In this document: positions 1 to 64,000 of the stretch, piece by piece | Position numbering within the stretch: position 1 is the stretch's first letter | How the letters are laid out: each line of letters starts with the position of its first letter | Assembly (NCBI GenBank): GCA_017652265.1 | Contig: JAGCBH010000037.1 | Coordinates: 1-64,000 of the forward strand | Source of the DNA: a bacterium | GTDB taxonomy: Bacteria > Cyanobacteriota > Vampirovibrionia > Gastranaerophilales > Gastranaerophilaceae | Reading direction: 5' to 3' | Length of the DNA stretch: 64,000 nucleotides | The notes under the pieces: generated by a model | What the model saw: the letters and a program-made list of their open reading frames with translations, nothing else | Told to the model about the DNA's origin: nothing | The model's database searches: none | Program-made: the position numbers and the translations under genes

Positions 1-74
1 CCTGATAAGGGTCTCAAATGCTCAAAGTGAAAATTGAATATGTTTGTGTTAGCGTAAAGTTAGCATTTGATTAT

Positions 75-148
<74 letters not shown>

Positions 149-152
149 GATA

Positions 153-185
153 AAAAAGGATAGGATTTTTTCCTATCCTTTTTTA
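153..185 (+). terminator. Terminator of tRNA-Ile
   Basis: AAGGATAGGA and TCCTATCCTT form a perfect stem around a short T loop, followed by a run of T. It lies 5 bases after the tRNA. Confidence 0.85.
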
Positions 186-215
186 ATGTTGCAGTAGGAC
201 GAGAAGCACTTTTTT

Positions 216-339
216 GTGGTTCGAGCACGAGGTGGCAGAGGCTGGAGCGCTTTTGACAAGTGAGAAAACCACGAAGTCAAAACGCGGAATTGCCGTTTAA
301 TGCCACCGAGCAAGACAGTCCACTGCGGCCCAGATAAAA
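216..339 (+). repeat. Split partial copy of the tRNA-Ile 3' end around a 91-bp insert
   Basis: Bases 216-225 (GTGGTTCGAG) repeat 125-134 of the tRNA. Bases 317-339 repeat 133-155 exactly (23 bases: T-arm, acceptor stem and the first downstream bases). Together they rebuild the tRNA 3' third, interrupted by 226-316, with AG present on both sides of the junction. The insert is about half G+C by hand count, carries GGTGGCA (231-237) and its complement TGCCACC (301-307) near its ends, and has an inner stem TTTTGAC/GTCAAAA (251-257/276-282). It has no coding potential. It could be an att-type scar or a small mobile repeat. Confidence 0.6.
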
Positions 340-340
340 G

Positions 341-364
341 AGAGGTCATTAGACCTCTTTTTTT
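341..364 (+). terminator. Terminator after the tRNA-Ile remnant
   Basis: AGAGGTC/GACCTCT stem with an ATTA loop, followed by seven T. It stands to the broken copy as the terminator at 153-185 stands to the intact tRNA. Confidence 0.8.
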
Positions 365-393
365 ATGCTATATTCATTTTACAGGGTAACAAA

Positions 394-927
394 ATGAAAT
401 ACAAATTAAAAAACGGTAAAAATATTGTTATAAGAAAACCAAGCATTGATGATGCGGAAGCGATTATAAATCTTATTTCCGCAGCTGACAGTGAAACTCC
501 GTTTTTGGCAAGAAATCCAGGTGAATTTTCCGTAACAGAAGAACAGGAAAAAATATTTATCAAAAATATACTTAGTGATAATGATACTGACTGGTTCGTA
601 GCGGAATATGACGGAAAAATAATCGGTCAATGTTCAGTCGGATTAGCGGGTAAAAATGAACGTTACCGCCACAGAGCAGAGGCTACTTTTGTTGTACTGA
701 AAGATTTTTGGGGATTAGGAATCGGCGGAAAACTTATGCAACAATGTATTAATTGGTGCAAAAATAAAAATGTTCTTCAAATTGAATTACGTGTCATATC
801 AAACAACGAACGCGCAATAAAAATGTACGTAAGTTTCGGATTTAAAACCGTCGGAACAATACCCAACGCTATGCGCTACACTGACGGTACATTCGCGAAT
901 GAACAATTAATGGTGCTAAATTTATAA
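394..927 (+). CDS. GNAT family N-acetyltransferase
   Basis: A 177-residue single-domain GNAT acetyltransferase, expected to move an acetyl group from acetyl-CoA to an amine. The acetyl-CoA loop is visible as WGLGIGGKL after the strand FVVLKDF (about residue 105), followed by the helix LMQQCINWCK and the closing motif NERAIKMYVSFGFKTVG, typical of the family's C-terminal half. The substrate cannot be read from sequence; RimI/RimL-like or small-molecule acetylation are both possible. An extended -10 (TGCTATATT) lies upstream near 368-376. The stop codon abuts the stop of the convergent next gene without a spacer. Confidence 0.88.
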   Translation: MKYKLKNGKNIVIRKPSIDDAEAIINLISAADSETPFLARNPGEFSVTEEQEKIFIKNILSDNDTDWFVAEYDGKIIGQCSVGLAGKNERYRHRAEATFVVLKDFWGLGIGGKLMQQCINWCKNKNVLQIELRVISNNERAIKMYVSFGFKTVGTIPNAMRYTDGTFANEQLMVLNL

Positions 928-2532
928 TCAAGGATGTAATTTTTTAACCATTTGGCAGTACATCTGAACTTGTGTTTTAACCCCGTCATTTATACATTCA
1001 CGCATTAGATTTTTTATGTAACTCTTTTTATATTGCGGTTTGTGGTATTCAAAATAAAAACCGTCAACAGTTGCTCTTACAACATCATCACCTGCGGTTT
1101 CACCAAAATCACCCTTAAATTTATCCGCACTTTTTATTGTAACAAATTCAATATTTTCCGTGTTTTCAGCGATTTTTGACACTTTTGATTTAATAACCGA
1201 TAATTTTTTATCGGACATGTGAAATTTCATATTATTACCTTTTTCGGTTAAATAAAGGTAATTTTTCGAAACAGAAAACGGTTTTTCACTTTCCAAATAT
1301 CCTAAAGAATACACAAAACCATTTTTGGCAAAATAATAAAACAAACCATGATTAGCGGTTTTATCGTTATTAACTTTATCCGTAATTATCAAAATACGCT
1401 CTTTGGATTTGTTGATTTTCACTGTTGTATAGTAATAATCTTTTGGAAATTCATCTAAAACAACAGAATGGTCAAAATAATCTTTATCATAGTTATATCT
1501 GTCGTAGAAAACATTATTTAAAACAGTGTTTAGCGGTGTATAATCAAACCTTTCATATCTTTCAAAAACCTTTTTTCTTTCTTTAAATTTTTCTTCCGAA
1601 ACATTTTCCCAATCATCTTCTGCACAACCATATCTTATAAACCAAGGGTTTTCTTTATTCTCGTATTCATCATATTTAAAACTGACCTGGTGGAATAATT
1701 CTGTTGAATTTTCTTCCAAAATATAAACCCTTACACCGCTTTCCATAGCACCTGAAGAATATTCATTACATACAAACACATCATCACATACATAATATCT
1801 GTCACGGCTGCCGCCGCTTATAACATGGTGCGGTTTTCTGTCAACCATTGTATAAATATCATATATGACACCCTTCCACACACCTTTTGCAATTTCGCCA
1901 ATAAGGAGTTCATCTATTCCGTTGGCATTGATATCACGATAAATATACCCTATTTTATCCGTCAAATTGTACATATAACTCATATTTTCCTGCTCAAGTT
2001 TTACGGAATCCCATTTTTCTTTCAGGGCAGTTACATGTTTTTGCAATATATTTTTGTATAACTCCTCTCCTTTCATGCCTTGATTTTTATAATATATTGA
2101 TCCGTTAACCCCTTGAATATCAGCTTTTTCACCAAAATCGTAAAGCAGGGCATAGGATTTGGGCACATCTGTATTTTTTGTATAATCGTACTGAACATCT
2201 GTCGGATATTTGAGAACAACATCATACAAATTGCCTTTTTTATCAGTCAGCTCTCCAATTTTCCTTCCGCCGGGAAGATTTGCATGATCAGACGGTTTTT
2301 TGTATGCCTTAATTCCAAAGGCAAAACCGCCAAAACCAGCTTTTTCAGAGTCTTTATGGAATACAGAAATTTTGTCTTTTTCTTTTCGTATTTTATAGGT
2401 TCCTTTTAATTCCACAGGCAAAGCAACAGAAAAAAGTTTGTTTTTAACTACAGTATAATTATCTTCTGCAGCAAAAGTACAAACATTCAGACAAAAAATA
2501 AAAGTTGTCAGAACAATAAATATTTTTTTCAT
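928..2532 (-). CDS. Secreted protein of unknown function
   Basis: A 534-residue protein I do not recognise. It starts with a clear Sec signal peptide (MKKIFIVLTTFIFCLNV, cleavage probably after FAA near residue 22), so it is exported. Around residue 200 there is DINANGIDELLIG, a calcium-binding-like loop of the VCBS/FG-GAP type seen in many surface and secreted proteins. The rest is rich in Tyr, Asp and Lys with no catalytic motif that I can name. The ribosome site AGAGG sits 8 bases before the ATG. The VanX-like peptidase gene lies 21 bases upstream on the same strand, so the two are probably cotranscribed. Confidence 0.75.
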   Translation of the reverse strand: MKKIFIVLTTFIFCLNVCTFAAEDNYTVVKNKLFSVALPVELKGTYKIRKEKDKISVFHKDSEKAGFGGFAFGIKAYKKPSDHANLPGGRKIGELTDKKGNLYDVVLKYPTDVQYDYTKNTDVPKSYALLYDFGEKADIQGVNGSIYYKNQGMKGEELYKNILQKHVTALKEKWDSVKLEQENMSYMYNLTDKIGYIYRDINANGIDELLIGEIAKGVWKGVIYDIYTMVDRKPHHVISGGSRDRYYVCDDVFVCNEYSSGAMESGVRVYILEENSTELFHQVSFKYDEYENKENPWFIRYGCAEDDWENVSEEKFKERKKVFERYERFDYTPLNTVLNNVFYDRYNYDKDYFDHSVVLDEFPKDYYYTTVKINKSKERILIITDKVNNDKTANHGLFYYFAKNGFVYSLGYLESEKPFSVSKNYLYLTEKGNNMKFHMSDKKLSVIKSKVSKIAENTENIEFVTIKSADKFKGDFGETAGDDVVRATVDGFYFEYHKPQYKKSYIKNLMRECINDGVKTQVQMYCQMVKKLHP

Positions 2533-2553
2533 TCAAAAACCTCTTTGCACTAT

Positions 2554-3231
2554 TTATTCAACATCAAAATCAAAGTATGTGTCAGGATATGGCTCTTTTT
2601 TTAGAGTATAATGCCACCACTCAGAATTTATCCCTTTAAAACCTGCTTTTATCATTGCATCATGTAAAATTTTTCTGTTTAGTTTTTTTTCTTTCGTCAA
2701 ATTTTTATAATTCGGGTGCGAAATTTCACTGAACAAATCAAATGTTCCGCCCATATCAACAAAAGATCCGTCTTTTTTAATCAGAGTTAAATCAACAGTC
2801 GAACCCCTTGTATGCCCTGATTTTGGCGCAATATAATTACCTTTTATCAAATCCGATTTGTTTAAATCAGGAAAAAACTCTTTATCACCGGGATCATTCG
2901 GGTCATTAATCCATCTTACGAAATTATCCACAGCCTTTTGAGGCCTGTAAGAATCCCAAATTAATAACCTGTACCCTTGATTTCTCAAATCCTCTGCCGC
3001 AACGGCAAGAGCCTTTAAAGATTTCTTTGTCATATATGCAACCGGAGCTTTGTAACCATCTATTCTGTTACCGGTGAAATTGTTTGAAGAATAATATCTT
3101 ATATCATAAGCCGCATCATAAATTACACTTGAAATTGGAGCAAAATCGCTCTTATCATAAGAAATTTGTGATGCAATCGATATTTGTATAAAACTAAATA
3201 ATAGCAGTAAAATTAAAAATATTTTTTTCAT
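2554..3231 (-). CDS. D-alanyl-D-alanine dipeptidase (VanX/DdpX family, M15D)
   Basis: A zinc peptidase expected to cleave D-Ala-D-Ala dipeptide. I choose the start at 3231 because AAAGGA lies 9 bases upstream and a signal peptide (MKKIFLILLLLFS) then begins the protein; a longer frame to 3282 lacks both. In the 225-residue form the family motifs are SGHTRGSTVDLTL (ligands His140, Asp147) and EWWHY (catalytic Glu204, ligand His207), with the substrate Arg in DSYRPQ (Arg96). The signal peptide points to envelope peptidoglycan recycling rather than cytoplasmic vancomycin resistance; no vanH or vanA partner is near. Confidence 0.9.
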   Translation of the reverse strand: MKKIFLILLLLFSFIQISIASQISYDKSDFAPISSVIYDAAYDIRYYSSNNFTGNRIDGYKAPVAYMTKKSLKALAVAAEDLRNQGYRLLIWDSYRPQKAVDNFVRWINDPNDPGDKEFFPDLNKSDLIKGNYIAPKSGHTRGSTVDLTLIKKDGSFVDMGGTFDLFSEISHPNYKNLTKEKKLNRKILHDAMIKAGFKGINSEWWHYTLKKEPYPDTYFDFDVE

Positions 3232-3306
3232 TTTATTTTTTCCTTTTGAAACAATATACCACTTAGAAATTTTCTCTAACAAAAATGTTACAATTTTTCA
3301 TAAAAA

Positions 3307-3340
3307 GGCAATTCCTTACATAAAAATAACTTTATTAATA
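3307..3340 (+). promoter_or_regulatory. GGCA-N19-CTTTAT promoter-like site (CHAP gene)
   Basis: GGCAATT at 3307-3313 and CTTTATTAATA at 3330-3340 are separated by the same 19 bases as at five other genes in the window. A-rich bases precede both boxes. It ends 26 bases before the TTG start. No sigma-70 -10 hexamer fits at the usual distance. Confidence 0.6.
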
Positions 3341-3366
3341 TAGGAGAAACACAGGGGAAAATTATT

Positions 3367-4308
3367 TTGGCTATTAACGGGATTTATAATTCTGGATGGG
3401 ATTATGAACCTTATAGGCTTGCGGCGGGACGCAGGACTATGGGTAGCGACTTTTCGTGCAATTATTACAGCAATAAAAGATATAATTTTTATGATGTAAA
3501 CAGTTACAACAACTTTTCGTACGAAAATTTTCTCTTTGTTCCTTCTTTTAGCTTCAGGCAAAGTTATTCCAATTACCGTTACATTGGTGATTATGACCGT
3601 TATTCCTATAGAAATTACAACTACGGCTACACCCCTAATTATTATTCCTATTCTCGCCCATCGTACTATGACAGTTTCTCCTCAAAGTACGATAGATATT
3701 TACCAATGAATGCGAGAGCAAGCGGAAATACTTATTATAGTCCGCATTATTCAAGCTATTCCGCCACCGCCTATAATACTTCTTCAAGGGCAAGAAATTC
3801 TCAACAGCAATACACAACCGTAGGAACCGCACCAGCTGTTAATCAGGCGGTAAGACTTGCATGGCAAGAATATAATAACGGAGTCAGAGAAATAACCGAA
3901 AATTATTCCCCAAGAATAGTTGAGTACAGAAACGGAAACAGAGCACCTAATCAATGGTGCGGAGCTTTCGTTTCCTGGTTATACGGCAGAGGGCAGGGTG
4001 TTACTAATAAATGCACATTTGGTTTTTCGGAATCATCACAGGCAATAGCCGAAAGAGCCAACAGAGCAGGACATTTCGCACACGTAAATTCAGGCTACAG
4101 GCCGCAGGTAGGTGATTTAATGATTATCAGAAATCATGATAATCCTTCTCACGGACATGTCGGCATTATCGTAGAAGTACACTCTAACGGTACTTTTGTA
4201 ACCATTGAAGGTAACTATGACGACCACGTTGAAAAAGTAAACCGATCAATGGGAAGCGAAGATTTATACGGCTTTGTAAAAATGAACGAATGGCTGCAAA
4301 ATTCTTAA
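3367..4308 (+). CDS. CHAP-domain amidase/peptidase with Tyr/Ser/Asn-rich N-terminus
   Basis: A 313-residue protein. The last ~155 residues form a CHAP domain, a cysteine peptidase/amidase fold that cuts peptidoglycan: NQWCGAFVSWLYG carries the nucleophile Cys198, HGHVGIIVEV the catalytic His264, and IEGNYDD (Glu281/Asn283) the third polar residue. Residues 30-150 are low-complexity and very rich in Tyr, Ser and Asn, probably a disordered linker. There is no signal peptide, which is unusual for a wall hydrolase. The start is TTG at 3367, supported by AGGGG just upstream; the next ATG (codon 25) lacks a ribosome site. It is preceded by the GGCA-N19-CTTTAT site. Confidence 0.85.
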   Translation: MAINGIYNSGWDYEPYRLAAGRRTMGSDFSCNYYSNKRYNFYDVNSYNNFSYENFLFVPSFSFRQSYSNYRYIGDYDRYSYRNYNYGYTPNYYSYSRPSYYDSFSSKYDRYLPMNARASGNTYYSPHYSSYSATAYNTSSRARNSQQQYTTVGTAPAVNQAVRLAWQEYNNGVREITENYSPRIVEYRNGNRAPNQWCGAFVSWLYGRGQGVTNKCTFGFSESSQAIAERANRAGHFAHVNSGYRPQVGDLMIIRNHDNPSHGHVGIIVEVHSNGTFVTIEGNYDDHVEKVNRSMGSEDLYGFVKMNEWLQNS

Positions 4309-4381
4309 GCATGTCAGGATTTTTCGGGCTTTAACTTTTGTAATATTTATCGGTCAAAATATCTGATAAAATTTATGTTTG

Positions 4382-4390
4382 TGCTAAAAT
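4382..4390 (+). promoter_or_regulatory. Extended -10 promoter of the polysaccharide operon
   Basis: TGCTAAAAT is an extended -10 element, 55 bases before the first start codon of the operon. I see no good -35, which is common with extended -10 promoters. Confidence 0.45.
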
Positions 4391-4445
4391 CAGCAGAGAG
4401 GGTAAGCCGTAAAAATCGGATATTCAAAGGAAGTATTTTTTAGTA

Positions 4446-5264
4446 ATGAAAAAATTATCTGTTATAACCATTTGTTACAATGAGCCAAATTTGGAAAAAA
4501 CCTGTGAGAGTATAATTAATCAGACTTGGCAGGATTTTGAATGGATAGTTGTTGACGGCGGTTCAAATGAAACAATTCAAAAAATATGGGATAAATACAA
4601 GTACAGAATAGATACTTTTATCTCCGAACCCGACGATGGTATCTACAATGCCTATAACAAAGGCATTAAACTTGCAAGCGGCGAATACATAAACCTGATG
4701 AATGCCGGTGACTATTTTTATGACAACAATGTTTTAGATAACATTTTCGGCAGAAATCAAAATCATGACGAAGATTTTTTATACGGCGATACCTATATGT
4801 CAGATAACAATGACCTTTATAACAGTTATACGCTGCAATACCCCGAAATAAAAGACAAAAATTACTTTCTGTACAATTTTGTAAACACACAATCCGCTTT
4901 CATGAAAAAGTCTTTATTTGAAAAATTCGGTTATTATGATGAAAATTACAAAATAATAGCGGATTGGGAAAAATGTATAAATTTTGCAAGCAATGGTATC
5001 TGTTTTAAAAAACTTAACCTTATTGTTGCAAATTTCAACGTGTGCGGTGTATCATTCTCAAAGGAAACACAACCCAAAGTTTTTGAAGAATTTTGTAAAA
5101 TCGTAAAAAAATATTTCACCGAAAAAGAAATAGATAAAGAAATGTACAAACATTTTTCAATATTGGAACGAATTTTTTCAATAAAAAACGAAATGACAAA
5201 GACATACAAAGTAATAACAATTTTAGGAATACATATAAAAATAAAAAGGAGTAAAAAAGCATGA
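4446..5264 (+). CDS. Glycosyltransferase family 2 (WcaE-like)
   Basis: A 272-residue GT-A transferase that adds a sugar from a nucleotide donor to a growing glycan at the membrane face. The nucleotide-binding start [19 protein letters not shown], the VVDGGSNE strand (about residues 35-42), the [13 protein letters not shown] segment and the metal-binding region NAGDYFYD are typical of family 2. It is the first gene of the GDP-sugar operon and overlaps gmd by ATGA, so the two are translationally coupled. Its C-terminus carries a short basic tail after [12 protein letters not shown], resembling the tail of the other glycosyltransferase two genes on. Donor could be GDP-fucose, GDP-rhamnose or GDP-mannose. 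Confidence 0.9.
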
Positions 5265-6346
5265 AAAAAGCATTAATCACAGGTATTACCGGTCAAGACG
5301 GAAGTTATCTTGCAGAATTATTACTTAGCAAAGGTTATGAAGTTCATGGTATTAAAAGAAGATCTTCTTCATTTAATACTTCAAGAATTGATCACTTGTA
5401 TCAGGATTTACACAAAAACCCTAATTTTATCCTGCATTACGGAGATTTAACAGACTCATCAAACTTAATTAAACTTGTACACGATATTGAACCTGATGAA
5501 ATATACAATTTAGCGGCACAATCGCACGTTAAAGTAAGCTGGGATTGCCCTGAATATACCGCTGATACCGATGCACTGGGTACATTGAGATTGTTGGAAG
5601 CCATCAGATTAAACAAACTTGAACACAAGACAAAATTTTATCAGGCATCAACATCTGAATTATATGGTTTAATTCAGGAGCCTATCCAAAACGAAAAAAC
5701 ACCTTTCTATCCGCGTTCACCATACGCAGTTGCAAAATTATATGCTTACTGGATTTGCGTAAACTACAGAGAAAGTTTCGGTATATTCGCATCTAACGGT
5801 ATTTTGTTCAACCACGAATCTCCGCGCAGAGGCGAAACTTTTGTTACAAGAAAAATTACAATGGCTGCAACAAATATCAAAGAAGGCTTGCAGGATAAAT
5901 TATATCTGGGTAACCTTGATTCAAAACGTGACTGGGGACATGCAAAAGATTATGTTGAAGGTATGTGGAGAATTTTACAGCAGGATAAGCCGAACGATTA
6001 CGTTCTTGCAACCGGTGTAACAACTTCTATCAGAGATTTTTGCCGTATGACATTTGAAGCTCTTGGCTATGATATAGAATTTATCGGACAAGGCGTTAAC
6101 GAAAAAGGTATTGATAAGAGAACCGGCAAAACATTAATAGAAGTTGATCCAAGATATTTCAGACCGGCAGAAGTTGATTTGTTGCTCGGCGACAGTTCAA
6201 AAGCAAGACGTGAACTCGGTTGGATGCCACACTACGACCTGAAAGCTCTTGTTGAAGAAATGGTTGCAGAAGACCTCAAACGCGCTCAAAAAGAAAAAAC
6301 TATGAAAGCAAACGGATATGAGGTTTTAGTTCCGCAAGAGGTATAA
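5261..6346 (+). CDS. gmd: GDP-mannose 4,6-dehydratase
   Basis: Converts GDP-mannose to GDP-4-keto-6-deoxymannose, the branch point for GDP-fucose and GDP-rhamnose. The 361 residues match the full family length. The Rossmann motif [14 protein letters not shown] is followed by [18 protein letters not shown], a Gmd signature. The catalytic Ser/Thr segment STSELYG and [15 protein letters not shown] (Tyr and Lys of the extended SDR active site) are intact, as is [16 protein letters not shown]. Both enzymes that can use its product (Fcl and an Rmd-like reductase) are downstream in the same operon. Confidence 0.97.
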
Positions 6347-6348
6347 TT

Positions 6349-7425
6349 TTGGAAAAATTATTATACATAGGTCATGCTTATCATAACAAAACGAAGTCAA
6401 CTGAGTTTTTGCAGGATATTCTGGCTCAAAGATACGAAGTAGAAAAATTTGATTTTGACCCCTGCAAAGACTCTTTTGATGTATTTAAAAAACTCAAAGG
6501 GAAAAAGTATGACGTTGTTGTAATTCTCCAAATAATGCCTTCCGTAAAGGAATTAAGAAAATACATCTCTTTTAACAGGATGGCATTTTTCCCTATGTAC
6601 GATGACAAGGGGAATTTAGACGGAGAATTGTGGCTGGAATATGCCGATTGCAACATAATAAATTTTTCAAAAACACTTCACGAAGAATGCTTAAAAAGAG
6701 GATTTTCATCAAATTATATCCAATATTTTCCAAAACCTGTCAAAATTGAAAATTTTGGTGATGAAAAATCCGTTTTTCTCTGGCAAAGAACAAATATCAT
6801 AAATCCGTTCGTTGTTGAAAAACTTCTTGATACGGAAAACATAAACCATTTTTATCTTCATAATGCACCGGATCCGGGACATTCTTTGTCAGAACCGCCG
6901 GAAAGCCTGAAAAATAAAACAAAAATTACAACCTGGTTCGCTACAAAAAATGATTTATTAAATCATATTCAAAAATCAGCTGTTTATATTGCACCAAGAC
7001 TATTTGAAGGTATCGGAATGAGTTTCCTGGAAGCAATGGCTCTTGGCAGATGTGTTATTGCACCGAACAATCCAACTATGAACGAATACATAGAAAATAA
7101 CAAAACAGGTTATCTTTATGATATAAATAATCCAGAGCAGATTGAAATTAAAAATATCCGAAAAATCCAGGAAGATTCGGCGAAATACATTGAAAACGGC
7201 TATAAAAACTGGGAAGAAAATAAATTGTCCGTTTTGGAATGGATAAACAAAAAGCCGGAACCTCAGAAATTCAAAATTTGGCTCAACTACAACAAAAAGA
7301 ATTTCCTTAAAAATATGTTTTCTATTTCCAATGACTATATGACGGGAGAAAAGCGAAAGGTTATACGCATTTTAGGGACAAAAACAAGTTTTAAAGTTAA
7401 AAATAAGAAAGAAAAGGTATGCTGA
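6349..7425 (+). CDS. Glycosyltransferase family 4/1-type
   Basis: A 358-residue GT-B transferase. The C-terminal donor domain shows RLFEGIGMSFLEAMALGR followed by IAPNNPTMNEYI and NKTGYLYD, the classic retaining GT4 pattern in which the Glu of EGIGMSFLEA sits in the active site. The start is TTG at 6349, two bases after the gmd stop, with GAGG upstream, so expression depends on the operon. The basic C-terminal tail (RKVIRILG then Lys-rich) resembles that of the GT2 protein at 4446 and may hold both at the membrane. Acceptor and donor are not readable. Confidence 0.85.
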   Translation: MEKLLYIGHAYHNKTKSTEFLQDILAQRYEVEKFDFDPCKDSFDVFKKLKGKKYDVVVILQIMPSVKELRKYISFNRMAFFPMYDDKGNLDGELWLEYADCNIINFSKTLHEECLKRGFSSNYIQYFPKPVKIENFGDEKSVFLWQRTNIINPFVVEKLLDTENINHFYLHNAPDPGHSLSEPPESLKNKTKITTWFATKNDLLNHIQKSAVYIAPRLFEGIGMSFLEAMALGRCVIAPNNPTMNEYIENNKTGYLYDINNPEQIEIKNIRKIQEDSAKYIENGYKNWEENKLSVLEWINKKPEPQKFKIWLNYNKKNFLKNMFSISNDYMTGEKRKVIRILGTKTSFKVKNKKEKVC

Positions 7426-8372
7426 TGGATAAAAATATAAAAATATATGTAGCAGGACACAGAGGGCTTGTCGGAAGTGCTATCAAGAGAGAATTTGAGC
7501 GTAAGGGCTACACAAATCTTTTATGCAAGACACATCAGGAACTTGATTTGCTTGATACAAAAGCCGTAACTGAATTTTTTGAAACGGAAAAACCTGACTG
7601 GGTTATTTTATCTGCTGCAAAAGTCGGCGGCATTAAGGGGAACGATACATTCCCGGTTGAATTTTTTAATGAAAATATGAAAATTCAGTTAAATGTCATT
7701 GAAAATTCTTTTAGAAACAATGTAAAAAAACTGTGTTTCTTGGGTTCAAGCTGTATTTACCCTAAAAATGCACCTCAACCTATGAAAGAAGAACATCTTT
7801 TATCATCCACTCTGGAAAAAACCAATGAAATGTATGCTTTAGCTAAGATTTCAGGCCTAAAACTTTGCAGTGCATATAACAGAGAATACGGCACAAATTA
7901 CATATCCGTTATGCCGTGCAATTTGTACGGATTAAACGATAATTATGATAAAGAAAATGCACACGTTTTGCCTATGCTTGTAAGACGTTTCCACGAGGCC
8001 AAAGAACAAAACCTTCCTCAGGTTTCTGTTTGGGGAACAGGCACACCATCAAGAGAATTTATGTTTGCGGATGATCTTGCAAAAGGCGTTGTATACTTGA
8101 TGGAAAATAAAGATGCTCACGAAATAGGCGAACTTATCAATATTGGAACCGGTAAAGAAGTAACGATACTTGAACTTGCCAACATGATTAAAAAAGTTGT
8201 CGGATATGAAGGTGAAATAGTTTTTGATACAACAAAACCTGACGGCACAATGAGAAAATTGATGGATGTTTCAAGAATCAATTCACTTGGCTGGAAAGCT
8301 GAAACCAAACTTGAAGATGGTATAAAAATTGTTTATAACGATTTTCTTACAAACGATAAAATAAGGAAATAA
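7425..8372 (+). CDS. fcl: GDP-L-fucose synthase (epimerase/reductase)
   Basis: Catalyses the 3,5-epimerisation and NADPH reduction that turn the Gmd product into GDP-L-fucose. The start YVAGHRGLVGSAIKREF is the family's nucleotide-binding motif; LGSSCIYP (catalytic Ser) and MYALAKISG (Tyr and Lys) complete the active site, and VSVWGTGTPSREFM is a strong family signature. I take ATG 7425, which overlaps the previous stop (TGATG) and has AAAGG at the right distance; ATG 7419 is an alternative two codons longer. Length (315) is normal. Confidence 0.96.
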   Translation: MDKNIKIYVAGHRGLVGSAIKREFERKGYTNLLCKTHQELDLLDTKAVTEFFETEKPDWVILSAAKVGGIKGNDTFPVEFFNENMKIQLNVIENSFRNNVKKLCFLGSSCIYPKNAPQPMKEEHLLSSTLEKTNEMYALAKISGLKLCSAYNREYGTNYISVMPCNLYGLNDNYDKENAHVLPMLVRRFHEAKEQNLPQVSVWGTGTPSREFMFADDLAKGVVYLMENKDAHEIGELINIGTGKEVTILELANMIKKVVGYEGEIVFDTTKPDGTMRKLMDVSRINSLGWKAETKLEDGIKIVYNDFLTNDKIRK

Positions 8373-8374
8373 AA

Positions 8375-9286
8375 ATGAAATACTTGATAACAGGAGCAAA
8401 CGGATTTGTAGGCAGATATTTTATTGAATACCTGCAAAAAAATGAAAGCAACGCTGAAATTTATGGTATTGATATAACAGAAAATTGTCTGTCTGATATT
8501 AATTATCGGCAGGTAGATTTAAGCGACAGATTTTCAACATATCGGATTTTAGATGAAATAAGACCTGATTATATTGTACATCTTGCCGCAGTAAGTTCCG
8601 TTGCACAAAGTTGGCAGGATCCTGCAAAATGCTTTTTAAATAATACTTCCGTATTCTTGAATATTGCAGACGGCGTGAGAGAATTGGGTATAAAATGCAG
8701 AATTTTATCGGTAGGCTCTTCCGAAGAATACGGCATTTACGATATACCGATGGAGGAAGGTTTTGTACTTCACCCTAAAAATCCTTATTCCGTTGCACGA
8801 TTAAGTCAGGAATATTTATCTAAACTTTATGTGGATTATTTCAAGCTGGATATCGTTATGACACGCTCTTTCAACCATATCGGGCCAAGACAAAATCCTA
8901 AGTTTGTAATACCTTCTTTTATACAGCAATTGGTTAAAATTTCAAAAGGCGAACAAAATGAATTAAAAGTCGGCAATATTGATGTTGTAAGAGATTTTCT
9001 TGATGTCAGAGATGTTGTTGATGCCTATTACAAAATCATAAAACACAGTAAAACCCGCGAAGTTTACAATGTTTGCTCCGGTAAAGGAGTAAAATTAAGA
9101 GACATAATCAATACTGTTTCTAAACAATTAAACATAACTCCAAATATTATTGTTGATGAAGAAAGAATAAGACCTAATGAAATTATGTCCGTAGTGGGCG
9201 ATAACACCAAAATCAAAAAAGAATTGGGCTGGGAACCGCGGTATACTATAGAAAAAACTCTTATGGATATGATTGTTAAAGGATAG
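8375..9286 (+). CDS. rmd: GDP-4-keto-6-deoxy-D-mannose reductase-like SDR
   Basis: An extended short-chain dehydrogenase of 303 residues, most like Rmd, which reduces the Gmd product to GDP-D-rhamnose. It shows GANGFVGRYF, the SSEEYG strand, SFNHIGPRQNP and VGNIDVVRDFLDVRDVVDAY, all typical of Rmd. In the active-site segment NPYSVARLSQEYL the usual YxxxK lysine is arginine (CGA at 8798-8800). The product is therefore uncertain: GDP-rhamnose by context, or another GDP-deoxysugar, or reduced activity. Two bases separate it from fcl; it sits in the same operon. Confidence 0.82.
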   Translation: MKYLITGANGFVGRYFIEYLQKNESNAEIYGIDITENCLSDINYRQVDLSDRFSTYRILDEIRPDYIVHLAAVSSVAQSWQDPAKCFLNNTSVFLNIADGVRELGIKCRILSVGSSEEYGIYDIPMEEGFVLHPKNPYSVARLSQEYLSKLYVDYFKLDIVMTRSFNHIGPRQNPKFVIPSFIQQLVKISKGEQNELKVGNIDVVRDFLDVRDVVDAYYKIIKHSKTREVYNVCSGKGVKLRDIINTVSKQLNITPNIIVDEERIRPNEIMSVVGDNTKIKKELGWEPRYTIEKTLMDMIVKG

Positions 9287-9301
9287 CAAAGGGAAACGAA
9301 A

Positions 9302-10894
9302 ATGATAAAAAATTTGATGACAAAAATTGCATGCAGGCAAAAGTTTTTCAAACGAGAATATATTTTACTGGTAGATAATACATTTGAAGATAATGCAGAA
9401 TTATGTGATAATTATGCACTTTTTGAATATTTACAAACAAAACCTGAATTTAAAGATATAAGTTTCTATATTGTCAACAAGTGCAACAAACAATATGAAG
9501 AAATAAAGAAAAAATATCCAAACAATATTATTCCGACATTTCAAAGCGTTGTAAACCAAAAATTGATTAATAAATTGTTTAAAACAAAATATTGGCTTGA
9601 TTCATTTCAAGTCATAAACAGATATAATTGCAATCTTAAAAAATATATGCAAAAAAGCGATATTATAACTGTATACACTCAACATGGCATAAATTTTATG
9701 AAAACTTCATATGTTGAACGCAGTAAAGAAATTGGCGACGAAACTTTTAAAAAAATTGTTTACTCAAATGAACAAGAACGTACAAGTTTAAAAAAACAAT
9801 ACGGATATGACGATAGAAATACTATAATAGCCGGACTTTCCAGATGGGATAATATAAATTATTCTCAAAATAACGCAGAAAAAACAATATTTATATATTT
9901 TACTTTCAGAGAATATTTAGTTAAATACAAAGGCACAAAAATTGAATTAACAAATTATATTAAAAATCTCATTAATTTATGTACATCAGAACGACTTTCC
10001 GAAATATTGCAAAAGTATAATGTAAAACTTAATATTGCAGTTCATCATGTAACTTCTCATTTTATAAAGGACTTAAAACTTCCTAATATAACACTTATTG
10101 ACGAAAAAGATATTGGAAAGATTAAGACAAAAACATCCTTATTCATAACAGATTTTTCAAGTATGTGTTTTGATTTTATGTTCAAAGATATTCCTGTAAT
10201 ATTCTATAGATTAGATTATAAAGATTCACTCCTCGCAATTAATTGGGGAGATCGAGTTAACCAAGAATTTTCCGAGGCTCAAAATGATAAAATCTATAAT
10301 GTATTTTATGATAAAGAAAATGTTATAAACAAAATTGAAGAATATTGTAAAAATAATTTTCAATTGGAGGAAGAATATAAGGCAAAAAACAGTACCTTCT
10401 TTGCATACAGGGATAATATAAGGCAACACATAATAGAAGGTATTTTGGCATCTCCGACAGGAATACCTAATGATTGTGACAGAATTCCTTATGAAAACAT
10501 TGAATTTAATAAGGTTTATAATTTTAGTGATGATTTATTACCGGCCATCTCAACTGAAGATTTGGATTATCCTACAAATAATGGCAGGTTAACAGTTGGT
10601 AAAACCGCAAGAATGTGGTTTATTCTCCCTGAAAAAAAACCATGCGAAGTTATACTTAAGTTAGCTTCTTGTTGTGCAACAAAAAAGAAAAAACATTCAT
10701 TTGATATATTTTTAAATGATAAATTTGTCGAAACTGCGGAATTGGACAACTGCTCACCAATAAAATTAAAACTTACAATAGATAAAACTGATTCTGAACG
10801 AAAAGTTCAAAAAATTGTGTTCAAACGTAAAAAACCTAGAGAATTAAATTTGAATTTTTATAATATGACTGTAAAAACAAATTCACAAGAGTAG
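9302..10894 (+). CDS. TagB/TagF-like glycerophosphotransferase family protein
   Basis: A 530-residue protein whose central part matches the CDP-glycerol glycerophosphotransferase family: the acceptor loop TVYTQHGINFMKT (about residue 130), the SLFITDFSSMCFDFMF motif (about residue 280, compare TDYSSVMFDY in TagF) and IPVIFYRLDY. Members transfer polyol-phosphate or related groups onto surface polymers. After about residue 420 there is an extra ~110-residue beta-rich region with Lys-rich strands that I do not recognise and that may bind glycan. Codon use is more AT-rich than in its neighbours, as is common for polysaccharide transferases. The donor might be CDP-glycerol or another CDP-polyol. 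Confidence 0.75.
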   Translation: MIKNLMTKIACRQKFFKREYILLVDNTFEDNAELCDNYALFEYLQTKPEFKDISFYIVNKCNKQYEEIKKKYPNNIIPTFQSVVNQKLINKLFKTKYWLDSFQVINRYNCNLKKYMQKSDIITVYTQHGINFMKTSYVERSKEIGDETFKKIVYSNEQERTSLKKQYGYDDRNTIIAGLSRWDNINYSQNNAEKTIFIYFTFREYLVKYKGTKIELTNYIKNLINLCTSERLSEILQKYNVKLNIAVHHVTSHFIKDLKLPNITLIDEKDIGKIKTKTSLFITDFSSMCFDFMFKDIPVIFYRLDYKDSLLAINWGDRVNQEFSEAQNDKIYNVFYDKENVINKIEEYCKNNFQLEEEYKAKNSTFFAYRDNIRQHIIEGILASPTGIPNDCDRIPYENIEFNKVYNFSDDLLPAISTEDLDYPTNNGRLTVGKTARMWFILPEKKPCEVILKLASCCATKKKKHSFDIFLNDKFVETAELDNCSPIKLKLTIDKTDSERKVQKIVFKRKKPRELNLNFYNMTVKTNSQE

Positions 10895-10909
10895 GGAGAA
10901 TATGAAGTA

Positions 10910-11629
10910 ATGACAATATACGTATTTGATATGGACGGCACATTAACCCCGGCAAGATTACCTATGACGGAAGAATTTAAGTCGGAATTTTTGCCTTGGT
11001 TAAAATCTCACACCGCATTTATTGCAACAGGCTCTGATTATTCAAAGGTTGGAGAACAGTTACCGCAAGATGTTATAGATGCTTTTACAGGCATTTACGG
11101 TTCTATGGGAAATACACTACATCAAAACGGCAAACTAGTTTATAAAAAAGAAATTGAATATGATGCTGACATGCTGAATGATCTGGAAAATTTCAGAAAA
11201 AATACAAAATATCCTAATCAACTATTCGGGAATTATATAGAAAAACGTATCGGAATGATTAATTTCAGTGTTATCGGAAGAGATTGCCCGTATTTAGAAA
11301 GAGAAAAATACACAGCCTGGGATAAAGAAAACGGTGAGCGTAAAGCAATACAACAATACATGTATAATAAATATCCTGATTATGATTTTGAATGCGGCGG
11401 AAATATTTCACTGGATATAATTCCTAAAGGTTGCGGTAAAAGTCAAATCGCACACCACTTGCGCAAACTTTATCCTGATGATAAGATTATATTCATGGGC
11501 GATAGGACCTACGAAGGCGGAAATGACTACGCTTTAGCCCACGAATTAAGTTTAATGGAAAACACACAAGTCGTTCAGGTAGAAAATCCTAATGACGTAC
11601 TAAGTTTTTTAAAATGTGAGGTAAGATAA
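10910..11629 (+). CDS. Phosphomannomutase, eukaryotic HAD type
   Basis: A 239-residue HAD-family protein resembling eukaryotic PMM1/PMM2 rather than the bacterial ManB/AlgC family. It starts YVFDMDGTLTPAR with nucleophile Asp7 and acid/base Asp9, and has GSMGNTLH and FMGDRTYEGGNDYALA, close to the GDKT.GGND signature of PMM. It should convert mannose-6-phosphate to mannose-1-phosphate. Its position directly before manC (one-base overlap, TAATG) fits a GDP-mannose supply pathway. A sugar phosphatase of the same fold is the main alternative. Confidence 0.82.
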   Translation: MTIYVFDMDGTLTPARLPMTEEFKSEFLPWLKSHTAFIATGSDYSKVGEQLPQDVIDAFTGIYGSMGNTLHQNGKLVYKKEIEYDADMLNDLENFRKNTKYPNQLFGNYIEKRIGMINFSVIGRDCPYLEREKYTAWDKENGERKAIQQYMYNKYPDYDFECGGNISLDIIPKGCGKSQIAHHLRKLYPDDKIIFMGDRTYEGGNDYALAHELSLMENTQVVQVENPNDVLSFLKCEVR

Positions 11630-13017
11630 TGAAAAGTATTATATTAGCAGGCGGTTCAGGAAGCAGATTATGGCCTTTATCAAGAGATGAATATCCAAAA
11701 CAGCTTATATCTTTTGATGACTGTGAAAGTTTGCTGCAAAAGACATTCAAAAGACTTTGCACTTTTTCAAAACCGTCTGAAATAGTTACGGTTACTAATG
11801 TAAAACACTATTCAAGTATTAAACTTCAGCTCAATAACATTGATAAATCAAATATCGTAATCGGAGAACCTATCGGCAGAAACACTGCTCCTGCCATTGC
11901 ATCCACAATGGAATATTTTAAACAAACAGGCTGCGGTGATGATGTAGTTTTGATAGTACCGTCAGATCATTTGATTAAAAATGTAAACGCATTCAATAAG
12001 ACAGTTGAACAGGGGCTTATTTTAGCCGAACAAGGTTATATAGTAACTTTCGGTATCAAACCCGATTACCCTGAAACAGGTTACGGTTACATAAAAACCG
12101 AAAAACCGCTTTCTACAGGCTATAAAGTTGAAAGATTTGTTGAAAAGCCTGATATTGAAAAAGCTAAACAATATCTTGCAAGCGGTGAATACTACTGGAA
12201 CGGCGGAATATTCATGGGTAAAATTTCGGTATTTCTTGAAGAATTTAAACACTATACCCCTGAAATTTATTCTCAATTAGATAATCTTAATTTTTCAGAC
12301 AGCAGTCAAATCAAATATTCCGTATATGAACAAATGCCATCTATATCAATAGATTATGCGATTATGGAAAAATCCGATAAGGTTGCTCTTGTTGAACTTC
12401 AGTCAGACTGGAACGACTTGGGTTCTTGGCAATCAATCTACAATGTAAAAGAAAAAGACGAAAATGGTAATGTATTAACCGGCAAAGTTGTCGTAGATAA
12501 CGTTAAAAACTCATTCATATACTCACAAAAAGAAATTGTTGCCGTATCGGGATTAGAAGATATTATTCTGGTAGAAACAGAAGATGCCATTATGGCTTGT
12601 AAAATGGGCGAATCCCAAAACGTAAAAAAACTGTATGAAAAACTAAAAGCACAGGAAAGCGATACTATAAAACTGCATAAGACAGTATTCCGCCCTTGGG
12701 GATATTACACTTGCATGAATGGCGGAAAAGGTTATCTTACAAAGACAATATGCGTTATGCCAAAACAAAAATTATCCGTTCAATCGCACAACCACCGTTC
12801 CGAACACTGGGTTGTTCTGGAAGGTACGGCGCTTGTTCTCCTTGACGGTAAAGAGCACATAGTTCATGCCGGAGACAGTATTGATATTCCTCTGCAGGCA
12901 AAACATTCTCTTCAAAACCCTTACGATGAAGAATTGAAGATAATTGAAATTCAAAAAGGCGATTATATTTCAGAAGACGACATTATTCGTTATGAAGACT
13001 GCTACGGCAGAGTATAA
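11629..13017 (+). CDS. manC: Mannose-1-phosphate guanylyltransferase / mannose-6-phosphate isomerase
   Basis: A 462-residue bifunctional type II enzyme. Residues 1-~280 form the guanylyltransferase (LAGGSGSRLWPLSRDEYPKQ, the pyrophosphorylase signature, and FVEKPDIEKA, the mannose-binding motif). Residues ~345-462 form the cupin isomerase domain, with FRPWGYYTC and the metal-binding QSHNHRSEHWVVLEG. It makes GDP-mannose from mannose-1-phosphate, closing the pathway with the preceding mutase and feeding gmd. Last gene of the operon; its end overlaps the convergent lgt by 35 bases. Confidence 0.96.
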   Translation: MKSIILAGGSGSRLWPLSRDEYPKQLISFDDCESLLQKTFKRLCTFSKPSEIVTVTNVKHYSSIKLQLNNIDKSNIVIGEPIGRNTAPAIASTMEYFKQTGCGDDVVLIVPSDHLIKNVNAFNKTVEQGLILAEQGYIVTFGIKPDYPETGYGYIKTEKPLSTGYKVERFVEKPDIEKAKQYLASGEYYWNGGIFMGKISVFLEEFKHYTPEIYSQLDNLNFSDSSQIKYSVYEQMPSISIDYAIMEKSDKVALVELQSDWNDLGSWQSIYNVKEKDENGNVLTGKVVVDNVKNSFIYSQKEIVAVSGLEDIILVETEDAIMACKMGESQNVKKLYEKLKAQESDTIKLHKTVFRPWGYYTCMNGGKGYLTKTICVMPKQKLSVQSHNHRSEHWVVLEGTALVLLDGKEHIVHAGDSIDIPLQAKHSLQNPYDEELKIIEIQKGDYISEDDIIRYEDCYGRV

Positions 13018-13783
13018 CGGAATATAAAATTCCTGAAAGTGATATAAACATAATCGCAATTGAAACAACAGTGGCAACAGGCAGATTAAACACATAAAAA
13101 ATGCTGTCGGTTCTTATGCTTTCAATTAATATTCTGACTACCGAATACATAAAAAAGTAAAGAGAAGTTATAAAAAGCGGATTTTTACCGTTTGTTTTTT
13201 TCATTATCAAAAATAAAACGACAAAAATCGCCAAATCAAGTAAACTTTCCCACAAAAACGCAGGATGAAAATACTCACAATCCGCAAATTCTGGCGGTCT
13301 GTATTGCGGTGCTATATAAAGTTTTAAAAAACCGTCAAAAGGTTTACCAAATGCCTCGGAATTGAAAAAATTGCCCCATCTGCCGATACTTTGCGCAATT
13401 GAAACTCCCAAAAGCATCGGCGCAGACAATTTCCATAACGAAATTTTTTTACAACGGGCAAAAATAATCAAAAATACAAGACATGCCAAAAACATTCCAT
13501 GAATTGATAATCCGCCCTGTCTTACATTAAAAATTTCATTAAGATGTTCGGCATAATAATGGAAATTCAAAAGACAATAATACACCCTTGCACCAAAAAT
13601 TCCGGTTATTATAAGCCATGGTGCCAAATCCAATATCATAGAATCCTGTGTATAATACTTTTTCCATGCCCAAAATGCAACGAAAACACCCGCCAAAACT
13701 GCGCATGCCATTATAATTCCGTAAAAATAAATCGGAAGGCCAAAAAACTCAAATGCGACATTTCCCGGTGATGACAATATCAT
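12983..13783 (-). CDS. lgt: Prolipoprotein diacylglyceryl transferase
   Basis: An integral membrane enzyme that moves diacylglycerol from phosphatidylglycerol to the lipobox cysteine of prolipoproteins. The family signature GRWGNFFNSEAFGKP is intact (about residues 129-143), as is the preceding RQGGLSIHG loop. About seven hydrophobic segments are visible and the length (266) is usual. Its ATG overlaps the stop of the upstream TPR lipoprotein gene (TAATG), so they are coupled. The reading frame ends inside manC on the other strand, a real 35-base convergent overlap. Confidence 0.95.
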   Translation of the reverse strand: MILSSPGNVAFEFFGLPIYFYGIIMACAVLAGVFVAFWAWKKYYTQDSMILDLAPWLIITGIFGARVYYCLLNFHYYAEHLNEIFNVRQGGLSIHGMFLACLVFLIIFARCKKISLWKLSAPMLLGVSIAQSIGRWGNFFNSEAFGKPFDGFLKLYIAPQYRPPEFADCEYFHPAFLWESLLDLAIFVVLFLIMKKTNGKNPLFITSLYFFMYSVVRILIESIRTDSIFYVFNLPVATVVSIAIMFISLSGILYSVILCRSSLHNE

Positions 13784-14337
13784 TAGTCAACATTTTCCGA
13801 ACTGAGTTCATGAATCCTTGCTTCAACATCCGCCTTATCTTCAGGATTATCCGATAAACTCAAATATTTGTCATAATTCTTTATGGCATCTGTTTTCAGA
13901 TTTTCCCAATACGTTTTTGAATTACCCTCTATAACGTATTTATGCGGAATTTCTTCGGGTTTTGTAAGATTATTATCTTCATCAGCAACAACTGTACCTG
14001 CTTCAAGATCCATAATCAAATTTTCTTCACAAACAGCAAGAGAATAATACCCGTCAGCAAAATCAGGTTTTAACTCTATTGCTTTTTTATAATTTTCAAA
14101 AGCATTCAGATAATCTTCCAGTTTAGTATATGCAACTGCCAGGTTATAATAAGATTCATAAGCGGATGCATCCAAATCAATACTGGATTTCAGTCTTTCT
14201 ACAGCACTCTGATAATCACCGTTCTCAATGAAACCTTTTGCTTTTGTATTAAGTTCCTGAACGGCAAAATTGTTAATACATGCCGTAGAAATAACGGAAA
14301 TAAATAATATAGCTGCAACTAATAAAACTCTTTTCAT
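13783..14337 (-). CDS. TPR lipoprotein
   Basis: A 184-residue protein with an N-terminal signal sequence ending in VISTAC (Cys20), an acceptable though not ideal lipobox, so it is probably a lipoprotein. Residues ~25-110 hold two to three tetratricopeptide repeats: YYNLAVAYTKLEDYLNAFENYKKA and the following DGYYSLAVCEEN region in shorter form, with the usual Ala/Gly and Tyr spacing. TPRs bind proteins; the partner is unknown. It lies directly upstream of, and overlaps, lgt, the enzyme that would modify it. AGGGAA precedes the ATG. Confidence 0.82.
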   Translation of the reverse strand: MKRVLLVAAILFISVISTACINNFAVQELNTKAKGFIENGDYQSAVERLKSSIDLDASAYESYYNLAVAYTKLEDYLNAFENYKKAIELKPDFADGYYSLAVCEENLIMDLEAGTVVADEDNNLTKPEEIPHKYVIEGNSKTYWENLKTDAIKNYDKYLSLSDNPEDKADVEARIHELSSENVD

Positions 14338-14419
14338 AATAAATATTCCCTGATAATATGCTTACCCAAGTTATAAAATCTCTTCTATAGTATATCTATT
14401 ATAAACTAATATAAAGAAT

Positions 14420-14448
14420 TTGGCAAATTTATTCAAATAAGTTACAAT
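14420..14448 (+). promoter_or_regulatory. Sigma-70 promoter of the 14480-20208 operon
   Basis: TTGGCA (14420-14425), 17 bases, TACAAT (14443-14448). The predicted start leaves a ~25-base leader containing GCGGAG before the ATG at 14480. Confidence 0.6.
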
Positions 14449-14479
14449 TAATGGTGTAGAAAATGCGGAGAAAATTCTT

Positions 14480-14770
14480 ATGTCGGAAGAAAAAATCATC
14501 AAATTAGGGGATAAAAGAAAAAAAGACAAAAAAGAAAAAATTGAAGATATACACGAAGAATTTGACGGAACCGGAGCTAAACAGGTTGAATATTGCAGTT
14601 TTTGCGGCAGACCGAACTACATGGTTCCCAAAATGGTTCTTGGCCCTGGTGTTAACATTTGCTCAGAGTGTACTCTTATTGCCGTTCAATACCTGATTAT
14701 GAGTGAAAGAGTTCCCACAGAAGAAGTCCAGAAAATTGTTGACATGCTTTGGAGAGCCGATAAAAAATGA
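14480..14770 (+). CDS. Free-standing ClpX-type zinc-finger protein
   Basis: A 96-residue protein. After a charged, Lys/Glu-rich lead (residues 1-30), residues ~38-75 match the ClpX N-terminal C4 zinc-binding domain: YCSFCGRP, 20-odd residues, then NICSECTLIAVQYL. The pattern parallels KCSFCGKT...[10 protein letters not shown] in the full ClpX at 59854. There is no AAA+ motor. In ClpX this domain dimerises and binds adaptors and substrates, so this protein could be an adaptor, competitor or regulator of ClpXP; this role is inference. It overlaps the next gene by four bases (ATGA). Confidence 0.8.
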   Translation: MSEEKIIKLGDKRKKDKKEKIEDIHEEFDGTGAKQVEYCSFCGRPNYMVPKMVLGPGVNICSECTLIAVQYLIMSERVPTEEVQKIVDMLWRADKK

Positions 14771-16350
14771 ACTCCGATAATTCAAAGCAACTCAATACTT
14801 TTGAAATAAAACGTGAAATCTCACGTTTTATCAGAGCGGTGAATAAATCAAAGGTTCTCATTGATGAAAAAGAATTTGCTCTCCTTGACAGTCAGGAAAA
14901 CAAAGATGAAATCGTACGTCTGCTGCTAAAAGAATTTAAAAGATGTGATGACAACGTAATGTCTGAAATTAAAATATTACTTGAGCGTTATTCGGAACCC
15001 GAAAATTTAATTGATGAAATGGAAAATATTGTTACCGACAATGAAAATTCCAATAACCTCAAATTACATGCAATTGAAGTTTTAAGCAGAATTAAACAAA
15101 ACTGGCGGGAAGAAGATTATCAGCAGTATTTGGAAATTGATGAAGAAAAAATGTATGAGGATACAAAAAAGCTTCTTGAAAATTCCAAATGTAACCCGGA
15201 AATTCAGCTTGATTTCCTTGATTTTCTTGCAACAATAGCCGATGCCGATAAATACACTCTTTTAGAAGCTATGGCAGAAGAACAGTCGGGCGAAGATCTT
15301 GCTAATGTACTTGTTCCGGTGTTTTTAAGTCATACGGACAGTCCTATCGGAATATTTGCACTGAATTTACTTAAAAGCACAAAATCCGTTTATGCGTACC
15401 GCTCTTTGTCGGAAGTTTATGACATCATGAGCGAAAATTTACAGCCAGCAATTAAAAAATGCCTGACAGAATTAAAATTTTCAGGTACGGACAGAGTTTT
15501 TGACAAAATACACGATTATACAAAAGGCAGGTTTAGTTTTGTTCCGCCTGATGCTGACGGAAGTTACTGTCTTTTCTATGAAAAAAAATACAAAGTCGGA
15601 GATGAACTAAAATCAGACTTCTTTAGCCTTGTTGCTGATGATTATAAAGGGATAAACGAATGTATAGGATTTATGGAAGTATCCGAATTTGAGTTGTCAG
15701 TATTCAGAAAAAAACTTCTGGATAGGGATAAAGATGCCCAAATAACGCCTGAATTTTTCAAATATATGCTTCATAAATCAGAAAAACTGACTTATGAAAA
15801 ATCCGCACCGCCTTATGAATACAACTGCTGGAAACAACTGTTTATTGACATTCCGCTGCAGGATTTTGACTTAAATCAGATATTAAATTATAATGTCAAA
15901 ACCTACAAACAGGATGAAATCCTTGATATCTTTGACGAAGATTTTACCGCATACTGGTTTTATTCGGGAGATTTCAATGAAGAAGCGGAAAAATTTTATA
16001 ATTCTGCAGACAGAATTTTTATGTCAGAAAATTTTGAAACTGCAAATTTGTCCGCTGTTGTTGATGAAGCAATACAACTGGTATCGGATGATAAGGAAAA
16101 ATGGGAAGAAAGACTTTTACTCTCCTCATATTTCTGCAAATTAAATAATAACGAAACCCATGCTCAAATTTTGTATTCAATAGCAAAGGATGAACGGAAT
16201 TTCAAAGTTTTCGCCGAACACATTGCAAAATACAGTATTTTCCACTATTTTACAGGTTTTGAAGCTGATGAAGATTATACAAAATACAAAAAAGAACAGT
16301 TAAATAAAATAATCAATTATCTTGGCAAAGCATGGAGTTTTTATGTATAA
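14767..16350 (+). CDS. Conserved-looking alpha-helical protein, HEAT-like
   Basis: A 527-residue acidic, helical protein that I cannot name. Residues ~30-250 consist of paired helices of about 35-40 residues (for example NLKLHAIEVLSRIKQNW and IGIFALNLLKSTKSVYAYRSL), which resemble HEAT/ARM repeats. The second half is richer in aromatic residues and has no motif that I know. No signal peptide or membrane segment, so it is cytoplasmic. It sits between the zinc-finger protein (overlap ATGA) and ruvX (overlap 8 bases), so it is translated as part of this operon; a scaffold role is only a guess. Confidence 0.7.
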   Translation: MNSDNSKQLNTFEIKREISRFIRAVNKSKVLIDEKEFALLDSQENKDEIVRLLLKEFKRCDDNVMSEIKILLERYSEPENLIDEMENIVTDNENSNNLKLHAIEVLSRIKQNWREEDYQQYLEIDEEKMYEDTKKLLENSKCNPEIQLDFLDFLATIADADKYTLLEAMAEEQSGEDLANVLVPVFLSHTDSPIGIFALNLLKSTKSVYAYRSLSEVYDIMSENLQPAIKKCLTELKFSGTDRVFDKIHDYTKGRFSFVPPDADGSYCLFYEKKYKVGDELKSDFFSLVADDYKGINECIGFMEVSEFELSVFRKKLLDRDKDAQITPEFFKYMLHKSEKLTYEKSAPPYEYNCWKQLFIDIPLQDFDLNQILNYNVKTYKQDEILDIFDEDFTAYWFYSGDFNEEAEKFYNSADRIFMSENFETANLSAVVDEAIQLVSDDKEKWEERLLLSSYFCKLNNNETHAQILYSIAKDERNFKVFAEHIAKYSIFHYFTGFEADEDYTKYKKEQLNKIINYLGKAWSFYV

Positions 16351-16741
16351 AATTATGGGACTTGATGTGGGAACAAAACGTATAGGCATCGCAATAAGCG
16401 ATTACCTGCACGTTATTGCAAACCGCCATAGCTGTATTGTCAGATCAGAAAACTCCGTTTCCGAAATTGTAAAAATTGCTAAAGAAAACAATGTAAAAAT
16501 TATTGTTGTTGGTGTACCATATAACATGGATGGGACATGCGGCTCACAGGCACAGGATTGCATAAACTTTGCCAAACAAATTGAAGGTTTTGAAATCGTG
16601 TATGAAGATGAACGTCTTACATCCGAAACAGCGGAAGAAAACCTGAAAGAACGGAAAATAGATTTCCGAAAAGATAAAGGTTTAGTGGATATTGAAAGTG
16701 CGGGTATAATTTTAGAACAATATTTAAGCAAAATAAATTAA
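16343..16741 (+). CDS. ruvX: Putative pre-16S rRNA nuclease / Holliday junction resolvase RuvX (YqgF)
   Basis: A 132-residue RNase H-fold nuclease that matures the 16S rRNA 5' end in bacteria where it was tested. It starts MGLDVGTKRIGIAISD, holding the first catalytic Asp; VVGVPYNMDGT and YEDERLTSETAEE give the further acidic residues. I start at ATG 16343, which has GGAG five bases upstream and overlaps the previous gene; the frame is open further upstream without support. Followed by a DUF1292 gene, the same order as in Firmicutes (yrrK-yrzB). Confidence 0.94.
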   Translation: MYKIMGLDVGTKRIGIAISDYLHVIANRHSCIVRSENSVSEIVKIAKENNVKIIVVGVPYNMDGTCGSQAQDCINFAKQIEGFEIVYEDERLTSETAEENLKERKIDFRKDKGLVDIESAGIILEQYLSKIN

Positions 16742-16759
16742 ATTTAAGAAAGGTACATT

Positions 16760-17014
16760 ATGGAAAAGACAGTTAACGTTATTGAAACAATTGATGAAAA
16801 CGGAAATTCAATTAAATTTGAGTTGTTTAACATGATTAGTTTTGAAGGCAAAGATTACGCACTTCTTCTCCCTGTTGACAAAGAACAGTCGGAAGAACTT
16901 GTACTTATGGAAATCCTAAAAGACGGTGAAGATTATTCTTTTGCATCAATTGAGGATGATGAAGAATTTGAACGGGTATCGGATTATATTGAAAGTTTAG
17001 AAGACGAGGAATAA
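16760..17014 (+). CDS. DUF1292 (YrzB-like) protein
   Basis: A very acidic 84-residue protein of the DUF1292 family, recognised by the core ETIDENGNSIKFELFNMISF followed by KDYALLLPVD and the acidic end FERVSDYIESLEDEE. Family function is not known. The ruvX-DUF1292 pairing is widely conserved, which supports the call. A good AAAGG ribosome site precedes the ATG. Confidence 0.85.
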   Translation: MEKTVNVIETIDENGNSIKFELFNMISFEGKDYALLLPVDKEQSEELVLMEILKDGEDYSFASIEDDEEFERVSDYIESLEDEE

Positions 17015-17017
17015 AAA

Positions 17018-18373
17018 TTGTTTGAACGTTTTACGGAACTTGCAGTAAATGTTGTAAGCAAATCACAGGAAATTGCCGCTGATTACGGCTTTAATGTGAT
17101 TTTGCCCGAACACCTTATGGCAGCACTTGTTTATGAGGCAAGAGGTGTTTCATTAAGATTACTCAAAAATAACAACATAACTCCTGAAAGACTTTTAAAC
17201 ATACTGTATCCGAACAAACAACCTCAAAAATCCGAAATAAAAACCCTGCATTTCAGCCCGGAATACAAAAAAATATTAAATAATGCACAAGAATTAGCGG
17301 GAATGTCGGGAAACAAGATTATTCTGTATGAACATTTGTTCTTAAGCCTGCTTGATGACGCAAATTTTGGAAAAAAGAAAATTTTATTTGATTTGGGATT
17401 TGATTTAGAACAGACAAAAAACATTCTCTACAGACTTGTTCAGAAAAAAACTCAGCGGCTTCTTCACCCGGAAGCTGATGAAACAACTGAAAGTGAAGAT
17501 AAATCGGAACAAACTGATTTAATTTTTGACAGTCCCGAAGCCTCAAAAGTTTTTGAACGTGCGGTTGCAAAATTATCAACTTCAAACTATGAAATTATGG
17601 GAACCGAACAGATTTTGTCATCAATTTTGGAAGATAAATCCACAAACCTTTGTAGTATTTTGGAAAAATTCGGCATAACCGGCGAAGAATTTGAAAATAA
17701 ACTCAATCATATTAAATCAAGAACATCAGAATACGAAGGCCGTCAGATAATTTTCACTCCGAACGCCTTTAAATCAATGAACATGGCACTTCAAACAGCA
17801 AAAGAACTTGGTTCATCGGAAGTTTTACCCGAACACATTGTTTTGGGAATTTTAAAAGCCAAAAAAGGGCTTGCATATGAAATTCTAAAAGAATTTCATA
17901 TAACAGATGACGATTTAGCACACGCAATAATTAAACCTATCGAAAAAGAAATGCCTGAAACCCTGACAATTTTAAGGCTTGCCAAAGAAGAAACCCGAAG
18001 AATAGGCAGAAATACAGTCGGAACAGAAATGTTTTTATTGGGAATTATAGGGGAAGGAACAGGCATAGGTGCTCAAGTGCTGAATAATCTTGAAATAAAT
18101 ATAAAAGATGCAAGGCAAATTGTAGAAAATATTGTCGGTTTCGGCAATGATTACAACGCCAAAGAAATAACCTTTACGGAGCGTGCAAAACGAGTGCTGG
18201 AGCGAGGATGGCAGATAGCAAAAGCCAAAAAGCAATCCAAAATAGAATCTGCGGATTTACTTCTGGCAATTTTGGGTGAACCTACATGTTTGGCCATGAG
18301 AACACTGGAACAATTGGGAACGGATGCTTTGGAAATCAGAGAAGGCATTAAAAAGTACACAAATGGAAACTGA
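17018..18373 (+). CDS. Protein of three tandem Clp N-domains, no AAA+ motor
   Basis: A 451-residue protein built only from Clp N-terminal (Clp R) repeats. Six four-helix half-repeats can be seen at about 1-62, 77-142, 168-230, 243-310, 313-375 and 385-448; the fifth (TVGTEMFLLGIIGEGTGIGAQ) is nearly the same as [21 protein letters not shown] in the full ClpC at 39832. There is no Walker A or B. In ClpC this domain binds adaptors, substrates and phospho-arginine marks, so a decoy, adaptor or substrate-delivery role is likely but unproven. Start is TTG with GAGGAA upstream, three bases after the DUF1292 stop. Confidence 0.85.
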   Translation: MFERFTELAVNVVSKSQEIAADYGFNVILPEHLMAALVYEARGVSLRLLKNNNITPERLLNILYPNKQPQKSEIKTLHFSPEYKKILNNAQELAGMSGNKIILYEHLFLSLLDDANFGKKKILFDLGFDLEQTKNILYRLVQKKTQRLLHPEADETTESEDKSEQTDLIFDSPEASKVFERAVAKLSTSNYEIMGTEQILSSILEDKSTNLCSILEKFGITGEEFENKLNHIKSRTSEYEGRQIIFTPNAFKSMNMALQTAKELGSSEVLPEHIVLGILKAKKGLAYEILKEFHITDDDLAHAIIKPIEKEMPETLTILRLAKEETRRIGRNTVGTEMFLLGIIGEGTGIGAQVLNNLEINIKDARQIVENIVGFGNDYNAKEITFTERAKRVLERGWQIAKAKKQSKIESADLLLAILGEPTCLAMRTLEQLGTDALEIREGIKKYTNGN

Positions 18374-19691
18374 AATTGTAAAAAATAATGTAGCGGATTT
18401 TTTAAATAAGTACTCTGTAAAAAACAAAAGAGTGCTTATTGCTTTTTCGGGCGGAAATGATTCCATGTGCCTGCTTTCGGTAATTCTTGAATTGCAGAAA
18501 GAATTTAATCTAACCACAATTGCAATACACCTCAACCACAACTGGAGAGGGAATGAAAGCCTGAAAGAGGCTGAAAATTGCCATAATTTCTGCCAAAAAC
18601 ATAATATTGAATTTTATACGGAAACTTTGTCAAATAAAATAAAATGCACTGAAACCGATGCCCGAAACGCAAGATATGAGTTCTTTTACAGATGTGCGAA
18701 AAAATTTAAAACGGATATTGTTTTTACAGCCCATAACGCCGATGACAATGCTGAAACTCTGCTTTACAGAATTGTTAAAGGTACAGGCACAAAAGGGCTG
18801 AGCGGGATTTTACCGGTGCGGGATATTTTTTACCGTCCGCTTTTGACAACATACCGAAAAGATATTGAAAAATATATAAAAAATCATCACCTTAAACCTA
18901 ATCAGGACAGCTCAAACAACAACGATAAGTATAAACGCAACTTTTTGAGACTGAACATTATTCCTCAGCTTGAAACTATCAATAAAGATTTTAAAAAAGT
19001 TTTGAATAACTTGTCACAAATTGCCCAAAATGAAAACGAAATTATAAACGAATACATAAAAAAACTTGATGAGCCGTATAAAACAAAAAATTTCACTGGT
19101 TATTCAGACGCTCTGCAAAAACATCTTATTTACAATCTGCTAATTGAAAATAATTTGGATTATGATTACAAAACTGTACAAAAATTAAACCGTTTTATAA
19201 AAGAAAATTCCAAATTAAAGAACGGCAAAACAACCTCTCTGGCAGATAAAATGTTTTTGTTTGTATCGGCATCGGAAATTCGTGTTATAAAAGAATGTAC
19301 GGAAGAATCCGTTTTTGAAAAAATCGAAAAAGAAGGTATTTATAAAACCGGAAAATACATTTTTACAATAAAAAAATACACAAAAAAAACCGATAAATTC
19401 CCATCCGACAGCGAAAACACCGCCCTTGCGGATTTGAGCAAAACCGGAATAAATTTTACACTCCGCACAAGAACAGACGGGGACATAATTCACCCGCTCG
19501 GATGCAAAGGGACTCAAAAACTGAAAAAATACCTTAATTCAAAAAAAATACCAAAAGACAAACGTGAAACAATGCCGTTTTTATACATAAATGACGAAGT
19601 TATTTGGGCTGCGTCTGTCGGCATCAGCGAAAAAATAAAAGTTACAAATAAACCTACACATATATTAAGACTGGAGAGAGAAAATGGATAA
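18363..19691 (+). CDS. tilS: tRNA(Ile)-lysidine synthase
   Basis: Converts C34 of the CAU-anticodon tRNA-Ile to lysidine so that it reads AUA. The ATP PP-loop is LIAFSGGNDSMCLLS (here SGGNDS rather than the common SGGxDS with Val/Pro; within family range). Later motifs include HLNHNWRG, FTAHNADDNAETLLYR and GLSGILPVR, and a C-terminal domain with RTRTDGDIIHPLG and KYLNSKKIPKDKR. The start is taken at ATG 18363 (442 residues), overlapping the Clp-domain gene by 11 bases. The next gene is hpt, a neighbour of tilS in many bacteria. Confidence 0.95.
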   Translation: METEIVKNNVADFLNKYSVKNKRVLIAFSGGNDSMCLLSVILELQKEFNLTTIAIHLNHNWRGNESLKEAENCHNFCQKHNIEFYTETLSNKIKCTETDARNARYEFFYRCAKKFKTDIVFTAHNADDNAETLLYRIVKGTGTKGLSGILPVRDIFYRPLLTTYRKDIEKYIKNHHLKPNQDSSNNNDKYKRNFLRLNIIPQLETINKDFKKVLNNLSQIAQNENEIINEYIKKLDEPYKTKNFTGYSDALQKHLIYNLLIENNLDYDYKTVQKLNRFIKENSKLKNGKTTSLADKMFLFVSASEIRVIKECTEESVFEKIEKEGIYKTGKYIFTIKKYTKKTDKFPSDSENTALADLSKTGINFTLRTRTDGDIIHPLGCKGTQKLKKYLNSKKIPKDKRETMPFLYINDEVIWAASVGISEKIKVTNKPTHILRLERENG

Positions 19692-20208
19692 AAAAGAAAT
19701 TAAAATTCTTATTACTGAAGAAGAAATTCAGCACAAAATCAAAGAACTTGCGGATAAATTAAACGCAAAATACAAAGGTGAAAAAGTTTATTTAATTTGC
19801 GTTTTGAAAGGTGCCGTTATGTTTGCGGTTGATTTGGCAAAAAGATTGAATATACCTTTAAGTATGGAATTTATAAGACTCTCGAGCTACGGAAGCGCAA
19901 TGGCATCATCGGGGCTTGTAAACGCCGTTGATATATCGCTTCCTAACCTTAACGATAAAAATGTTATAATTGTTGAAGATATTGTGGATACAGGGCTTAC
20001 CGCAAAATTCCTTATGGATTTTATAAATGCAAACTTCAAAACAAAATCAACTGTTTTTTGTTCACTTTTAGATAAAAAATCCACAAGAAAAGTTGATATA
20101 GAACCTGATTACTACTGCTTTGATGTGGATGATAAATTTATAGTCGGCTATGGACTTGATTTAGATCAGCAATACAGAAATTTGCCGTATCTTGGTTACA
20201 TTGAGTAA
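19684..20208 (+). CDS. hpt: Hypoxanthine phosphoribosyltransferase
   Basis: Salvages hypoxanthine (and often guanine) to the nucleotide with PRPP. The PRPP-binding motif VIIVEDIVDTGLTAKFL, the loop RLSSYGSA and the purine-binding end YYCFDVDDKFIVGYGLD are all present in 174 residues, the normal size. It overlaps tilS by eight bases, with GGAGAG as ribosome site inside tilS. Confidence 0.95.
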   Translation: MDKKEIKILITEEEIQHKIKELADKLNAKYKGEKVYLICVLKGAVMFAVDLAKRLNIPLSMEFIRLSSYGSAMASSGLVNAVDISLPNLNDKNVIIVEDIVDTGLTAKFLMDFINANFKTKSTVFCSLLDKKSTRKVDIEPDYYCFDVDDKFIVGYGLDLDQQYRNLPYLGYIE

Positions 20209-20214
20209 AATTTA

Positions 20215-20223
20215 TGATATAAT
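20215..20223 (+). promoter_or_regulatory. Extended -10 promoter giving a leaderless mRNA
   Basis: TGATATAAT ends six bases before the ATG at 20230. Transcription should start at or next to the A of the start codon, and there is no ribosome site between. Confidence 0.6.
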
Positions 20224-20229
20224 TTTGCT

Positions 20230-21999
20230 ATGCAGGAAACTGAAAATAATATAACAAAACAGAATAAACTTATAATAACGGGGCTTTTGGCAAGCACCTT
20301 TTTCATTGTCGGTATCGGAATTTACACATCATTCAATATTCAAAATAACCTGCAAAAAAACTACCGCAGTTACAGTGAAATTATGGCAAAAACCATAGCA
20401 AATTTTTCCGTTGATAACGATAACTCCAAAAGATTTAATGATAAATACCTGCAAAATATAATAAACGATAACGAAAATATTATCGGTATAAAATACACAA
20501 ATTCCGATGGGAAAATTGTTAACGAAGTAAAAAATAAAAATTACGATTCTTCGGCAAAGACTTTTTCCGTTGTAACTCCTCTGGAATATAACCGTGGGAC
20601 ATTAACCCTGACTTATAGTGTTGATGATTTAAATAAAATGTTTTCCGCCACAAGAATATCAATATTTTCGGTCTTTGCACTCTGTTGGTTTATTTTTGCA
20701 TCGGTAACTTTGATAAGTACATATCTTTCAACCTGTGAATTGAGAACTCTCAAAAGTGGTGTTAAAAAGATTTCTACAGGTGAATTCGGATACAAAATTG
20801 AAGAACAGGAAGTCAGTCCTGAAGTAAAAGAATTATTTAATGCCTTCAATGATATGTCGGGCAAATTGCACGTTTATGAAGAACAAAATATTGATCAGCT
20901 TACTCTTGAACGCAACAAATTTGAAGCTGTTTTATTGAGTATCGCAAACGGTGTTGTTGTATGCGATAACAACGACAATGTTGTTTTGGTTAACGAACAC
21001 GCAAAAACATTACTTGAACTTGATGATGAACAAATTCTGGACAGCAAAATTCTTGATTATATTGACAGTGAAAACAATTTCTGTTTTAAAGATAAAATTG
21101 AAGAATTTAAAGCATTACCTATTGAAGAACGTGAAAAGGCTCCGACTGTTTTCAACATAAATGTTGATAAAAAAGTCATCAAATCAATAGTTTCACCTAT
21201 GTTTACAAGAAATCATGATTATCTTGGCTACATCATAGTTTTAATTGACATAACAAAGGAAACCGAAATTGATACAATGCGTTCTCAATTCATATCAAAT
21301 GTTTCGCACGAATTGAGAACTCCGGTTACCGTTTTGAGAAGTTATATTGACACTCTTTATAACTATTCAAACGAATTTGATGATGCGACGAAAAAAGAGT
21401 TTTTAAGCACTATTAACAACGAAATAATCCGTCTCAATGAAATGGTCAATGATATTCTTGATTTTTCAAGACTGGATGCGGATTATGAACTTGAAAAAGA
21501 GCCTAACAACATAATCCGGGTTGTTGAAGATGCAATTAATCAGGTACAAATATTGCTTGAAAAACACAAAATAAATATAGTTGTCCAAAAAGACGGCGAT
21601 TTCAGAGATTTTCCGTTTAACTACAACAGTATAAAACGGGCTTTAACAAATCTTTTGTCAAATGCAATAAAATATTCACCTGAAAACACAAAAGTTACGG
21701 TAAATCTTTTCACCAGCGATGATTCTGTTACGGTAACGGTAACAGACGAAGGCTGCGGTATCGCTCCGGAACATCTTAAGAGAATTTTTGACAGATTTTA
21801 CAGAGTTGAAAACAAAGCACACACAATTAAAGGTACCGGCCTTGGGCTTCAGCTTGTAAAAACTACTATTGAAAAACACCACGGCGGAAAAGTTTTTGTA
21901 ACATCAAAGGTTGACGAAGGTTCGACTTTCGGGTTTACAATCCCGACAACTTTAACTGTTTCCGAAAATAATCAACAGGCAGAAACTGCCGTAAGTTAA
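20230..21999 (+). CDS. Membrane sensor histidine kinase (WalK/NblS type)
   Basis: A 589-residue kinase. Order of parts: membrane helix ~14-35, extracytoplasmic sensor ~36-138, membrane helix ~140-163, HAMP ~165-215, PAS ~230-335 (ILSIANGVVVCDNNDNVVLVN), HisKA with SHELRTPVTVL (phospho-His about 360), and HATPase with N-box LTNLLSNAIKYSP, DEGCGIAP and GTGLGLQLVK. The architecture is that of WalK/VicK and cyanobacterial NblS. No response regulator is adjacent, so the partner is elsewhere. The gene ends in a four-base overlap with the convergent gene. It is probably translated from a leaderless mRNA. Confidence 0.93.
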   Translation: MQETENNITKQNKLIITGLLASTFFIVGIGIYTSFNIQNNLQKNYRSYSEIMAKTIANFSVDNDNSKRFNDKYLQNIINDNENIIGIKYTNSDGKIVNEVKNKNYDSSAKTFSVVTPLEYNRGTLTLTYSVDDLNKMFSATRISIFSVFALCWFIFASVTLISTYLSTCELRTLKSGVKKISTGEFGYKIEEQEVSPEVKELFNAFNDMSGKLHVYEEQNIDQLTLERNKFEAVLLSIANGVVVCDNNDNVVLVNEHAKTLLELDDEQILDSKILDYIDSENNFCFKDKIEEFKALPIEEREKAPTVFNINVDKKVIKSIVSPMFTRNHDYLGYIIVLIDITKETEIDTMRSQFISNVSHELRTPVTVLRSYIDTLYNYSNEFDDATKKEFLSTINNEIIRLNEMVNDILDFSRLDADYELEKEPNNIIRVVEDAINQVQILLEKHKINIVVQKDGDFRDFPFNYNSIKRALTNLLSNAIKYSPENTKVTVNLFTSDDSVTVTVTDEGCGIAPEHLKRIFDRFYRVENKAHTIKGTGLGLQLVKTTIEKHHGGKVFVTSKVDEGSTFGFTIPTTLTVSENNQQAETAVS

Positions 22000-22562
22000 G
22001 GTCTTTTAACTCCCCAGCCGTAAACATCCATAAGATTCTCAACATCTGACGGAAGTATGCTTTGTCCTTTTTTATATTCCTTATACATTACACTTTTTTC
22101 ATCGTTTGATTCCGGAACACCAAGCATTAATCCCACTGATTTGAGCATAAGCGCATATACTTCAGCGTCATTTTCCTGCTTTTTCTCAGGATCCGCAAGT
22201 ATTTCAGGGGTGTTGTTTATATCAAGTGTAATAACCGCATGACGGAAATAATTGGCGGTGGATGAAAATGTTACTGCGCATTTATTCTGCGCATTTTCTC
22301 CGGATATTTTATTAAAGACTGTTTCAACTTCAACAAGCGGAATATCCCGTACCTGAGGAGTAATCATTATAGACATTTTTTTCGTCTTACTCTGCCATTC
22401 ATTAACAGCCTTTTTCATATCAGGTGCATATGGTTCATCTTTCGGAATGTATATCATAACAAGTGACCTGTTCCATTTCAGCGCAAAAGCCGAATTCACA
22501 GGTAAAATCGCAATTCCAAGAAAAATAAAAAATATAAATAATAATTTAAAAAGTCTTTTCAT
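21996..22562 (-). CDS. Secreted matrixin-like protein lacking the zinc ligands
   Basis: A 188-residue exported protein (signal peptide to about SAFA, residue 27). The C-terminal part follows the matrixin (metzincin) plan: a helix, then KSVGLMLGVPE (141-151) in place of HExxHxxGxxH, then a Met-turn-like SVMY (157-160), ILPSDVENLMDVYGW like the family's closing helix. The fixed Gly148 is kept, but the positions of the three His and the Glu are Lys141, Leu145, Glu151 and Ser142. It should bind no catalytic zinc, so I read it as a pseudo-protease. A promoter gives it a leaderless mRNA. Confidence 0.7.
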   Translation of the reverse strand: MKRLFKLLFIFFIFLGIAILPVNSAFALKWNRSLVMIYIPKDEPYAPDMKKAVNEWQSKTKKMSIMITPQVRDIPLVEVETVFNKISGENAQNKCAVTFSSTANYFRHAVITLDINNTPEILADPEKKQENDAEVYALMLKSVGLMLGVPESNDEKSVMYKEYKKGQSILPSDVENLMDVYGWGVKRP

Positions 22563-22568
22563 AAACTC

Positions 22569-22597
22569 ATTCTAAAATATTTTAATCAATTTTGCAA
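22569..22597 (-). promoter_or_regulatory. Sigma-70 promoter giving a leaderless mRNA
   Basis: On the minus strand TTGCAA (22597-22592), 17 bases, TAGAAT (22574-22569), then six bases to ATG 22562. Confidence 0.6.
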
Positions 22598-22599
22598 TA

Positions 22600-23163
22600 T
22601 TACTGTTTATTATTTTTCAGACTTGATTTGATATACGTCTTTATTGCAGGAGTTATGATAAGTTTTGGCTCAGAAATTGTAAAATTATCCAGTATTGTTA
22701 TACCGCGCTGCATATCACCGTTTTCAACATACAAAACGCCTGTCATAATTCTGTTATACGGATTTGAAAAATCTTTAAACTGTTCTATTTTTTTATCAAA
22801 TTGCTTAAGCTCAATAATATTTTTTGCAAGGTTAATGTAATACTTCAAATTAAGGCTGTAAATTCTCAAGGCACGCTCAAAACAGTCCGTAGCAAGCTCC
22901 GGATGCCCGATTAATGTAAAACATTCCCCTAAATTATTATAATAAACGGCACTTGCCTGACTTTCCGGATTTAAACTTATTGCTATCTTAAATTCCTCTA
23001 TTGCCGCAAAATATTCTTTTTCGCTCATATACATTATGCCAAGATTATTATGCGTATTGGAATTTTTAACCGCATTAATGACATAAACATCAGGCTTTCT
23101 GTACCCCGAAAGCCCGACACTCATAAATAATAAACACAATATTATAATACTTTTTTTTATCAT
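22600..23163 (-). CDS. Exported TPR protein
   Basis: A 187-residue protein with an N-terminal hydrophobic signal (IILCLLFMSVGLSG) and three TPR units: NNLGIMYMSEKEYFAAIEEF, YYNNLGECFTLIGHPELATD and YYINLAKNIIELKQFDKKIE. TPRs make protein-protein contacts; the partner is unknown. Its ATG overlaps the stop of the MBL hydrolase gene by four bases, so it is translated from the same message. Confidence 0.82.
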   Translation of the reverse strand: MIKKSIIILCLLFMSVGLSGYRKPDVYVINAVKNSNTHNNLGIMYMSEKEYFAAIEEFKIAISLNPESQASAVYYNNLGECFTLIGHPELATDCFERALRIYSLNLKYYINLAKNIIELKQFDKKIEQFKDFSNPYNRIMTGVLYVENGDMQRGITILDNFTISEPKLIITPAIKTYIKSSLKNNKQ

Positions 23164-24089
23164 AACAGTTTTATTTCAAGCCCCTCATGCGCCATAACAA
23201 CATTTTCATCTTTGAAGTAGTCGTCTTTAATTTTATCAAGTTTTTTATCGTTATAAGACGGATCATAATGATAAAATACAAGTTTTGCGGCTTTTGCCTG
23301 CTTTTGTGCTTTTATTGCCATATCAAAAGTCGAATGTCCGTAACCCTGTTTCGGTGCATAAACATCCAGATAATCTTCCGTCAAATATTGAGCATCATGT
23401 ATCAGTAAATCACATCCTCGCGCAAATTTTGCAAGTTTTTTATCTCCGCCCTCATAACTTTCTTTATCCGTCGCATAAACAACAGACTTATTCTTGTAGC
23501 CAATTTTATAGATTAAAACACCATTTTGAGGATGTGCAGGGGATTTATAACACGTTATAACAACATCTTCACCCTGCGGTTTTATTTCTTCACCATTTTC
23601 AACACGTTTTACAACAGGCAATTCGCCTTTCTTTAAAACTATACAATCAGTATCCTGAATATTATGTATATCAATATTGCAGGCAATATCCGCCAAGTCC
23701 AGCGGGAAAGATTTTCCGAAAAGAAGTGTTGAAAATTCCTGAGCCAAATCTTCATCAAAATCCGACATGCCAAAAACATCTATTTTACTTGTTTTTAAAT
23801 GCAGCGGATTAAAAAAAGTAAATCCCTGAATATGATCCTGATGAATGTGCGACAACAATACAACCGCATTAATACTTTTACGGTTCTTTTTATCGGTTGA
23901 TGAATTTATATAGTCGCACATTAATTCATTCCCCAGCTCAATTATACCCGTTCCGGCATCAAGTATAATTAAATTTCCTCCGACCGAAATCTCTACGCAT
24001 GCCGTATTACCGCCGTATTTTAAAAACTCTTTTTTGGTAATCGGATAACTTCCTCTTACACCTCTGAATTTCACTTTGAATTCTTTCAT
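23160..24089 (-). CDS. Metallo-beta-lactamase fold hydrolase
   Basis: A 309-residue cytoplasmic hydrolase of the Lactamase_B_2 type. HIHQDHIQGF supplies the HxHxDH zinc motif (about residue 80), with ILDAGTGIIELG before it, YATDKESYEGG (bridging Asp) and HDAQYL, then HYDPSY further on. The opening FRGVRGSYP with GGNTACVEI is typical of a subgroup close to class II cyclic-nucleotide phosphodiesterases and RNase Z-like enzymes. The substrate cannot be fixed from sequence; a cyclic nucleotide or phosphodiester is the best guess. It lies 10 bases after the metallophosphoesterase gene on the same strand. Confidence 0.85.
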   Translation of the reverse strand: MKEFKVKFRGVRGSYPITKKEFLKYGGNTACVEISVGGNLIILDAGTGIIELGNELMCDYINSSTDKKNRKSINAVVLLSHIHQDHIQGFTFFNPLHLKTSKIDVFGMSDFDEDLAQEFSTLLFGKSFPLDLADIACNIDIHNIQDTDCIVLKKGELPVVKRVENGEEIKPQGEDVVITCYKSPAHPQNGVLIYKIGYKNKSVVYATDKESYEGGDKKLAKFARGCDLLIHDAQYLTEDYLDVYAPKQGYGHSTFDMAIKAQKQAKAAKLVFYHYDPSYNDKKLDKIKDDYFKDENVVMAHEGLEIKLL

Positions 24090-24099
24090 ATAACCCGCC

Positions 24100-25077
24100 T
24101 TATTTAGTTTTAGTTAATGTATAAACACCATTTTGATCCTCAGGTTCACCCTCAACCAAAGGAACAGAAACTATGAACATCTTTGCATGTGCTCTCAGTT
24201 TTTCAAGTCTTATATTCTTTGTTTTAATGTCCAAAGTTGTTTTGTCATGATTATTCTTAATTATAATTTCACGAAAAGCATTCGGATAACTTACAAGCGA
24301 CGGAGTGCTTATAAAAATGATGTTATTCATCTGTTTTATTTTAGAAACATGATAATGCCCCTGCAAAACAATTATCGGATTTTTGTATTTGCTTATAACA
24401 TTCAAAACTTCCTGCCCGTTATCCATAACATGATGTTCATCAGCTATAGGCTGTAAAATAGGGATATGAGTACATATTATAACAGTTTGGTTTTGAGCGG
24501 AAGAAAGCTCTTTATCCAGCCATTTAATCTGTTCTTGAGGCAAGTACCCGTGAGCGGTTAACCTGTCTCTTATGACCGCATCAATAACAATAACTTTAAA
24601 TCCTTTTTTAGGAGAAAAAGAATAATATGTATCTTCAGTTTTTATATCCGGATTAACTTTTTTAACTTTCTCAAGGTATTTATCTGTAGTCAGAGAACCT
24701 CCAAGCATACTGTCATGGTTACCAAAAGCAAAATACCAAGGATATTTTATATTTTTAGCATGCTCTAAAAAACCGTCTAATTCAGAGGCTTTAGCTCTAT
24801 CTACCAAATCACCGGTTATCATAACAAATGATATTCCGGGAGTTTCATTTATCTGAGCAATAACATCATCAAATATTTCTCCCGATTGTTTTCTCAGCTT
24901 AAACGGAGTATTATCAAGTTCTTTTGAAAAATGTACATCCGTTACATGCGCAATCTTTAGTTCATCGGTATTCTGAGCAAAAACATTCAGGCAAAACAAC
25001 AGACCTAAGAGTATAACAACCCCCAGAAAATAATTATAAAATCTGTTTTTTACTTTTTTCATTCTTCTAATTGCCAT
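24100..25077 (-). CDS. Calcineurin-like metallophosphoesterase, membrane-anchored
   Basis: A 325-residue phosphoesterase. After a basic start and one hydrophobic segment (FLGVVILLGLLFCLNVFA, about 15-32), the two-metal site is complete: HVTDVHFS, ITGDLVDRA, FGNHDS, ICTHIP and LQGHYH. The anchor or signal peptide places the domain outside the membrane. Substrates of such enzymes include nucleotides and phosphodiesters or lipid head groups; which one is not visible. It starts 11 bases inside the upstream TPR gene; a second ATG five codons later has a poorer context. Confidence 0.88.
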   Translation of the reverse strand: MAIRRMKKVKNRFYNYFLGVVILLGLLFCLNVFAQNTDELKIAHVTDVHFSKELDNTPFKLRKQSGEIFDDVIAQINETPGISFVMITGDLVDRAKASELDGFLEHAKNIKYPWYFAFGNHDSMLGGSLTTDKYLEKVKKVNPDIKTEDTYYSFSPKKGFKVIVIDAVIRDRLTAHGYLPQEQIKWLDKELSSAQNQTVIICTHIPILQPIADEHHVMDNGQEVLNVISKYKNPIIVLQGHYHVSKIKQMNNIIFISTPSLVSYPNAFREIIIKNNHDKTTLDIKTKNIRLEKLRAHAKMFIVSVPLVEGEPEDQNGVYTLTKTK

Positions 25078-25777
25078 AACTTAATCTCTTTGCTTCATTA
25101 TACGACTGCATTATAGTTTTGTCGTCATCAGAAAGTAGTATTGCTCTGTCAAAACTTTCAACCGCTTCTTTATAATTCCCAAGTTTAAAATCGGATAATC
25201 CCATATATTTATAAACATTGTATATTTGAACATCTTCAGATAAACGCTTTAAGATATTTTTACACTGAGCATATTTTCCGCTCTTATAAAGTATCAGCGC
25301 CTCAACAAGCTCATATTCAGCATTATTTGAAATTGCCTGTGCCGATTTTATATCTCTCAATGCTGACGGTACTTCATCAATACTCAGGTTTGTTTTAGCT
25401 CTCAGCATATATGCAAAATCAGATTTCGGCATTTTTTCAATATATTTGTTTAAAATTTCTTTAGCTTCACGATACTTGCACTGATCATAATAATATATTG
25501 CGGTACTTAAATATTCATCCCCGCCCGATAAAACATCAAACGATAAAAAAATATCATCTCTGCCCATTAATTTATACAAATCTTTTTGCATGTTAATTAA
25601 AAGAATATTATCTCTCTCTATATCAAGCGCTTTATTAATATAATTCATAGCTTGAGAGTATTTGCCCTCCTGAACAAATGATGATGCAATATCAACATAA
25701 TCATCAGTAAGAGCGGAACTCCACCCGAAATTTGTACTCAATAAAACCCCGATTAATAACAATATAAGTTTTCTCAT
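25067..25777 (-). CDS. Exported TPR protein
   Basis: A 236-residue protein with a signal peptide (LILLLIGVLLSTNFGWSSA) and about five TPR units across residues 30-230, for example ASSFVQEGKYSQAMNYINKA, YYDQCKYREAKEILNKYI and YKYMGLSDFKLGNYKEAVES. It begins an operon with the phosphoesterase (11-base overlap), MBL hydrolase and the second TPR protein, so these four may work together at the envelope; that link is inference. Its extended -10 promoter leaves no room for a ribosome site. Confidence 0.82.
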   Translation of the reverse strand: MRKLILLLIGVLLSTNFGWSSALTDDYVDIASSFVQEGKYSQAMNYINKALDIERDNILLINMQKDLYKLMGRDDIFLSFDVLSGGDEYLSTAIYYYDQCKYREAKEILNKYIEKMPKSDFAYMLRAKTNLSIDEVPSALRDIKSAQAISNNAEYELVEALILYKSGKYAQCKNILKRLSEDVQIYNVYKYMGLSDFKLGNYKEAVESFDRAILLSDDDKTIMQSYNEAKRLSYGN

Positions 25778-25784
25778 ACCCGAT

Positions 25785-25793
25785 ATTATAGCA
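25785..25793 (-). promoter_or_regulatory. Extended -10 promoter giving a leaderless mRNA
   Basis: Minus strand TGCTATAAT (25793-25785), then seven bases to ATG 25777. The element touches the terminator of the HEAT-repeat gene. Confidence 0.58.
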
Positions 25794-25828
25794 TAAAAAA
25801 GCCCGATTTTTAATCGGGCTTTTTTTAT
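25793..25828 (-). terminator. Bidirectional-looking terminator of the HEAT-repeat gene
   Basis: AAAAAAGCCCGAT and ATCGGGCTTTTTT form a long stem around TTTTA. It lies 13 bases after the HEAT gene on the minus strand. Confidence 0.85.
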
Positions 25829-25841
25829 TTAAAACTATTGT

Positions 25842-26699
25842 CTATACAGCTGCAACAGCTTTTTTCTGCAATGCTGCACCAGGAATTGACTGCCAGTTTG
25901 CCGCCATGATTTTCTTGAATGATTTCAAAGCGGTGTCTTCCAATTCGCCAAGCTCTTCAGCTTCCATAATCAATTCTCTGAGCGGTAACAATGCTCTTTG
26001 GTCTCTTAAAACACCCAAAGCAGCAGCAGCACCTGCTCTTACTAATTCGTTTTCCGAACGGTTTTTCATAACATCAATTAATGCAGGAACAGCTTTTGGG
26101 TCATTCAATTTACCTAAAGAAGTTACGGCATAAATTCTAACATTAACCCATTCGTCGTAAAGCATATTTATAACCTTGTCAACAGCCTTCTTATTTCCTA
26201 TTTCGCCTAATGCTCTTGTTGCATCGCAACGTACATTAACTTTTTCGTGATCAAGTGAAGCAATCAACGCGTCAGTTGCAACATCGCCTATTTCTATCAA
26301 TGCATCAGTTGCCGTAATACAAACCTGAGCATTTTCATCATTCAACGCTTCAACAAGAGGTTCAACAACAATTGCACCGCCTAAACGGCCTAAAGCACGA
26401 GCAGCACGAACACGAACATCAACGTTTCTGTCCTCACGCAAAGATTCAATTAAATGAACCGTAGCTTTAGAATCACCTAACTCACCCAAAGCTCTTGCGG
26501 CATATAAACGAACCGATCCGTTTTTATCATTCTTTAAAACATCAATCAAAGGTTCAACAGCCTTTGAATCACCCATTTCACCAAGAATTCTTGCAGCATT
26601 GTATCTGACTTTTTCGGAATTGCTTGTTTTCAAATCTACTAATAACTCATCAAAAGTTTTCTTCACTTGTTTTTTCTTGCTGTTCACACTAATTGTCAT
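25842..26699 (-). CDS. HEAT-repeat protein (CpcE/NblB-like)
   Basis: A 285-residue protein made almost wholly of ~31-residue HEAT repeats with the pattern VRYNAARILGEMGDSKAVEPLIDVL, repeated about eight times through residue 250. This is the PBS-lyase type of HEAT repeat that cyanobacteria use in phycobilin lyases and NblB, but no phycobiliprotein or other photosynthesis gene is present, so here it more likely acts as a protein-binding scaffold. The start is ATG 26699 because GGAGGA lies six bases upstream; the frame continues to 26732 without such support. Single gene with its own GGCA-N19-CTTTAT promoter and terminator. Confidence 0.87.
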   Translation of the reverse strand: MTISVNSKKKQVKKTFDELLVDLKTSNSEKVRYNAARILGEMGDSKAVEPLIDVLKNDKNGSVRLYAARALGELGDSKATVHLIESLREDRNVDVRVRAARALGRLGGAIVVEPLVEALNDENAQVCITATDALIEIGDVATDALIASLDHEKVNVRCDATRALGEIGNKKAVDKVINMLYDEWVNVRIYAVTSLGKLNDPKAVPALIDVMKNRSENELVRAGAAAALGVLRDQRALLPLRELIMEAEELGELEDTALKSFKKIMAANWQSIPGAALQKKAVAAV

Positions 26700-27004
26700 T
26701 GATTTTCCTCCGACACAATAAATTATTTTCACTACACACTCTTATATAAAGTTTTTTGGAAATAATAAATTGCCTTTTTTAAATGAATTGTTAATTTTTA
26801 TTACATGTAATATTTTGGTTAAATGTTGTTTTAATTATTAAGGGTAAAACAAACACTTTATATTCTAAGAATAACATTTTTTATTACTGATTTCTAGTGT
26901 TTGAATGCATAATTCATAAAATAATTAAAATAATATTAATAAAAATGGTCGAAATTACACTTATTATTGAAATTCGTACCCTATACATTTTGTTACATTA
27001 ACTA
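26700..27004. other. 305-bp intergenic region between HEAT gene and kinase gene
   Basis: Very AT-rich. It holds the ribosome site and the GGCA-N19-CTTTAT site of the HEAT gene (26742-26774). The rest, about 26780-27004, shows no coding frame, RNA fold or clear terminator that I can support. Confidence 0.5.
26742..26774 (-). promoter_or_regulatory. GGCA-N19-CTTTAT promoter-like site (HEAT gene)
   Basis: Minus strand GGCAATT (26774-26768) and CTTTATATAA (26751-26742), 19 bases between GGCA and CTTTAT. Followed by GTGTGTAGTG (26739-26730), a sequence nearly repeated after the sites at 50644 and 34989. Ends 42 bases before the ATG. Confidence 0.65.
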
Positions 27005-28657
27005 CTATCGCCCGATAGTAATAGTAAAACACGTGCCCTTTCCAACCTCACTATTTACAGTAATTTCCCCGCCGTGCTTTTCTATAATCTTTGAACATAT
27101 CGCTAAACCCAAGCCGGTGCCCACACCTACGCCCTTTGTAGTAAATCCGACAGTAAAAATCTTATTTATTTTATCTTTAGGAATACCTTCTCCGTCATCC
27201 TTTATTTTTATAACCAGATTTTTATCGGTCACAAACGTAGTGATTTCAATAGTTCCGGTCTCTTTTATTGCCTGGCAGGCATTCATTAATATATTTGTAA
27301 AAACCTGGTTTAACATGTTCGGATAACATTTTACAAGCGGAATATTGCCGTAATTTTTAACTATATTAATTCTGTTTTTGGTCTCATGCCTGATAAGATC
27401 CAGCGTTAAATCCATTTCGCTGTTTATATCGGCTTCCTGAAGCTCAGCCTCATCAAGACGAACAAATCTTTTTAAAGATACCACTATATTATTTATTCTG
27501 TTTATAGCTTCCGCATCAAGCTTATTTATCTCATCAAGAGTCTCTGAAAATTCGTTATCATCCAGCTTTCGGATGATTTTTGCAATAAGCGCATTATTGG
27601 ATTTTATAGATGCTACAGGGGTATTAATTTCGTGTGCAACACCCGCAACCAGCAAACCTAAAGATGCCATTTTTTCGGAATTTATAAGCTGAATTTGTGT
27701 TTCTTTCAGTTCTTTAAGCGCCGATTTTAACTCCTCAACGGTCTTGAGATTTTTTTCATGGAGTTCTGTTCTCACAATAGCGTTTGCAAACTGAGCGGAA
27801 ATTGCCGTTAAAATTTCATTTTCATCCTCAATATTTCGCTGTTTTCGGGATAAAAGCACCAAAATACCTTTCAAATCGTTTGAATGAAAAATCGGAACGA
27901 TGGTTCTTAAAACAGGAGATTTAAAGGGCGCACATCCCTCATATTCGCAAAGTTTGTTTAAGACGGATATTTTATTTTTCTTTATATCAGCAACCGTATT
28001 TTCATCAAAAGCAACACTTTTAGGATACTTGAAACCGCTTCCTGCTGACTTTAAAGGACAAAACTTACCTTTCTCATATACCGCATAATAAACCCTGAAG
28101 GCTCCAAACATTGTCAAAACTTCGTTTAATACCGGTGCAAGAATTTTTTGAAAATCCAAAGATGTTGAAAATATGTTTGAAACTTTATTAATAAGCGCTA
28201 TTTTTACTGCCTGTGACTGCGCATCCGTTTTGGTTTTGGAAAGACTTGTGTTTTCTTCAAGCAATTTGGCATGCTCAGCACACAATTTTTTGTAATTTTC
28301 AGATAAAATATTATAATTATACTCTCCCGAAACATTATTAAAAAAGAGAATTGTGTAGTTTTGTTTCTTAATTGTTGAGATTTCGTAATAATTGTTTTCG
28401 GAATTTTCTGATAAAAAACTGGCTACTGCGGTAAAATTTTCACCTGAATTTACAGCCTGAAAAATAGGAGAAACCGCCTCAAGATTTTGGGTATCAAGCA
28501 TACAAATATCAAAATTAAAACTGTGCATAAACCTTTTAATATCAATGCTTTCGCCGAACATGCGTTTAAATACATTGTTCAGAAAAACGGCCTTAAAATC
28601 GCTGTTCAGAACAAGAACTCCCACATTATACTGATTAAAAAAACTGAATTTTTGCAT
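27005..28657 (-). CDS. Soluble hybrid PAS/GAF sensor histidine kinase
   Basis: A 550-residue kinase without membrane segments. An N-terminal PAS-like region (GVLVLNSDFKAVFLNN), a short coiled coil near residue 140, a GAF domain (~165-315), a coiled coil ELKSALKELKETQ, the H-box LVAGVAHEINTPVASIKSN and an HATPase with NQVFTNILMNACQAI, IKDDGEGIPKD and GTGLGLAICSKIIEKHGG. This His-Glu-Ile-Asn-Thr-Pro H-box group often senses redox or cytosolic cues. I start at ATG 28657, 12 bases after a strong -10; a TTG frame upstream to 28702 would begin before the promoter. No response regulator is adjacent. Confidence 0.88.
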   Translation of the reverse strand: MQKFSFFNQYNVGVLVLNSDFKAVFLNNVFKRMFGESIDIKRFMHSFNFDICMLDTQNLEAVSPIFQAVNSGENFTAVASFLSENSENNYYEISTIKKQNYTILFFNNVSGEYNYNILSENYKKLCAEHAKLLEENTSLSKTKTDAQSQAVKIALINKVSNIFSTSLDFQKILAPVLNEVLTMFGAFRVYYAVYEKGKFCPLKSAGSGFKYPKSVAFDENTVADIKKNKISVLNKLCEYEGCAPFKSPVLRTIVPIFHSNDLKGILVLLSRKQRNIEDENEILTAISAQFANAIVRTELHEKNLKTVEELKSALKELKETQIQLINSEKMASLGLLVAGVAHEINTPVASIKSNNALIAKIIRKLDDNEFSETLDEINKLDAEAINRINNIVVSLKRFVRLDEAELQEADINSEMDLTLDLIRHETKNRINIVKNYGNIPLVKCYPNMLNQVFTNILMNACQAIKETGTIEITTFVTDKNLVIKIKDDGEGIPKDKINKIFTVGFTTKGVGVGTGLGLAICSKIIEKHGGEITVNSEVGKGTCFTITIGR

Positions 28658-28669
28658 ACCCTTGACTGG

Positions 28670-28698
28670 ATTATAAAACAAATTTCCCGATATATCAA
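28670..28698 (-). promoter_or_regulatory. Sigma-70 promoter of the soluble kinase
   Basis: Minus strand TTGATA (28698-28693), 17 bases, TATAAT (28675-28670). Predicted leader is only about 5-6 bases (AAGGGT) before ATG 28657; this settles the start codon. Confidence 0.65.
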
Positions 28699-28719
28699 AC
28701 AAAAAATTGTTAAAAGTAC

Positions 28720-28747
28720 TTGCACAAATAAAAAAAACATATATAAT
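28720..28747 (+). promoter_or_regulatory. Sigma-70 promoter of the HU gene
   Basis: TTGCAC (28720-28725), 16 bases, TATAAT (28742-28747), 33 bases before the ATG at 28780. Divergent from the kinase promoter 22 bases away. Confidence 0.7.
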
Positions 28748-28779
28748 AAGAGTTGTACAAAAGAAAAGGAGTTTATATT

Positions 28780-29058
28780 ATGAACAAAGAAGAATTAGTA
28801 CAAGAAATTGCAAAAAAATCAAAAGTTACTCAAAAAGATGCATCAGAAGTTTTATCAGCTTTGATTGAAACTATCGAATCATCAGTTTCTAAAGGTCAAA
28901 AAGTAACTTTAGTTGGTTTCGGTACTTTCGAAGCTCGCAAACGTGCTTCTAGAATGGGCAGAAACCCACAAACTGGTAAAGAATTGAAGATCCCTGCAAG
29001 AACAGTTCCTGTATTCTCAGCAGGTAAGAAATTCAAAACTACAGTTAACGGCAAGTAA
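28780..29058 (+). CDS. hup: HU family DNA-binding protein
   Basis: A 92-residue histone-like protein that binds and bends DNA as a dimer and shapes the nucleoid. It has the full HU order: NKEELVQEIAKKSKVTQKDA, GQKVTLVGFGTFEARKRASR, and the DNA arm RMGRNPQTGKELKIPARTVP, where the intercalating Pro is present. The start at 28780 follows AAAGGAG by nine bases; the open frame further upstream is not used. Strong promoter, strong ribosome site and its own terminator fit high expression. Confidence 0.97.
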   Translation: MNKEELVQEIAKKSKVTQKDASEVLSALIETIESSVSKGQKVTLVGFGTFEARKRASRMGRNPQTGKELKIPARTVPVFSAGKKFKTTVNGK

Positions 29059-29081
29059 TTCTTGTAGTTCTAATAGTTTTT

Positions 29082-29114
29082 GGGCGCTTGAAGTTTCTTC
29101 AGGCGCCTATTTTT
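29082..29114 (+). terminator. Terminator of the HU gene
   Basis: Twelve base pairs (GGGCGCTTGAAG with CTTCAGGCGCCT, two G-T pairs) around TTT, followed by ATTTTT. Confidence 0.88.
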
Positions 29115-29124
29115 ATGCTTGGGC

Positions 29125-29153
29125 TTGATTTATAAAGATTTTTGTAATAATAT
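29125..29153 (+). promoter_or_regulatory. Promoter of rpsU
   Basis: TTGATT (29125-29130), 17 bases, TAATAT (29148-29153), about 58 bases before the rpsU ATG. Confidence 0.45.
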
Positions 29154-29211
29154 AACTCACGTAAGTACGAACACAGTATAAAATCGCTGATAAAGGTGGT
29201 GAAAAAAATAG

Positions 29212-29382
29212 ATGGCAGAAGTTAAAGTAGGCGAAAACGAAAGTATTGAAAGCGCTTTAAGAAGATTCAAGAAAAAAATCCAAAAAGCAGGAATTTTGTC
29301 TGAAATCAAAAAACGTGAAAGATATGAAAAGCCAAGCGTTAAAAGAAAACGTAAATCAGAAGCCGCAAGAAAACGCAAATAG
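29212..29382 (+). CDS. rpsU: 30S ribosomal protein S21
   Basis: A 56-residue, very basic protein of the small ribosomal subunit that helps initiation-site selection. The sequence [20 protein letters not shown] is followed by [20 protein letters not shown] and ends in a Lys/Arg-rich tail (SEAARKRK), which is S21 along its whole length. The ribosome site AAAGGTGGTG lies upstream of ATG 29212. Its last codons and stop are followed by a 12-base word (ATAGCGGATTTT) that recurs 138 bases on. Confidence 0.95.
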
Positions 29383-29528
29383 CGGATTTTCGCAAGGCTG
29401 AAGTGAGCGATAGCGAACGAAACGCCGTCCTGGTGAGTAATATGCCGAAGTGAAATAAATTGCGAATGCGATTTATGAAACGAAGTGCAAGGATTACGAA
29501 CTGCGGATAATCCAAGATAGCGGATTTT
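29379..29528 (+). repeat. G+C-richer insert flanked by a repeat of the rpsU 3' end
   Basis: ATAGCGGATTTT occurs at 29379-29390, including the rpsU stop codon, and again at 29517-29528. The 126 bases between are about 46% G+C by hand count, clearly above the surroundings, with short words of the type GCGAACGAA, CGAAGTG and TGCGAATGCG, and a GGATTA/TAATCC dyad near 29491-29512. No coding frame. The layout mirrors the insert after tRNA-Ile at 216-339, so both may belong to one class of intergenic element. Confidence 0.5.
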
Positions 29529-29549
29529 GAAGATATTAAATAGATAATT

Positions 29550-29583
29550 AAAACACCGTTCTTATATAAGAGCGGTGTTTTAA
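29550..29583. terminator. Bidirectional terminator between rpsU and ileS
   Basis: AAAACACCGTTCTT and AAGAGCGGTGTTTT form a 14-bp stem with one G-T pair around ATAT; A and T runs on both sides serve both strands. Confidence 0.85.
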
Positions 29584-29620
29584 AATATTAACTATTGTAA
29601 AAATATAAATTTCTTAATTT

Positions 29621-32425
29621 TTAACCTATTGCTTCGCGGCATTCATCGCAGATACCGTTTTCATCCAAATCACGGTATTTCCAGCAACGTTCGCATTTTT
29701 GTCCATGAGCTTTTGTTACCCAAACGGTGTAACCGTCTTCTGTATATTCGTTTAAAACGTCAGATGGAGCACTATCCGCAACATATGCCTGTGATGTAAT
29801 AAATATGTTGCAAAGTTCACTTTCATTAGCTTTTAAGACCGCAGAATCGTCTGATTTAACATAAACAGCAACCTCTAATGAGCTTCCTACCTTTTTATCA
29901 GCTCTTAAAGGCTCTATTGCTCTTGTTACAACTTCTCTTGCCTGCAGAATTTTCATAAAATCTTCTTCAAGTTTAATGTTATTCCATTCAGGTCTGACTT
30001 TAACCCAATCCGATAACAGGATACTTTCCAAACCGCCTTTTTGGCTTTCCGGAACGGACATCCACATATCTTCAGCCTGGTGCGGCATAACCGGCGTAAG
30101 CATTCTGATTAAGCTTTGCGAAATTTCATAAAGAACAGTCTGACAAGCTCGACGGGATAATGATTTTTTACCTGCAGTATAGAGCCTGTCTTTTACAATA
30201 TCAAGATAAAATGCACTCAGGTCAACCGCCGCAAAATTTTGAAGTGTTTGGAAATATTTGTAAAATTCATAGTTTTCAAAACTTTCAGACACTTGCTCAA
30301 CAACGTGATTAAGTTTGGAAAGAGCAAATCTGTCTAATGGTTTCAAATCTTCATACTTTACATAATCAGTTTCAGGGTCAAAATCATACAAGTTTCCAAG
30401 TAAGAAACGAACAGTATTTCTCGTTTTTTTGAAGATTTCAACAAGCTGTTTAATTATATTGTCACCAATTTTGGTATCATTTCTGTAATCAACAGATGCT
30501 GCCCAAAGTCTTAATATATCCGCACCATAATTTTTGATAATGTCATCAGGGCGAATGTAATTTCCTAATGATTTTGACATCTTACGACCGTCTTCACCGA
30601 ATACAAATCCGTGGGTAAGAACGGTTTTATAAGGGGCAATGCCCTCTGTTGCAATTGCTGTTAATAATGATGACTGGAACCAGCCTCTGTGCTGATCTGA
30701 GCCTTCCAGATACATATCAACAGGCGCTTTACCAAGTTCATCCGAACGGCGATTTACAACTGCTCTCCAGCTGATACCGGAATCAAACCAAACATCCATG
30801 ATGTCGTTTTCTTTTATAAAATGTGTCTTTCCGCATTTAGGACATTTGAAACCGGCAGGTAAAAGTTCTTCAACAGAACGTTTAACCCAAGCATCAGAAC
30901 TTTCTTTTTCAAAGATTTCTGCAACGTGTTCTATTGTTTCATCGGTTACAATAACTTCACCGCAATCCTCACAATAGAATACAGGAATAGGAACACCCCA
31001 CGCACGCTGACGGGAAATACACCAGTCAGTACGATTTTCAACCATGTTAGAAATTCTTGCTTCACCGCTTGCAGGTATCCATTTTACACCTTTAATTGCT
31101 TTTAAAGCCTCATCTCTGAATTTATCAACTTTAACAAACCATTGAGGTGTTGCACGGTAAATTACAGGTTTTTTACATCTCCAGCAATGCGGATAACTGT
31201 GCTGAATATCTTGTTGAGCCAACAACGCACCGCAATTTTGGAGTTTTTCTATAACAATTCCGTTACCTTTATAATAAGGAACACCGATTAAATCAGGATC
31301 TTTAACGCTTTCTGTCCAGATACCTCTTGCATCTAAAGGTGAAAATACTTCGATACCGTATCGGCAGCCGACTTCGTAGTCCTCTAACCCGTGTCCGGGA
31401 GCAGTATGTACAGCACCTGTACCTGCATCAAGAGTAACGTGTTCACCCAAGATTATCGGTGATTTTCTGTCAATTATAGGATGTCTCGTATTTAAAAGTT
31501 CCAAATCAGAACCAATACAAGAACCAATAACATTAATATCACTTTCTTCCCAACTTACGTCAGCCAGAAAACTTGCCAATAAGCCTTGCGCAATAACATA
31601 AACATCACCCTTGTATTCAAAGAATGTATATTCGAATTTCGGGTGCATTGAAATTGCCATATTAGAAGGAATTGTCCACGGAGTTGTCGTCCAGATAACC
31701 GAATATATTGAATTATTTGACGTTCCGATTAAACTTTGAATCTTCTTTGTACTTTCATCATCAAATTTAAATCTTACATAAATTGATGTTGATGTGTGAT
31801 CCGCATATTCAACTTCGGCTTCCGCCAATGCAGTTTCGCAAGATGCACACCAATAAACAGGTTTCAGACCTTTTTCTATATAACCTTTTTTGTACATTTC
31901 ACCAAATACTCTGACCTGTTCAGCCTCATATTCCGGTTTAATTGTCAAATAAGGATCTTCCCATTTGCCCCAAACACCAAGACGTTTAAATTCAGCTTCC
32001 TGTCCGCGCAGACTGTTTGCGGCATATTCTCTGCATTTTTCTCTTAATTGAGCAGGAGTTAAAGCGGAACGGCCGCCTTCAATATTTTTAACAACTTTAT
32101 TTTCGATAGGAAGTCCGTGACCGTCATAACCCGGTACAAACGGTGCATAGAAACCTTTTTGCGCTTTATATTTTGTCAGAATGTCCTTTAAAATTTTATT
32201 CATAGCCGTTCCGACGTGAATTTTTTCGGAACTCAAATACGGAGGGCCATCGTGTAAAATGAACGAATTTGTTTTATCTCTTTGGGCAAGATTTTTTTCA
32301 TAAATATTATTTTCTTCCCAGAATTTTTGAATTTCAGGTTCTCTTTGTGTTGCGTTAGCACGCATAGCCAGTGTAGTTTGCGGTAAATTTAATGTTTCTT
32401 TGTAATCTGCTTTTGTTTCTGTCAT
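29621..32425 (-). CDS. ileS: Isoleucyl-tRNA synthetase
   Basis: A 934-residue class I synthetase that charges tRNA-Ile. The editing domain region, WTTTPWTIPSNMAIS and DYRNDTKIG are recognisable, KMSKS is intact (GRKMSKSLGNYIRPDDII) and the C-terminus has the bacterial zinc finger CERCWKYRDL...CDEC. The HIGH motif is unusual: PPYLSSEKIHVGTAMNKILKD, so the last His is Thr73. Two bases separate it from the upstream symporter stop, so there is no room for a T-box leader; it is transcribed with the symporter or from inside it. Confidence 0.97.
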   Translation of the reverse strand: MTETKADYKETLNLPQTTLAMRANATQREPEIQKFWEENNIYEKNLAQRDKTNSFILHDGPPYLSSEKIHVGTAMNKILKDILTKYKAQKGFYAPFVPGYDGHGLPIENKVVKNIEGGRSALTPAQLREKCREYAANSLRGQEAEFKRLGVWGKWEDPYLTIKPEYEAEQVRVFGEMYKKGYIEKGLKPVYWCASCETALAEAEVEYADHTSTSIYVRFKFDDESTKKIQSLIGTSNNSIYSVIWTTTPWTIPSNMAISMHPKFEYTFFEYKGDVYVIAQGLLASFLADVSWEESDINVIGSCIGSDLELLNTRHPIIDRKSPIILGEHVTLDAGTGAVHTAPGHGLEDYEVGCRYGIEVFSPLDARGIWTESVKDPDLIGVPYYKGNGIVIEKLQNCGALLAQQDIQHSYPHCWRCKKPVIYRATPQWFVKVDKFRDEALKAIKGVKWIPASGEARISNMVENRTDWCISRQRAWGVPIPVFYCEDCGEVIVTDETIEHVAEIFEKESSDAWVKRSVEELLPAGFKCPKCGKTHFIKENDIMDVWFDSGISWRAVVNRRSDELGKAPVDMYLEGSDQHRGWFQSSLLTAIATEGIAPYKTVLTHGFVFGEDGRKMSKSLGNYIRPDDIIKNYGADILRLWAASVDYRNDTKIGDNIIKQLVEIFKKTRNTVRFLLGNLYDFDPETDYVKYEDLKPLDRFALSKLNHVVEQVSESFENYEFYKYFQTLQNFAAVDLSAFYLDIVKDRLYTAGKKSLSRRACQTVLYEISQSLIRMLTPVMPHQAEDMWMSVPESQKGGLESILLSDWVKVRPEWNNIKLEEDFMKILQAREVVTRAIEPLRADKKVGSSLEVAVYVKSDDSAVLKANESELCNIFITSQAYVADSAPSDVLNEYTEDGYTVWVTKAHGQKCERCWKYRDLDENGICDECREAIG

Positions 32426-32426
32426 T

Positions 32427-33674
32427 TTATTTCCTTTTTTCTTCTATAAATTTATTCATTTTATCGTAATCAAACTGATTTTCCCATTTTGCAATAACGG
32501 CAGTTGCAATACAGTTACCGATTAAATTAACTGTCGTTCTTCCCATATCAAGAATTTGGTCAATTCCCAGTAACACAGCAACGCCTAACAGCGGAATATC
32601 AAAACTTGCCAGGGTTCCTGCCAATACTATCAAAGACATCCTTGGAACACCTGCTACACCTTTACTTGTAAGCATCAAGGCAAGCATTATAACAATTTGT
32701 TGTTCAAGGGTAAGTGATAATCCTGTAATCTGCACCGAAAATATAACTGCAATTGCAAGATATAACGTACTTCCGTCAAGGTTAAACGTATAACCTGTCG
32801 GCATTACAAAACCTACAATATTTTTCGGAACACCAAAATTTTCCATAACCTCAATTGCTTTAGGAAATGCCGCCTCAGAGCTTGCTGTAGTAAAAGTTAA
32901 AAGCGCAGGCTCAGCTATTGCTTTAAGAAAATCTTTGACGGAAATTTTCACAATTTTGCACGTGACATATAGCAATATAACCAAAAATATCAATAATGTT
33001 GCATAAAGGCTGAATATAACATTAACGTAATTTGATAATATCTTTATACCGCAATTTCCGACAGTGTAAGCAATTGCTCCGAAAATACCCAAAGGTGCAA
33101 AATACATAACGTATCCCGTAAATTTGAACATTATTTCGCTCAAAGACCTTAAAACATTTAAAACAGGTTCCGCTTTTTCGCCAATAGCACAAATTGCAAG
33201 GGCAAAAAATATTGAAAATACTACTATCTGAAGCAGATTTCCCGTTGCCATCGCATCAACTATACTGGTCGGAAAAATATTTATAACCATGTCATAAAGC
33301 GAAGTGCTTGAATTTGTCGCAGCCATAAGTTCGGCTTCATGGAAATTAAAGTTCGGCGAACCTACGGAAAAACCGACGCCCGGTTTAAATACATTTGCCG
33401 CAACAAGACCGATTATGAGAGCAAAAGTTGTAACAACTTCAAAATAAACAATGGTTTTAAGTCCAAGTTTGCCTAATCCTTTGATACTTCCATGCCCGGC
33501 TATGCCTATTACAAGTGTTGCAAACAAAAGAGGAGCAATAATCATCTTGACCATGCGTAAGAAAATCATTGCAAGAGGATACATTTTAACACCGGAATCA
33601 GGCGAAATAACACCCAAAACAATTCCGGCTAAAAGCGCTATAAATATATATAGTGTAAGTCTGCTTTCTTTCAA
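32427..33674 (-). CDS. Dicarboxylate/amino acid:cation symporter (DAACS)
   Basis: A 415-residue secondary transporter of the GltP/DctA fold that takes up glutamate, aspartate or C4-dicarboxylates with H+ or Na+. The second hairpin and TM7-TM8 motifs are clear: TASSEAAFPKAIE, PTGYTFNLDGST, GVAGVPRMSL and GIDQILDMGRTTVNLIGN, where Asp and Arg bind the substrate carboxylates. The start is TTG at 33674, with GAGGAAAG upstream. It forms an operon with ileS. Confidence 0.93.
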   Translation of the reverse strand: MKESRLTLYIFIALLAGIVLGVISPDSGVKMYPLAMIFLRMVKMIIAPLLFATLVIGIAGHGSIKGLGKLGLKTIVYFEVVTTFALIIGLVAANVFKPGVGFSVGSPNFNFHEAELMAATNSSTSLYDMVINIFPTSIVDAMATGNLLQIVVFSIFFALAICAIGEKAEPVLNVLRSLSEIMFKFTGYVMYFAPLGIFGAIAYTVGNCGIKILSNYVNVIFSLYATLLIFLVILLYVTCKIVKISVKDFLKAIAEPALLTFTTASSEAAFPKAIEVMENFGVPKNIVGFVMPTGYTFNLDGSTLYLAIAVIFSVQITGLSLTLEQQIVIMLALMLTSKGVAGVPRMSLIVLAGTLASFDIPLLGVAVLLGIDQILDMGRTTVNLIGNCIATAVIAKWENQFDYDKMNKFIEEKRK

Positions 33675-33687
33675 TTCTCTTTCCTCA

Positions 33688-33715
33688 ATTTGATTATATT
33701 ATAAAAAGGCTCAAC
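33688..33715 (-). promoter_or_regulatory. Sigma-70 promoter of the symporter-ileS operon
   Basis: Minus strand TTGCTG, 16 bases, TATAAT, about 20 bases before the TTG start. Position of the boxes is by eye within a few bases. Confidence 0.5.
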
Positions 33716-33765
33716 AGCAAGCATTTATAAAAAAATATTTATTCTGAAACAAACTGTGTTTTTTA

Positions 33766-33774
33766 TGCTAAAAT
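33766..33774 (+). promoter_or_regulatory. Extended -10 promoter giving a leaderless mRNA
   Basis: TGCTAAAAT ends six bases before ATG 33781; no ribosome site fits between. Confidence 0.58.
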
Positions 33775-33780
33775 CAAACT

Positions 33781-34332
33781 ATGAGCGATTTCAAAATAAA
33801 AATTGAACCGATGAAAAAAGATCAGGTAGATGAAGTTGTTGAAATTGAAGCAAAATCATTCGGCAATCATCACTGGTCAAAATCTTCATTTTTACAGGAA
33901 CTTTCAAACGGTTATGCTCATTATTTTACAGCTACCGATATTGAAACTGGAAAAGTTGCAGGTTATTGCGGGCTTTGGCATATTTTGGAAGAAGCACATT
34001 TTTCAACAATAAGCGTGTCGCCTGACTTCAGAAGAAAACATATTGCAGAAGCTTTATTAGTCCAAATGATAAATTATTGCTACGAAAATGAAATAAAATA
34101 TTTTACGCTTGAAGTTCGTGTTAGCAATACTCCCGCCCAAAACTTATACAAAAAATACGGAATGAAGTCTCTTGGTGCAAGAAAAGGATATTATCAGGAC
34201 AATAATGAAGATGCTTTAATAATGTGGTCAGAAAATATTTTTTATGATAAATTTAAAACACTTTTTAAAGAAAATTTGGATTTATTGAGGGGAAAAATAG
34301 AAGTTTTAACAGATGAAAAAACGGTTATATAG
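33781..34332 (+). CDS. rimI: Ribosomal-protein-alanine N-acetyltransferase-like GNAT
   Basis: A 183-residue GNAT protein most like RimI, which acetylates the N-terminus of S18. Motifs: EIEAKSFGNHHWSKSSFLQE near the start, GYCGLWHILEEAHFSTISV, the acetyl-CoA loop SPDFRRKHIAEALL and TLEVRVSNTPAQNLYKKYGM, then GARKGYYQDNNEDALIM, all RimI hallmarks. About 35 residues extend past the usual end. The gene overlaps bioY by 20 bases. Translation is probably leaderless. Confidence 0.88.
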   Translation: MSDFKIKIEPMKKDQVDEVVEIEAKSFGNHHWSKSSFLQELSNGYAHYFTATDIETGKVAGYCGLWHILEEAHFSTISVSPDFRRKHIAEALLVQMINYCYENEIKYFTLEVRVSNTPAQNLYKKYGMKSLGARKGYYQDNNEDALIMWSENIFYDKFKTLFKENLDLLRGKIEVLTDEKTVI

Positions 34333-34948
34333 GAAGAAAAACAGCGAAATAATCTTTTCTTTGGGCTCTTTTGTCCTGACACTTTGCTGCACATTTTTAC
34401 TTATTGTTTCAACTTTTATAACAGTAAATATTTTATACCCGTCAGTCGGTTATGATGCAAAATCAGGTGAAGATTTCTTTAAGGCTTTTGCTCTGATTCC
34501 GCAAATCCCTGCCGTTATATTTGTCGGTGCTTTGTTAGGTAAAAATTTAGGTATAACTTCCGTTATTCTTTATATATTAACCGGGCTGTTCTTTTTGCCT
34601 GTGTTCGCACTGGGCGGCGGAATGAGTTATTTTGCGCAGTATGGTTTTGGTTATATTTTGGCTTACATTCCGGCAGTTTGGCTTTTGACAACAAGAATAA
34701 ATGGTGTATTCAGTTTTAAAAACATATCTTTGGGCGTGCTTTATGCCGTTTTGACAATTCACCTGACAGGTATAATTTATATGACGTTAATCGCACTTAT
34801 TCAAGGGGAAGGGTGGAACTTTATAAAAGGATGGATAATTCACCAGAGCGGAATGAAAATTATATTTGATTACATTTTAAGTTTCGCACTTGTTTATTTT
34901 GTGAAAGCAATTCAGCCGATATTGTGGTGCTACAGAAAACCAAGATAA
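34313..34948 (+). CDS. bioY: BioY family biotin transporter (S component)
   Basis: A 211-residue membrane protein with about six hydrophobic segments. The core QIPAVIFVGALLGKNLG, then YILTGLFFLPVFALGGGMSYF and GFGYILAYIPAVWLL, is the BioY pattern. BioY binds biotin for uptake, alone or with ECF energy-coupling ATPases; none of those genes, nor any biotin synthesis gene, is here, which suggests biotin is imported. Its ATG lies 20 bases inside rimI, so it depends on that message. No riboswitch-like leader. Confidence 0.85.
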   Translation: MKKRLYRKKNSEIIFSLGSFVLTLCCTFLLIVSTFITVNILYPSVGYDAKSGEDFFKAFALIPQIPAVIFVGALLGKNLGITSVILYILTGLFFLPVFALGGGMSYFAQYGFGYILAYIPAVWLLTTRINGVFSFKNISLGVLYAVLTIHLTGIIYMTLIALIQGEGWNFIKGWIIHQSGMKIIFDYILSFALVYFVKAIQPILWCYRKPR

Positions 34949-34988
34949 ATTATTTACTTAAACTATCTTAACAATTATACAAAATAAT

Positions 34989-35020
34989 GGCAATTTTTAT
35001 TTATGAAATAACTTTATGAG
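34989..35020 (+). promoter_or_regulatory. GGCA-N19-CTTTAT promoter-like site (82-residue protein)
   Basis: GGCAATT (34989-34995), 19 bases after GGCA, CTTTATGAG (35012-35020), then GTGTGTAGT (35024-35032) as at the HEAT gene. Ends 38 bases before ATG 35059. Confidence 0.65.
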
Positions 35021-35058
35021 ACCGTGTGTAGTAAATTAATAGAAAGTAGGTAAAATTT

Positions 35059-35307
35059 ATGGAAAATATCAAAGTAGAAAATGGTTTATTGGTAAATTGG
35101 ACAGAACATCAAATTCGTCCTAGGTTAGTAGAGATACAAGCACCACAGCGTGGAGCATACAACGTAGCAACACATACTTTTTCTGGAGACAGGCAAGCTC
35201 TGGTTGAAGCTTTAAAAGCAAAATATGGAGTACTTACCCCTGAAAAACTAAAAGCGTGGACGGCAGAAGTGGGAAAAGAAGTAGCAAAAAAAGCGCCAAA
35301 ACCATAA
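35059..35307 (+). CDS. Small protein of unknown function
   Basis: An 82-residue soluble protein that I do not recognise. The first half has short beta-prone segments (VENGLLVNWTEHQIRPRLVE), the second a helical stretch (DRQALVEALKAKYGVLTPEKLKAWTAEVGKEVAKK). No signal peptide, Cys or metal motif. A clear ribosome site (AAGTAGG) and a strong terminator, plus a GGCA-N19-CTTTAT promoter site, show that it is a real, singly transcribed gene. Confidence 0.75.
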   Translation: MENIKVENGLLVNWTEHQIRPRLVEIQAPQRGAYNVATHTFSGDRQALVEALKAKYGVLTPEKLKAWTAEVGKEVAKKAPKP

Positions 35308-35333
35308 TTTTAACAAAAACTATAAATTAATTA

Positions 35334-35368
35334 AAAACCTGTTTGCAGCAATTACAAACAGGTTTTTT
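35334..35368 (+). terminator. Terminator of the 82-residue protein gene
   Basis: AAAACCTGTTTG/CAAACAGGTTTT stem with a 9-base loop, followed by T. Confidence 0.88.
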
Positions 35369-35424
35369 GCATAAGAACATTTTTTATGTTAATCTCTTTT
35401 TTAACGAAAGGAAGAGGTAAAAAT

Positions 35425-35889
35425 ATGGCAATTGAAAGAACATTTATTGCAGTTAAGCCTGACGGCGTTAAAAGAGGTTTAATCGGCGAAGTTTTAAAAA
35501 GATTTGAAATGAGAGGATATAAAATTATCGGACTAAAGATGTTACAGGTAACACCTGAACAGGCAGCAGCACACTACGCTGAACACGTAGGAAAACCTTT
35601 CTATGACGGACTTGTTAAATTTATTACTGCCGCACCTGTTGTTGCAATTGCGCTTGAAGGTGAAGATGTTGTAGCTCAGGCTCGCAGAATTATGGGGGCA
35701 ACAGACCCTAATAAAGCTGAAATCGGTACAATAAGAGCCGATTTCGGACAAGCGATGAACAGAAATATCGTTCATGGTTCCGATAGTGTTGAAAGTGCAA
35801 ATAGAGAACTTGCTATTTATTTTAAGTCGGAAGAACTTATGTCAGGCGCTAAAAACAGTTTTGACTATGTTATAGAAAGCCTTTTATAA
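35425..35889 (+). CDS. ndk: Nucleoside diphosphate kinase
   Basis: Moves the gamma-phosphate between nucleoside triphosphates and diphosphates. The 154 residues show ERTFIAVKPDGVKRGLIGEV at the start, the phospho-His motif NRNIVHGSDSVESANRE and the closing YFKSEELM. Start at ATG 35425 follows GGAAGAGG; the open frame further upstream (35386) lacks support. It lies 30 bases before tgt on the same strand. Confidence 0.96.
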   Translation: MAIERTFIAVKPDGVKRGLIGEVLKRFEMRGYKIIGLKMLQVTPEQAAAHYAEHVGKPFYDGLVKFITAAPVVAIALEGEDVVAQARRIMGATDPNKAEIGTIRADFGQAMNRNIVHGSDSVESANRELAIYFKSEELMSGAKNSFDYVIESLL

Positions 35890-35919
35890 AATTGCGTGCA
35901 AAAGGAACTGTTAAACTAA

Positions 35920-37044
35920 ATGAACGGCGAAGAAAAATATTTTAATTATAAACTTGTCCACAAATGCGCCCAAACAGGTGCAAGAGCAGGTGTTCTTGAA
36001 ACTCCGCACGGAATTATTGAAACTCCTGTTTTCATGCCTGTCGGGACAAATTCTGCCGTAAAAACGCTCACTACAGAACAAGTTTATGATACAGGCGCAC
36101 AAATAATTCTTGCAAACTCTTATCACCTTTATCTGAGAGCCGGAACGGAAAGAATAAGAGATTTCGGCGGAATACATGGTTGGATGAATTGGCACAAGCC
36201 TGTTTTGACGGATTCGGGCGGATTTCAGGTATTTTCTTTGTCAAATTTAAGAAAAATAACAGAAGACGGCGTTGAATTTGTCGATCCGAAGAACGGAATG
36301 AAGCATTTTATTTCACCGGAAAAATCAATGGAAATTCAGCAAAATATAGGCGCCGATATCATCATGGCATTTGACGAATGTGCACCGTATCCTTGCGAAT
36401 ATATGCAAGCAAAACGTGCAATGGAGCGTACCCACCGCTGGCTGGAACGCTGCATAAAAGCCAAAACTAACCCTCATCAAGCACTTTTCCCAATTGTTCA
36501 GGGGGCATTCTTTGATGATTTAAGAAAAGAAAGTGCCGCTTTTATTTCTCAATTTGACGCAACAGGTTATGCAATAGGCGGAGTTAGTGTAGGCGAACCC
36601 GAAGATATCAAAAATTATTTTGTCCGCTTAACCGCACCTCTGTTACCTGAAAATAAACCGCGTTACTTAATGGGTGTAGGAACTCCCGAAGATTTAATTG
36701 AGGGAATTAAAAACGGAATAGATATGTTTGACTGCGTTCTTCCGACAAGAAATGCCCGTCACGGTTCATTCTTCACTTGGAACGGTAAACGTAACATCAA
36801 AAATAAAGAATTTGAGGATGATAAATCACCGCTTGATGAACGCTGCAACTGCTACGCTTGCAGAACACATTCAAAAGCATACATTCGCCATCTTTTCCGT
36901 TGTCAGGAAAGTACCGCACAAACACTTCTTTCTATCCACAATACAAAATTTCTTGTGGATTTTGCAAAACAAGCACGTCAGGCAATAATTGAGGATCGCT
37001 TTGAGGATTTTGCAAATGAATACCTGACAAATTCTAAACATTAA
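35920..37044 (+). CDS. tgt: tRNA-guanine transglycosylase (queuine/preQ1)
   Basis: Exchanges G34 of GUN-anticodon tRNAs for preQ1 in the queuosine pathway. Signatures: FMPVGTNSAVKTLT, LTDSGGFQVFSL (nucleophile region), ADIIMAFDECAPYP, YAIGGVSVGEP, and the C-terminal zinc site CNCYACRTHSKAYIRHLF with the following His. The 374 residues are full length. It overlaps the convergent small gene by 11 bases. No queuosine synthesis gene lies in this window. Confidence 0.96.
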   Translation: MNGEEKYFNYKLVHKCAQTGARAGVLETPHGIIETPVFMPVGTNSAVKTLTTEQVYDTGAQIILANSYHLYLRAGTERIRDFGGIHGWMNWHKPVLTDSGGFQVFSLSNLRKITEDGVEFVDPKNGMKHFISPEKSMEIQQNIGADIIMAFDECAPYPCEYMQAKRAMERTHRWLERCIKAKTNPHQALFPIVQGAFFDDLRKESAAFISQFDATGYAIGGVSVGEPEDIKNYFVRLTAPLLPENKPRYLMGVGTPEDLIEGIKNGIDMFDCVLPTRNARHGSFFTWNGKRNIKNKEFEDDKSPLDERCNCYACRTHSKAYIRHLFRCQESTAQTLLSIHNTKFLVDFAKQARQAIIEDRFEDFANEYLTNSKH

Positions 37045-37396
37045 GCATCTTGAAAAAGCTTTTAACTTTGCCCATAAAATTATCTTCGTTTTTTATGTTG
37101 GCGGTTTTGTAATATTCTTTATAAGAATTTATTATATTTATCGGTAAATCTTCCCCTTTTTCAAGGGTATTACAAATCATCAGAAGATAATCATCCTGTT
37201 CTTCTTTATATAAATCGTCTTTTTGGCGCAAATCTTCATCCGCTTCATAATGAACAAGAGCGTGATAAGCCGCCTTGATACTCTCATCTTCAGAACCGAA
37301 CGGAAATGCATTAATTGCATCCCTCACGACTATTTCACTGAGCAGAACTTTTTTTATAAGACCGGAAACATGCCTGCGTTCTTCAACGTTTTCCAT
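37034..37396 (-). CDS. Small helical protein of unknown function
   Basis: A 120-residue acidic, helical cytoplasmic protein. I do not recognise the family. The N-terminal half (VSGLIKKVLLSEIVVRDAINAFP) is amphipathic; the middle (YHALVHYEADEDLRQKDDLY) is strongly acidic. It follows the BlaI-type repressor by six bases without its own ribosome site, so it is probably translated by coupling and controlled by that repressor. Confidence 0.7.
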   Translation of the reverse strand: MENVEERRHVSGLIKKVLLSEIVVRDAINAFPFGSEDESIKAAYHALVHYEADEDLRQKDDLYKEEQDDYLLMICNTLEKGEDLPINIINSYKEYYKTANIKNEDNFMGKVKSFFKMLNV

Positions 37397-37402
37397 AATT
37401 AT

Positions 37403-37741
37403 TTACTTAATAAGATTGTACTTGTTTTCAACAAAACGGATTAAACCTGTTGAACTGCCGTCAAAAAAGTTTGTGATGATTTCGCTAACTGCATTTGCGG
37501 CCATTTCTTCTTTATCCATTACTGCGTTGTAAAAGAATTTTTTGCCTGATTTGTAACGAACTAAAATACTTTTTGCAACTAATCTGTCCATAACGGTTTT
37601 GATTGTTGTATAAGCACGTTCAATACCTCTTGCAGATAAATAATCAACAATGTCCTGAATTGAAATGTCATTGTTTTCTTCAGCGTTTGTTAAATCCCAA
37701 ACTGAATTTAAAATTTCAATCTCTAACGATCCACATGCCAT
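37403..37741 (-). CDS. BlaI/MecI/CopY-family repressor
   Basis: A 112-residue winged-helix protein of the BlaI/MecI/CopY group: LEIEILNSVWDL, SIQDIVDYLSARGIERAYTTIKTVMDRL (recognition helix) and the wing YKSGKKFFYNAVMDKEE are typical. These dimers repress by covering the -10 region and are released by proteolysis (BlaI) or metal (CopY). No BlaR-like protease or copper gene is adjacent, so the signal is unknown. The start at 37741 has AAAGGA upstream. A near-consensus operator overlaps its own -10 box, which points to autorepression. Confidence 0.88.
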   Translation of the reverse strand: MACGSLEIEILNSVWDLTNAEENNDISIQDIVDYLSARGIERAYTTIKTVMDRLVAKSILVRYKSGKKFFYNAVMDKEEMAANAVSEIITNFFDGSSTGLIRFVENKYNLIK

Positions 37742-37789
37742 AAACTTTTTTCCTTTTTCTTTTTTAATTTTGGCAAACACTAAGCCATA

Positions 37790-37823
37790 TTACGATTGTA
37801 ACACACAAATTTTTTAATTGCAA
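37790..37823 (-). promoter_or_regulatory. Promoter with BlaI/CopY-type operator over the -10 box
   Basis: Minus strand TTGCAA (37823-37818), 17 bases, TACAAT (37800-37795). The palindrome TTACAATCGTAA (37801-37790) covers the -10 and differs from the family consensus TTACAnnTGTAA by one base. A second inverted pair, AAACACTA (37775-37782) and TAGTGTTT (37825-37832), brackets the promoter. Confidence 0.65.
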
Positions 37824-37830
37824 GTAGTGT

Positions 37831-38979
37831 TTACATCATTTCCAACAAATCTTCTTCCTGTTTTTTGTAATTTTTCTTTTTGCGGACTTTATCGTTTTTC
37901 TTCTTCGTTCTTGCAGAAACATTTTTGTACGCGTTATCAACAGAAATCTTTGTGAGCGGAAGTCTTGTTTTGGTGTCAAAAAATACCAGCCAGAAAGTTC
38001 TATTGATGTTGTCAACCGCAAACGATACACTGCCGATAACGGTTTCACCGGGTTTTATCCGTTTAAACATCAGTTTTGTATCACCGAAAATTGACGGTCT
38101 GTATGTCACGTTGTAATCATTTATGAGTGCCATATCAAGCCCCGACAGAATTTTGTCGGAACGATTTGAAATAGTAAGATTTAAAGTAATAGTATTGGCA
38201 ACATCAAACGGATCCTTTTCATGTTTAATATTCGTTATTCTTATTTCTAACCCTGGGTAAAAAAGTTCATGCTGCAACAGGGCTTCTTCTCTATAAACAG
38301 GAAGTTCAACATCCGATTTTATTTTGACCTTAATTTCATCTCCCGGTGCAATTAAAACATCATGTCCTTTTCTTATCAATGCCATACCAAGTCCCCAAGC
38401 GCCACCTGCCGCAGCACCGGCTGCAATTGTATAACCATGAGAAGCAATTGCGGCTTCTAATCCGAAAAGATTCAGAGCAAACAAACCGCCTACAGCGCCA
38501 CCCGCAACAGTATAACCCAAGTCCTGAACCGCAATTTGAGCTGTTTCTGTTATGGGATTTAATCTTGTTGACACATGTCCTTCTATCGGGATTTCTCTGC
38601 CGTCAGGCGTTATAAGATAATCAAAATCCATCTCAATCCAAGCATTACGCCCAAGACGTCTTGCTTCAGCCTTTTGTATGACAGCGCCATGCGCAATTGT
38701 ACCTTTCGGAACGATTACACCCTTATCGCCATAAACATCAGACGTAACTTCCGCAAAAAATTCATCACCCTCAACCGTAAAAGAGCCGTCCAACACCTGA
38801 GAAACCGTCATATTAATAACATCTTTTTTCTCCAAGGTTTCTGTTTTGCCGGTAAAAATTTCGTCCTGAGTTTTATTTCTTATATCAGTATATTCAACAG
38901 ACGCATCAAAAATTTCCGCAAAAACAAGCGTCTGAAAACAAAATATAAAAGATAAAACCAAAGCCAAAATCTTTTTCAT
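37831..38979 (-). CDS. Exported protein of unknown function with a Gly-rich segment
   Basis: A 382-residue protein with a signal peptide (ILALVLSFIFCFQTLVFA). The first half holds beta-type segments; residues ~160-215 are a Gly/Ala-rich hydrophobic stretch (GGAVGGLFALNLFG, then AAGAAAGGAWGLGMALIRKG) like glycine-zipper membrane regions; the C-terminus is strongly basic (KKKNYKKQEED). I cannot name the family. Start taken at ATG 38979, six bases after a -10 box; the frame to 38997 would start upstream of that promoter. No ribosome site. Confidence 0.72.
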   Translation of the reverse strand: MKKILALVLSFIFCFQTLVFAEIFDASVEYTDIRNKTQDEIFTGKTETLEKKDVINMTVSQVLDGSFTVEGDEFFAEVTSDVYGDKGVIVPKGTIAHGAVIQKAEARRLGRNAWIEMDFDYLITPDGREIPIEGHVSTRLNPITETAQIAVQDLGYTVAGGAVGGLFALNLFGLEAAIASHGYTIAAGAAAGGAWGLGMALIRKGHDVLIAPGDEIKVKIKSDVELPVYREEALLQHELFYPGLEIRITNIKHEKDPFDVANTITLNLTISNRSDKILSGLDMALINDYNVTYRPSIFGDTKLMFKRIKPGETVIGSVSFAVDNINRTFWLVFFDTKTRLPLTKISVDNAYKNVSARTKKKNDKVRKKKNYKKQEEDLLEMM

Positions 38980-38985
38980 AACAAA

Positions 38986-39013
38986 ATTATACAACATTTT
39001 CCGCTATCGGCAA
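38986..39013 (-). promoter_or_regulatory. Sigma-70 promoter giving a leaderless mRNA
   Basis: Minus strand TTGCCG (39013-39008), 16 bases, TATAAT (38991-38986), then six bases to ATG 38979. Confidence 0.6.
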
Positions 39014-39021
39014 ATAATTAA

Positions 39022-39828
39022 CTACAGGTAACACTTTGGAGTTTCGTCTTTTACTGCCGCATAAAGTTCAACATATTTTTTGGCAGGACTGGATTCAATT
39101 TTTGTAAGCAGAACTTCTTCAACCTGGAAAAATCCGACATCAGAAGTCATTTCAACATCAATCCTTATAGGATTTCTCTGACCGTGATGAATTCCTATTC
39201 TTGTTATCGCATTCGCACTGTATTTATGAATATCGCCAACGCGAGGTGTTGTATTTATGGACATCGGAATACGTGCTCTTCCTTTTGTCATATCGCATCC
39301 GTCAGCAATGAGTATTATACCTGCCTCAGTTGAATGAATTTTCTGTGTTGACATGTGCCCTACTATACATTCTGTCGTAAGCGTTTTTATGATTATTCTT
39401 TTGGCCAAATCATCCGGATAAATATATTTCAGAGCTCTGTCAATTAACGGCTGAGCTAAAATAGCCGACATATCTTCATGACACTGTCTTCCGATTGCCA
39501 TACCCAAATCATGCATCAAAGCACCCATGACAACTGCGCACATGCTATCTTCAAAAGTCCCGACACCTTCGGCTTCAAGTGAAGTTTTTATGCCGGAATC
39601 TTTTAAAATATTCAGCATCTTAATAGAATTTGCCGTAACCTGCCTCATATGAACAGGCCCATGATCGTTATACCCAAGACGTTTTATTGAAACATTGTTT
39701 GCGTAATCCTGAAAAACCTGCAACTCTTCATCATCAAAAAGGTAGCGCACAAGCTGCAGACAAATCGGAGTATTTTGCAGTCTGCGCAGTATTTTTGATT
39801 CAATTGAAAGTTCTTTAACAGATTTCAT
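39022..39828 (-). CDS. HD-domain metal-dependent phosphohydrolase
   Basis: A 268-residue cytoplasmic HD protein. Metal ligands are seen in DHGPVHMRQV, ALMHDLGMAIGRQCHED and LIADGCDMTKGRARIPM; the end, VGFFQVEEVLLTKIESS, completes a family I know from cyanobacteria and archaea. Members are thought to act on nucleotides or phosphate esters; the substrate is not known to me. Its ATG lies three bases after the clpC stop, so it is in the clpC operon, which raises a link to proteostasis or stress signalling (inference). Confidence 0.85.
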   Translation of the reverse strand: MKSVKELSIESKILRRLQNTPICLQLVRYLFDDEELQVFQDYANNVSIKRLGYNDHGPVHMRQVTANSIKMLNILKDSGIKTSLEAEGVGTFEDSMCAVVMGALMHDLGMAIGRQCHEDMSAILAQPLIDRALKYIYPDDLAKRIIIKTLTTECIVGHMSTQKIHSTEAGIILIADGCDMTKGRARIPMSINTTPRVGDIHKYSANAITRIGIHHGQRNPIRIDVEMTSDVGFFQVEEVLLTKIESSPAKKYVELYAAVKDETPKCYL

Positions 39829-39831
39829 GAT

Positions 39832-42342
39832 TTATTTTTCCGCAACTTTTACTTTTGCTCTTGTTTTTTTAGGTTTTTCCGCTTTTTCAAAAGTAATTTT
39901 GTCGTCAACAAGCAGCATTTTAATAGTGTCGCCTGCCGAATATTTACCGGAAAGAATTTCTTCTGCAAGAGCATCTTCAATTTTACGCTGAATTAATCTT
40001 CTCAGCGGTCTTGCACCATAGGCTTCAGAGTATCCGTCTTTTGCAAGAAAATCTTTAACTTCATCGGTTACTTCAACAGAAAGTTCACGTTCCGATAAGC
40101 GTTTAAACAAATCTTTGAGCATTAAATCAACAATCTGTCTGATTTCTTCTTTAGAAAGATGTGAGAATACGATTGTTTCATCAATTCTGTTCAAAAATTC
40201 AGGTCTGAACGCTTTCTTCATTTCTTCGGAAACCGTTTCTTTAAGTTTCTCATACTTATCTTTAGACTCATCGCCGCCAACAGAGAAGCCTAATTTTGAA
40301 GTATTTGTAATCATACTTGCACCTACGTTAGATGTCATTATAATTACAGTATTTTTGAAGTTTACATGACGGCCTTTTGCATCCGTTAAACGTCCGTCAT
40401 CCAATATTTGCAACATGATGTTGAATACATCAGGGTGAGCTTTTTCAATTTCGTCAAAAAGTATAACAGAATAAGGTTTTTTACGAACCAATTCCGTCAA
40501 GTGGCCGCCGTCATCATAACCGACATATCCCGGAGGAGAACCGATTAATTTTGCGGTTGAATGTTTTTCCATAAACTCTGACATGTCAACACGAATCATG
40601 TTATCTTCGGAACCGAAAATAGCTTCCGCTAATGCTTTTGCAAGCTCAGTTTTACCGACACCGGTAGGTCCTGAGAAAATGAAACTTCCTATCGGTCTGT
40701 TCGGACTCTTTAAACCTACTCTTGCGCGTCTTATAGCTTTTGATATAGCAACTACCGCTTCATTTTGACCTATTACTCGGGCGTGAAGAGTTTCTTCAAG
40801 GTGAAGTAATCTTTCAGTTTCACCCTCAGTCAATTTCGTAACAGGAACACCTGTCATCAAAGCAATAACCTGTGCAACATCTTCTTCCATTACGGTTGGT
40901 TTATTAGCCGAATGTTCATTTTTATATTGCTGAGACATTTCTCTGATTTGTTCTTTCATATCAGCTTCTTCATCACGCAATTGAGATGCTTTTTCAAATT
41001 CCTGATTACGAATAGCATCTTCTTTTTCTTTTATAAGATTTTTTAATTCTTTTTCCAATTCTTTACCTTCCGGTGAAAGCGTTGAAACTTTAAGTCTTAC
41101 TTTTGAACTTGCCTCATCAATTACATCAATAGCTTTATCCGGCAGGAATTTATCTGTTATATATTTGCTTGAAAGCTTAACTGCCGCTTCAATCGCCTCA
41201 TCAGAGATAATCAAATTGTGGTGTTCTTCGTATTTTGGTTTCAAACCTTTGATAATCTGAATAGATTCATCAATAGTCGGCTCTTCAATAATAACCGTCT
41301 GGAATCTTCTTTCCAAAGCTGAATCTTTTTCAACATATTTTCTGTATTCATCAAGCGTTGTAGCACCTATAACCTGAATTTCTCCTCTTGAAAGCGCCGG
41401 TTTTAAAATGTTTGCAGCATCAATAGCACCTTCTGCGGCACCTGCACCTATGAGTGTGTGCATTTCATCAATTACAAGAATTACGTTTCCTGCCTGACGA
41501 ATTTCATCCATGATTTTTTTCAGACGTTCTTCAAATTCACCTCTGTATTTAGTACCTGCAACAAGCAAGCCCATATCAAGCTGAATAACTTTTTTGCCAT
41601 CCAAAATATCAGGAACTTCAGCATTAACAATACGTGTAGCAAGTCCTTCCGCAACGGCAGTTTTACCTACACCCGGTTCACCTATTAAAACAGGGTTATT
41701 TTTTGTACGGCGGGCAAGAATTTGTATGACACGCTCAATTTCTTTTTCTCGACCGACAACAGGATCTAATCTCAATTCCTGAGCGGCCAAAGTTAAATCG
41801 CGGCCAAATTCATCCAAACTTGGAGTTTTTGCCTTTGGCTGAGATGAACTTGATGAAGCACCTGCAGTCGCCATAGAACTTGAGCCTGAACCTGAATCGG
41901 AAGATTTGGTTTCACCAAGCATTTTGACAACATTTGTTCTTACTTTATTAAGGTCAACACTTAGATTTTCCAAAACTCTTGCGGCAACACCTTCTCCTTC
42001 TCTGATTAAACCAAGAAGTAAGTGCTCAGTACCGATATAATTGTGACCTAACTGTCTTGCCTCATCCCAGGACAATTCCAAAACTCTTTTTGCGCGTGGG
42101 GTAAAAGGTATTTCAACCGCAACAAAACCTGAACCTCTGCCGATTATTTTTTCAACTTCAGTTCTTGCATCTTTGAGGTTTACCCCCATTGATTTCAATG
42201 CTTTTGCCGAAACACCCGTACCTTCGCCAATTAACCCTAAAAGGATTTGTTCCGTTCCGACAAAATAAATTCCCAGGCGTCTGGCTTCTTCCTGCGCCAG
42301 CATAATAACTTTTATAGCTTTTTCCGTAAAACGTTCGAACAT
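39832..42342 (-). CDS. clpC: ATP-dependent Clp protease ATP-binding subunit ClpC
   Basis: An 836-residue AAA+ unfoldase that feeds ClpP. Order: Clp N-domain (1-~145, two repeats), a Ser/Gly-rich linker (~150-172), AAA-1 with [15 protein letters not shown], a middle domain with a UVR-type helix ([19 protein letters not shown]), AAA-2 with [17 protein letters not shown], and a Lys-rich tail. Both Walker B segments ([20 protein letters not shown] and [12 protein letters not shown]) are intact. The UVR middle domain marks it as ClpC rather than ClpB or ClpA. Promoter at 42375-42403. Confidence 0.97.
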
Positions 42343-42374
42343 ATTTTACTCCTATATATCTCTCTCTTATTTTA

Positions 42375-42403
42375 ATAATACTAGGAAAAAGAAAAAGTTT
42401 CAA
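42375..42403 (-). promoter_or_regulatory. Sigma-70 promoter of clpC
   Basis: Minus strand TTGAAA (42403-42398), 17 bases, TATTAT (42380-42375); ribosome site TAGGAG precedes ATG 42342. Confidence 0.65.
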
Positions 42404-42451
42404 TACTTGAAAAGAAAAATACCTCAAAAAGCGGACAAAACATATAAACAC

Positions 42452-42483
42452 AAAAAACTCCACCCTATAGGGAAGAGTTTTTT
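42452..42483 (-). terminator. Terminator of the 42502 gene
   Basis: AAAAAACTC pairs with GAGTTTTTT; the CCCTATAGGG inner palindrome extends the hairpin. T run on either strand. Confidence 0.8.
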
Positions 42484-42501
42484 GTAATATATCTTGAAAA
42501 G

Positions 42502-43482
42502 TTAATCTTCTTTCTTTCCTGCTTTATTTGTCATTTCATACATTGCTGATTTAACGAAGAATTCGCCATTTGAAGCACTGCGGGCATAAATGTAAACCTC
42601 GCCGTCATAATTTTTGAAATATACAAGACAATTTTCAGGAATGTCTCTTTGAAGCATTTCAGAAGATACCGGTTTTGAGCTATAACCGTTTTCTACTGTA
42701 GGGTTAACTTTAACAGCTTTTGCCTTTCCGTCGTCATATTCAAATACGTAAATTGCATCTTTAGTATTATTTGGTACGTATAAGTATTTTTTATTGTCCA
42801 AAGGATTAGTTATAACAGCACCAAATTTTGCGTTACTGCCAGGATAAACCTGTCCCGGATTAAGATTTACTTTTTGTATTACTTGACTGAAATTACCATT
42901 GCCAACCGGAACGTTGTTTATATCATATATTCTACCGTTCAATGCAGCATTATAAGCAATAGTATCATTGCTGTTGTATCTGACAGTATCAACATCAGCT
43001 TCCATAAGTTGTTGTAATGCCCAGTCAGCCATCTTTATGTGACCTGTTATATTGCTTGGTCCTTCCCAAGATGAAGAACCGTTTTCTCCGGTACCAAGAA
43101 CTTGACTGAATATACTATCCAGTACGGAGTCATCAATATATGTTGTATGCGGATTAACAGGCGGGTTAACCGGAGTTACGGTATCCGTATGGTGAGCGAT
43201 TGTATCACCGCAAGAATTAATTAGGTAAAAGTTTACACCAGATTCAGATGTTGCAATAACAGGACCATCACATCCGCAACCCTTACCGCAAGAAGCAAGG
43301 AACGATAAACCTAATGCGCCTAACGCAGCAAAAAATAAATTTCTAACTGTACGGGTATTTACATGCCCAAAATTGAGCTCTGGTTCTTTAGGCTCAACAG
43401 GAATTGGTGCCGGCTGCGGCTGATTATTATTTCTGTTTGCTCTGTAAATGTTTTGATAATTTGAAATTGCTGAAACTTTCAT
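42502..43482 (-). CDS. Envelope protein with long N-terminal extension, probable lipoprotein (paralog A)
   Basis: A 326-residue protein. A 46-residue polar, Asn/Pro-rich start comes before a hydrophobic segment (VRNLFFAALGALGLSFLASC) that ends in a perfect lipobox LASC (Cys65); such a long pre-signal part is unusual. After it come GKGCGCDG and a Thr/Pro-rich stretch, then a ~190-residue domain with NITGHIKMADWALQ, GRIYDINNVPVGNGNF, ITNPLDNKKYLYVPNN, AIYVFEYDD and EVYIYARSASNGEFFVKSA. The same domain is in the protein at 43654, so they are paralogs; family not known to me. Good AGGAG site and a degenerate GGCA-N19-CTTTAT site. Confidence 0.75.
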   Translation of the reverse strand: MKVSAISNYQNIYRANRNNNQPQPAPIPVEPKEPELNFGHVNTRTVRNLFFAALGALGLSFLASCGKGCGCDGPVIATSESGVNFYLINSCGDTIAHHTDTVTPVNPPVNPHTTYIDDSVLDSIFSQVLGTGENGSSSWEGPSNITGHIKMADWALQQLMEADVDTVRYNSNDTIAYNAALNGRIYDINNVPVGNGNFSQVIQKVNLNPGQVYPGSNAKFGAVITNPLDNKKYLYVPNNTKDAIYVFEYDDGKAKAVKVNPTVENGYSSKPVSSEMLQRDIPENCLVYFKNYDGEVYIYARSASNGEFFVKSAMYEMTNKAGKKED

Positions 43483-43522
43483 TTAACATATCTCCTATAC
43501 TTATTTATCTATATGAATTCTA

Positions 43523-43555
43523 TCTCATAAATATCTGTGAAAACATTTTTTTGCT
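43523..43555 (-). promoter_or_regulatory. Degenerate GGCA-N19-CTTTAT site (paralog A)
   Basis: Minus strand AGCA (43555-43552), 19 bases, ATTTATGAGA (43532-43523). Each box has one mismatch; the second shares TTTATGAGA with the site at 34989. Ends 40 bases before the ATG. Confidence 0.45.
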
Positions 43556-43585
43556 ATTTTATATGTTTTTGTTTACAAATATTAA

Positions 43586-43624
43586 CAAAAAATGAGTGCA
43601 TAGATTTAAAACCTATGCACTCAT
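43586..43624 (-). terminator. Terminator of the 43654 gene
   Basis: ATGAGTGCATAG pairs with CTATGCACTCAT; on the minus strand a T run follows. Confidence 0.85.
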
Positions 43625-43653
43625 CTTATTATTTTTATATCAATTTCTGATTT

Positions 43654-44724
43654 TTATTTGTTTTGCATTATAAAATTACCTGATTTAACGAAGAACTGTC
43701 CATTTGTAGCACTACGCGCATAAATACGAACATTACCGTCTTCATCATCGTATTGTTCACGTTTTATAACAACATTGCAATTTTCAGGAACACCATCAGG
43801 TAAACCTCTGCCGGCAGGAGCATATCCGTTTTCCGGTGTAGGATCAACTTTGGCAGGAACTATAGAAACCTTTTTAAATCCTTTACCCAGTGCCATATCA
43901 AATACATAAATTGCTGTTTTATCGTTGTTTGGAACGTACAGTGAATATCTTCCGTCAAGCGGATTTTTGATTACTACACCAAAAGGTGCATTACATCCAT
44001 CAATCATACCTGGTGCTAACTGCAATCTCATCAGTTCACCCGTAAAATTACCGGGTGCAACAGGATCATTGTTTACGTCATATACCCGACCTGCAATTAA
44101 AGAATTTGTTTCAACAAAATTCTCTGCCGGTTTTGTGGAAAGAACTATTTCCATATTTTGATTCAACGCATAATCAGTTATAACTATACGGCCTGTTATG
44201 TTATCAGCACCTTCCCAAAATTCATTTGTAGGATCGCAAAGAACTTCGTTAATGGCATCAGCAAGTGAATCATCCACAGTTATCGGAGGATTTACAGGTA
44301 CCTGTATAGAATCTGTAACATGCACAGTGTCAGTTGTATGAACAATTGTAGTGTCAGTTGTATGAATAACTGTCGTATCATTTGTTATCGGTATATCACC
44401 ATGTAATGAACTGTGAGATTCTGCTATAACACCCTCCGGCATTTCCTCTTTGCTGCATTTGGTAAATAAAGCTATAATACATCCCCCGACAACAACCCAA
44501 AATATAGGACCGATGGCTTCTTCGTTAGCCATTTCAATCGCTTCCGGCGATGCATTCATCAGCCCCAATTCCATATCAGCAGGGCTTTCCATTGCAGTTT
44601 CATCAACCATTGGTACAAAATCCGCGCTTTTTCCTGCTCTCAAAGCAAAATTTTCAGCATCACTTTCATAATTAAAACCAACGGCATCAGTACTGCTTGC
44701 TTTTTCAACTCTGAAATCACTCAT
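43654..44724 (-). CDS. Membrane-anchored envelope protein with HTTDT repeats (paralog B)
   Basis: A 356-residue paralog of the 42502 product. An acidic 70-residue start, one membrane segment (IGPIFWVVVGGCIIALFTKC, ~71-90), then a Thr/Asp repeat region (TTDTTIVHTTDTVHVTD, ~115-140) and the shared C-terminal domain: NITGRIVITDYALN, AGRVYDVNNDPVAPGNF, IKNPLDGRYSLYVPNN, AIYVFDMA, RIYARSATNGQFFVKSG. The Cys after the membrane segment lacks a lipobox (FTKC). The DNA of the repeat region has a 16-base direct repeat with 24-base period. Function unknown; exposure outside the membrane is inferred. AAAGGAG precedes ATG. Confidence 0.75.
   Translation of the reverse strand: MSDFRVEKASSTDAVGFNYESDAENFALRAGKSADFVPMVDETAMESPADMELGLMNASPEAIEMANEEAIGPIFWVVVGGCIIALFTKCSKEEMPEGVIAESHSSLHGDIPITNDTTVIHTTDTTIVHTTDTVHVTDSIQVPVNPPITVDDSLADAINEVLCDPTNEFWEGADNITGRIVITDYALNQNMEIVLSTKPAENFVETNSLIAGRVYDVNNDPVAPGNFTGELMRLQLAPGMIDGCNAPFGVVIKNPLDGRYSLYVPNNDKTAIYVFDMALGKGFKKVSIVPAKVDPTPENGYAPAGRGLPDGVPENCNVVIKREQYDDEDGNVRIYARSATNGQFFVKSGNFIMQNK
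44327..44366. repeat. 24-bp tandem period inside paralog B
   Basis: GTGTCAGTTGTATGAA at 44327-44342 and again at 44351-44366; a looser third unit follows. It encodes an eight-residue VHTTDTTI-like unit. Confidence 0.7.
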
Positions 44725-44767
44725 AATACAACTCCTTTATTAAAAACGTGCTTATTATTCCTATTAA

Positions 44768-44800
44768 ATATATAAAGTATTTAATGAGTATATAATTGCC
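44768..44800 (-). promoter_or_regulatory. GGCA-N19-CTTTAT promoter-like site (paralog B)
   Basis: Minus strand GGCAATT (44800-44794) and CTTTATATAT (44777-44768), again 19 bases apart. Ends 43 bases before ATG 44724. Confidence 0.62.
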
Positions 44801-44945
44801 ATGATTTTAAAATTGGGTTTACAATTGTTTACAATGTTGATTAAGTTTTTTAAATTTTAAATTTTTATTCTTGCAATTCTGTTATGTTAGTCGTAGCATT
44901 GAATAACGAGTGTAAACAGAACAATTATATAGGACGGATTATGTT

Positions 44946-45818
44946 ATGGCACTAAACTTTCAGGAACTTGTTTTTAACTTGCAAAAATTCTGGGCTGAAC
45001 AGGGTTGTATAATCCAGCAGCCATATGACATAGAAAAAGGGGCATCAACGATGAACCCTGCAACTTTTTTGAGAGCACTGGGGCCTGAGCCGTGGAATAC
45101 CGCAATGATAGAACCTTGCAGACGTCCGACTGATGCAAGATACGGCGAAAATCCTAACCGTCTGGGACATTATTTTCAGTTTCAGGTTATCTTAAAACCG
45201 TCACCTGAAGATGCTCAGGAATTGTATTTAAAAAGTTTGGAAGCTATGGGAATTGACCTCACTCAGCACGATGTAAGATTTGTTGAAGATAACTGGGAAT
45301 CTCCTACTCTTGGCGCCGCAGGTGTGGGCTGGGAAGTTTGGCTTGACGGTATGGAAGTAACTCAGTTTACATACTTTCAGCAAGTCGGCGGTATTGAAGT
45401 TAAGCCGGTTGCACTTGAATTAACATACGGATTAGAACGTATTGCAATGTATCTTCAGAATAAATCTTCTGTTTTTGATATTCAGTGGAATGAAAAACTG
45501 AAATACGGTGAAATTTACCTTCAAAATGAAATCGAACAGTCTAAATATAATTTTGAAATAAGTGACGCAAAATCTTTATTCACAATGTTTGACCTCTTCC
45601 AAAAAGAAGTTGATAACTGTGTAAATGCAAAATTGGTTTTGCCTGCTTATGATTATGTTTTGAAATGTTCACACACATTCAACCTTTTGGATGCACGCGG
45701 AGTTATAAGCAAGGACGAACGTATAAACTTTATAAACCGCGTCAGAACAATGGCTTCCGCCGTTGCAAAACTGTATGTTGAACAAAGGGAAGAAATGGGA
45801 TTCCCGTTGTTGAAATAG
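44946..45818 (+). CDS. glyQ: Glycyl-tRNA synthetase alpha subunit
   Basis: The 290-residue catalytic subunit of the bacterial alpha2beta2 glycyl-tRNA synthetase. [20 protein letters not shown] is the family start, with [20 protein letters not shown] (class II motif 2 region), [20 protein letters not shown] and [13 protein letters not shown] (motif 3). The beta subunit gene (glyS) is normally next or fused; here the next gene is a permease, so glyS must be elsewhere. Confidence 0.97.
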
Positions 45819-45919
45819 CAAACTGTTAAGCCGCAAAATCGTTAAAATATACCAAAAGCGTTTGTACCGGCCGATATAACAGATAAGATTACACTAATAG
45901 CGTTTAAAGAAGGATAAAA

Positions 45920-47515
45920 ATGGCAGAAAAATTTAATCACGCAACATTTACTAAGAATTTTTTGAAAAAAATCACAAGAATTAAAGCCCCTGATGAAATG
46001 CTTGAACAGGCAAAAGGCGGAGGTTTGGAAAAAACCCTTAATGCTTGGGATTTGATAATTCTTGGTGTCGGCGCAATTATCGGCTCAGGGATTTTTGCGG
46101 TTGTCGGTATTGCAGCTGCGGGAAGCTCAGATGGAAGTGTTGTCGGAGCAGGCCCGGCACTTATCGTTTCAATGATTATTGCAGCAATTGCATGTGTTTT
46201 TTCTGCGGTTTGCTATTGCGAATTTGCAACAATGATACCGGTTTCTGGCGGTGCTTATGTCTATACGTTCGCAACTTTGGGTGAATTTATGGCATGGATG
46301 GTCGGCTGGGTTTTGATGTTAGAATACGCAGTCGGTTTTGTCGCAGTTGCATGTGCATGGTCAAACCATTTTGTACAATTTCTGTCCGGATTTGAGGGCG
46401 TTTTACCGCATTGGCTTGCTAAACCGCCTGTCTGGCTTGTTAATGATACAGCATCTGCCATAAAAATTATGCACGATACGGGAATTGATATTTCAACGGT
46501 TCCGCATATAGGTGATGTACCGATTTGTATTAATTTACCCGCAATAATTATGATAATTTTGACGACTTTAATCCTTGTAAAAGGAACAAAAGATATGACA
46601 AAAATGACAGGAATAATGGTATTTGTGAAAATGGCGGTTATCGCACTGTTCGTACTTGCCGGAGCGTTTTACGTAAAACCTGAAAACTGGACACCTTTTG
46701 CACCAAACGGTTTTGAAGGAATTTTTGCAGGCGCATTTTTGATATTTTTCGCATACATCGGATTTGACGCTATCGCAACGGCGGCCGAAGAATGTAAAAA
46801 TCCTCAGAAAGATTTGCCGATAGGTATTATCGGATCACTAGCAGTAACTACAATAGTTTATGTACTTGTAGCACTTGTTCTGACCGGTATGCAGGCAACC
46901 AGCGGAACTGTTATACCTGCTGATTTTCTCAAAGCTCCTATGGCATTCGTTATGGGGGCTGTCGGAAATAATTGGTTTGCATGGTTGATTTCAATAGGAT
47001 CTCTTGCAGGTCTGACTTCAGTTTTAATAGTTTTATTGATGGCATCAGTCAGAACATTATACGCAATGAGCAGAGATAAATTTATCTCTCAAAAGTTCCT
47101 GACACTTCATCCGAAATTCAAAACACCGCACGTTTTAACGTGGACTGTTTGTATTTTATCAATACTTTCGTTGTTCATAATGGATATAAATGTTGCGGCA
47201 GAACTTTGCAACTTCGGAACCTTTACATCATTCATCGTTGTTTGTATCGCCATTTTGATTTTGAGAAAAACAGAACCTGACAGAGAAAGACCTTTCAAAG
47301 TTCCGTTCTGCCCATGGTTCCCGATACTTGGCGTTTTAATTTGCGGCGGACTTATGGTTTATAAATTCCAAAACACAACAAACGCAGTACTTTTATTCCC
47401 GCTTTGGCTGGGTATTGGTGCTTTAATATATTTATATTATGGTTTTATAAGAAACCGTGATTACGAAAATGATATACACAGAGAAAAAGTTCATAACAAA
47501 GGAAATAATAAATAA
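45920..47515 (+). CDS. APC-family amino acid permease (first of a pair)
   Basis: A 531-residue transporter with about 12 membrane segments, close to the cationic amino acid transporter/YfnA branch. The first helix motif LGVGAIIGSGIFAVVGIAA holds the substrate-binding unwound stretch; FFAYIGFDAIATAAEECKNPQKDLP is the second family signature. A ~40-residue insert between helices carries conserved aromatic residues. The stop is followed at once by the ATG of a second, similar permease. The amino acid cannot be told from sequence. Confidence 0.92.
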   Translation: MAEKFNHATFTKNFLKKITRIKAPDEMLEQAKGGGLEKTLNAWDLIILGVGAIIGSGIFAVVGIAAAGSSDGSVVGAGPALIVSMIIAAIACVFSAVCYCEFATMIPVSGGAYVYTFATLGEFMAWMVGWVLMLEYAVGFVAVACAWSNHFVQFLSGFEGVLPHWLAKPPVWLVNDTASAIKIMHDTGIDISTVPHIGDVPICINLPAIIMIILTTLILVKGTKDMTKMTGIMVFVKMAVIALFVLAGAFYVKPENWTPFAPNGFEGIFAGAFLIFFAYIGFDAIATAAEECKNPQKDLPIGIIGSLAVTTIVYVLVALVLTGMQATSGTVIPADFLKAPMAFVMGAVGNNWFAWLISIGSLAGLTSVLIVLLMASVRTLYAMSRDKFISQKFLTLHPKFKTPHVLTWTVCILSILSLFIMDINVAAELCNFGTFTSFIVVCIAILILRKTEPDRERPFKVPFCPWFPILGVLICGGLMVYKFQNTTNAVLLFPLWLGIGALIYLYYGFIRNRDYENDIHREKVHNKGNNK

Positions 47516-49033
47516 ATGGGCATAATTCAAAACTTATTAAAAAGAAAATCACCTGACGAATTGATAGCGGTAAGCAAAAAAACCGAACTTAAAAAAGCGT
47601 TAAACGTCTTTGATTTAATGATAATCGGTATCGGTGCAGTTGTCGGAACAGGTATTTTTACAATAATCGGCTCCGCAATAAGAGGCGGTCTTGAGGGTGC
47701 CGGAGCAGGCTCAGCTGTTGTTATATCAATGATTTTGGCAGCAATTGCGTGTGTATTTTCCGCACTTTGCTACAGTGAAATCGCCGCTATGATGCCTGTT
47801 GCTGGCAGTGCTTATACCTACACCTATGCAACTATGGGTGAATTTATGGCATGGATGGTCGGCTGGATTTTAATGCTTGAATACGCCATAGGAAATATTA
47901 CCGTTGCAAGCGCATGGACAGGATATTTGGTTCAGTTTTTAAAGGGATTTAAACATATATTACCTGATTTTATAGTGAATTTCCCGATATGGCTCAGGAA
48001 TGATTACAGGTCAATCCTTACAATGTGCAGTCAGAATAACTTAAATCCGCATGATTATATGCCGTATCTGTTTGATAAAATTCCTATGGCAATTAATTTA
48101 CCTGCAATATTTATCGTTCTTGTTTTGACACTTTTGCTCATTAAGGGTGTTAAAGAATCAACACGTTTCGCAACCATTATGGTCGGCGTAAATATGTTTA
48201 TGATAACTTCGTTCATAATTGTCGGCGCATTTTATATTAAACCTGAAAACTGGACTCCTTTTGCACCAAACGGTTTTGAAGGTGTATTTATGGGCGCATT
48301 TTTGATATTCTTCGCATACATCGGATTTGACGCTATTTCAACTTGTGCAGAAGAAACAAAAAATCCTCAAAGAGATTTACCTATCGGTATTTTGGGAACA
48401 CTTATTTTCTGCACAATCCTTTATGTCCTTGTTGCACTGGTTTTGACAGGTATTGTACCTTTAAATAATATAAGTACATCTGCACCTATTGCTGCTGCTA
48501 TGAAATATATCGGTAAAGACTGGTTTGCGGGAATAATATCCGTCGGGGCACTTTGCGCTCTAACTTCTGTATTGTTAATTTATCAACTCGGAACAACAAG
48601 AATTTTGTACGCAATGAGCCGTGACAGATTTTTACCAAAATCTTTCAGAGTAATCCACAGAAAATTCAGAACGCCATACGCTCTTACGTGGCTTGCCGGC
48701 ATTGTTGTAATCATTTGTTCATTATTTATGGATTTGAATATATCAGCAGAACTCTGCAACTACGGAACATTCACATCGTTTATAATAATATGCATTGCTG
48801 TATTGATTTTGAGAAAAACAGAACCTAACAGAACAAGACCGTTCAAAGTACCGCTTTGTCCTTTGTTCCCTATACTGGGAATACTGACCTGCAGTGCATT
48901 GATGTTTTATTCAATGAAATCATTGAAAACATCTTCAACATACTTCCCGGCATGGCTATTGATAGGACTTGCAATTTATATGTTCTACGGCTACCGTCAA
49001 AAACGTCTTGAAGATCAGGGTAAAAAACAGTAA
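47516..49033 (+). CDS. APC-family amino acid permease (second of a pair)
   Basis: A 505-residue paralog of the preceding permease, no spacer between them. IGIGAVVGTGIFTIIGSAI and FFAYIGFDAISTCAEETKNPQRDLP match the same sites; long blocks such as YIKPENWTPFAPNGFEG are identical in both. The pair looks like a tandem gene duplication with divergence mainly in the extracytoplasmic insert (DYRSILTMCSQNNLNPHDYM here), so the two may differ in substrate or form a heteromer. Confidence 0.92.
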   Translation: MGIIQNLLKRKSPDELIAVSKKTELKKALNVFDLMIIGIGAVVGTGIFTIIGSAIRGGLEGAGAGSAVVISMILAAIACVFSALCYSEIAAMMPVAGSAYTYTYATMGEFMAWMVGWILMLEYAIGNITVASAWTGYLVQFLKGFKHILPDFIVNFPIWLRNDYRSILTMCSQNNLNPHDYMPYLFDKIPMAINLPAIFIVLVLTLLLIKGVKESTRFATIMVGVNMFMITSFIIVGAFYIKPENWTPFAPNGFEGVFMGAFLIFFAYIGFDAISTCAEETKNPQRDLPIGILGTLIFCTILYVLVALVLTGIVPLNNISTSAPIAAAMKYIGKDWFAGIISVGALCALTSVLLIYQLGTTRILYAMSRDRFLPKSFRVIHRKFRTPYALTWLAGIVVIICSLFMDLNISAELCNYGTFTSFIIICIAVLILRKTEPNRTRPFKVPLCPLFPILGILTCSALMFYSMKSLKTSSTYFPAWLLIGLAIYMFYGYRQKRLEDQGKKQ

Positions 49034-49108
49034 ATTTACCGTTTGTGAATAATGTTTATAATTCCCTGATAGTGGAAATTTTAACACACCAAAAATCAAT
49101 TTCAAATA

Positions 49109-49145
49109 AACATTATCAGCGCAAAAGATAAACCCTTGCGCTGAT
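49109..49145 (-). terminator. Hairpin downstream of the 49172 gene
   Basis: TTATCAGCGCAA pairs with TTGCGCTGATAA around an 11-base loop. The flanking T run is weak on both strands, so it is only a probable terminator. Confidence 0.5.
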
Positions 49146-49171
49146 AAAAAACTTAAAAAGTATATTTTATA

Positions 49172-49693
49172 TTACAGTCCGCTTGGCCTGTTGTAATCAT
49201 AATCGGTAAAAATATTGCTGCCTCTTACTGCCCAGAAACCGCCATAAACAGGTGGGGTGTCGGAAGAAGCTTTAAACCCATGCGGTATATTTATGTATGT
49301 GACATCATCGTCATCCTGTACTACGCTATTGAAACCGTAACCATCCTGATGCCCCAAAAGAACTGTATCCTTGCCTCCGCCTTCAACATTTACTTCACAT
49401 TCCAGGCAGTTAAACATTGCTATTTGATCATCTTTTTCGGAACCCTGCACATCAATTAGGTAACCATCTCTAACTATCGTTACACCTTTTTCATCCATAT
49501 AAACTATTCCGTTTGACCATTGCTCATCAGCACTAAATTTTAGAATAGTTCCATTTTTAAGTGTTGCAGTATACCTATTATCTTCTGCATCAAAAACCGG
49601 CTCCGAAGCTAAGCTTGCCTTATTCAACGCAACAGAACCGCAGAATGTGTATTGTTGTTGTATCATCAATTGATTTAACGGATTTACGCTCAT
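49172..49693 (-). CDS. Protein of unknown function, beta-rich
   Basis: A 173-residue protein that I do not recognise. No signal peptide. Residues 30-130 alternate short hydrophobic strands and acidic turns (YTATLKNGTILKFSADEQWS, GVTIVRDGYLIDVQGSEKDD, DTVLLGHQDGYGF, DDDDVTYINIPHG), resembling beta-solenoid or RTX-like folds (GGGKDTVLLG is near the GGxGxD type). AAGGAGG is an excellent ribosome site. The style resembles other exported proteins of this genome with polar, non-signal N-termini. Confidence 0.65.
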   Translation of the reverse strand: MSVNPLNQLMIQQQYTFCGSVALNKASLASEPVFDAEDNRYTATLKNGTILKFSADEQWSNGIVYMDEKGVTIVRDGYLIDVQGSEKDDQIAMFNCLECEVNVEGGGKDTVLLGHQDGYGFNSVVQDDDDVTYINIPHGFKASSDTPPVYGGFWAVRGSNIFTDYDYNRPSGL

Positions 49694-49805
49694 ATTAATC
49701 CTCCTTATATTTTTATTTCCTAAATAGCAAATTTTTCCTCGTTATATACATAAAAGATTTTTTAGGAGCGAAATTGATATCTTTCTGATTTGTATTTTAC
49801 AAATA

Positions 49806-50609
49806 TTAACAATTTTGTGGTGCAAGCTTTCTGGATTCTCTCAAATGAGCGGCAAGACCTCTGAAAACTGCCGGATGGACCTTGTTCTTTTGTACATCAG
49901 CATAAATTATGCCCAAAGCCTGCTCAGGTGACATTGCACTTTTATATGAACGATTTTCGGTAAGTGCAGAATATTTATCCGCAATACTCAAGATTTGTAA
50001 ATTTATATCATTACTTAAATCAATATCAGCAGCAGGATAACCTGTGCCCAAGCGGTCTTGGTGGTGATATTTTACAAGTTCTTTTGTCTTTTCATCAAGC
50101 GAACTGTTTTTTAATATCTCATAACCCAACTCAGAATGGCTTTTCATAATTTCATATTCATAACTGTCAAGCATGGCAGGTTTATTCAGAATTTCATCCG
50201 GTATAAAGACTTTACCTATGTCATGAAGATAGCTTGCTTTGTGAATAGCGTCAGTATCAATTTGATACTGCTCTGATTTTGGCAAATGCCTGATAATTCC
50301 TTTTGCTATAGCCTGTGTATCGGCAGCGTGGTTGTTTTGTATGTGGCGTAAGTTTTGTACATTTAATTCCGGTTTAATACCCTTTTCCGTTAATATTCTT
50401 TTTATTTCAGGATTAGAATCAAGCGCGCTTTTAAGATAATCCTCTGTATAAAAATAGTGCAGAGAATCTTTTGAATACTGAAAACTGTCCGTTGAGGAAA
50501 TGCGATTATTCCCTAACGTTTTGACAGATGAAACAGGACTTGTCCCGTATAATTTTTTTGATGCACCGGCTCCGAAACCGTTGACACCCAAATAACCTGA
50601 TGTTACCAT
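49806..50609 (-). CDS. HD-GYP domain protein, probable cyclic-di-GMP phosphodiesterase
   Basis: A 267-residue protein. Residues ~90-260 form an HD-GYP domain: KASYLHDIGKVFIPDEILNK (HD pair), MKSHSELGYEILK, YHHQDRLGTGYPA (the GYP motif) and ILSIADKYSALTENRSYKSA. These enzymes hydrolyse cyclic-di-GMP or related messengers. The N-terminal ~70 residues are polar and unlike any sensor that I know. I take ATG 50609; an in-frame GTG lies two codons upstream. Single gene with a GGCA-N19-CTTTAT promoter site. Confidence 0.87.
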   Translation of the reverse strand: MVTSGYLGVNGFGAGASKKLYGTSPVSSVKTLGNNRISSTDSFQYSKDSLHYFYTEDYLKSALDSNPEIKRILTEKGIKPELNVQNLRHIQNNHAADTQAIAKGIIRHLPKSEQYQIDTDAIHKASYLHDIGKVFIPDEILNKPAMLDSYEYEIMKSHSELGYEILKNSSLDEKTKELVKYHHQDRLGTGYPAADIDLSNDINLQILSIADKYSALTENRSYKSAMSPEQALGIIYADVQKNKVHPAVFRGLAAHLRESRKLAPQNC

Positions 50610-50643
50610 ACACACACTATTAAATTACACTACACGCTTATGT

Positions 50644-50676
50644 TTATATAAAGTATTTTTTCGTTAAAAAAGTGCC
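50644..50676 (-). promoter_or_regulatory. GGCA-N19-CTTTAT promoter-like site (HD-GYP gene)
   Basis: Minus strand GGCACTT (50676-50670) and CTTTATATAA (50653-50644), 19 bases apart, followed by GCGTGTAGTG (50635-50626). Ends 34 bases before ATG 50609. Confidence 0.65.
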
Positions 50677-50746
50677 TGTTTTTTTTAATTTGTTACAATT
50701 TTTTAAAATGAAATTTATCATGATAATATTAAACAGAGGTTTTACG

Positions 50747-51865
50747 ATGAAATTTTTAAAAATATTTTTTGTTACATTAATTGCCATTTTAGGATTTATG
50801 TTGCCCGCAAATGCGCTAAATAAAGAAATAAACCTGCCGTCAGCAACGGGAATCGTTGAAGAAATAACGGCACAGGAAGTTAATGCAGATATTGAAATGA
50901 TAAAACAATTTGTAGAAATCAGGATTTTAAACGGTCAATTCAAGAACGAAACCCGCATAATTGAAAACTCTTTAGGCGGAAATCCAAACTACGATATAAA
51001 TCTGAAAAAGGGCGACAAAGTAATCATCCATTTTGAACCTCGAAGTGATTTTATAGTTGATGCGGATGATGTTGATTTTTACATCTCAGATATTAAACGT
51101 GACAATGCAATATATGTTTTAGGCGGTGTATTCGCGCTATTTTTACTGATTATCGGCAGATTTAAAGGTTTGAGAAGTCTGATTTCTATAGTTTGTACCG
51201 TCTTATTAATTTTCTGTGTTTTAATGCCGATGATTTTAAACGGATTTTCACCGATTTTATCCGCAGTAACAACCTGTATTATTGCAACAGCAGTAACTAT
51301 TTACACCGTTTCGGGACTAAACATGAAAAGCACCTCTGCAGTTATCGGAACAGTATTAAGCCTCATGCTTGCGGGAATTTTAGCCATGCTGACAATAAAA
51401 TTTGCACACCTGACAGGCTACACAGGCGAAGAAAACTTGTTTTTACACACCGCAAGACCGGATCTTGACATGCAGGGGATTTTGGCGGCGGCAATTATAC
51501 TCTCTGCACTTGGCGCATTAATGGATGTGGGGGTTTCAATTGCAAGTACAATAAACGAAATTTATATAACAGACACAACCTTGTCATGGAAAAATTTATT
51601 TAATTCGGGCATGAATGTCGGTAAAGATATAATAGGCACGATGTCAAATACCTTGATTTTAGTGTATTTAGGAACTTCTTTACCTCTTGTTTTGCTTTCA
51701 AACGGTATAGATTTGCAAAAATTCTTTAACTTAAATCAGGTTGTAACAGAGATTTCATCGGCTCTAATCGGAAGTATAGCAATACTTTCATGCGTACCCT
51801 TGACAGCGGTAATATCCTCATTATTAGTGCGGGAAAGAAAAATTTTTACAAAACTTAATAAATAA
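50747..51865 (+). CDS. YibE/F family membrane protein
   Basis: A 372-residue protein with a signal peptide or first helix (VTLIAILGFMLPANA), a ~75-residue outside domain, and about seven membrane segments. The order RFKGLRSLISIVCTVLLIF, GLNMKSTSAVIGTVLSLM, ILSALGALMDVGVSIAS and MSNTLILVYLGTSLPLVLL is that of YibE/F. The role is not established to my knowledge; transport has been suggested. The start at 50747 has AGAGG eight bases upstream; the frame upstream to 50672 is unsupported. Confidence 0.87.
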   Translation: MKFLKIFFVTLIAILGFMLPANALNKEINLPSATGIVEEITAQEVNADIEMIKQFVEIRILNGQFKNETRIIENSLGGNPNYDINLKKGDKVIIHFEPRSDFIVDADDVDFYISDIKRDNAIYVLGGVFALFLLIIGRFKGLRSLISIVCTVLLIFCVLMPMILNGFSPILSAVTTCIIATAVTIYTVSGLNMKSTSAVIGTVLSLMLAGILAMLTIKFAHLTGYTGEENLFLHTARPDLDMQGILAAAIILSALGALMDVGVSIASTINEIYITDTTLSWKNLFNSGMNVGKDIIGTMSNTLILVYLGTSLPLVLLSNGIDLQKFFNLNQVVTEISSALIGSIAILSCVPLTAVISSLLVRERKIFTKLNK

Positions 51866-51870
51866 CAAAT

Positions 51871-51947
51871 CATGCTAAAGCCATGTACAACATGGGTTTT
51901 CATGTCTGAAATCATGTAAACCATGTTTATGGTTGATTTTAGTCATG
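51871..51947. repeat. Phased CATG array with an imperfect palindrome
   Basis: CATG starts at 51871, 51882, 51891, 51901, 51913, 51922 and 51944, steps of 11, 9, 10, 12, 9 and 22, close to one or two helix turns. Bases 51890-51925 form an imperfect inverted repeat (ACATGGGTTTTCATG against CATGTAAACCATGT) that could also be a hairpin ending the YibE/F message. Confidence 0.5.
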
Positions 51948-52023
51948 ATACAGACGCTAAAAATATTGTTAAAATTGTCCTAAAGCCTTTATTTACAATT
52001 GTTTACAAATACATGTTCTTGTC

Positions 52024-52051
52024 TTGAAATTAGAAAGTGATTTTTTATAAT
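52024..52051 (+). promoter_or_regulatory. Sigma-70 promoter of the Cys-rich small gene
   Basis: TTGAAA (52024-52029), 16 bases, TATAAT (52046-52051). The start codon is 132 bases further on, so the leader is long. Confidence 0.55.
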
Positions 52052-52182
52052 GTTAGCAAGGGTATGTAAAACAAAGTGTTTCAGCCTCAACTTGATTTTG
52101 GGATTGAAGTTGTATATGGAGTTTAAGTGAGAGCTGGAAGATATCCTTTTTAGTTAAAAGATAATCTGATGGAGATAGAAAA

Positions 52183-52404
52183 TTGTTAAAAAGTAGAGAT
52201 ATGGGAAGAGCAATAGCAGTCAGACGCTGGACTCAGACTGCATTGGAGTGTTACAAAAGAGGATGTGTATGCGAAGGTTGTTTTTATAAAGACTTCTTTT
52301 CAAGTGCATCTCAAAAATGCCAGATGAAGGCATCCGTTTTGGAACTTGTCAGAGTTATCGGCACACCTAACGTTGAACTGCAACAGTTTTTAATTGAAGA
52401 ATAA
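52183..52404 (+). CDS. Small Cys-rich protein of unknown function
   Basis: A 73-residue basic protein. Five Cys occur as C-x5-C-x-C-x2-C-x12-C (ECYKRGCVCEGCFYKDFFSSASQKC), enough to hold zinc or an iron-sulfur cluster, flanked by helices (RAIAVRRWTQTALECY and KASVLELVRVIGTPNVE). No signal peptide. The start is TTG at 52183, with GGAG eight bases upstream; the first ATG (codon 7) has no site. A ~125-base leader suggests control at RNA level. It may be a nucleic acid-binding or redox protein; I cannot name it. Confidence 0.72.
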   Translation: MLKSRDMGRAIAVRRWTQTALECYKRGCVCEGCFYKDFFSSASQKCQMKASVLELVRVIGTPNVELQQFLIEE

Positions 52405-52467
52405 AATTGTATTAACTTTGTTAAATAAATACTCACACGGGGTTTAAATTTCCCTGCAGGCATGTTA

Positions 52468-52484
52468 TACTTAGTGAGTAAGTA
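52468..52484 (+). promoter_or_regulatory. Inverted repeat at the hpf transcription start
   Basis: TACTTA-GTGAG-TAAGTA. It overlaps the extended -10 (TGTTATACT, 52464-52472), so a repressor or dimer binding there would block the promoter. Confidence 0.45.
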
Positions 52485-52503
52485 TTTAGATAGGAGATTA
52501 GCT

Positions 52504-52845
52504 ATGCACATATACGTTAACGGGAGAAATATTGAAATTACCGATGCAATTAAAGCTTATGTAAAAGAAAAATTCGGTAAAGTAGCAAACCATTATGATC
52601 AGATTGAAGGCATTGATGTTGTGCTTTCGGTTATCAAAAACCCTGCAGCAACGGGCAAACACGTTGCAGAAGTTTCATGCAAACTGACAACCGGCACTGT
52701 AAGATGCGAAGAATCCGCTGAATCCATGTATGCAAGCATTGATTTATTGGCAGATAAATTAGACAGACAAGTTAAAAAGTTCAAAGATAAAGCTACAGGT
52801 GACGACAAATCATCTATCAGAACCGAAGAATTGAAAGCTGAATAA
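52504..52845 (+). CDS. hpf: Ribosome hibernation promoting factor, short form
   Basis: A 113-residue HPF/YfiA protein that binds the 30S decoding site in starving cells. It shows MHIYVNGRNIEITDAIKAYV, KFGKVANHYDQIEGIDVVLS, HVAEVSCKLTTGTVRCEE and SMYASIDLLADKLDRQVKKF. The dimerising C-terminal domain of long HPF (and cyanobacterial LrtA) is absent, so it is the short type, with no partner RMF visible. Start at 52504 follows AGGAG; the frame to 52462 begins before the promoter. Confidence 0.93.
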   Translation: MHIYVNGRNIEITDAIKAYVKEKFGKVANHYDQIEGIDVVLSVIKNPAATGKHVAEVSCKLTTGTVRCEESAESMYASIDLLADKLDRQVKKFKDKATGDDKSSIRTEELKAE

Positions 52846-52861
52846 GAATTGATATGAATAC

Positions 52862-52898
52862 AAAAAAGAGCGGGATTGAAAAAATCTCGCTCTTTTTA
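52862..52898. terminator. Bidirectional terminator between hpf and the nuclease gene
   Basis: AAAAAGAGCGGGATT pairs with AATCTCGCTCTTTTT (one G-T pair); it serves both convergent genes. Confidence 0.88.
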
Positions 52899-53516
52899 TC
52901 AGCAAAACATTTTATATTCACAATTCTCACAAACTTTTTTATCTGTTTGCGGCGCAAATTTTTTCATTTCTATCTGCTTTAAAATATTTTCAACGATAGC
53001 TGGATTTATTTGCTTACTGTCAATAACTTTTTCTGTATTATTTCTTAAATCCAGATAAACAAATTTCATGCTCTTAAAGTTTTTGAGATGAGCAGCAAGA
53101 GCACACATATAAACAATTGTTTGCAAATCTTTTTCGGGTTCAGCAGGAACTGCACCTGTTTTATAGTCCAGAATATAATAATTTTCGTCATCATCATATA
53201 CAACGGCATCAAGCCTGCCGCCTATCCAGTATTTTCCGGCTTTGCAATTTAATTCATATTCAGTTCCAAACGTTTTAAGATTAAAATACTTATTTGTTTT
53301 CAAACGTTCCCAGAGGATTTTTTCTTTCGCAGAAAGCGACTGCTCAAACTTGCTTATATCAGTTCCCAGGAGATAGTAATGAGCAAGAGCATGTATTTTC
53401 TTACCTTTTTCAAATATTTCCGCATTTTGAGGAGGAGTAAAATTATCTTCATATTTGAATTTATATTTTTGAGGACATAGTTTATATGTTTTCAGCATAT
53501 TGGAAGAAAATATCAT
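52899..53516 (-). CDS. RecB/AddB-type PD-(D/E)XK nuclease with Fe-S cysteines
   Basis: A 205-residue nuclease. GGRLDAVVYD and YILDYKTG give the active-site Asp103, Asp117 and Lys119 of the PD-(D/E)XK fold. Cys14 and the C-terminal C-x2-C-x5-C (Cys196, 199, 205) match the four-cysteine iron-sulfur arrangement of AddB and Cas4. Its ATG overlaps the stop of the 1290-residue helicase by four bases, so they are made together and probably form one end-resection complex like AddAB, with the nuclease as a separate chain. No CRISPR is near, so Cas4 is unlikely. Confidence 0.85.
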   Translation of the reverse strand: MIFSSNMLKTYKLCPQKYKFKYEDNFTPPQNAEIFEKGKKIHALAHYYLLGTDISKFEQSLSAKEKILWERLKTNKYFNLKTFGTEYELNCKAGKYWIGGRLDAVVYDDDENYYILDYKTGAVPAEPEKDLQTIVYMCALAAHLKNFKSMKFVYLDLRNNTEKVIDSKQINPAIVENILKQIEMKKFAPQTDKKVCENCEYKMFC

Positions 53517-56500
53517 AACACAGCCTCCTTTGATAAAATTTCCGTAAAAATCAAATTCGGCAGATTTGGTTTTTCGTTAGGCTTATTTTTTTCGTACGTT
53601 GTCAGATACAGATATTTTTTTGCACGGGTAATTGCAACGTACATAAGTTTAAGATTTTCGGTCAGAATTTGTTTAATTATTTCATTATCCGTTTTGGGCT
53701 TATAGTCCGGACTAAGCCGTCTTAAATTTTCATTAAATCTGTCTGATGACTTGACTTTTATATCATCAGGGCTAAATTTAAGTTGTCTGTTTAGTAATTC
53801 AGGCAAAAATACGTAGTCAAATTCATCCCCTTTTGACTTGTGCATTGTCATAATTTGAACTTTCCCTTCAAAAAACTTGTCGTCATCCTCATCTTCCTTG
53901 CTGAAAAAATTTAAACCGCTGACTCTGCTTCGTTTAGACAATTCATCAAGGCGCTGAACAATCGTTTTTATATCACCCGCACCGTTAACGGAAAACCGCT
54001 TTATAAGTGTAGAAATCAAATATGCGTTAGCCTTTTCAATTTCAAAATTGTTAAAGTATTTCAGGCCGATTTTTATGGCAAATTGTTCTGCCGTAAGTGA
54101 TGTTTGAGAAATCCAGTAAACAATTTCCCAGTAAAAACGTGCAAATTCAATATCTTCAATATCATCTGAATTCATCTGAATAAAAGGTTTTTCACACTCT
54201 TTTATATAGGCAGTATTCTTAATTTTAAATTCCCCCAGTTCCGAAAGCGTTTCATAAACATTGGCAATGACAAAGTTATCAAAAGGATTTACAATAGCTT
54301 TCAGGATTGAGAATATAACTTTAAATATAAGTTTTTGCCCTAAAGATTCCGTTCTTGTAATTGCGCTGAAGCCAAATCCGGCAAGATGTGAAATCCAATT
54401 ATTAACCTGGAAATTTGATCTTAAAAGGATACCCACCGTTGCATCAGGTTCGTTTTGGAAAATCTTTCGGATTTCTTTCACAATATATGCTTTTTCATCC
54501 TGCGAATTTAAAAATATTTCGGATTTAACGGCATCTTCTGTATCAGGATTTCTGCCCTGAACAGGTTTCATAAAAATCGGATAAAAAGAATTTTTAAGTT
54601 CAGGTTTTGATTCTGCCCAACTCACAAGAGTATTGGCCAAAGTCCATACATCATGCGTACAGCGTTGAGAACAATCCATTGACACCTTAGGATTTTCAGC
54701 ATTAAACCGTCTGAAACCTTCAACATCCGCATTGGAAAATGTCGTTGTAATAGACTGATTTATATCACCACAGCGGATTAAATTACCGTATTTTGCACAC
54801 AAAATATTTATCAGTTTTTGCTGTAAAGAAGAAGAATCCTGAGCCTCATCTTCAATAACATAATGACAAATGTTTTGATAATATTCCCTGACATCTTCAA
54901 ATTTCTCAAGTATTTTAACCGCATAAAGCAAAATATCATCATAATCAATTAGGTTACGCTCTTTTAGCGCCGATTCGTATTTGCCGAAGAAATTCAGAAA
55001 TTTTAAAAGTTTTTTATCGGCGGTAACAGGGTTGTCAACCTGTGAAAATTTATGTATAGAAACAGCTCTGTCAAAATCGTTCATTTCATCTTTATCAAGC
55101 CTCATTTCAACGGCAATGTTTTTTATAATCCGCCCTCGCAGAGTGTCATCGCAAATTCCGAAATCACCGTCAAGCCCCATACGTTCAAAATTGTTGTTTT
55201 CTTTTAAAATTCTCAAAGCAAGCCCATGAATTGTACTTATATTAGGTAATTTAGAACTGTTAGGGAAAATATTTTTTATTTTTTCCCTGAAATTTCTTGC
55301 CGCAGATTCCATATAAGTCATAACAAATATGTTTTCAGGAGGAATCTTATCTTCCATCAAATTTATAATAAGAGCAAGTAAAATAGTGGTTTTCCCCGCA
55401 CCCGGAACAGCAGAAACCGCCATTTTTCCGGATTTATATTCAAGAACAGGTTTTTGATCATCACGAGGGATAATTTTAAAAGTTTTTTCACTTTTTTTAT
55501 TTTCATCCTGCTCTGATGAAACGATAAACTCTTCTATTCCGCCAAAATTTTCAGCACCGCTGCCATCAAAAAGGCTTGAGTACGTATATATTTTTTCCCC
55601 CGCCAAAAGTGTAAGTTTTCTCAAAACACGCGCGGTTTTATCTTTTGAAAGAATTATATTATCTTCAGTCGTAAAATCATCTTTATCCCAGTTTTTCTGG
55701 AAAACCCAAGAATTATACAGAGGGCCTATATCGGATTTCATCCAGTTTTGGTTAGAAACATCAAGCCAAAATTGATACTGCGTTTTAATTTGATTATCAA
55801 TAATTTTTTGGGGAGTTCCCACAATTAAATCTGTCGGCTCAATTTCAAGAGTTGAATAAGGATTTTCGGATATAATTGAGTTTTCTATCTGCAAAAGAAT
55901 ATCCGCTTTGTGTTCTTCAATTTTTTCCCCGAAAACACTTTCAAAATCTCTTAATTCTTTCAAGAAAAATCCAAATCCCGACAAAACATCTTTTTGAAGC
56001 CTTGAAACAGGAGCAAATTTTTCATAGAGTTTAAACGCTTGCTGCGACAGTTTAAAATTACCCTCTTTCAGCGAATCCAAAAACTCTAAAAATCTTGAAT
56101 AATTGTTTATGTACTCTGAATTTTGAAATTCAAACGGTATAAGCGTCTTATTTTCATTAAATTTTTCAAGAATTTTATCGCAGTATTTAACAGGGATACC
56201 TAAAAAATCATTCAAAATAGGTCTTAAATCCAATTCCGAAAGCGTATTTTTTAGCGGAGTATTTAATTTTAGGATATTCAAGACAGATAATACCAGCAGA
56301 TTTTCCGTTAACTTTTTACTTCCACTCAAAAGTCTTACATTAAGCCGGTCTTTTAATTTTTCTTCCAGTGTAAATTTCAGCATTTCATCAACATTAGGAG
56401 TAATTACTAAAATTTCTGACGGCAAAACCCCGCTTTCTGTCAGAGAAATGATTTTATCAACAACAGTATTTATAATTTCTGAGCGCTTGGAAAGAGAGCT

Positions 56501-57385
56501 AAACTCAAAATTATTCAAAACGCCGCGCTTATCCTCTTTAACATTTAAAAATATAGTTTTGGAATCGGAAAGCATTATGCTTTTATCTTCAAATTCTGCG
56601 CTTTTTTCCTTAAATAATCTCTCAAACTCCCAAACAGCACTTTTATCGGCACTTAAATATCCTGCTCTTGATGATCCGTTAAAATCATAACAAATATACC
56701 AGTCTTTCAATTGCGGTGTTAAAAATTCTATAAAATCAAAACATAAAGGAGTTATTTCATCCCCGTCATCTAAAAGCAGATACTTTATTTCTTTAAAATA
56801 ATCAGTATTTTTATATATGTAATTAAACACAAGTGATTGACGCAAATAATCAAAACTTCTGAGCGAAAGAGTTTTGCGCAAAAAAATCCGCATGGTCGTA
56901 TTTATATCATCCTCATACGGTTCTTTTAAAATTTTTCCCCGCTCTTTTATTTCATCCTTTGAAAGATTATTCTGCACAATGAGAGAATATCTTCTGAATA
57001 ACTGGTGCAAAAGAGAACGCCCTGAATTGTAACCTTTAAAACCAACCTTTTTAATTATGTCTTTAAGAATATACTGAGAAACTTCCAGGCCTGTTAAATT
57101 TGGCAGAAGAAAGGACTGCGGTTTATCGGGATTAACCCCCTCCAGAATTGCCCAATTATCCGCTACTGCATTATAAACAAGTGAGAAAAACGAATAAATT
57201 TTTAGTTTTGAAAAACTTTCAATTTCTAATTTTTTCAAAACCTCATCAGCAAATCTTTGCTTAAGTGTGGAATTTTGTACAAGCACCAGAATTTCATCAG
57301 GATTTACGCCGCTGTTTACCAGTTCGGCATATTTGTTTATAAGAAATTCTGTTTTTCTGCTTGCAACACTTCCCTGAATAAGCAA
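53513..57385 (-). CDS. UvrD/AddA-like helicase with a degenerate second motor core
   Basis: A 1290-residue protein with two superfamily 1 cores. Residues 1-~600 keep the layout but not the residues: GSVASRKTEF in place of GxxGxGKT, LLLDDGDEITPLCFDF in place of DEAQD. Residues ~640-1290 are a complete UvrD-type core: SAVPGAGKTTI, STIHGLALRIL, VIEDEAQDSSSLQQ, RCGDINQSI, IMTMHKSKGDEFDYVF and MYVAITRAKKYLYLT. With the coupled nuclease this looks like an AddAB/RecBC end-processing machine in which the dead (AddB-like) and live (AddA-like) motors are fused. Acts on double-strand ends. Confidence 0.85.
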   Translation of the reverse strand: MLIQGSVASRKTEFLINKYAELVNSGVNPDEILVLVQNSTLKQRFADEVLKKLEIESFSKLKIYSFFSLVYNAVADNWAILEGVNPDKPQSFLLPNLTGLEVSQYILKDIIKKVGFKGYNSGRSLLHQLFRRYSLIVQNNLSKDEIKERGKILKEPYEDDINTTMRIFLRKTLSLRSFDYLRQSLVFNYIYKNTDYFKEIKYLLLDDGDEITPLCFDFIEFLTPQLKDWYICYDFNGSSRAGYLSADKSAVWEFERLFKEKSAEFEDKSIMLSDSKTIFLNVKEDKRGVLNNFEFSSLSKRSEIINTVVDKIISLTESGVLPSEILVITPNVDEMLKFTLEEKLKDRLNVRLLSGSKKLTENLLVLSVLNILKLNTPLKNTLSELDLRPILNDFLGIPVKYCDKILEKFNENKTLIPFEFQNSEYINNYSRFLEFLDSLKEGNFKLSQQAFKLYEKFAPVSRLQKDVLSGFGFFLKELRDFESVFGEKIEEHKADILLQIENSIISENPYSTLEIEPTDLIVGTPQKIIDNQIKTQYQFWLDVSNQNWMKSDIGPLYNSWVFQKNWDKDDFTTEDNIILSKDKTARVLRKLTLLAGEKIYTYSSLFDGSGAENFGGIEEFIVSSEQDENKKSEKTFKIIPRDDQKPVLEYKSGKMAVSAVPGAGKTTILLALIINLMEDKIPPENIFVMTYMESAARNFREKIKNIFPNSSKLPNISTIHGLALRILKENNNFERMGLDGDFGICDDTLRGRIIKNIAVEMRLDKDEMNDFDRAVSIHKFSQVDNPVTADKKLLKFLNFFGKYESALKERNLIDYDDILLYAVKILEKFEDVREYYQNICHYVIEDEAQDSSSLQQKLINILCAKYGNLIRCGDINQSITTTFSNADVEGFRRFNAENPKVSMDCSQRCTHDVWTLANTLVSWAESKPELKNSFYPIFMKPVQGRNPDTEDAVKSEIFLNSQDEKAYIVKEIRKIFQNEPDATVGILLRSNFQVNNWISHLAGFGFSAITRTESLGQKLIFKVIFSILKAIVNPFDNFVIANVYETLSELGEFKIKNTAYIKECEKPFIQMNSDDIEDIEFARFYWEIVYWISQTSLTAEQFAIKIGLKYFNNFEIEKANAYLISTLIKRFSVNGAGDIKTIVQRLDELSKRSRVSGLNFFSKEDEDDDKFFEGKVQIMTMHKSKGDEFDYVFLPELLNRQLKFSPDDIKVKSSDRFNENLRRLSPDYKPKTDNEIIKQILTENLKLMYVAITRAKKYLYLTTYEKNKPNEKPNLPNLIFTEILSKEAVL

Positions 57386-57537
57386 AGTAAATACTCCCGT
57401 TAGTCGGATTATATCAAAAAATTACATCAAATACTATAAAAAAATCTATTGCTTTTTTTTATTTGTTACTGTATCATAATTGATGTTAGGAAAAGTTTAC
57501 TTATAAAAATAAAAAAACAAAACGGAGGTTTTAAATT

Positions 57538-57765
57538 ATGGTAACTAAACATCACGAAGAAATTCAAGTACAAGACATGATAGGTTCATCAGCAGGCGAA
57601 ATTTACCAATACCTGTATTCAAACGGTGAAACAAGTTTTTCAAAAATTAAAAAAGAATTAGATTTGAAAGGCAATTTTGCTGATTTAGGTCTTGGATGGT
57701 TAGCAAGAGAAGACAAAGTTGAATTTTCAAGAAAAGGTTCAACTGTTAATGTAAGACTTAAATAG
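57538..57765 (+). CDS. DUF2582 winged-helix protein
   Basis: A 75-residue protein of the DUF2582 winged-helix family: AGEIYQYLYSNGETSFSKIK, then DLGLGWLAREDKVEF, the family hallmark. It probably binds DNA or protein; the target is unknown. AACGGAGG gives a strong ribosome site and a strong terminator follows, fitting a single, well-expressed gene. The 150 bases upstream are AT-rich, with a possible TTGCTT/TATCAT promoter. Confidence 0.85.
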   Translation: MVTKHHEEIQVQDMIGSSAGEIYQYLYSNGETSFSKIKKELDLKGNFADLGLGWLAREDKVEFSRKGSTVNVRLK

Positions 57766-57781
57766 TTGAGTTAAAATTTTA

Positions 57782-57814
57782 CAAAAGAGCCGTACTTTCG
57801 TACGGCTCTTTTGT
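57782..57814. terminator. Terminator after the DUF2582 gene
   Basis: AAAAGAGCCGTAC/GTACGGCTCTTTT perfect stem, TTTC loop, T run. Confidence 0.92.
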
Positions 57815-57883
57815 TGCAATATTTCAATTTTTTGGTATAATTGTCCTATATTTATTATGATTTTATAAGAAATGAGGATAGAA

Positions 57884-59188
57884 ATGAAATCTACAGTAAC
57901 AAAAGAAAAAGAAAATGTCGTAAAATTAGAACTTGTAATTCCTGCTGAAGAAGCAAAAAAAGCATATGGAACTGCCGTTAAAGCATTCTCTCAGTATGTT
58001 AATATTCCGGGTTTCAGAAAAGGTAAAGCTCCCGCCAATATGGTTGAAAGACACGTAGGAAAAGACAGAATTAAAGACGAAGCTTTAGAAAAAATGCTCC
58101 CTAAATATATTGAAGAAGCAACAAAAGAAAACAGCCTTGATCTTATCACAAGACCTGAAGTTGTTTCTTACAAATTTGATGACGGCAAGGATGTTAAAGT
58201 TGAATTAAAACTTGAAACAAGACCTGAAGTTACAGTAGGAAAATATAAAAATTTAAAAATTGATGTGGAAGATTTTGTTATTGAAGATGATGCGGTTGAA
58301 AAATCGCTTGAAAGATTACAAAAACAATATGCGGAAATTGTTCCTGTTACGGAAAAAAGAAACGCAAAAGATACCGATATAGTTGTTATAGATTTTGACG
58401 GCACGGTAAACGGCGAAAAAATTAAAGGCGGAGCAGGAAAAGATTATAATCTTGATTTGGCAAATTCAAACTTTATTAAGGGTTTTGCAGAAAGTCTTGT
58501 CGGCAAACCTCTCAATGAAGAATTTGAAGTTAACGTAACATTCCCGGATGATTACTATGAAGAAAGCCTTAAGAGTAAACCGGCTGTATTTAAAGTTACA
58601 ATTAAGGAACTTAAAGAACGCAAACTTCCTGAAATTGATGATGCTTTTGCTAAAAAGGTTGCAAAATTTGATACTCTTGACAAGTTAAAAGAAGATATCA
58701 AAAAGCATCTGGAAACACAAAGAGAAAATAATAATCTTCAAAACGCAGAAAACAAGGTTTTTGAAAAAATTATGGAAAGCCTGAAAGTAGAAATTCCTCA
58801 ATCAATGGTATTGAGAGAAAAAGAAGCGCTTAAAGCTGAATATGAAGAAAGATTTTCTATGCAAGGTTTGTCATTGGAAAATGTTTTCAAATCTCAAGGC
58901 AAGGACGTGGAAGAAGTTTTGGGCGAAGAAGCGCTCATAAGAATTAAGAATACACTTCTGGTTGATAAGATTGCAAAAGAAGAAGATATTAAACTTTCTC
59001 CTGTCGATATTCAGATTAAATTGCAAGAACTGAGCAGAGCATACGGAATTGATCCGCAAAGTCTGATGAAACAGCTTTCATCTAATCCGGGAGCTCTTTC
59101 TGCAATATCACAACAGGCAATAAATGACAAAGTAAGAAAATTCCTTGTTGAAAATAATGAAATTAATTACGTCAAGTCATCCAAATAG
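57884..59188 (+). CDS. tig: Trigger factor
   Basis: Ribosome-bound chaperone with prolyl isomerase activity. The N-terminal ribosome-docking motif is seen as NIPGFRKGKAPANMVERHVG, followed by the FKBP-type domain (DTDIVVIDFDGTVNGEKIKG) and the C-terminal helical arms. Start at ATG 57884 after GAGGATAG; the upstream in-frame ATG at 57872 overlaps that site. First of the conserved set tig-clpP-clpX, which links folding and degradation of new proteins. 434 residues, full length. Confidence 0.96.
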   Translation: MKSTVTKEKENVVKLELVIPAEEAKKAYGTAVKAFSQYVNIPGFRKGKAPANMVERHVGKDRIKDEALEKMLPKYIEEATKENSLDLITRPEVVSYKFDDGKDVKVELKLETRPEVTVGKYKNLKIDVEDFVIEDDAVEKSLERLQKQYAEIVPVTEKRNAKDTDIVVIDFDGTVNGEKIKGGAGKDYNLDLANSNFIKGFAESLVGKPLNEEFEVNVTFPDDYYEESLKSKPAVFKVTIKELKERKLPEIDDAFAKKVAKFDTLDKLKEDIKKHLETQRENNNLQNAENKVFEKIMESLKVEIPQSMVLREKEALKAEYEERFSMQGLSLENVFKSQGKDVEEVLGEEALIRIKNTLLVDKIAKEEDIKLSPVDIQIKLQELSRAYGIDPQSLMKQLSSNPGALSAISQQAINDKVRKFLVENNEINYVKSSK

Positions 59189-59244
59189 ATGTTTGATAAA
59201 ATGATTTATACAAATATAATGTAGATAAGAAAGGGAAATTAAAT

Positions 59245-59835
59245 ATGAGTTTTGTACCTGTAGTTATAGAACAATCAAGCAAAGGCGAAAGATCTTTTGA
59301 TATATTCTCAAGACTTCTGCGTGAAAGAATTATCTTTTTGGGAACAGAAATTGATGATATGGTAGCAAACCTTGTCGTTGCACAACTTTTGTTATTAGAC
59401 AGCGAAAATCCTGAAAAAGATATTATGTTGTATATCAATAGCCCTGGCGGAAGTGTTACTGCCGGATTTGCAATATACGATACTATGCAGCACATACGTT
59501 CTGACGTTTCAACAATCTGTCTTGGACAGGCTGCATCTATGGGAGCATTCCTGCTTTCATCAGGTACCAAAGGTAAAAGATTAGCCCTACCTCACTCAAG
59601 AGTTTTAATTCACCAGCCTTTAGGCGGTGCTCAAGGTCAGGCAACAGATATTGAAATTCAGGCTGCTGAAATCATAAGAATTAAAAAATCCCTGAATGAA
59701 ATTCTTGCTGCAAACACAGGTCAATCTATCAAGAAAATTGAAAAAGATACGGACCGTGATTATATCATGACTCCGCAAGAAGCTCTTGAATATGGTATGA
59801 TTGACAAAGTTATCACAAAAGAAGAACTAAAATAA
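59245..59835 (+). CDS. clpP: ATP-dependent Clp protease proteolytic subunit
   Basis: The 196-residue serine protease of the Clp complexes. [20 protein letters not shown] is the family start; [14 protein letters not shown] holds the catalytic Ser and [21 protein letters not shown] the catalytic His, with the Asp in the [18 protein letters not shown] region. It serves ClpX (next gene, 18 bases on) and ClpC at 39832. Ribosome site AAAGGGA. Confidence 0.97.
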
Positions 59836-59853
59836 CAAACGGAGATTTACATA

Positions 59854-61161
59854 ATGCCAAATCATGAAGATGACGGTAAATTAAAATGCTCATTCTGCGG
59901 TAAAACGCAGGATCAGGTAAAAAAATTAATTGCCGGCCCTCAGGTATATATTTGCGATGAATGCGTTGAGTTGTGCAACGAAATTTTGGATGAAGAATTT
60001 TTTGAACTTAAAGACAAAAAAGTTTCCAAAGAAGAAAAATCTTCAGAAGAAGAAAAATCTATTCCAAAACCGCATGAAATTAAGGCTTATCTTGACCAGT
60101 ATATTGTCGGTCAGGATGATGCCAAAAAAGTATTGTCGGTTGCCGTATATAACCACTATAAAAGGCTGAAAAACAACGAATCATCCGATTTGGCAAATGA
60201 AGTGGAAATCCAAAAATCAAATATTCTTCTCGTCGGTCCGACAGGAAGCGGTAAAACTTTATTGGCACAAACATTGGCAAAAATGCTTGATGTACCGTTT
60301 GCGGTGGCTGATGCTACAACTTTAACCGAAGCGGGTTATGTCGGTGATGATGTTGAAAACATTCTTTTAAGACTTTATCAAAATGCTGAATTTGATGCTG
60401 AAAAAGCGCAAAAAGGTATAATTTATGTTGATGAAATTGATAAAATTTCAAGAAAATCCGAAAACACTTCAATTACCCGTGACGTATCAGGTGAAGGGGT
60501 TCAGCAGGCACTTTTGAAGATGATAGAAGGTACTGTTGCACACGTTCCTCCTCAGGGGGGCAGAAAACATCCTCATCAGGAATTTATTGAAATTGATACC
60601 AAAAATATTTTATTTATCGTAGGCGGTGCATTTGTCGGACTTGATAAAATAATTGAACGCAGAACAAACGAAGGTTCTTCTGTAGGTTTCGGCGCAAAAG
60701 GTGCTTTAACTCAAGCTGAACGTGAAGCAAATTCCAATAAATTACTGAAAAAACTTCAGCCTGATGATTTGATGAAATTCGGTATGATACCTGAATTTAT
60801 CGGTCGTATTCCGACTTATGCAATACTTGATCAGCTGAATGAAAAAACTTTAAAAATGATTTTAACCGAACCAAAGAATGCCATTATCAAACAGTATCAA
60901 AAACTGCTTGAAATGGATGGTGTAAATCTTGTATTTGAACCTGAAGCAATAGATTTAATTGCCAAAGAAGCAATTAAGCGCAAAACAGGTGCAAGAGCAC
61001 TAAGATCAATTGTTGAAGAACTAATGCTTGATATAATGTATGACGTTCCGCTGAAAGGTGATATTAAAGAATTCACCATTACGGCTGACATGGTTAAAAA
61101 CAGAAACAACGCAGAAGTTGTCAGACTTCAGACCAAAAAGGATGAAGGTTTATCCGCTTAA
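59854..61161 (+). CDS. clpX: ATP-dependent Clp protease ATP-binding subunit ClpX
   Basis: The 435-residue unfoldase of ClpXP. Residues ~10-45 are the C4 zinc-binding domain ([10 protein letters not shown] and [10 protein letters not shown]); a Lys/Glu-rich linker follows; the AAA+ domain has [54 protein letters not shown] and the sensor-2 [11 protein letters not shown]. The ClpP-binding loop is in the [15 protein letters not shown] area. Last gene of tig-clpP-clpX. Its zinc domain is echoed by the free protein at 14480. Confidence 0.97.
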
Positions 61162-61162
61162 T

Positions 61163-62110
61163 TTACCTTTTTATACAGGTAACTTCCACTTTCTTGGTTT
61201 TTAAATCAGGATAAATTATCCCGTACGATTCGCCCATCCAGTAACCATGAGTTTCGTCTATCATAGTAGTTGTCCAGGTAGATCTTTTTGCTTTATGCAT
61301 CGCATTGTTATAATACAAAGATACTGCTTCATCAGCATTAGGAGCCGTATATTCTTCATTAATGTCACGACAAGCTTTGACTACTTCCGTTTGTTTGTAC
61401 GTTTTATTCGGCTGCGCCATAGGTATTGCCATAACAACATTCGGATCTGTAGGATAAAGTGCCGTTATAAATCCGATATCTTTACCAATGGCATTCGGGC
61501 CTTTAACACCGTTTAAATCAAAAATGAAATTTGCACAAACGTGAATTTTATGATAAATACCCTGCTGACCTACAGAACTCTGTCCGTCTAAGGATATATC
61601 GCCTAATATACAGTACGGATTATAAAATGCAAGCAGAGACTCTCCGTTAACCGTTTCAAAAGCTACCGCATCAGAGTCAATCATATAGTGAGCAATTTCT
61701 GGATTTCCGACATACATAATCGTTGTGTTTAAATTTGACATTTTTTTAGGAGTTGCAATGGAGCTTCCACCGCCAAGGATGGTTATTTGCGAAGGGAAAT
61801 TGCAGTCTGCAAAATGATCCTTATCGCAAACATTTATAATCTGAATAACTTTTGATAAACCGTCAACAATAAAAGCCTGAGCGGTATTTTGAGCAACTTC
61901 TGCCGCAGTACCGTCAGTACCGTAGCCGTTAAGAGAAGGCATAATAGCTAATGCCTGCGAAAGCCTGCTGTATAATGCTTTTCGTTGTGCGTACCACGTT
62001 TTTTCGCTAACATTACCCTGCAATGCAGGTATCGTTATTGCGGCAACTATTCCGATTATAGTCATAGAAATCAAAATTTCCGCCATTGTAAATGCTTTAA
62101 ATTTTTTCAT
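61163..62110 (-). CDS. Type IV pilin-like (pseudopilin) protein
   Basis: A 315-residue protein with a class III leader: KKFKAFTMAEILISMTIIGIVAAITIPAL. The prepilin peptidase would cut before the Phe, or in this lineage near the Ala-Phe-Thr bond; the usual Gly is Ala here, and Glu5 of the mature form is kept (TMAEI). The long globular part has three Cys pairs or so (CDKDHFADC, CILGD, CVAN-like CANF, CRDI, CIKR). No other pilus gene is near. Start at 62110 after GAGGG; a frame to 62182 begins upstream of the promoter. One base separates its stop from clpX. Confidence 0.85.
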   Translation of the reverse strand: MKKFKAFTMAEILISMTIIGIVAAITIPALQGNVSEKTWYAQRKALYSRLSQALAIMPSLNGYGTDGTAAEVAQNTAQAFIVDGLSKVIQIINVCDKDHFADCNFPSQITILGGGSSIATPKKMSNLNTTIMYVGNPEIAHYMIDSDAVAFETVNGESLLAFYNPYCILGDISLDGQSSVGQQGIYHKIHVCANFIFDLNGVKGPNAIGKDIGFITALYPTDPNVVMAIPMAQPNKTYKQTEVVKACRDINEEYTAPNADEAVSLYYNNAMHKAKRSTWTTTMIDETHGYWMGESYGIIYPDLKTKKVEVTCIKR

Positions 62111-62126
62111 AAAATCCCTCTTCGCT

Positions 62127-62155
62127 TTATACATGTATTTTAACATATTTCTATA
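62127..62155 (-). promoter_or_regulatory. Sigma-70 promoter of the pilin-like gene
   Basis: Minus strand TTGTTA, 17 bases, TAAAAT. The -10 box lies roughly 30 bases before ATG 62110; box positions are by eye within a few bases. Confidence 0.5.
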
Positions 62156-62194
62156 TACATAACAAGTTATTTTATTTGCCAAAGTTTATTTTTT

Positions 62195-64000
62195 ATGCGA
62201 AAATTTTTTCAAGATATGTCAGAGGGAAAAACTTTATTATTAATAGACGGCCATGCACTTGCATTTAGGGAGTATTACGCGCTGGAAAGAACGGGTATGC
62301 GTACTTCTGACGGGACTCCGACTTGGGCTGTTTTTGGTTTCTTTAAAGCTATATTTGATCTTTTACAAAAAGACAAACTTGCTCTTGACGCTATCGCGGT
62401 AACTTTTGATGTAAGCCACCATACCTTCCGAACGGAAAGTTATGAAGAATATAAAGCAAATCGTGAAAAAATGCCGGATGATATGTCATGCCAGATGGGT
62501 TTAATATATGAAGGACTTGAAGCTTTTAATATCCCTGTTTATATGAAAGAGGGGTTTGAAGCGGATGATGTTATCGGTACAATCAGCAAAAAAGCAACTG
62601 AATTGGGGCACAAAACCCTTATTCTTACAGGCGATCAGGACTCTTTTCAGCTTGTTGATAAAGATGGTTTTGTGAAAGTTATTATCCCATCAAAGGGTGA
62701 ATTAATCGAATATAATTGGGACAAAGTTTTTGAAAAACTTGGGGTATATCCTAATCAGGTTATAGATTACAAAGCATTGCGAGGGGATACTTCGGATAAT
62801 ATCCCCGGAATAAAAGGTATCGGAGAAAAAACTGCACAGAGTTTGCTTGGAGAATATGGCTCTCTTGACAATCTATATGCAAATGTTGATAGCTTAAAAA
62901 CCGGCTCGGTTAAAGATAAAATTACTGACGGAAAAGAAATGGCATATAAAAGCCAATACCTTGCAACCATTGTAAGAGATGTTGATGTGGATTTTGATTT
63001 TCAGCATGCCTGTATTGAACTTCCTGATATGAACAATGTCAAAGAATATCTGACAAAATATCAGTTATTATCCTTTTTGAAAAATATTGATAAATTAATT
63101 AAAGCCTTTAACCGCTCCGACAATATTTGCGGTTCCCAGGAAAATATCATAGTTCCTGAAGGTCAGCTGGGACTTTTTGCAACTGAAAGTACAACACAAA
63201 ATTCCGAATGGGCAAACGACACCGTTTCTGCAGAAATTTTGGATAATGATGATAAAATCAATTCGTTCTGTGAAAGTGCAAAAAACGGAATTTTCTTTAA
63301 AACCGTAACCGGCCCTACAAATGATATTTTAAATTACAGTGTTGACTATATTGTTTTCGGATTAAAAGAATTTTCAGCTGAAGGGAATACCATAAAATTT
63401 AAAGATAATGATAAAATTTTTGCACATCTTTTTATTTTGCCGCTTAAAAATTCATATTTGCCGGAAACTATAAAAAATATTTTTAAAAATAGTCAAATAT
63501 CAAAATTCACTCTTGATTCAAAGAAAGAATATAATACATTTTCGGTTAATAATTGGCAGTTAAACAACGTGATTTTTGATGCTGTTTTGGCGGATTACGT
63601 CGAAAATTCATCATCAAACCACGAACTTGATGTTCAGGCACTTCAGCTGTTAAAGATTTCCCCGATAGATGAGCCAAAATATACACTGAATACTGAATAC
63701 AAGCAAGAACTCCGCAACATGTGGATTATGATCAGGCTTGCAAAATTCCGTTTTGAAAACATGTCTGACACTAATCTTGAAATCCTTAAAAATATTGAAT
63801 TACCTCTTGCTAAAGTACTTTCATATATGGAAATAACAGGAGTTTCAGTAGATACGGAACACCTGAACGAAATGGAAAATTATCTCAATGAAAAAATCGC
63901 CATTTGCGAAGAAAAAATATATTCTTTGGCGGGTGAAAAGTTTAACATAAATTCACCACAGCAAATCGGACAGATTTTATTTGAAAAACTGAATTTACCG
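62195..64000 (+). CDS. polA: DNA polymerase I, 5' part (runs off the window)
   Basis: 602 codons are visible with no stop. Residues 1-~290 are the 5'-3' exonuclease: LLLIDGHALAFREYYALERT, FDVSHHTFRTESYEEYKANR, EGFEADDVIGTI, LTGDQDSFQLV and LRGDTSDNIPGIKGIGEKTA. Residues ~340-500 sit where the 3'-5' exonuclease belongs, but the DxE motif is missing (GIFFKTVTG instead), so proofreading is probably lost. From ~530 the polymerase domain begins (ELPLAKVLSYMEITGVSVD, INSPQQIGQILFEKL). The start may instead be ATG 62216 (MSEGKTLLLID); neither has a ribosome site, and TGCGAAAAT at 62196-62204 could be an extended -10 favouring 62216. Confidence 0.94.
   Translation, partial: MRKFFQDMSEGKTLLLIDGHALAFREYYALERTGMRTSDGTPTWAVFGFFKAIFDLLQKDKLALDAIAVTFDVSHHTFRTESYEEYKANREKMPDDMSCQMGLIYEGLEAFNIPVYMKEGFEADDVIGTISKKATELGHKTLILTGDQDSFQLVDKDGFVKVIIPSKGELIEYNWDKVFEKLGVYPNQVIDYKALRGDTSDNIPGIKGIGEKTAQSLLGEYGSLDNLYANVDSLKTGSVKDKITDGKEMAYKSQYLATIVRDVDVDFDFQHACIELPDMNNVKEYLTKYQLLSFLKNIDKLIKAFNRSDNICGSQENIIVPEGQLGLFATESTTQNSEWANDTVSAEILDNDDKINSFCESAKNGIFFKTVTGPTNDILNYSVDYIVFGLKEFSAEGNTIKFKDNDKIFAHLFILPLKNSYLPETIKNIFKNSQISKFTLDSKKEYNTFSVNNWQLNNVIFDAVLADYVENSSSNHELDVQALQLLKISPIDEPKYTLNTEYKQELRNMWIMIRLAKFRFENMSDTNLEILKNIELPLAKVLSYMEITGVSVDTEHLNEMENYLNEKIAICEEKIYSLAGEKFNINSPQQIGQILFEKLNLP

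Follow-up and report, generated by a model that had tools for sequence, protein, structure and literature searches.

What marks the recurrence of GGCA-N19-CTTTAT ahead of several genes in this 64-kb window (the whole stretch of DNA analysed): a genuine class of promoter or an accident of base composition? And if it is a promoter, which regulator and which sigma factor read it? An earlier note, made from the sequence alone, had pointed out six such sites and assigned them to one alternative sigma factor.

The core motif in the window

All five exact matches of the earlier note lie in the window where it had placed them, against a mean of 0.15 in 100 dinucleotide shuffles, none of which reached five. 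Its sixth site (43555, minus strand) does have one mismatch per box, as claimed, and falls outside the best matches listed for a 36-bp weight matrix. Because an HLR1 box (the upstream repeat discussed below) with 15/16 matches begins 34 bp upstream of it, at 43589, placed as at the strong sites, this site is probably a genuine, if weak, member. A seventh site, absent from the earlier note (49778, minus strand), is a weak member as well: it has a 15/16 HLR1 box at 49813 and a matrix score of 10.7 bits, which in the window comes after four sites at 28.8-36.2 bits and one (34989) at 13.2 bits, with everything else at 8.7 or less (Table 1). The distance from the end of CTTTAT to the start codon, previously given as 26-43 nt, comes to about 13-47 nt on recounting and depends on the choice of start.

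Table 1. Promoter elements, target genes and the candidate sensor kinase in the window
Feature	Position	Strand	Basis
Core promoter before CHAP gene	3307..3342	+	exact match; 28.8 bits
CHAP-domain hydrolase, Tyr-rich N-terminus, without obvious signal peptide	3367..4308	+	Pfam CHAP 1.8e-11; hydropathy scan
NblS-like sensor kinase (PAS, HisKA, HATPase), candidate RpaB partner	20230..21999	+	NCBIfam
HEAT-repeat protein, GTG start (ATG at 26699 also possible)	25842..26732	-	Pfam HEAT_2 2e-43
Core promoter GGCAATT-N14-AACTTTATATA before HEAT-repeat gene	26739..26774	-	exact match; matrix 29.8 bits
Degenerate HLR1-like repeat TGTAA...TTAAC, 11-bp period	26790..26807	-	read from upstream sequence
HLR1-like repeat TTAAA...TTAAC, 10-bp period	34956..34973	+	read from upstream sequence
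Core promoter, downstream part weaker, before gene of 82-aa protein	34989..35024	+	exact match; 13.2 bits
82-aa orphan protein	35059..35307	+	
326-aa protein, target of sixth site	42502..43482	-	
Degenerate core, sixth site	43520..43555	-	one mismatch per box; support mainly from HLR1 box
HLR1 box, 15/16 (sixth site)	43572..43589	-	
356-aa orphan protein	43654..44724	-	
Core promoter before 356-aa orphan gene	44765..44800	-	exact match; 35.8 bits
Perfect HLR1 box, 16/16 (site of 356-aa orphan)	44818..44835	-	
173-aa orphan, target of seventh site	49172..49693	-	
Weak core, seventh site	49743..49778	-	10.7 bits
HLR1 box, 15/16 (seventh site)	49796..49813	-	
HD-GYP-like protein	49806..50615	-	Pfam HD_5 3e-21
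Core promoter before HD-GYP-like gene	50641..50676	-	exact match; 36.2 bits
HLR1 box, 15/16 (site of HD-GYP-like gene)	50692..50709	-	

The core motif in the genome and the order

The genome (1.59 Mb in 66 contigs) contains 30 matches to the bare pattern, about 20 of which share an extended motif and stand just upstream of genes; the remaining ten or so lack the extension, look like chance occurrences and lie mostly within open frames. The extended motif reads GGCAATT-N14-(T/A)ACTTTATATA, that is GGCAATT-N14-WACTTTATATA (template form GGCAATT...TACTTTATATA), and occurs genome-wide in 15 perfect copies, or in about 43 good ones if up to two mismatches are allowed. A start codon follows 48 of the 52 sites that were kept, typically within 60 nt and mostly with a Shine-Dalgarno-like sequence. 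In the position profile of the 43 sites, GCAATT and ACTTTATATA are near-invariant, in part by selection, since the profile was built from sites that differ from the motif at no more than two positions; a run of A precedes the first box and a run of T follows it, and the sigma-A hexamers TTGACA and TATAAT are absent from the motif. Purines are also conserved in this profile, at 33 and at 35 bp after GGCA, where they would suit a transcription start.

An origin by chance, or as an artefact of an A+T-rich genome, could appeal to that composition and to the third or so of bare matches that look accidental, but shuffles, reversed patterns, wrong spacing and other orders all stay at background. With the right spacing this genome gives 35 matches against 1 for the reversed pattern, and with one base more it gives 2 against 1. 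Every one of the 146 genomes of the order has a match when one mismatch is allowed. Within the genome's own family the counts run from 5 to 63 per genome, against 0 to 5 for the reversed control; several other families of the order have few sites, down to one and sometimes not above the control, and several sites in these sparse families nonetheless have the full anatomy. Matches in 79 genomes that belong to the same class but to other orders are at control level. These controls lead us to reject a chance origin, whose probability is close to nil. The pattern is almost certainly the core of a real promoter class of Candidatus Gastranaerophilales, gut bacteria that are related to Cyanobacteria but do not photosynthesise. 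The idea of a distinct class unlike the sigma-A consensus gains strong support throughout the order, and an alternative sigma factor is its likely reader.

An upstream repeat resembling HLR1

The promoters have a third element, which the earlier note missed: a direct repeat with a 10-bp period about 35 bp upstream. In a set of 82 sites, drawn from eight genomes, the word (T/G)T(A/T)A(A/C/G) recurs after 10 bp in 40 pairs against 6.5 expected, and these pairs cluster at -33 to -30 from GGCA. The OmpR-family regulator RpaB binds a site known as HLR1, KTTACAWW-N2-KTTACAWW, which activates when it lies at about -45 to -66 (PMC13421787). Scored as published, with no fitting to these data, this consensus from Cyanobacteria matches 28 of the 52 sites at 14/16 or better and 10 of them perfectly (about 0.2 expected from shuffles); about half of the 52 have no strong match. 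Most of the boxes begin 33-36 bp before GGCA and would thus occupy about -70 to -49 relative to the putative start, which fits an activating position upstream of the core. The repeat therefore fits HLR1 in period, position and consensus. One 16/16 box in the window (52009-51992, minus strand) has neither a GGCAATT core after it nor a clear downstream gene.

An RpaB orthologue is found in 139 of the 146 genomes of the order, above the NCBI equivalog cut-off (NF045944) and, for most of the matches listed, with 81-89% identity to the query. It was not found in the present assembly; since the protein occurs in each of the genus's five other genomes, an assembly gap is the likely cause. The kinase of Table 1 has NblS as its top NCBIfam model (305.7 bits, far under the cut-off of 1000), with WalK second. 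Homologues of RpaA, RpaB and NblS were already described in 2013 as kept without photosynthesis in Melainabacteria, where they "may have another function" (PMC3787301).

The parallel with the RpaB/HLR1 promoters of Cyanobacteria (PMC13421787, PMC6331805) extends to the box consensus, the 10-bp period and the position before the -35 region, together with an RpaB orthologue above its curated cut-off in most genomes of the order and a candidate NblS-like kinase in the window. The two differ in that no photosynthesis genes occur among the targets looked at, the core promoter is distinct and order-specific, and the regulon consists of lineage-specific proteins. Boxes of the WalR/PhoP type also resemble this repeat. 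Another OmpR-family regulator, of the L313 or L318 type, might bind it instead of RpaB, and these are the sole two members of that family found in this assembly; in its 10-bp period and its placement the repeat agrees with HLR1, however, and RpaB is near-universal and highly conserved in the order, which makes such a regulator an unlikely reader. We predict with good confidence that the repeat is read by RpaB. A regulon controlled by one sigma factor, as first proposed, is hence an incomplete description, and a response regulator acting together with a sigma factor is the best reading.

Which sigma factor reads the core

Eight sigma-70-family proteins are encoded in the genome, and three types among them appear to be order-specific: L033, L034 and the ECF sigma factor L037. 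L034 is present in 21 of the 25 in-order genomes checked and in none outside. It shares domain layout and overall similarity with the cyanobacterial group 2 sigma factors (SigB/SigD type) but has changed residues in region 2.4/3.0 (mostly SEQxxxxKIPVY vs ADQARTIRIPVH) and in region 4.2, where an altered recognition helix is conserved (TKEC(I/V)RQ vs TRERIRQ), and the motif is likewise not sigma-A-like. The protein scores far under every curated sigma model, and an alignment scan of the genome collection returned mostly distant sigma relatives from other phyla, at 37-42% identity; a near relative of L034 comes from Candidatus Gastranaerophilales. One genome that is 99% complete (G004) is without L034 and yet has 6 sites. 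Presence and absence fail to separate L033 from L034, each being missing from some genomes, and autoregulation was rejected as a route to the identity of the sigma factor, as none of the genome's sigma genes is directly preceded by the motif. An L034-type sigma factor, order-specific, divergent and group-2-like, is the best candidate for reading the core, a prediction about as apt to prove right as wrong. Two unusually long sigma-70-like proteins, L181 (667 aa, in G006) and L209 (434 aa, in G007), were also noticed.

The serious rival is the housekeeping RpoD, for which the core would be a variant that has a poor -35 box and depends on RpaB, making an alternative sigma factor unneeded. RpaB activates at this position in cyanobacteria, RpoD is present in all genomes, and in an alignment TACTTT retains T-12, A-11 and T-7 while NNGGCA-N17-TACTTT has sigma-A spacing. 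The -35 box GCAATT, the invariant C and TATATA are nevertheless unlike sigma-A promoters, and TTGCCA-N17-TATAAT-like promoters precede some of the window's other genes (on weak statistics), so that we take RpoD with RpaB to be improbable, if only by about three to one against in our own judgement. It is comparably doubtful that the reader is L033, the SigF-like L038, the FliA/WhiG-like L035 or the ECF sigma factor L036. L033 is order-specific too and occurs in nearly all genomes, but its DNA-reading residues are close to those of RpoD. SigF controls cell-surface genes in cyanobacteria, and its promoters there (TAGGC/GGTAA, PMC2758279) share with the motif a purine-rich stretch before GGC, whereas the motif is without GGTAA in the -12 region; unlike the motif, the L035, L036 and L038 types are found beyond the order as well.

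The order-specific ECF sigma factor L037, which has an anti-sigma, would have to take GGCAATT as a GGAACTT-like -35 box. Promoters of ECF sigma factors (GGAAC-N16/17-CGTC) do share GG..A.TT in the -35 box, a T-run after it and similar spacing with the motif, but the -10 region here is without CGT. The L037 operon itself has a normal ECF promoter, TGAAC-N16/17-CGT, conserved in six genomes and different from the motif, and G002 has 19 sites and no L037; this candidate is very unlikely and was set aside. L037 and its orthologues L234, L236, L239, L240 and L242 lie in an ECF sigma operon with a zinc-finger-like anti-sigma, to which a CpxP/Spy-like protein is added in this genome.

A proposed three-part promoter

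The arrangement we favour, with rather more confidence than doubt, is a three-part promoter at which RpaB activates and an L034-type sigma factor reads the core. Its parts would be an HLR1-type repeat, WWTGTAAM-NN-WWTGTAAM, lying some 49-70 bp before the putative start; a -35 region, GGCAATT; and a -10 region, (T/A)ACTTTATATA. Observation covers where the sites lie, how they are spaced and conserved, how the repeat matches HLR1, and that RpaB and the L034 sigma factor occur in the order. The NblS-like kinase would drive phosphorylation of RpaB, and phosphorylated RpaB would bind the repeat and activate RNA polymerase at the core, which differs from sigma-A promoters and would be read by the L034-type sigma factor; binding, activation, start site and sigma assignment are predictions from sequence.

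RpaB is a light/redox regulator in cyanobacteria. It is tentatively suggested that Gastranaerophilales kept it but coupled it to a new, order-specific sigma factor, the two jointly controlling a large regulon of lineage-specific proteins (with no obvious Sec signal and possibly another export route) and small RNAs, so that a light/redox circuit would have been repurposed without photosynthesis. A search of the literature, not an exhaustive one, found nothing linking Gastranaerophilales to a regulon. With this promoter class come predicted RpaB targets for the whole order and a candidate for the partner sigma factor, so that the role of RpaB in Melainabacteria can be put to the test; it also gives access to the regulation of many orphan proteins in bacteria that are common in the gut.

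Targets and candidate small RNAs

The predicted RpaB targets in this genome number about 40-50. Those in the window include the CHAP hydrolase, the HEAT-repeat protein, the HD-GYP-like protein and orphans; beyond it are an SLT transglycosylase and a ribbon-helix-helix protein. The "surface/cell-state regulon" of the earlier note fits the targets only loosely: two cell-wall hydrolases and a single HD-GYP-like protein speak for it, whereas recognisable domains are missing from most targets and a clear signal peptide from all. A Pfam scan of 36 regulon proteins assigned mostly no family, and a simple hydropathy scan of 48 targets found no clear N-terminal signal peptide (one case was borderline). 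At the 48 N-termini the residues Y, N, S, G and P are abundant while K, I, L and E are scarce, and the proteins without a signal peptide include two cell-wall hydrolases (examples are L002, L004, L027 and the window protein at 3367-4308). Such N-termini suggest a non-Sec export route.

Some sites have no gene after them but a stretch of about 60-170 nt with a terminator-like hairpin at its end, and these may encode small RNAs. In this genome they are L062, L119, L114 (plus strand) and L068; in relatives, L285 and L297 (G004), L280 and L292 (G030), L277 (G011) and L295 (G002, a tandem pair). Rfam gave no match in eleven small-RNA regions. Several of the candidates have CCUUCC-type repeats complementary to Shine-Dalgarno sequences, and the ACTACACAC present in both L062 and L119 is exactly complementary to GTGTGTAGT. 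Among the target leaders, 6 of 48 contain the word GTGTAGT, as against 0 of 45 control leaders. Words shared between small RNAs and leaders hint at pairing, but this is no more than a lead, since in tests of pairing energy dinucleotide-shuffled RNAs came close to the real ones for L062 and L119.
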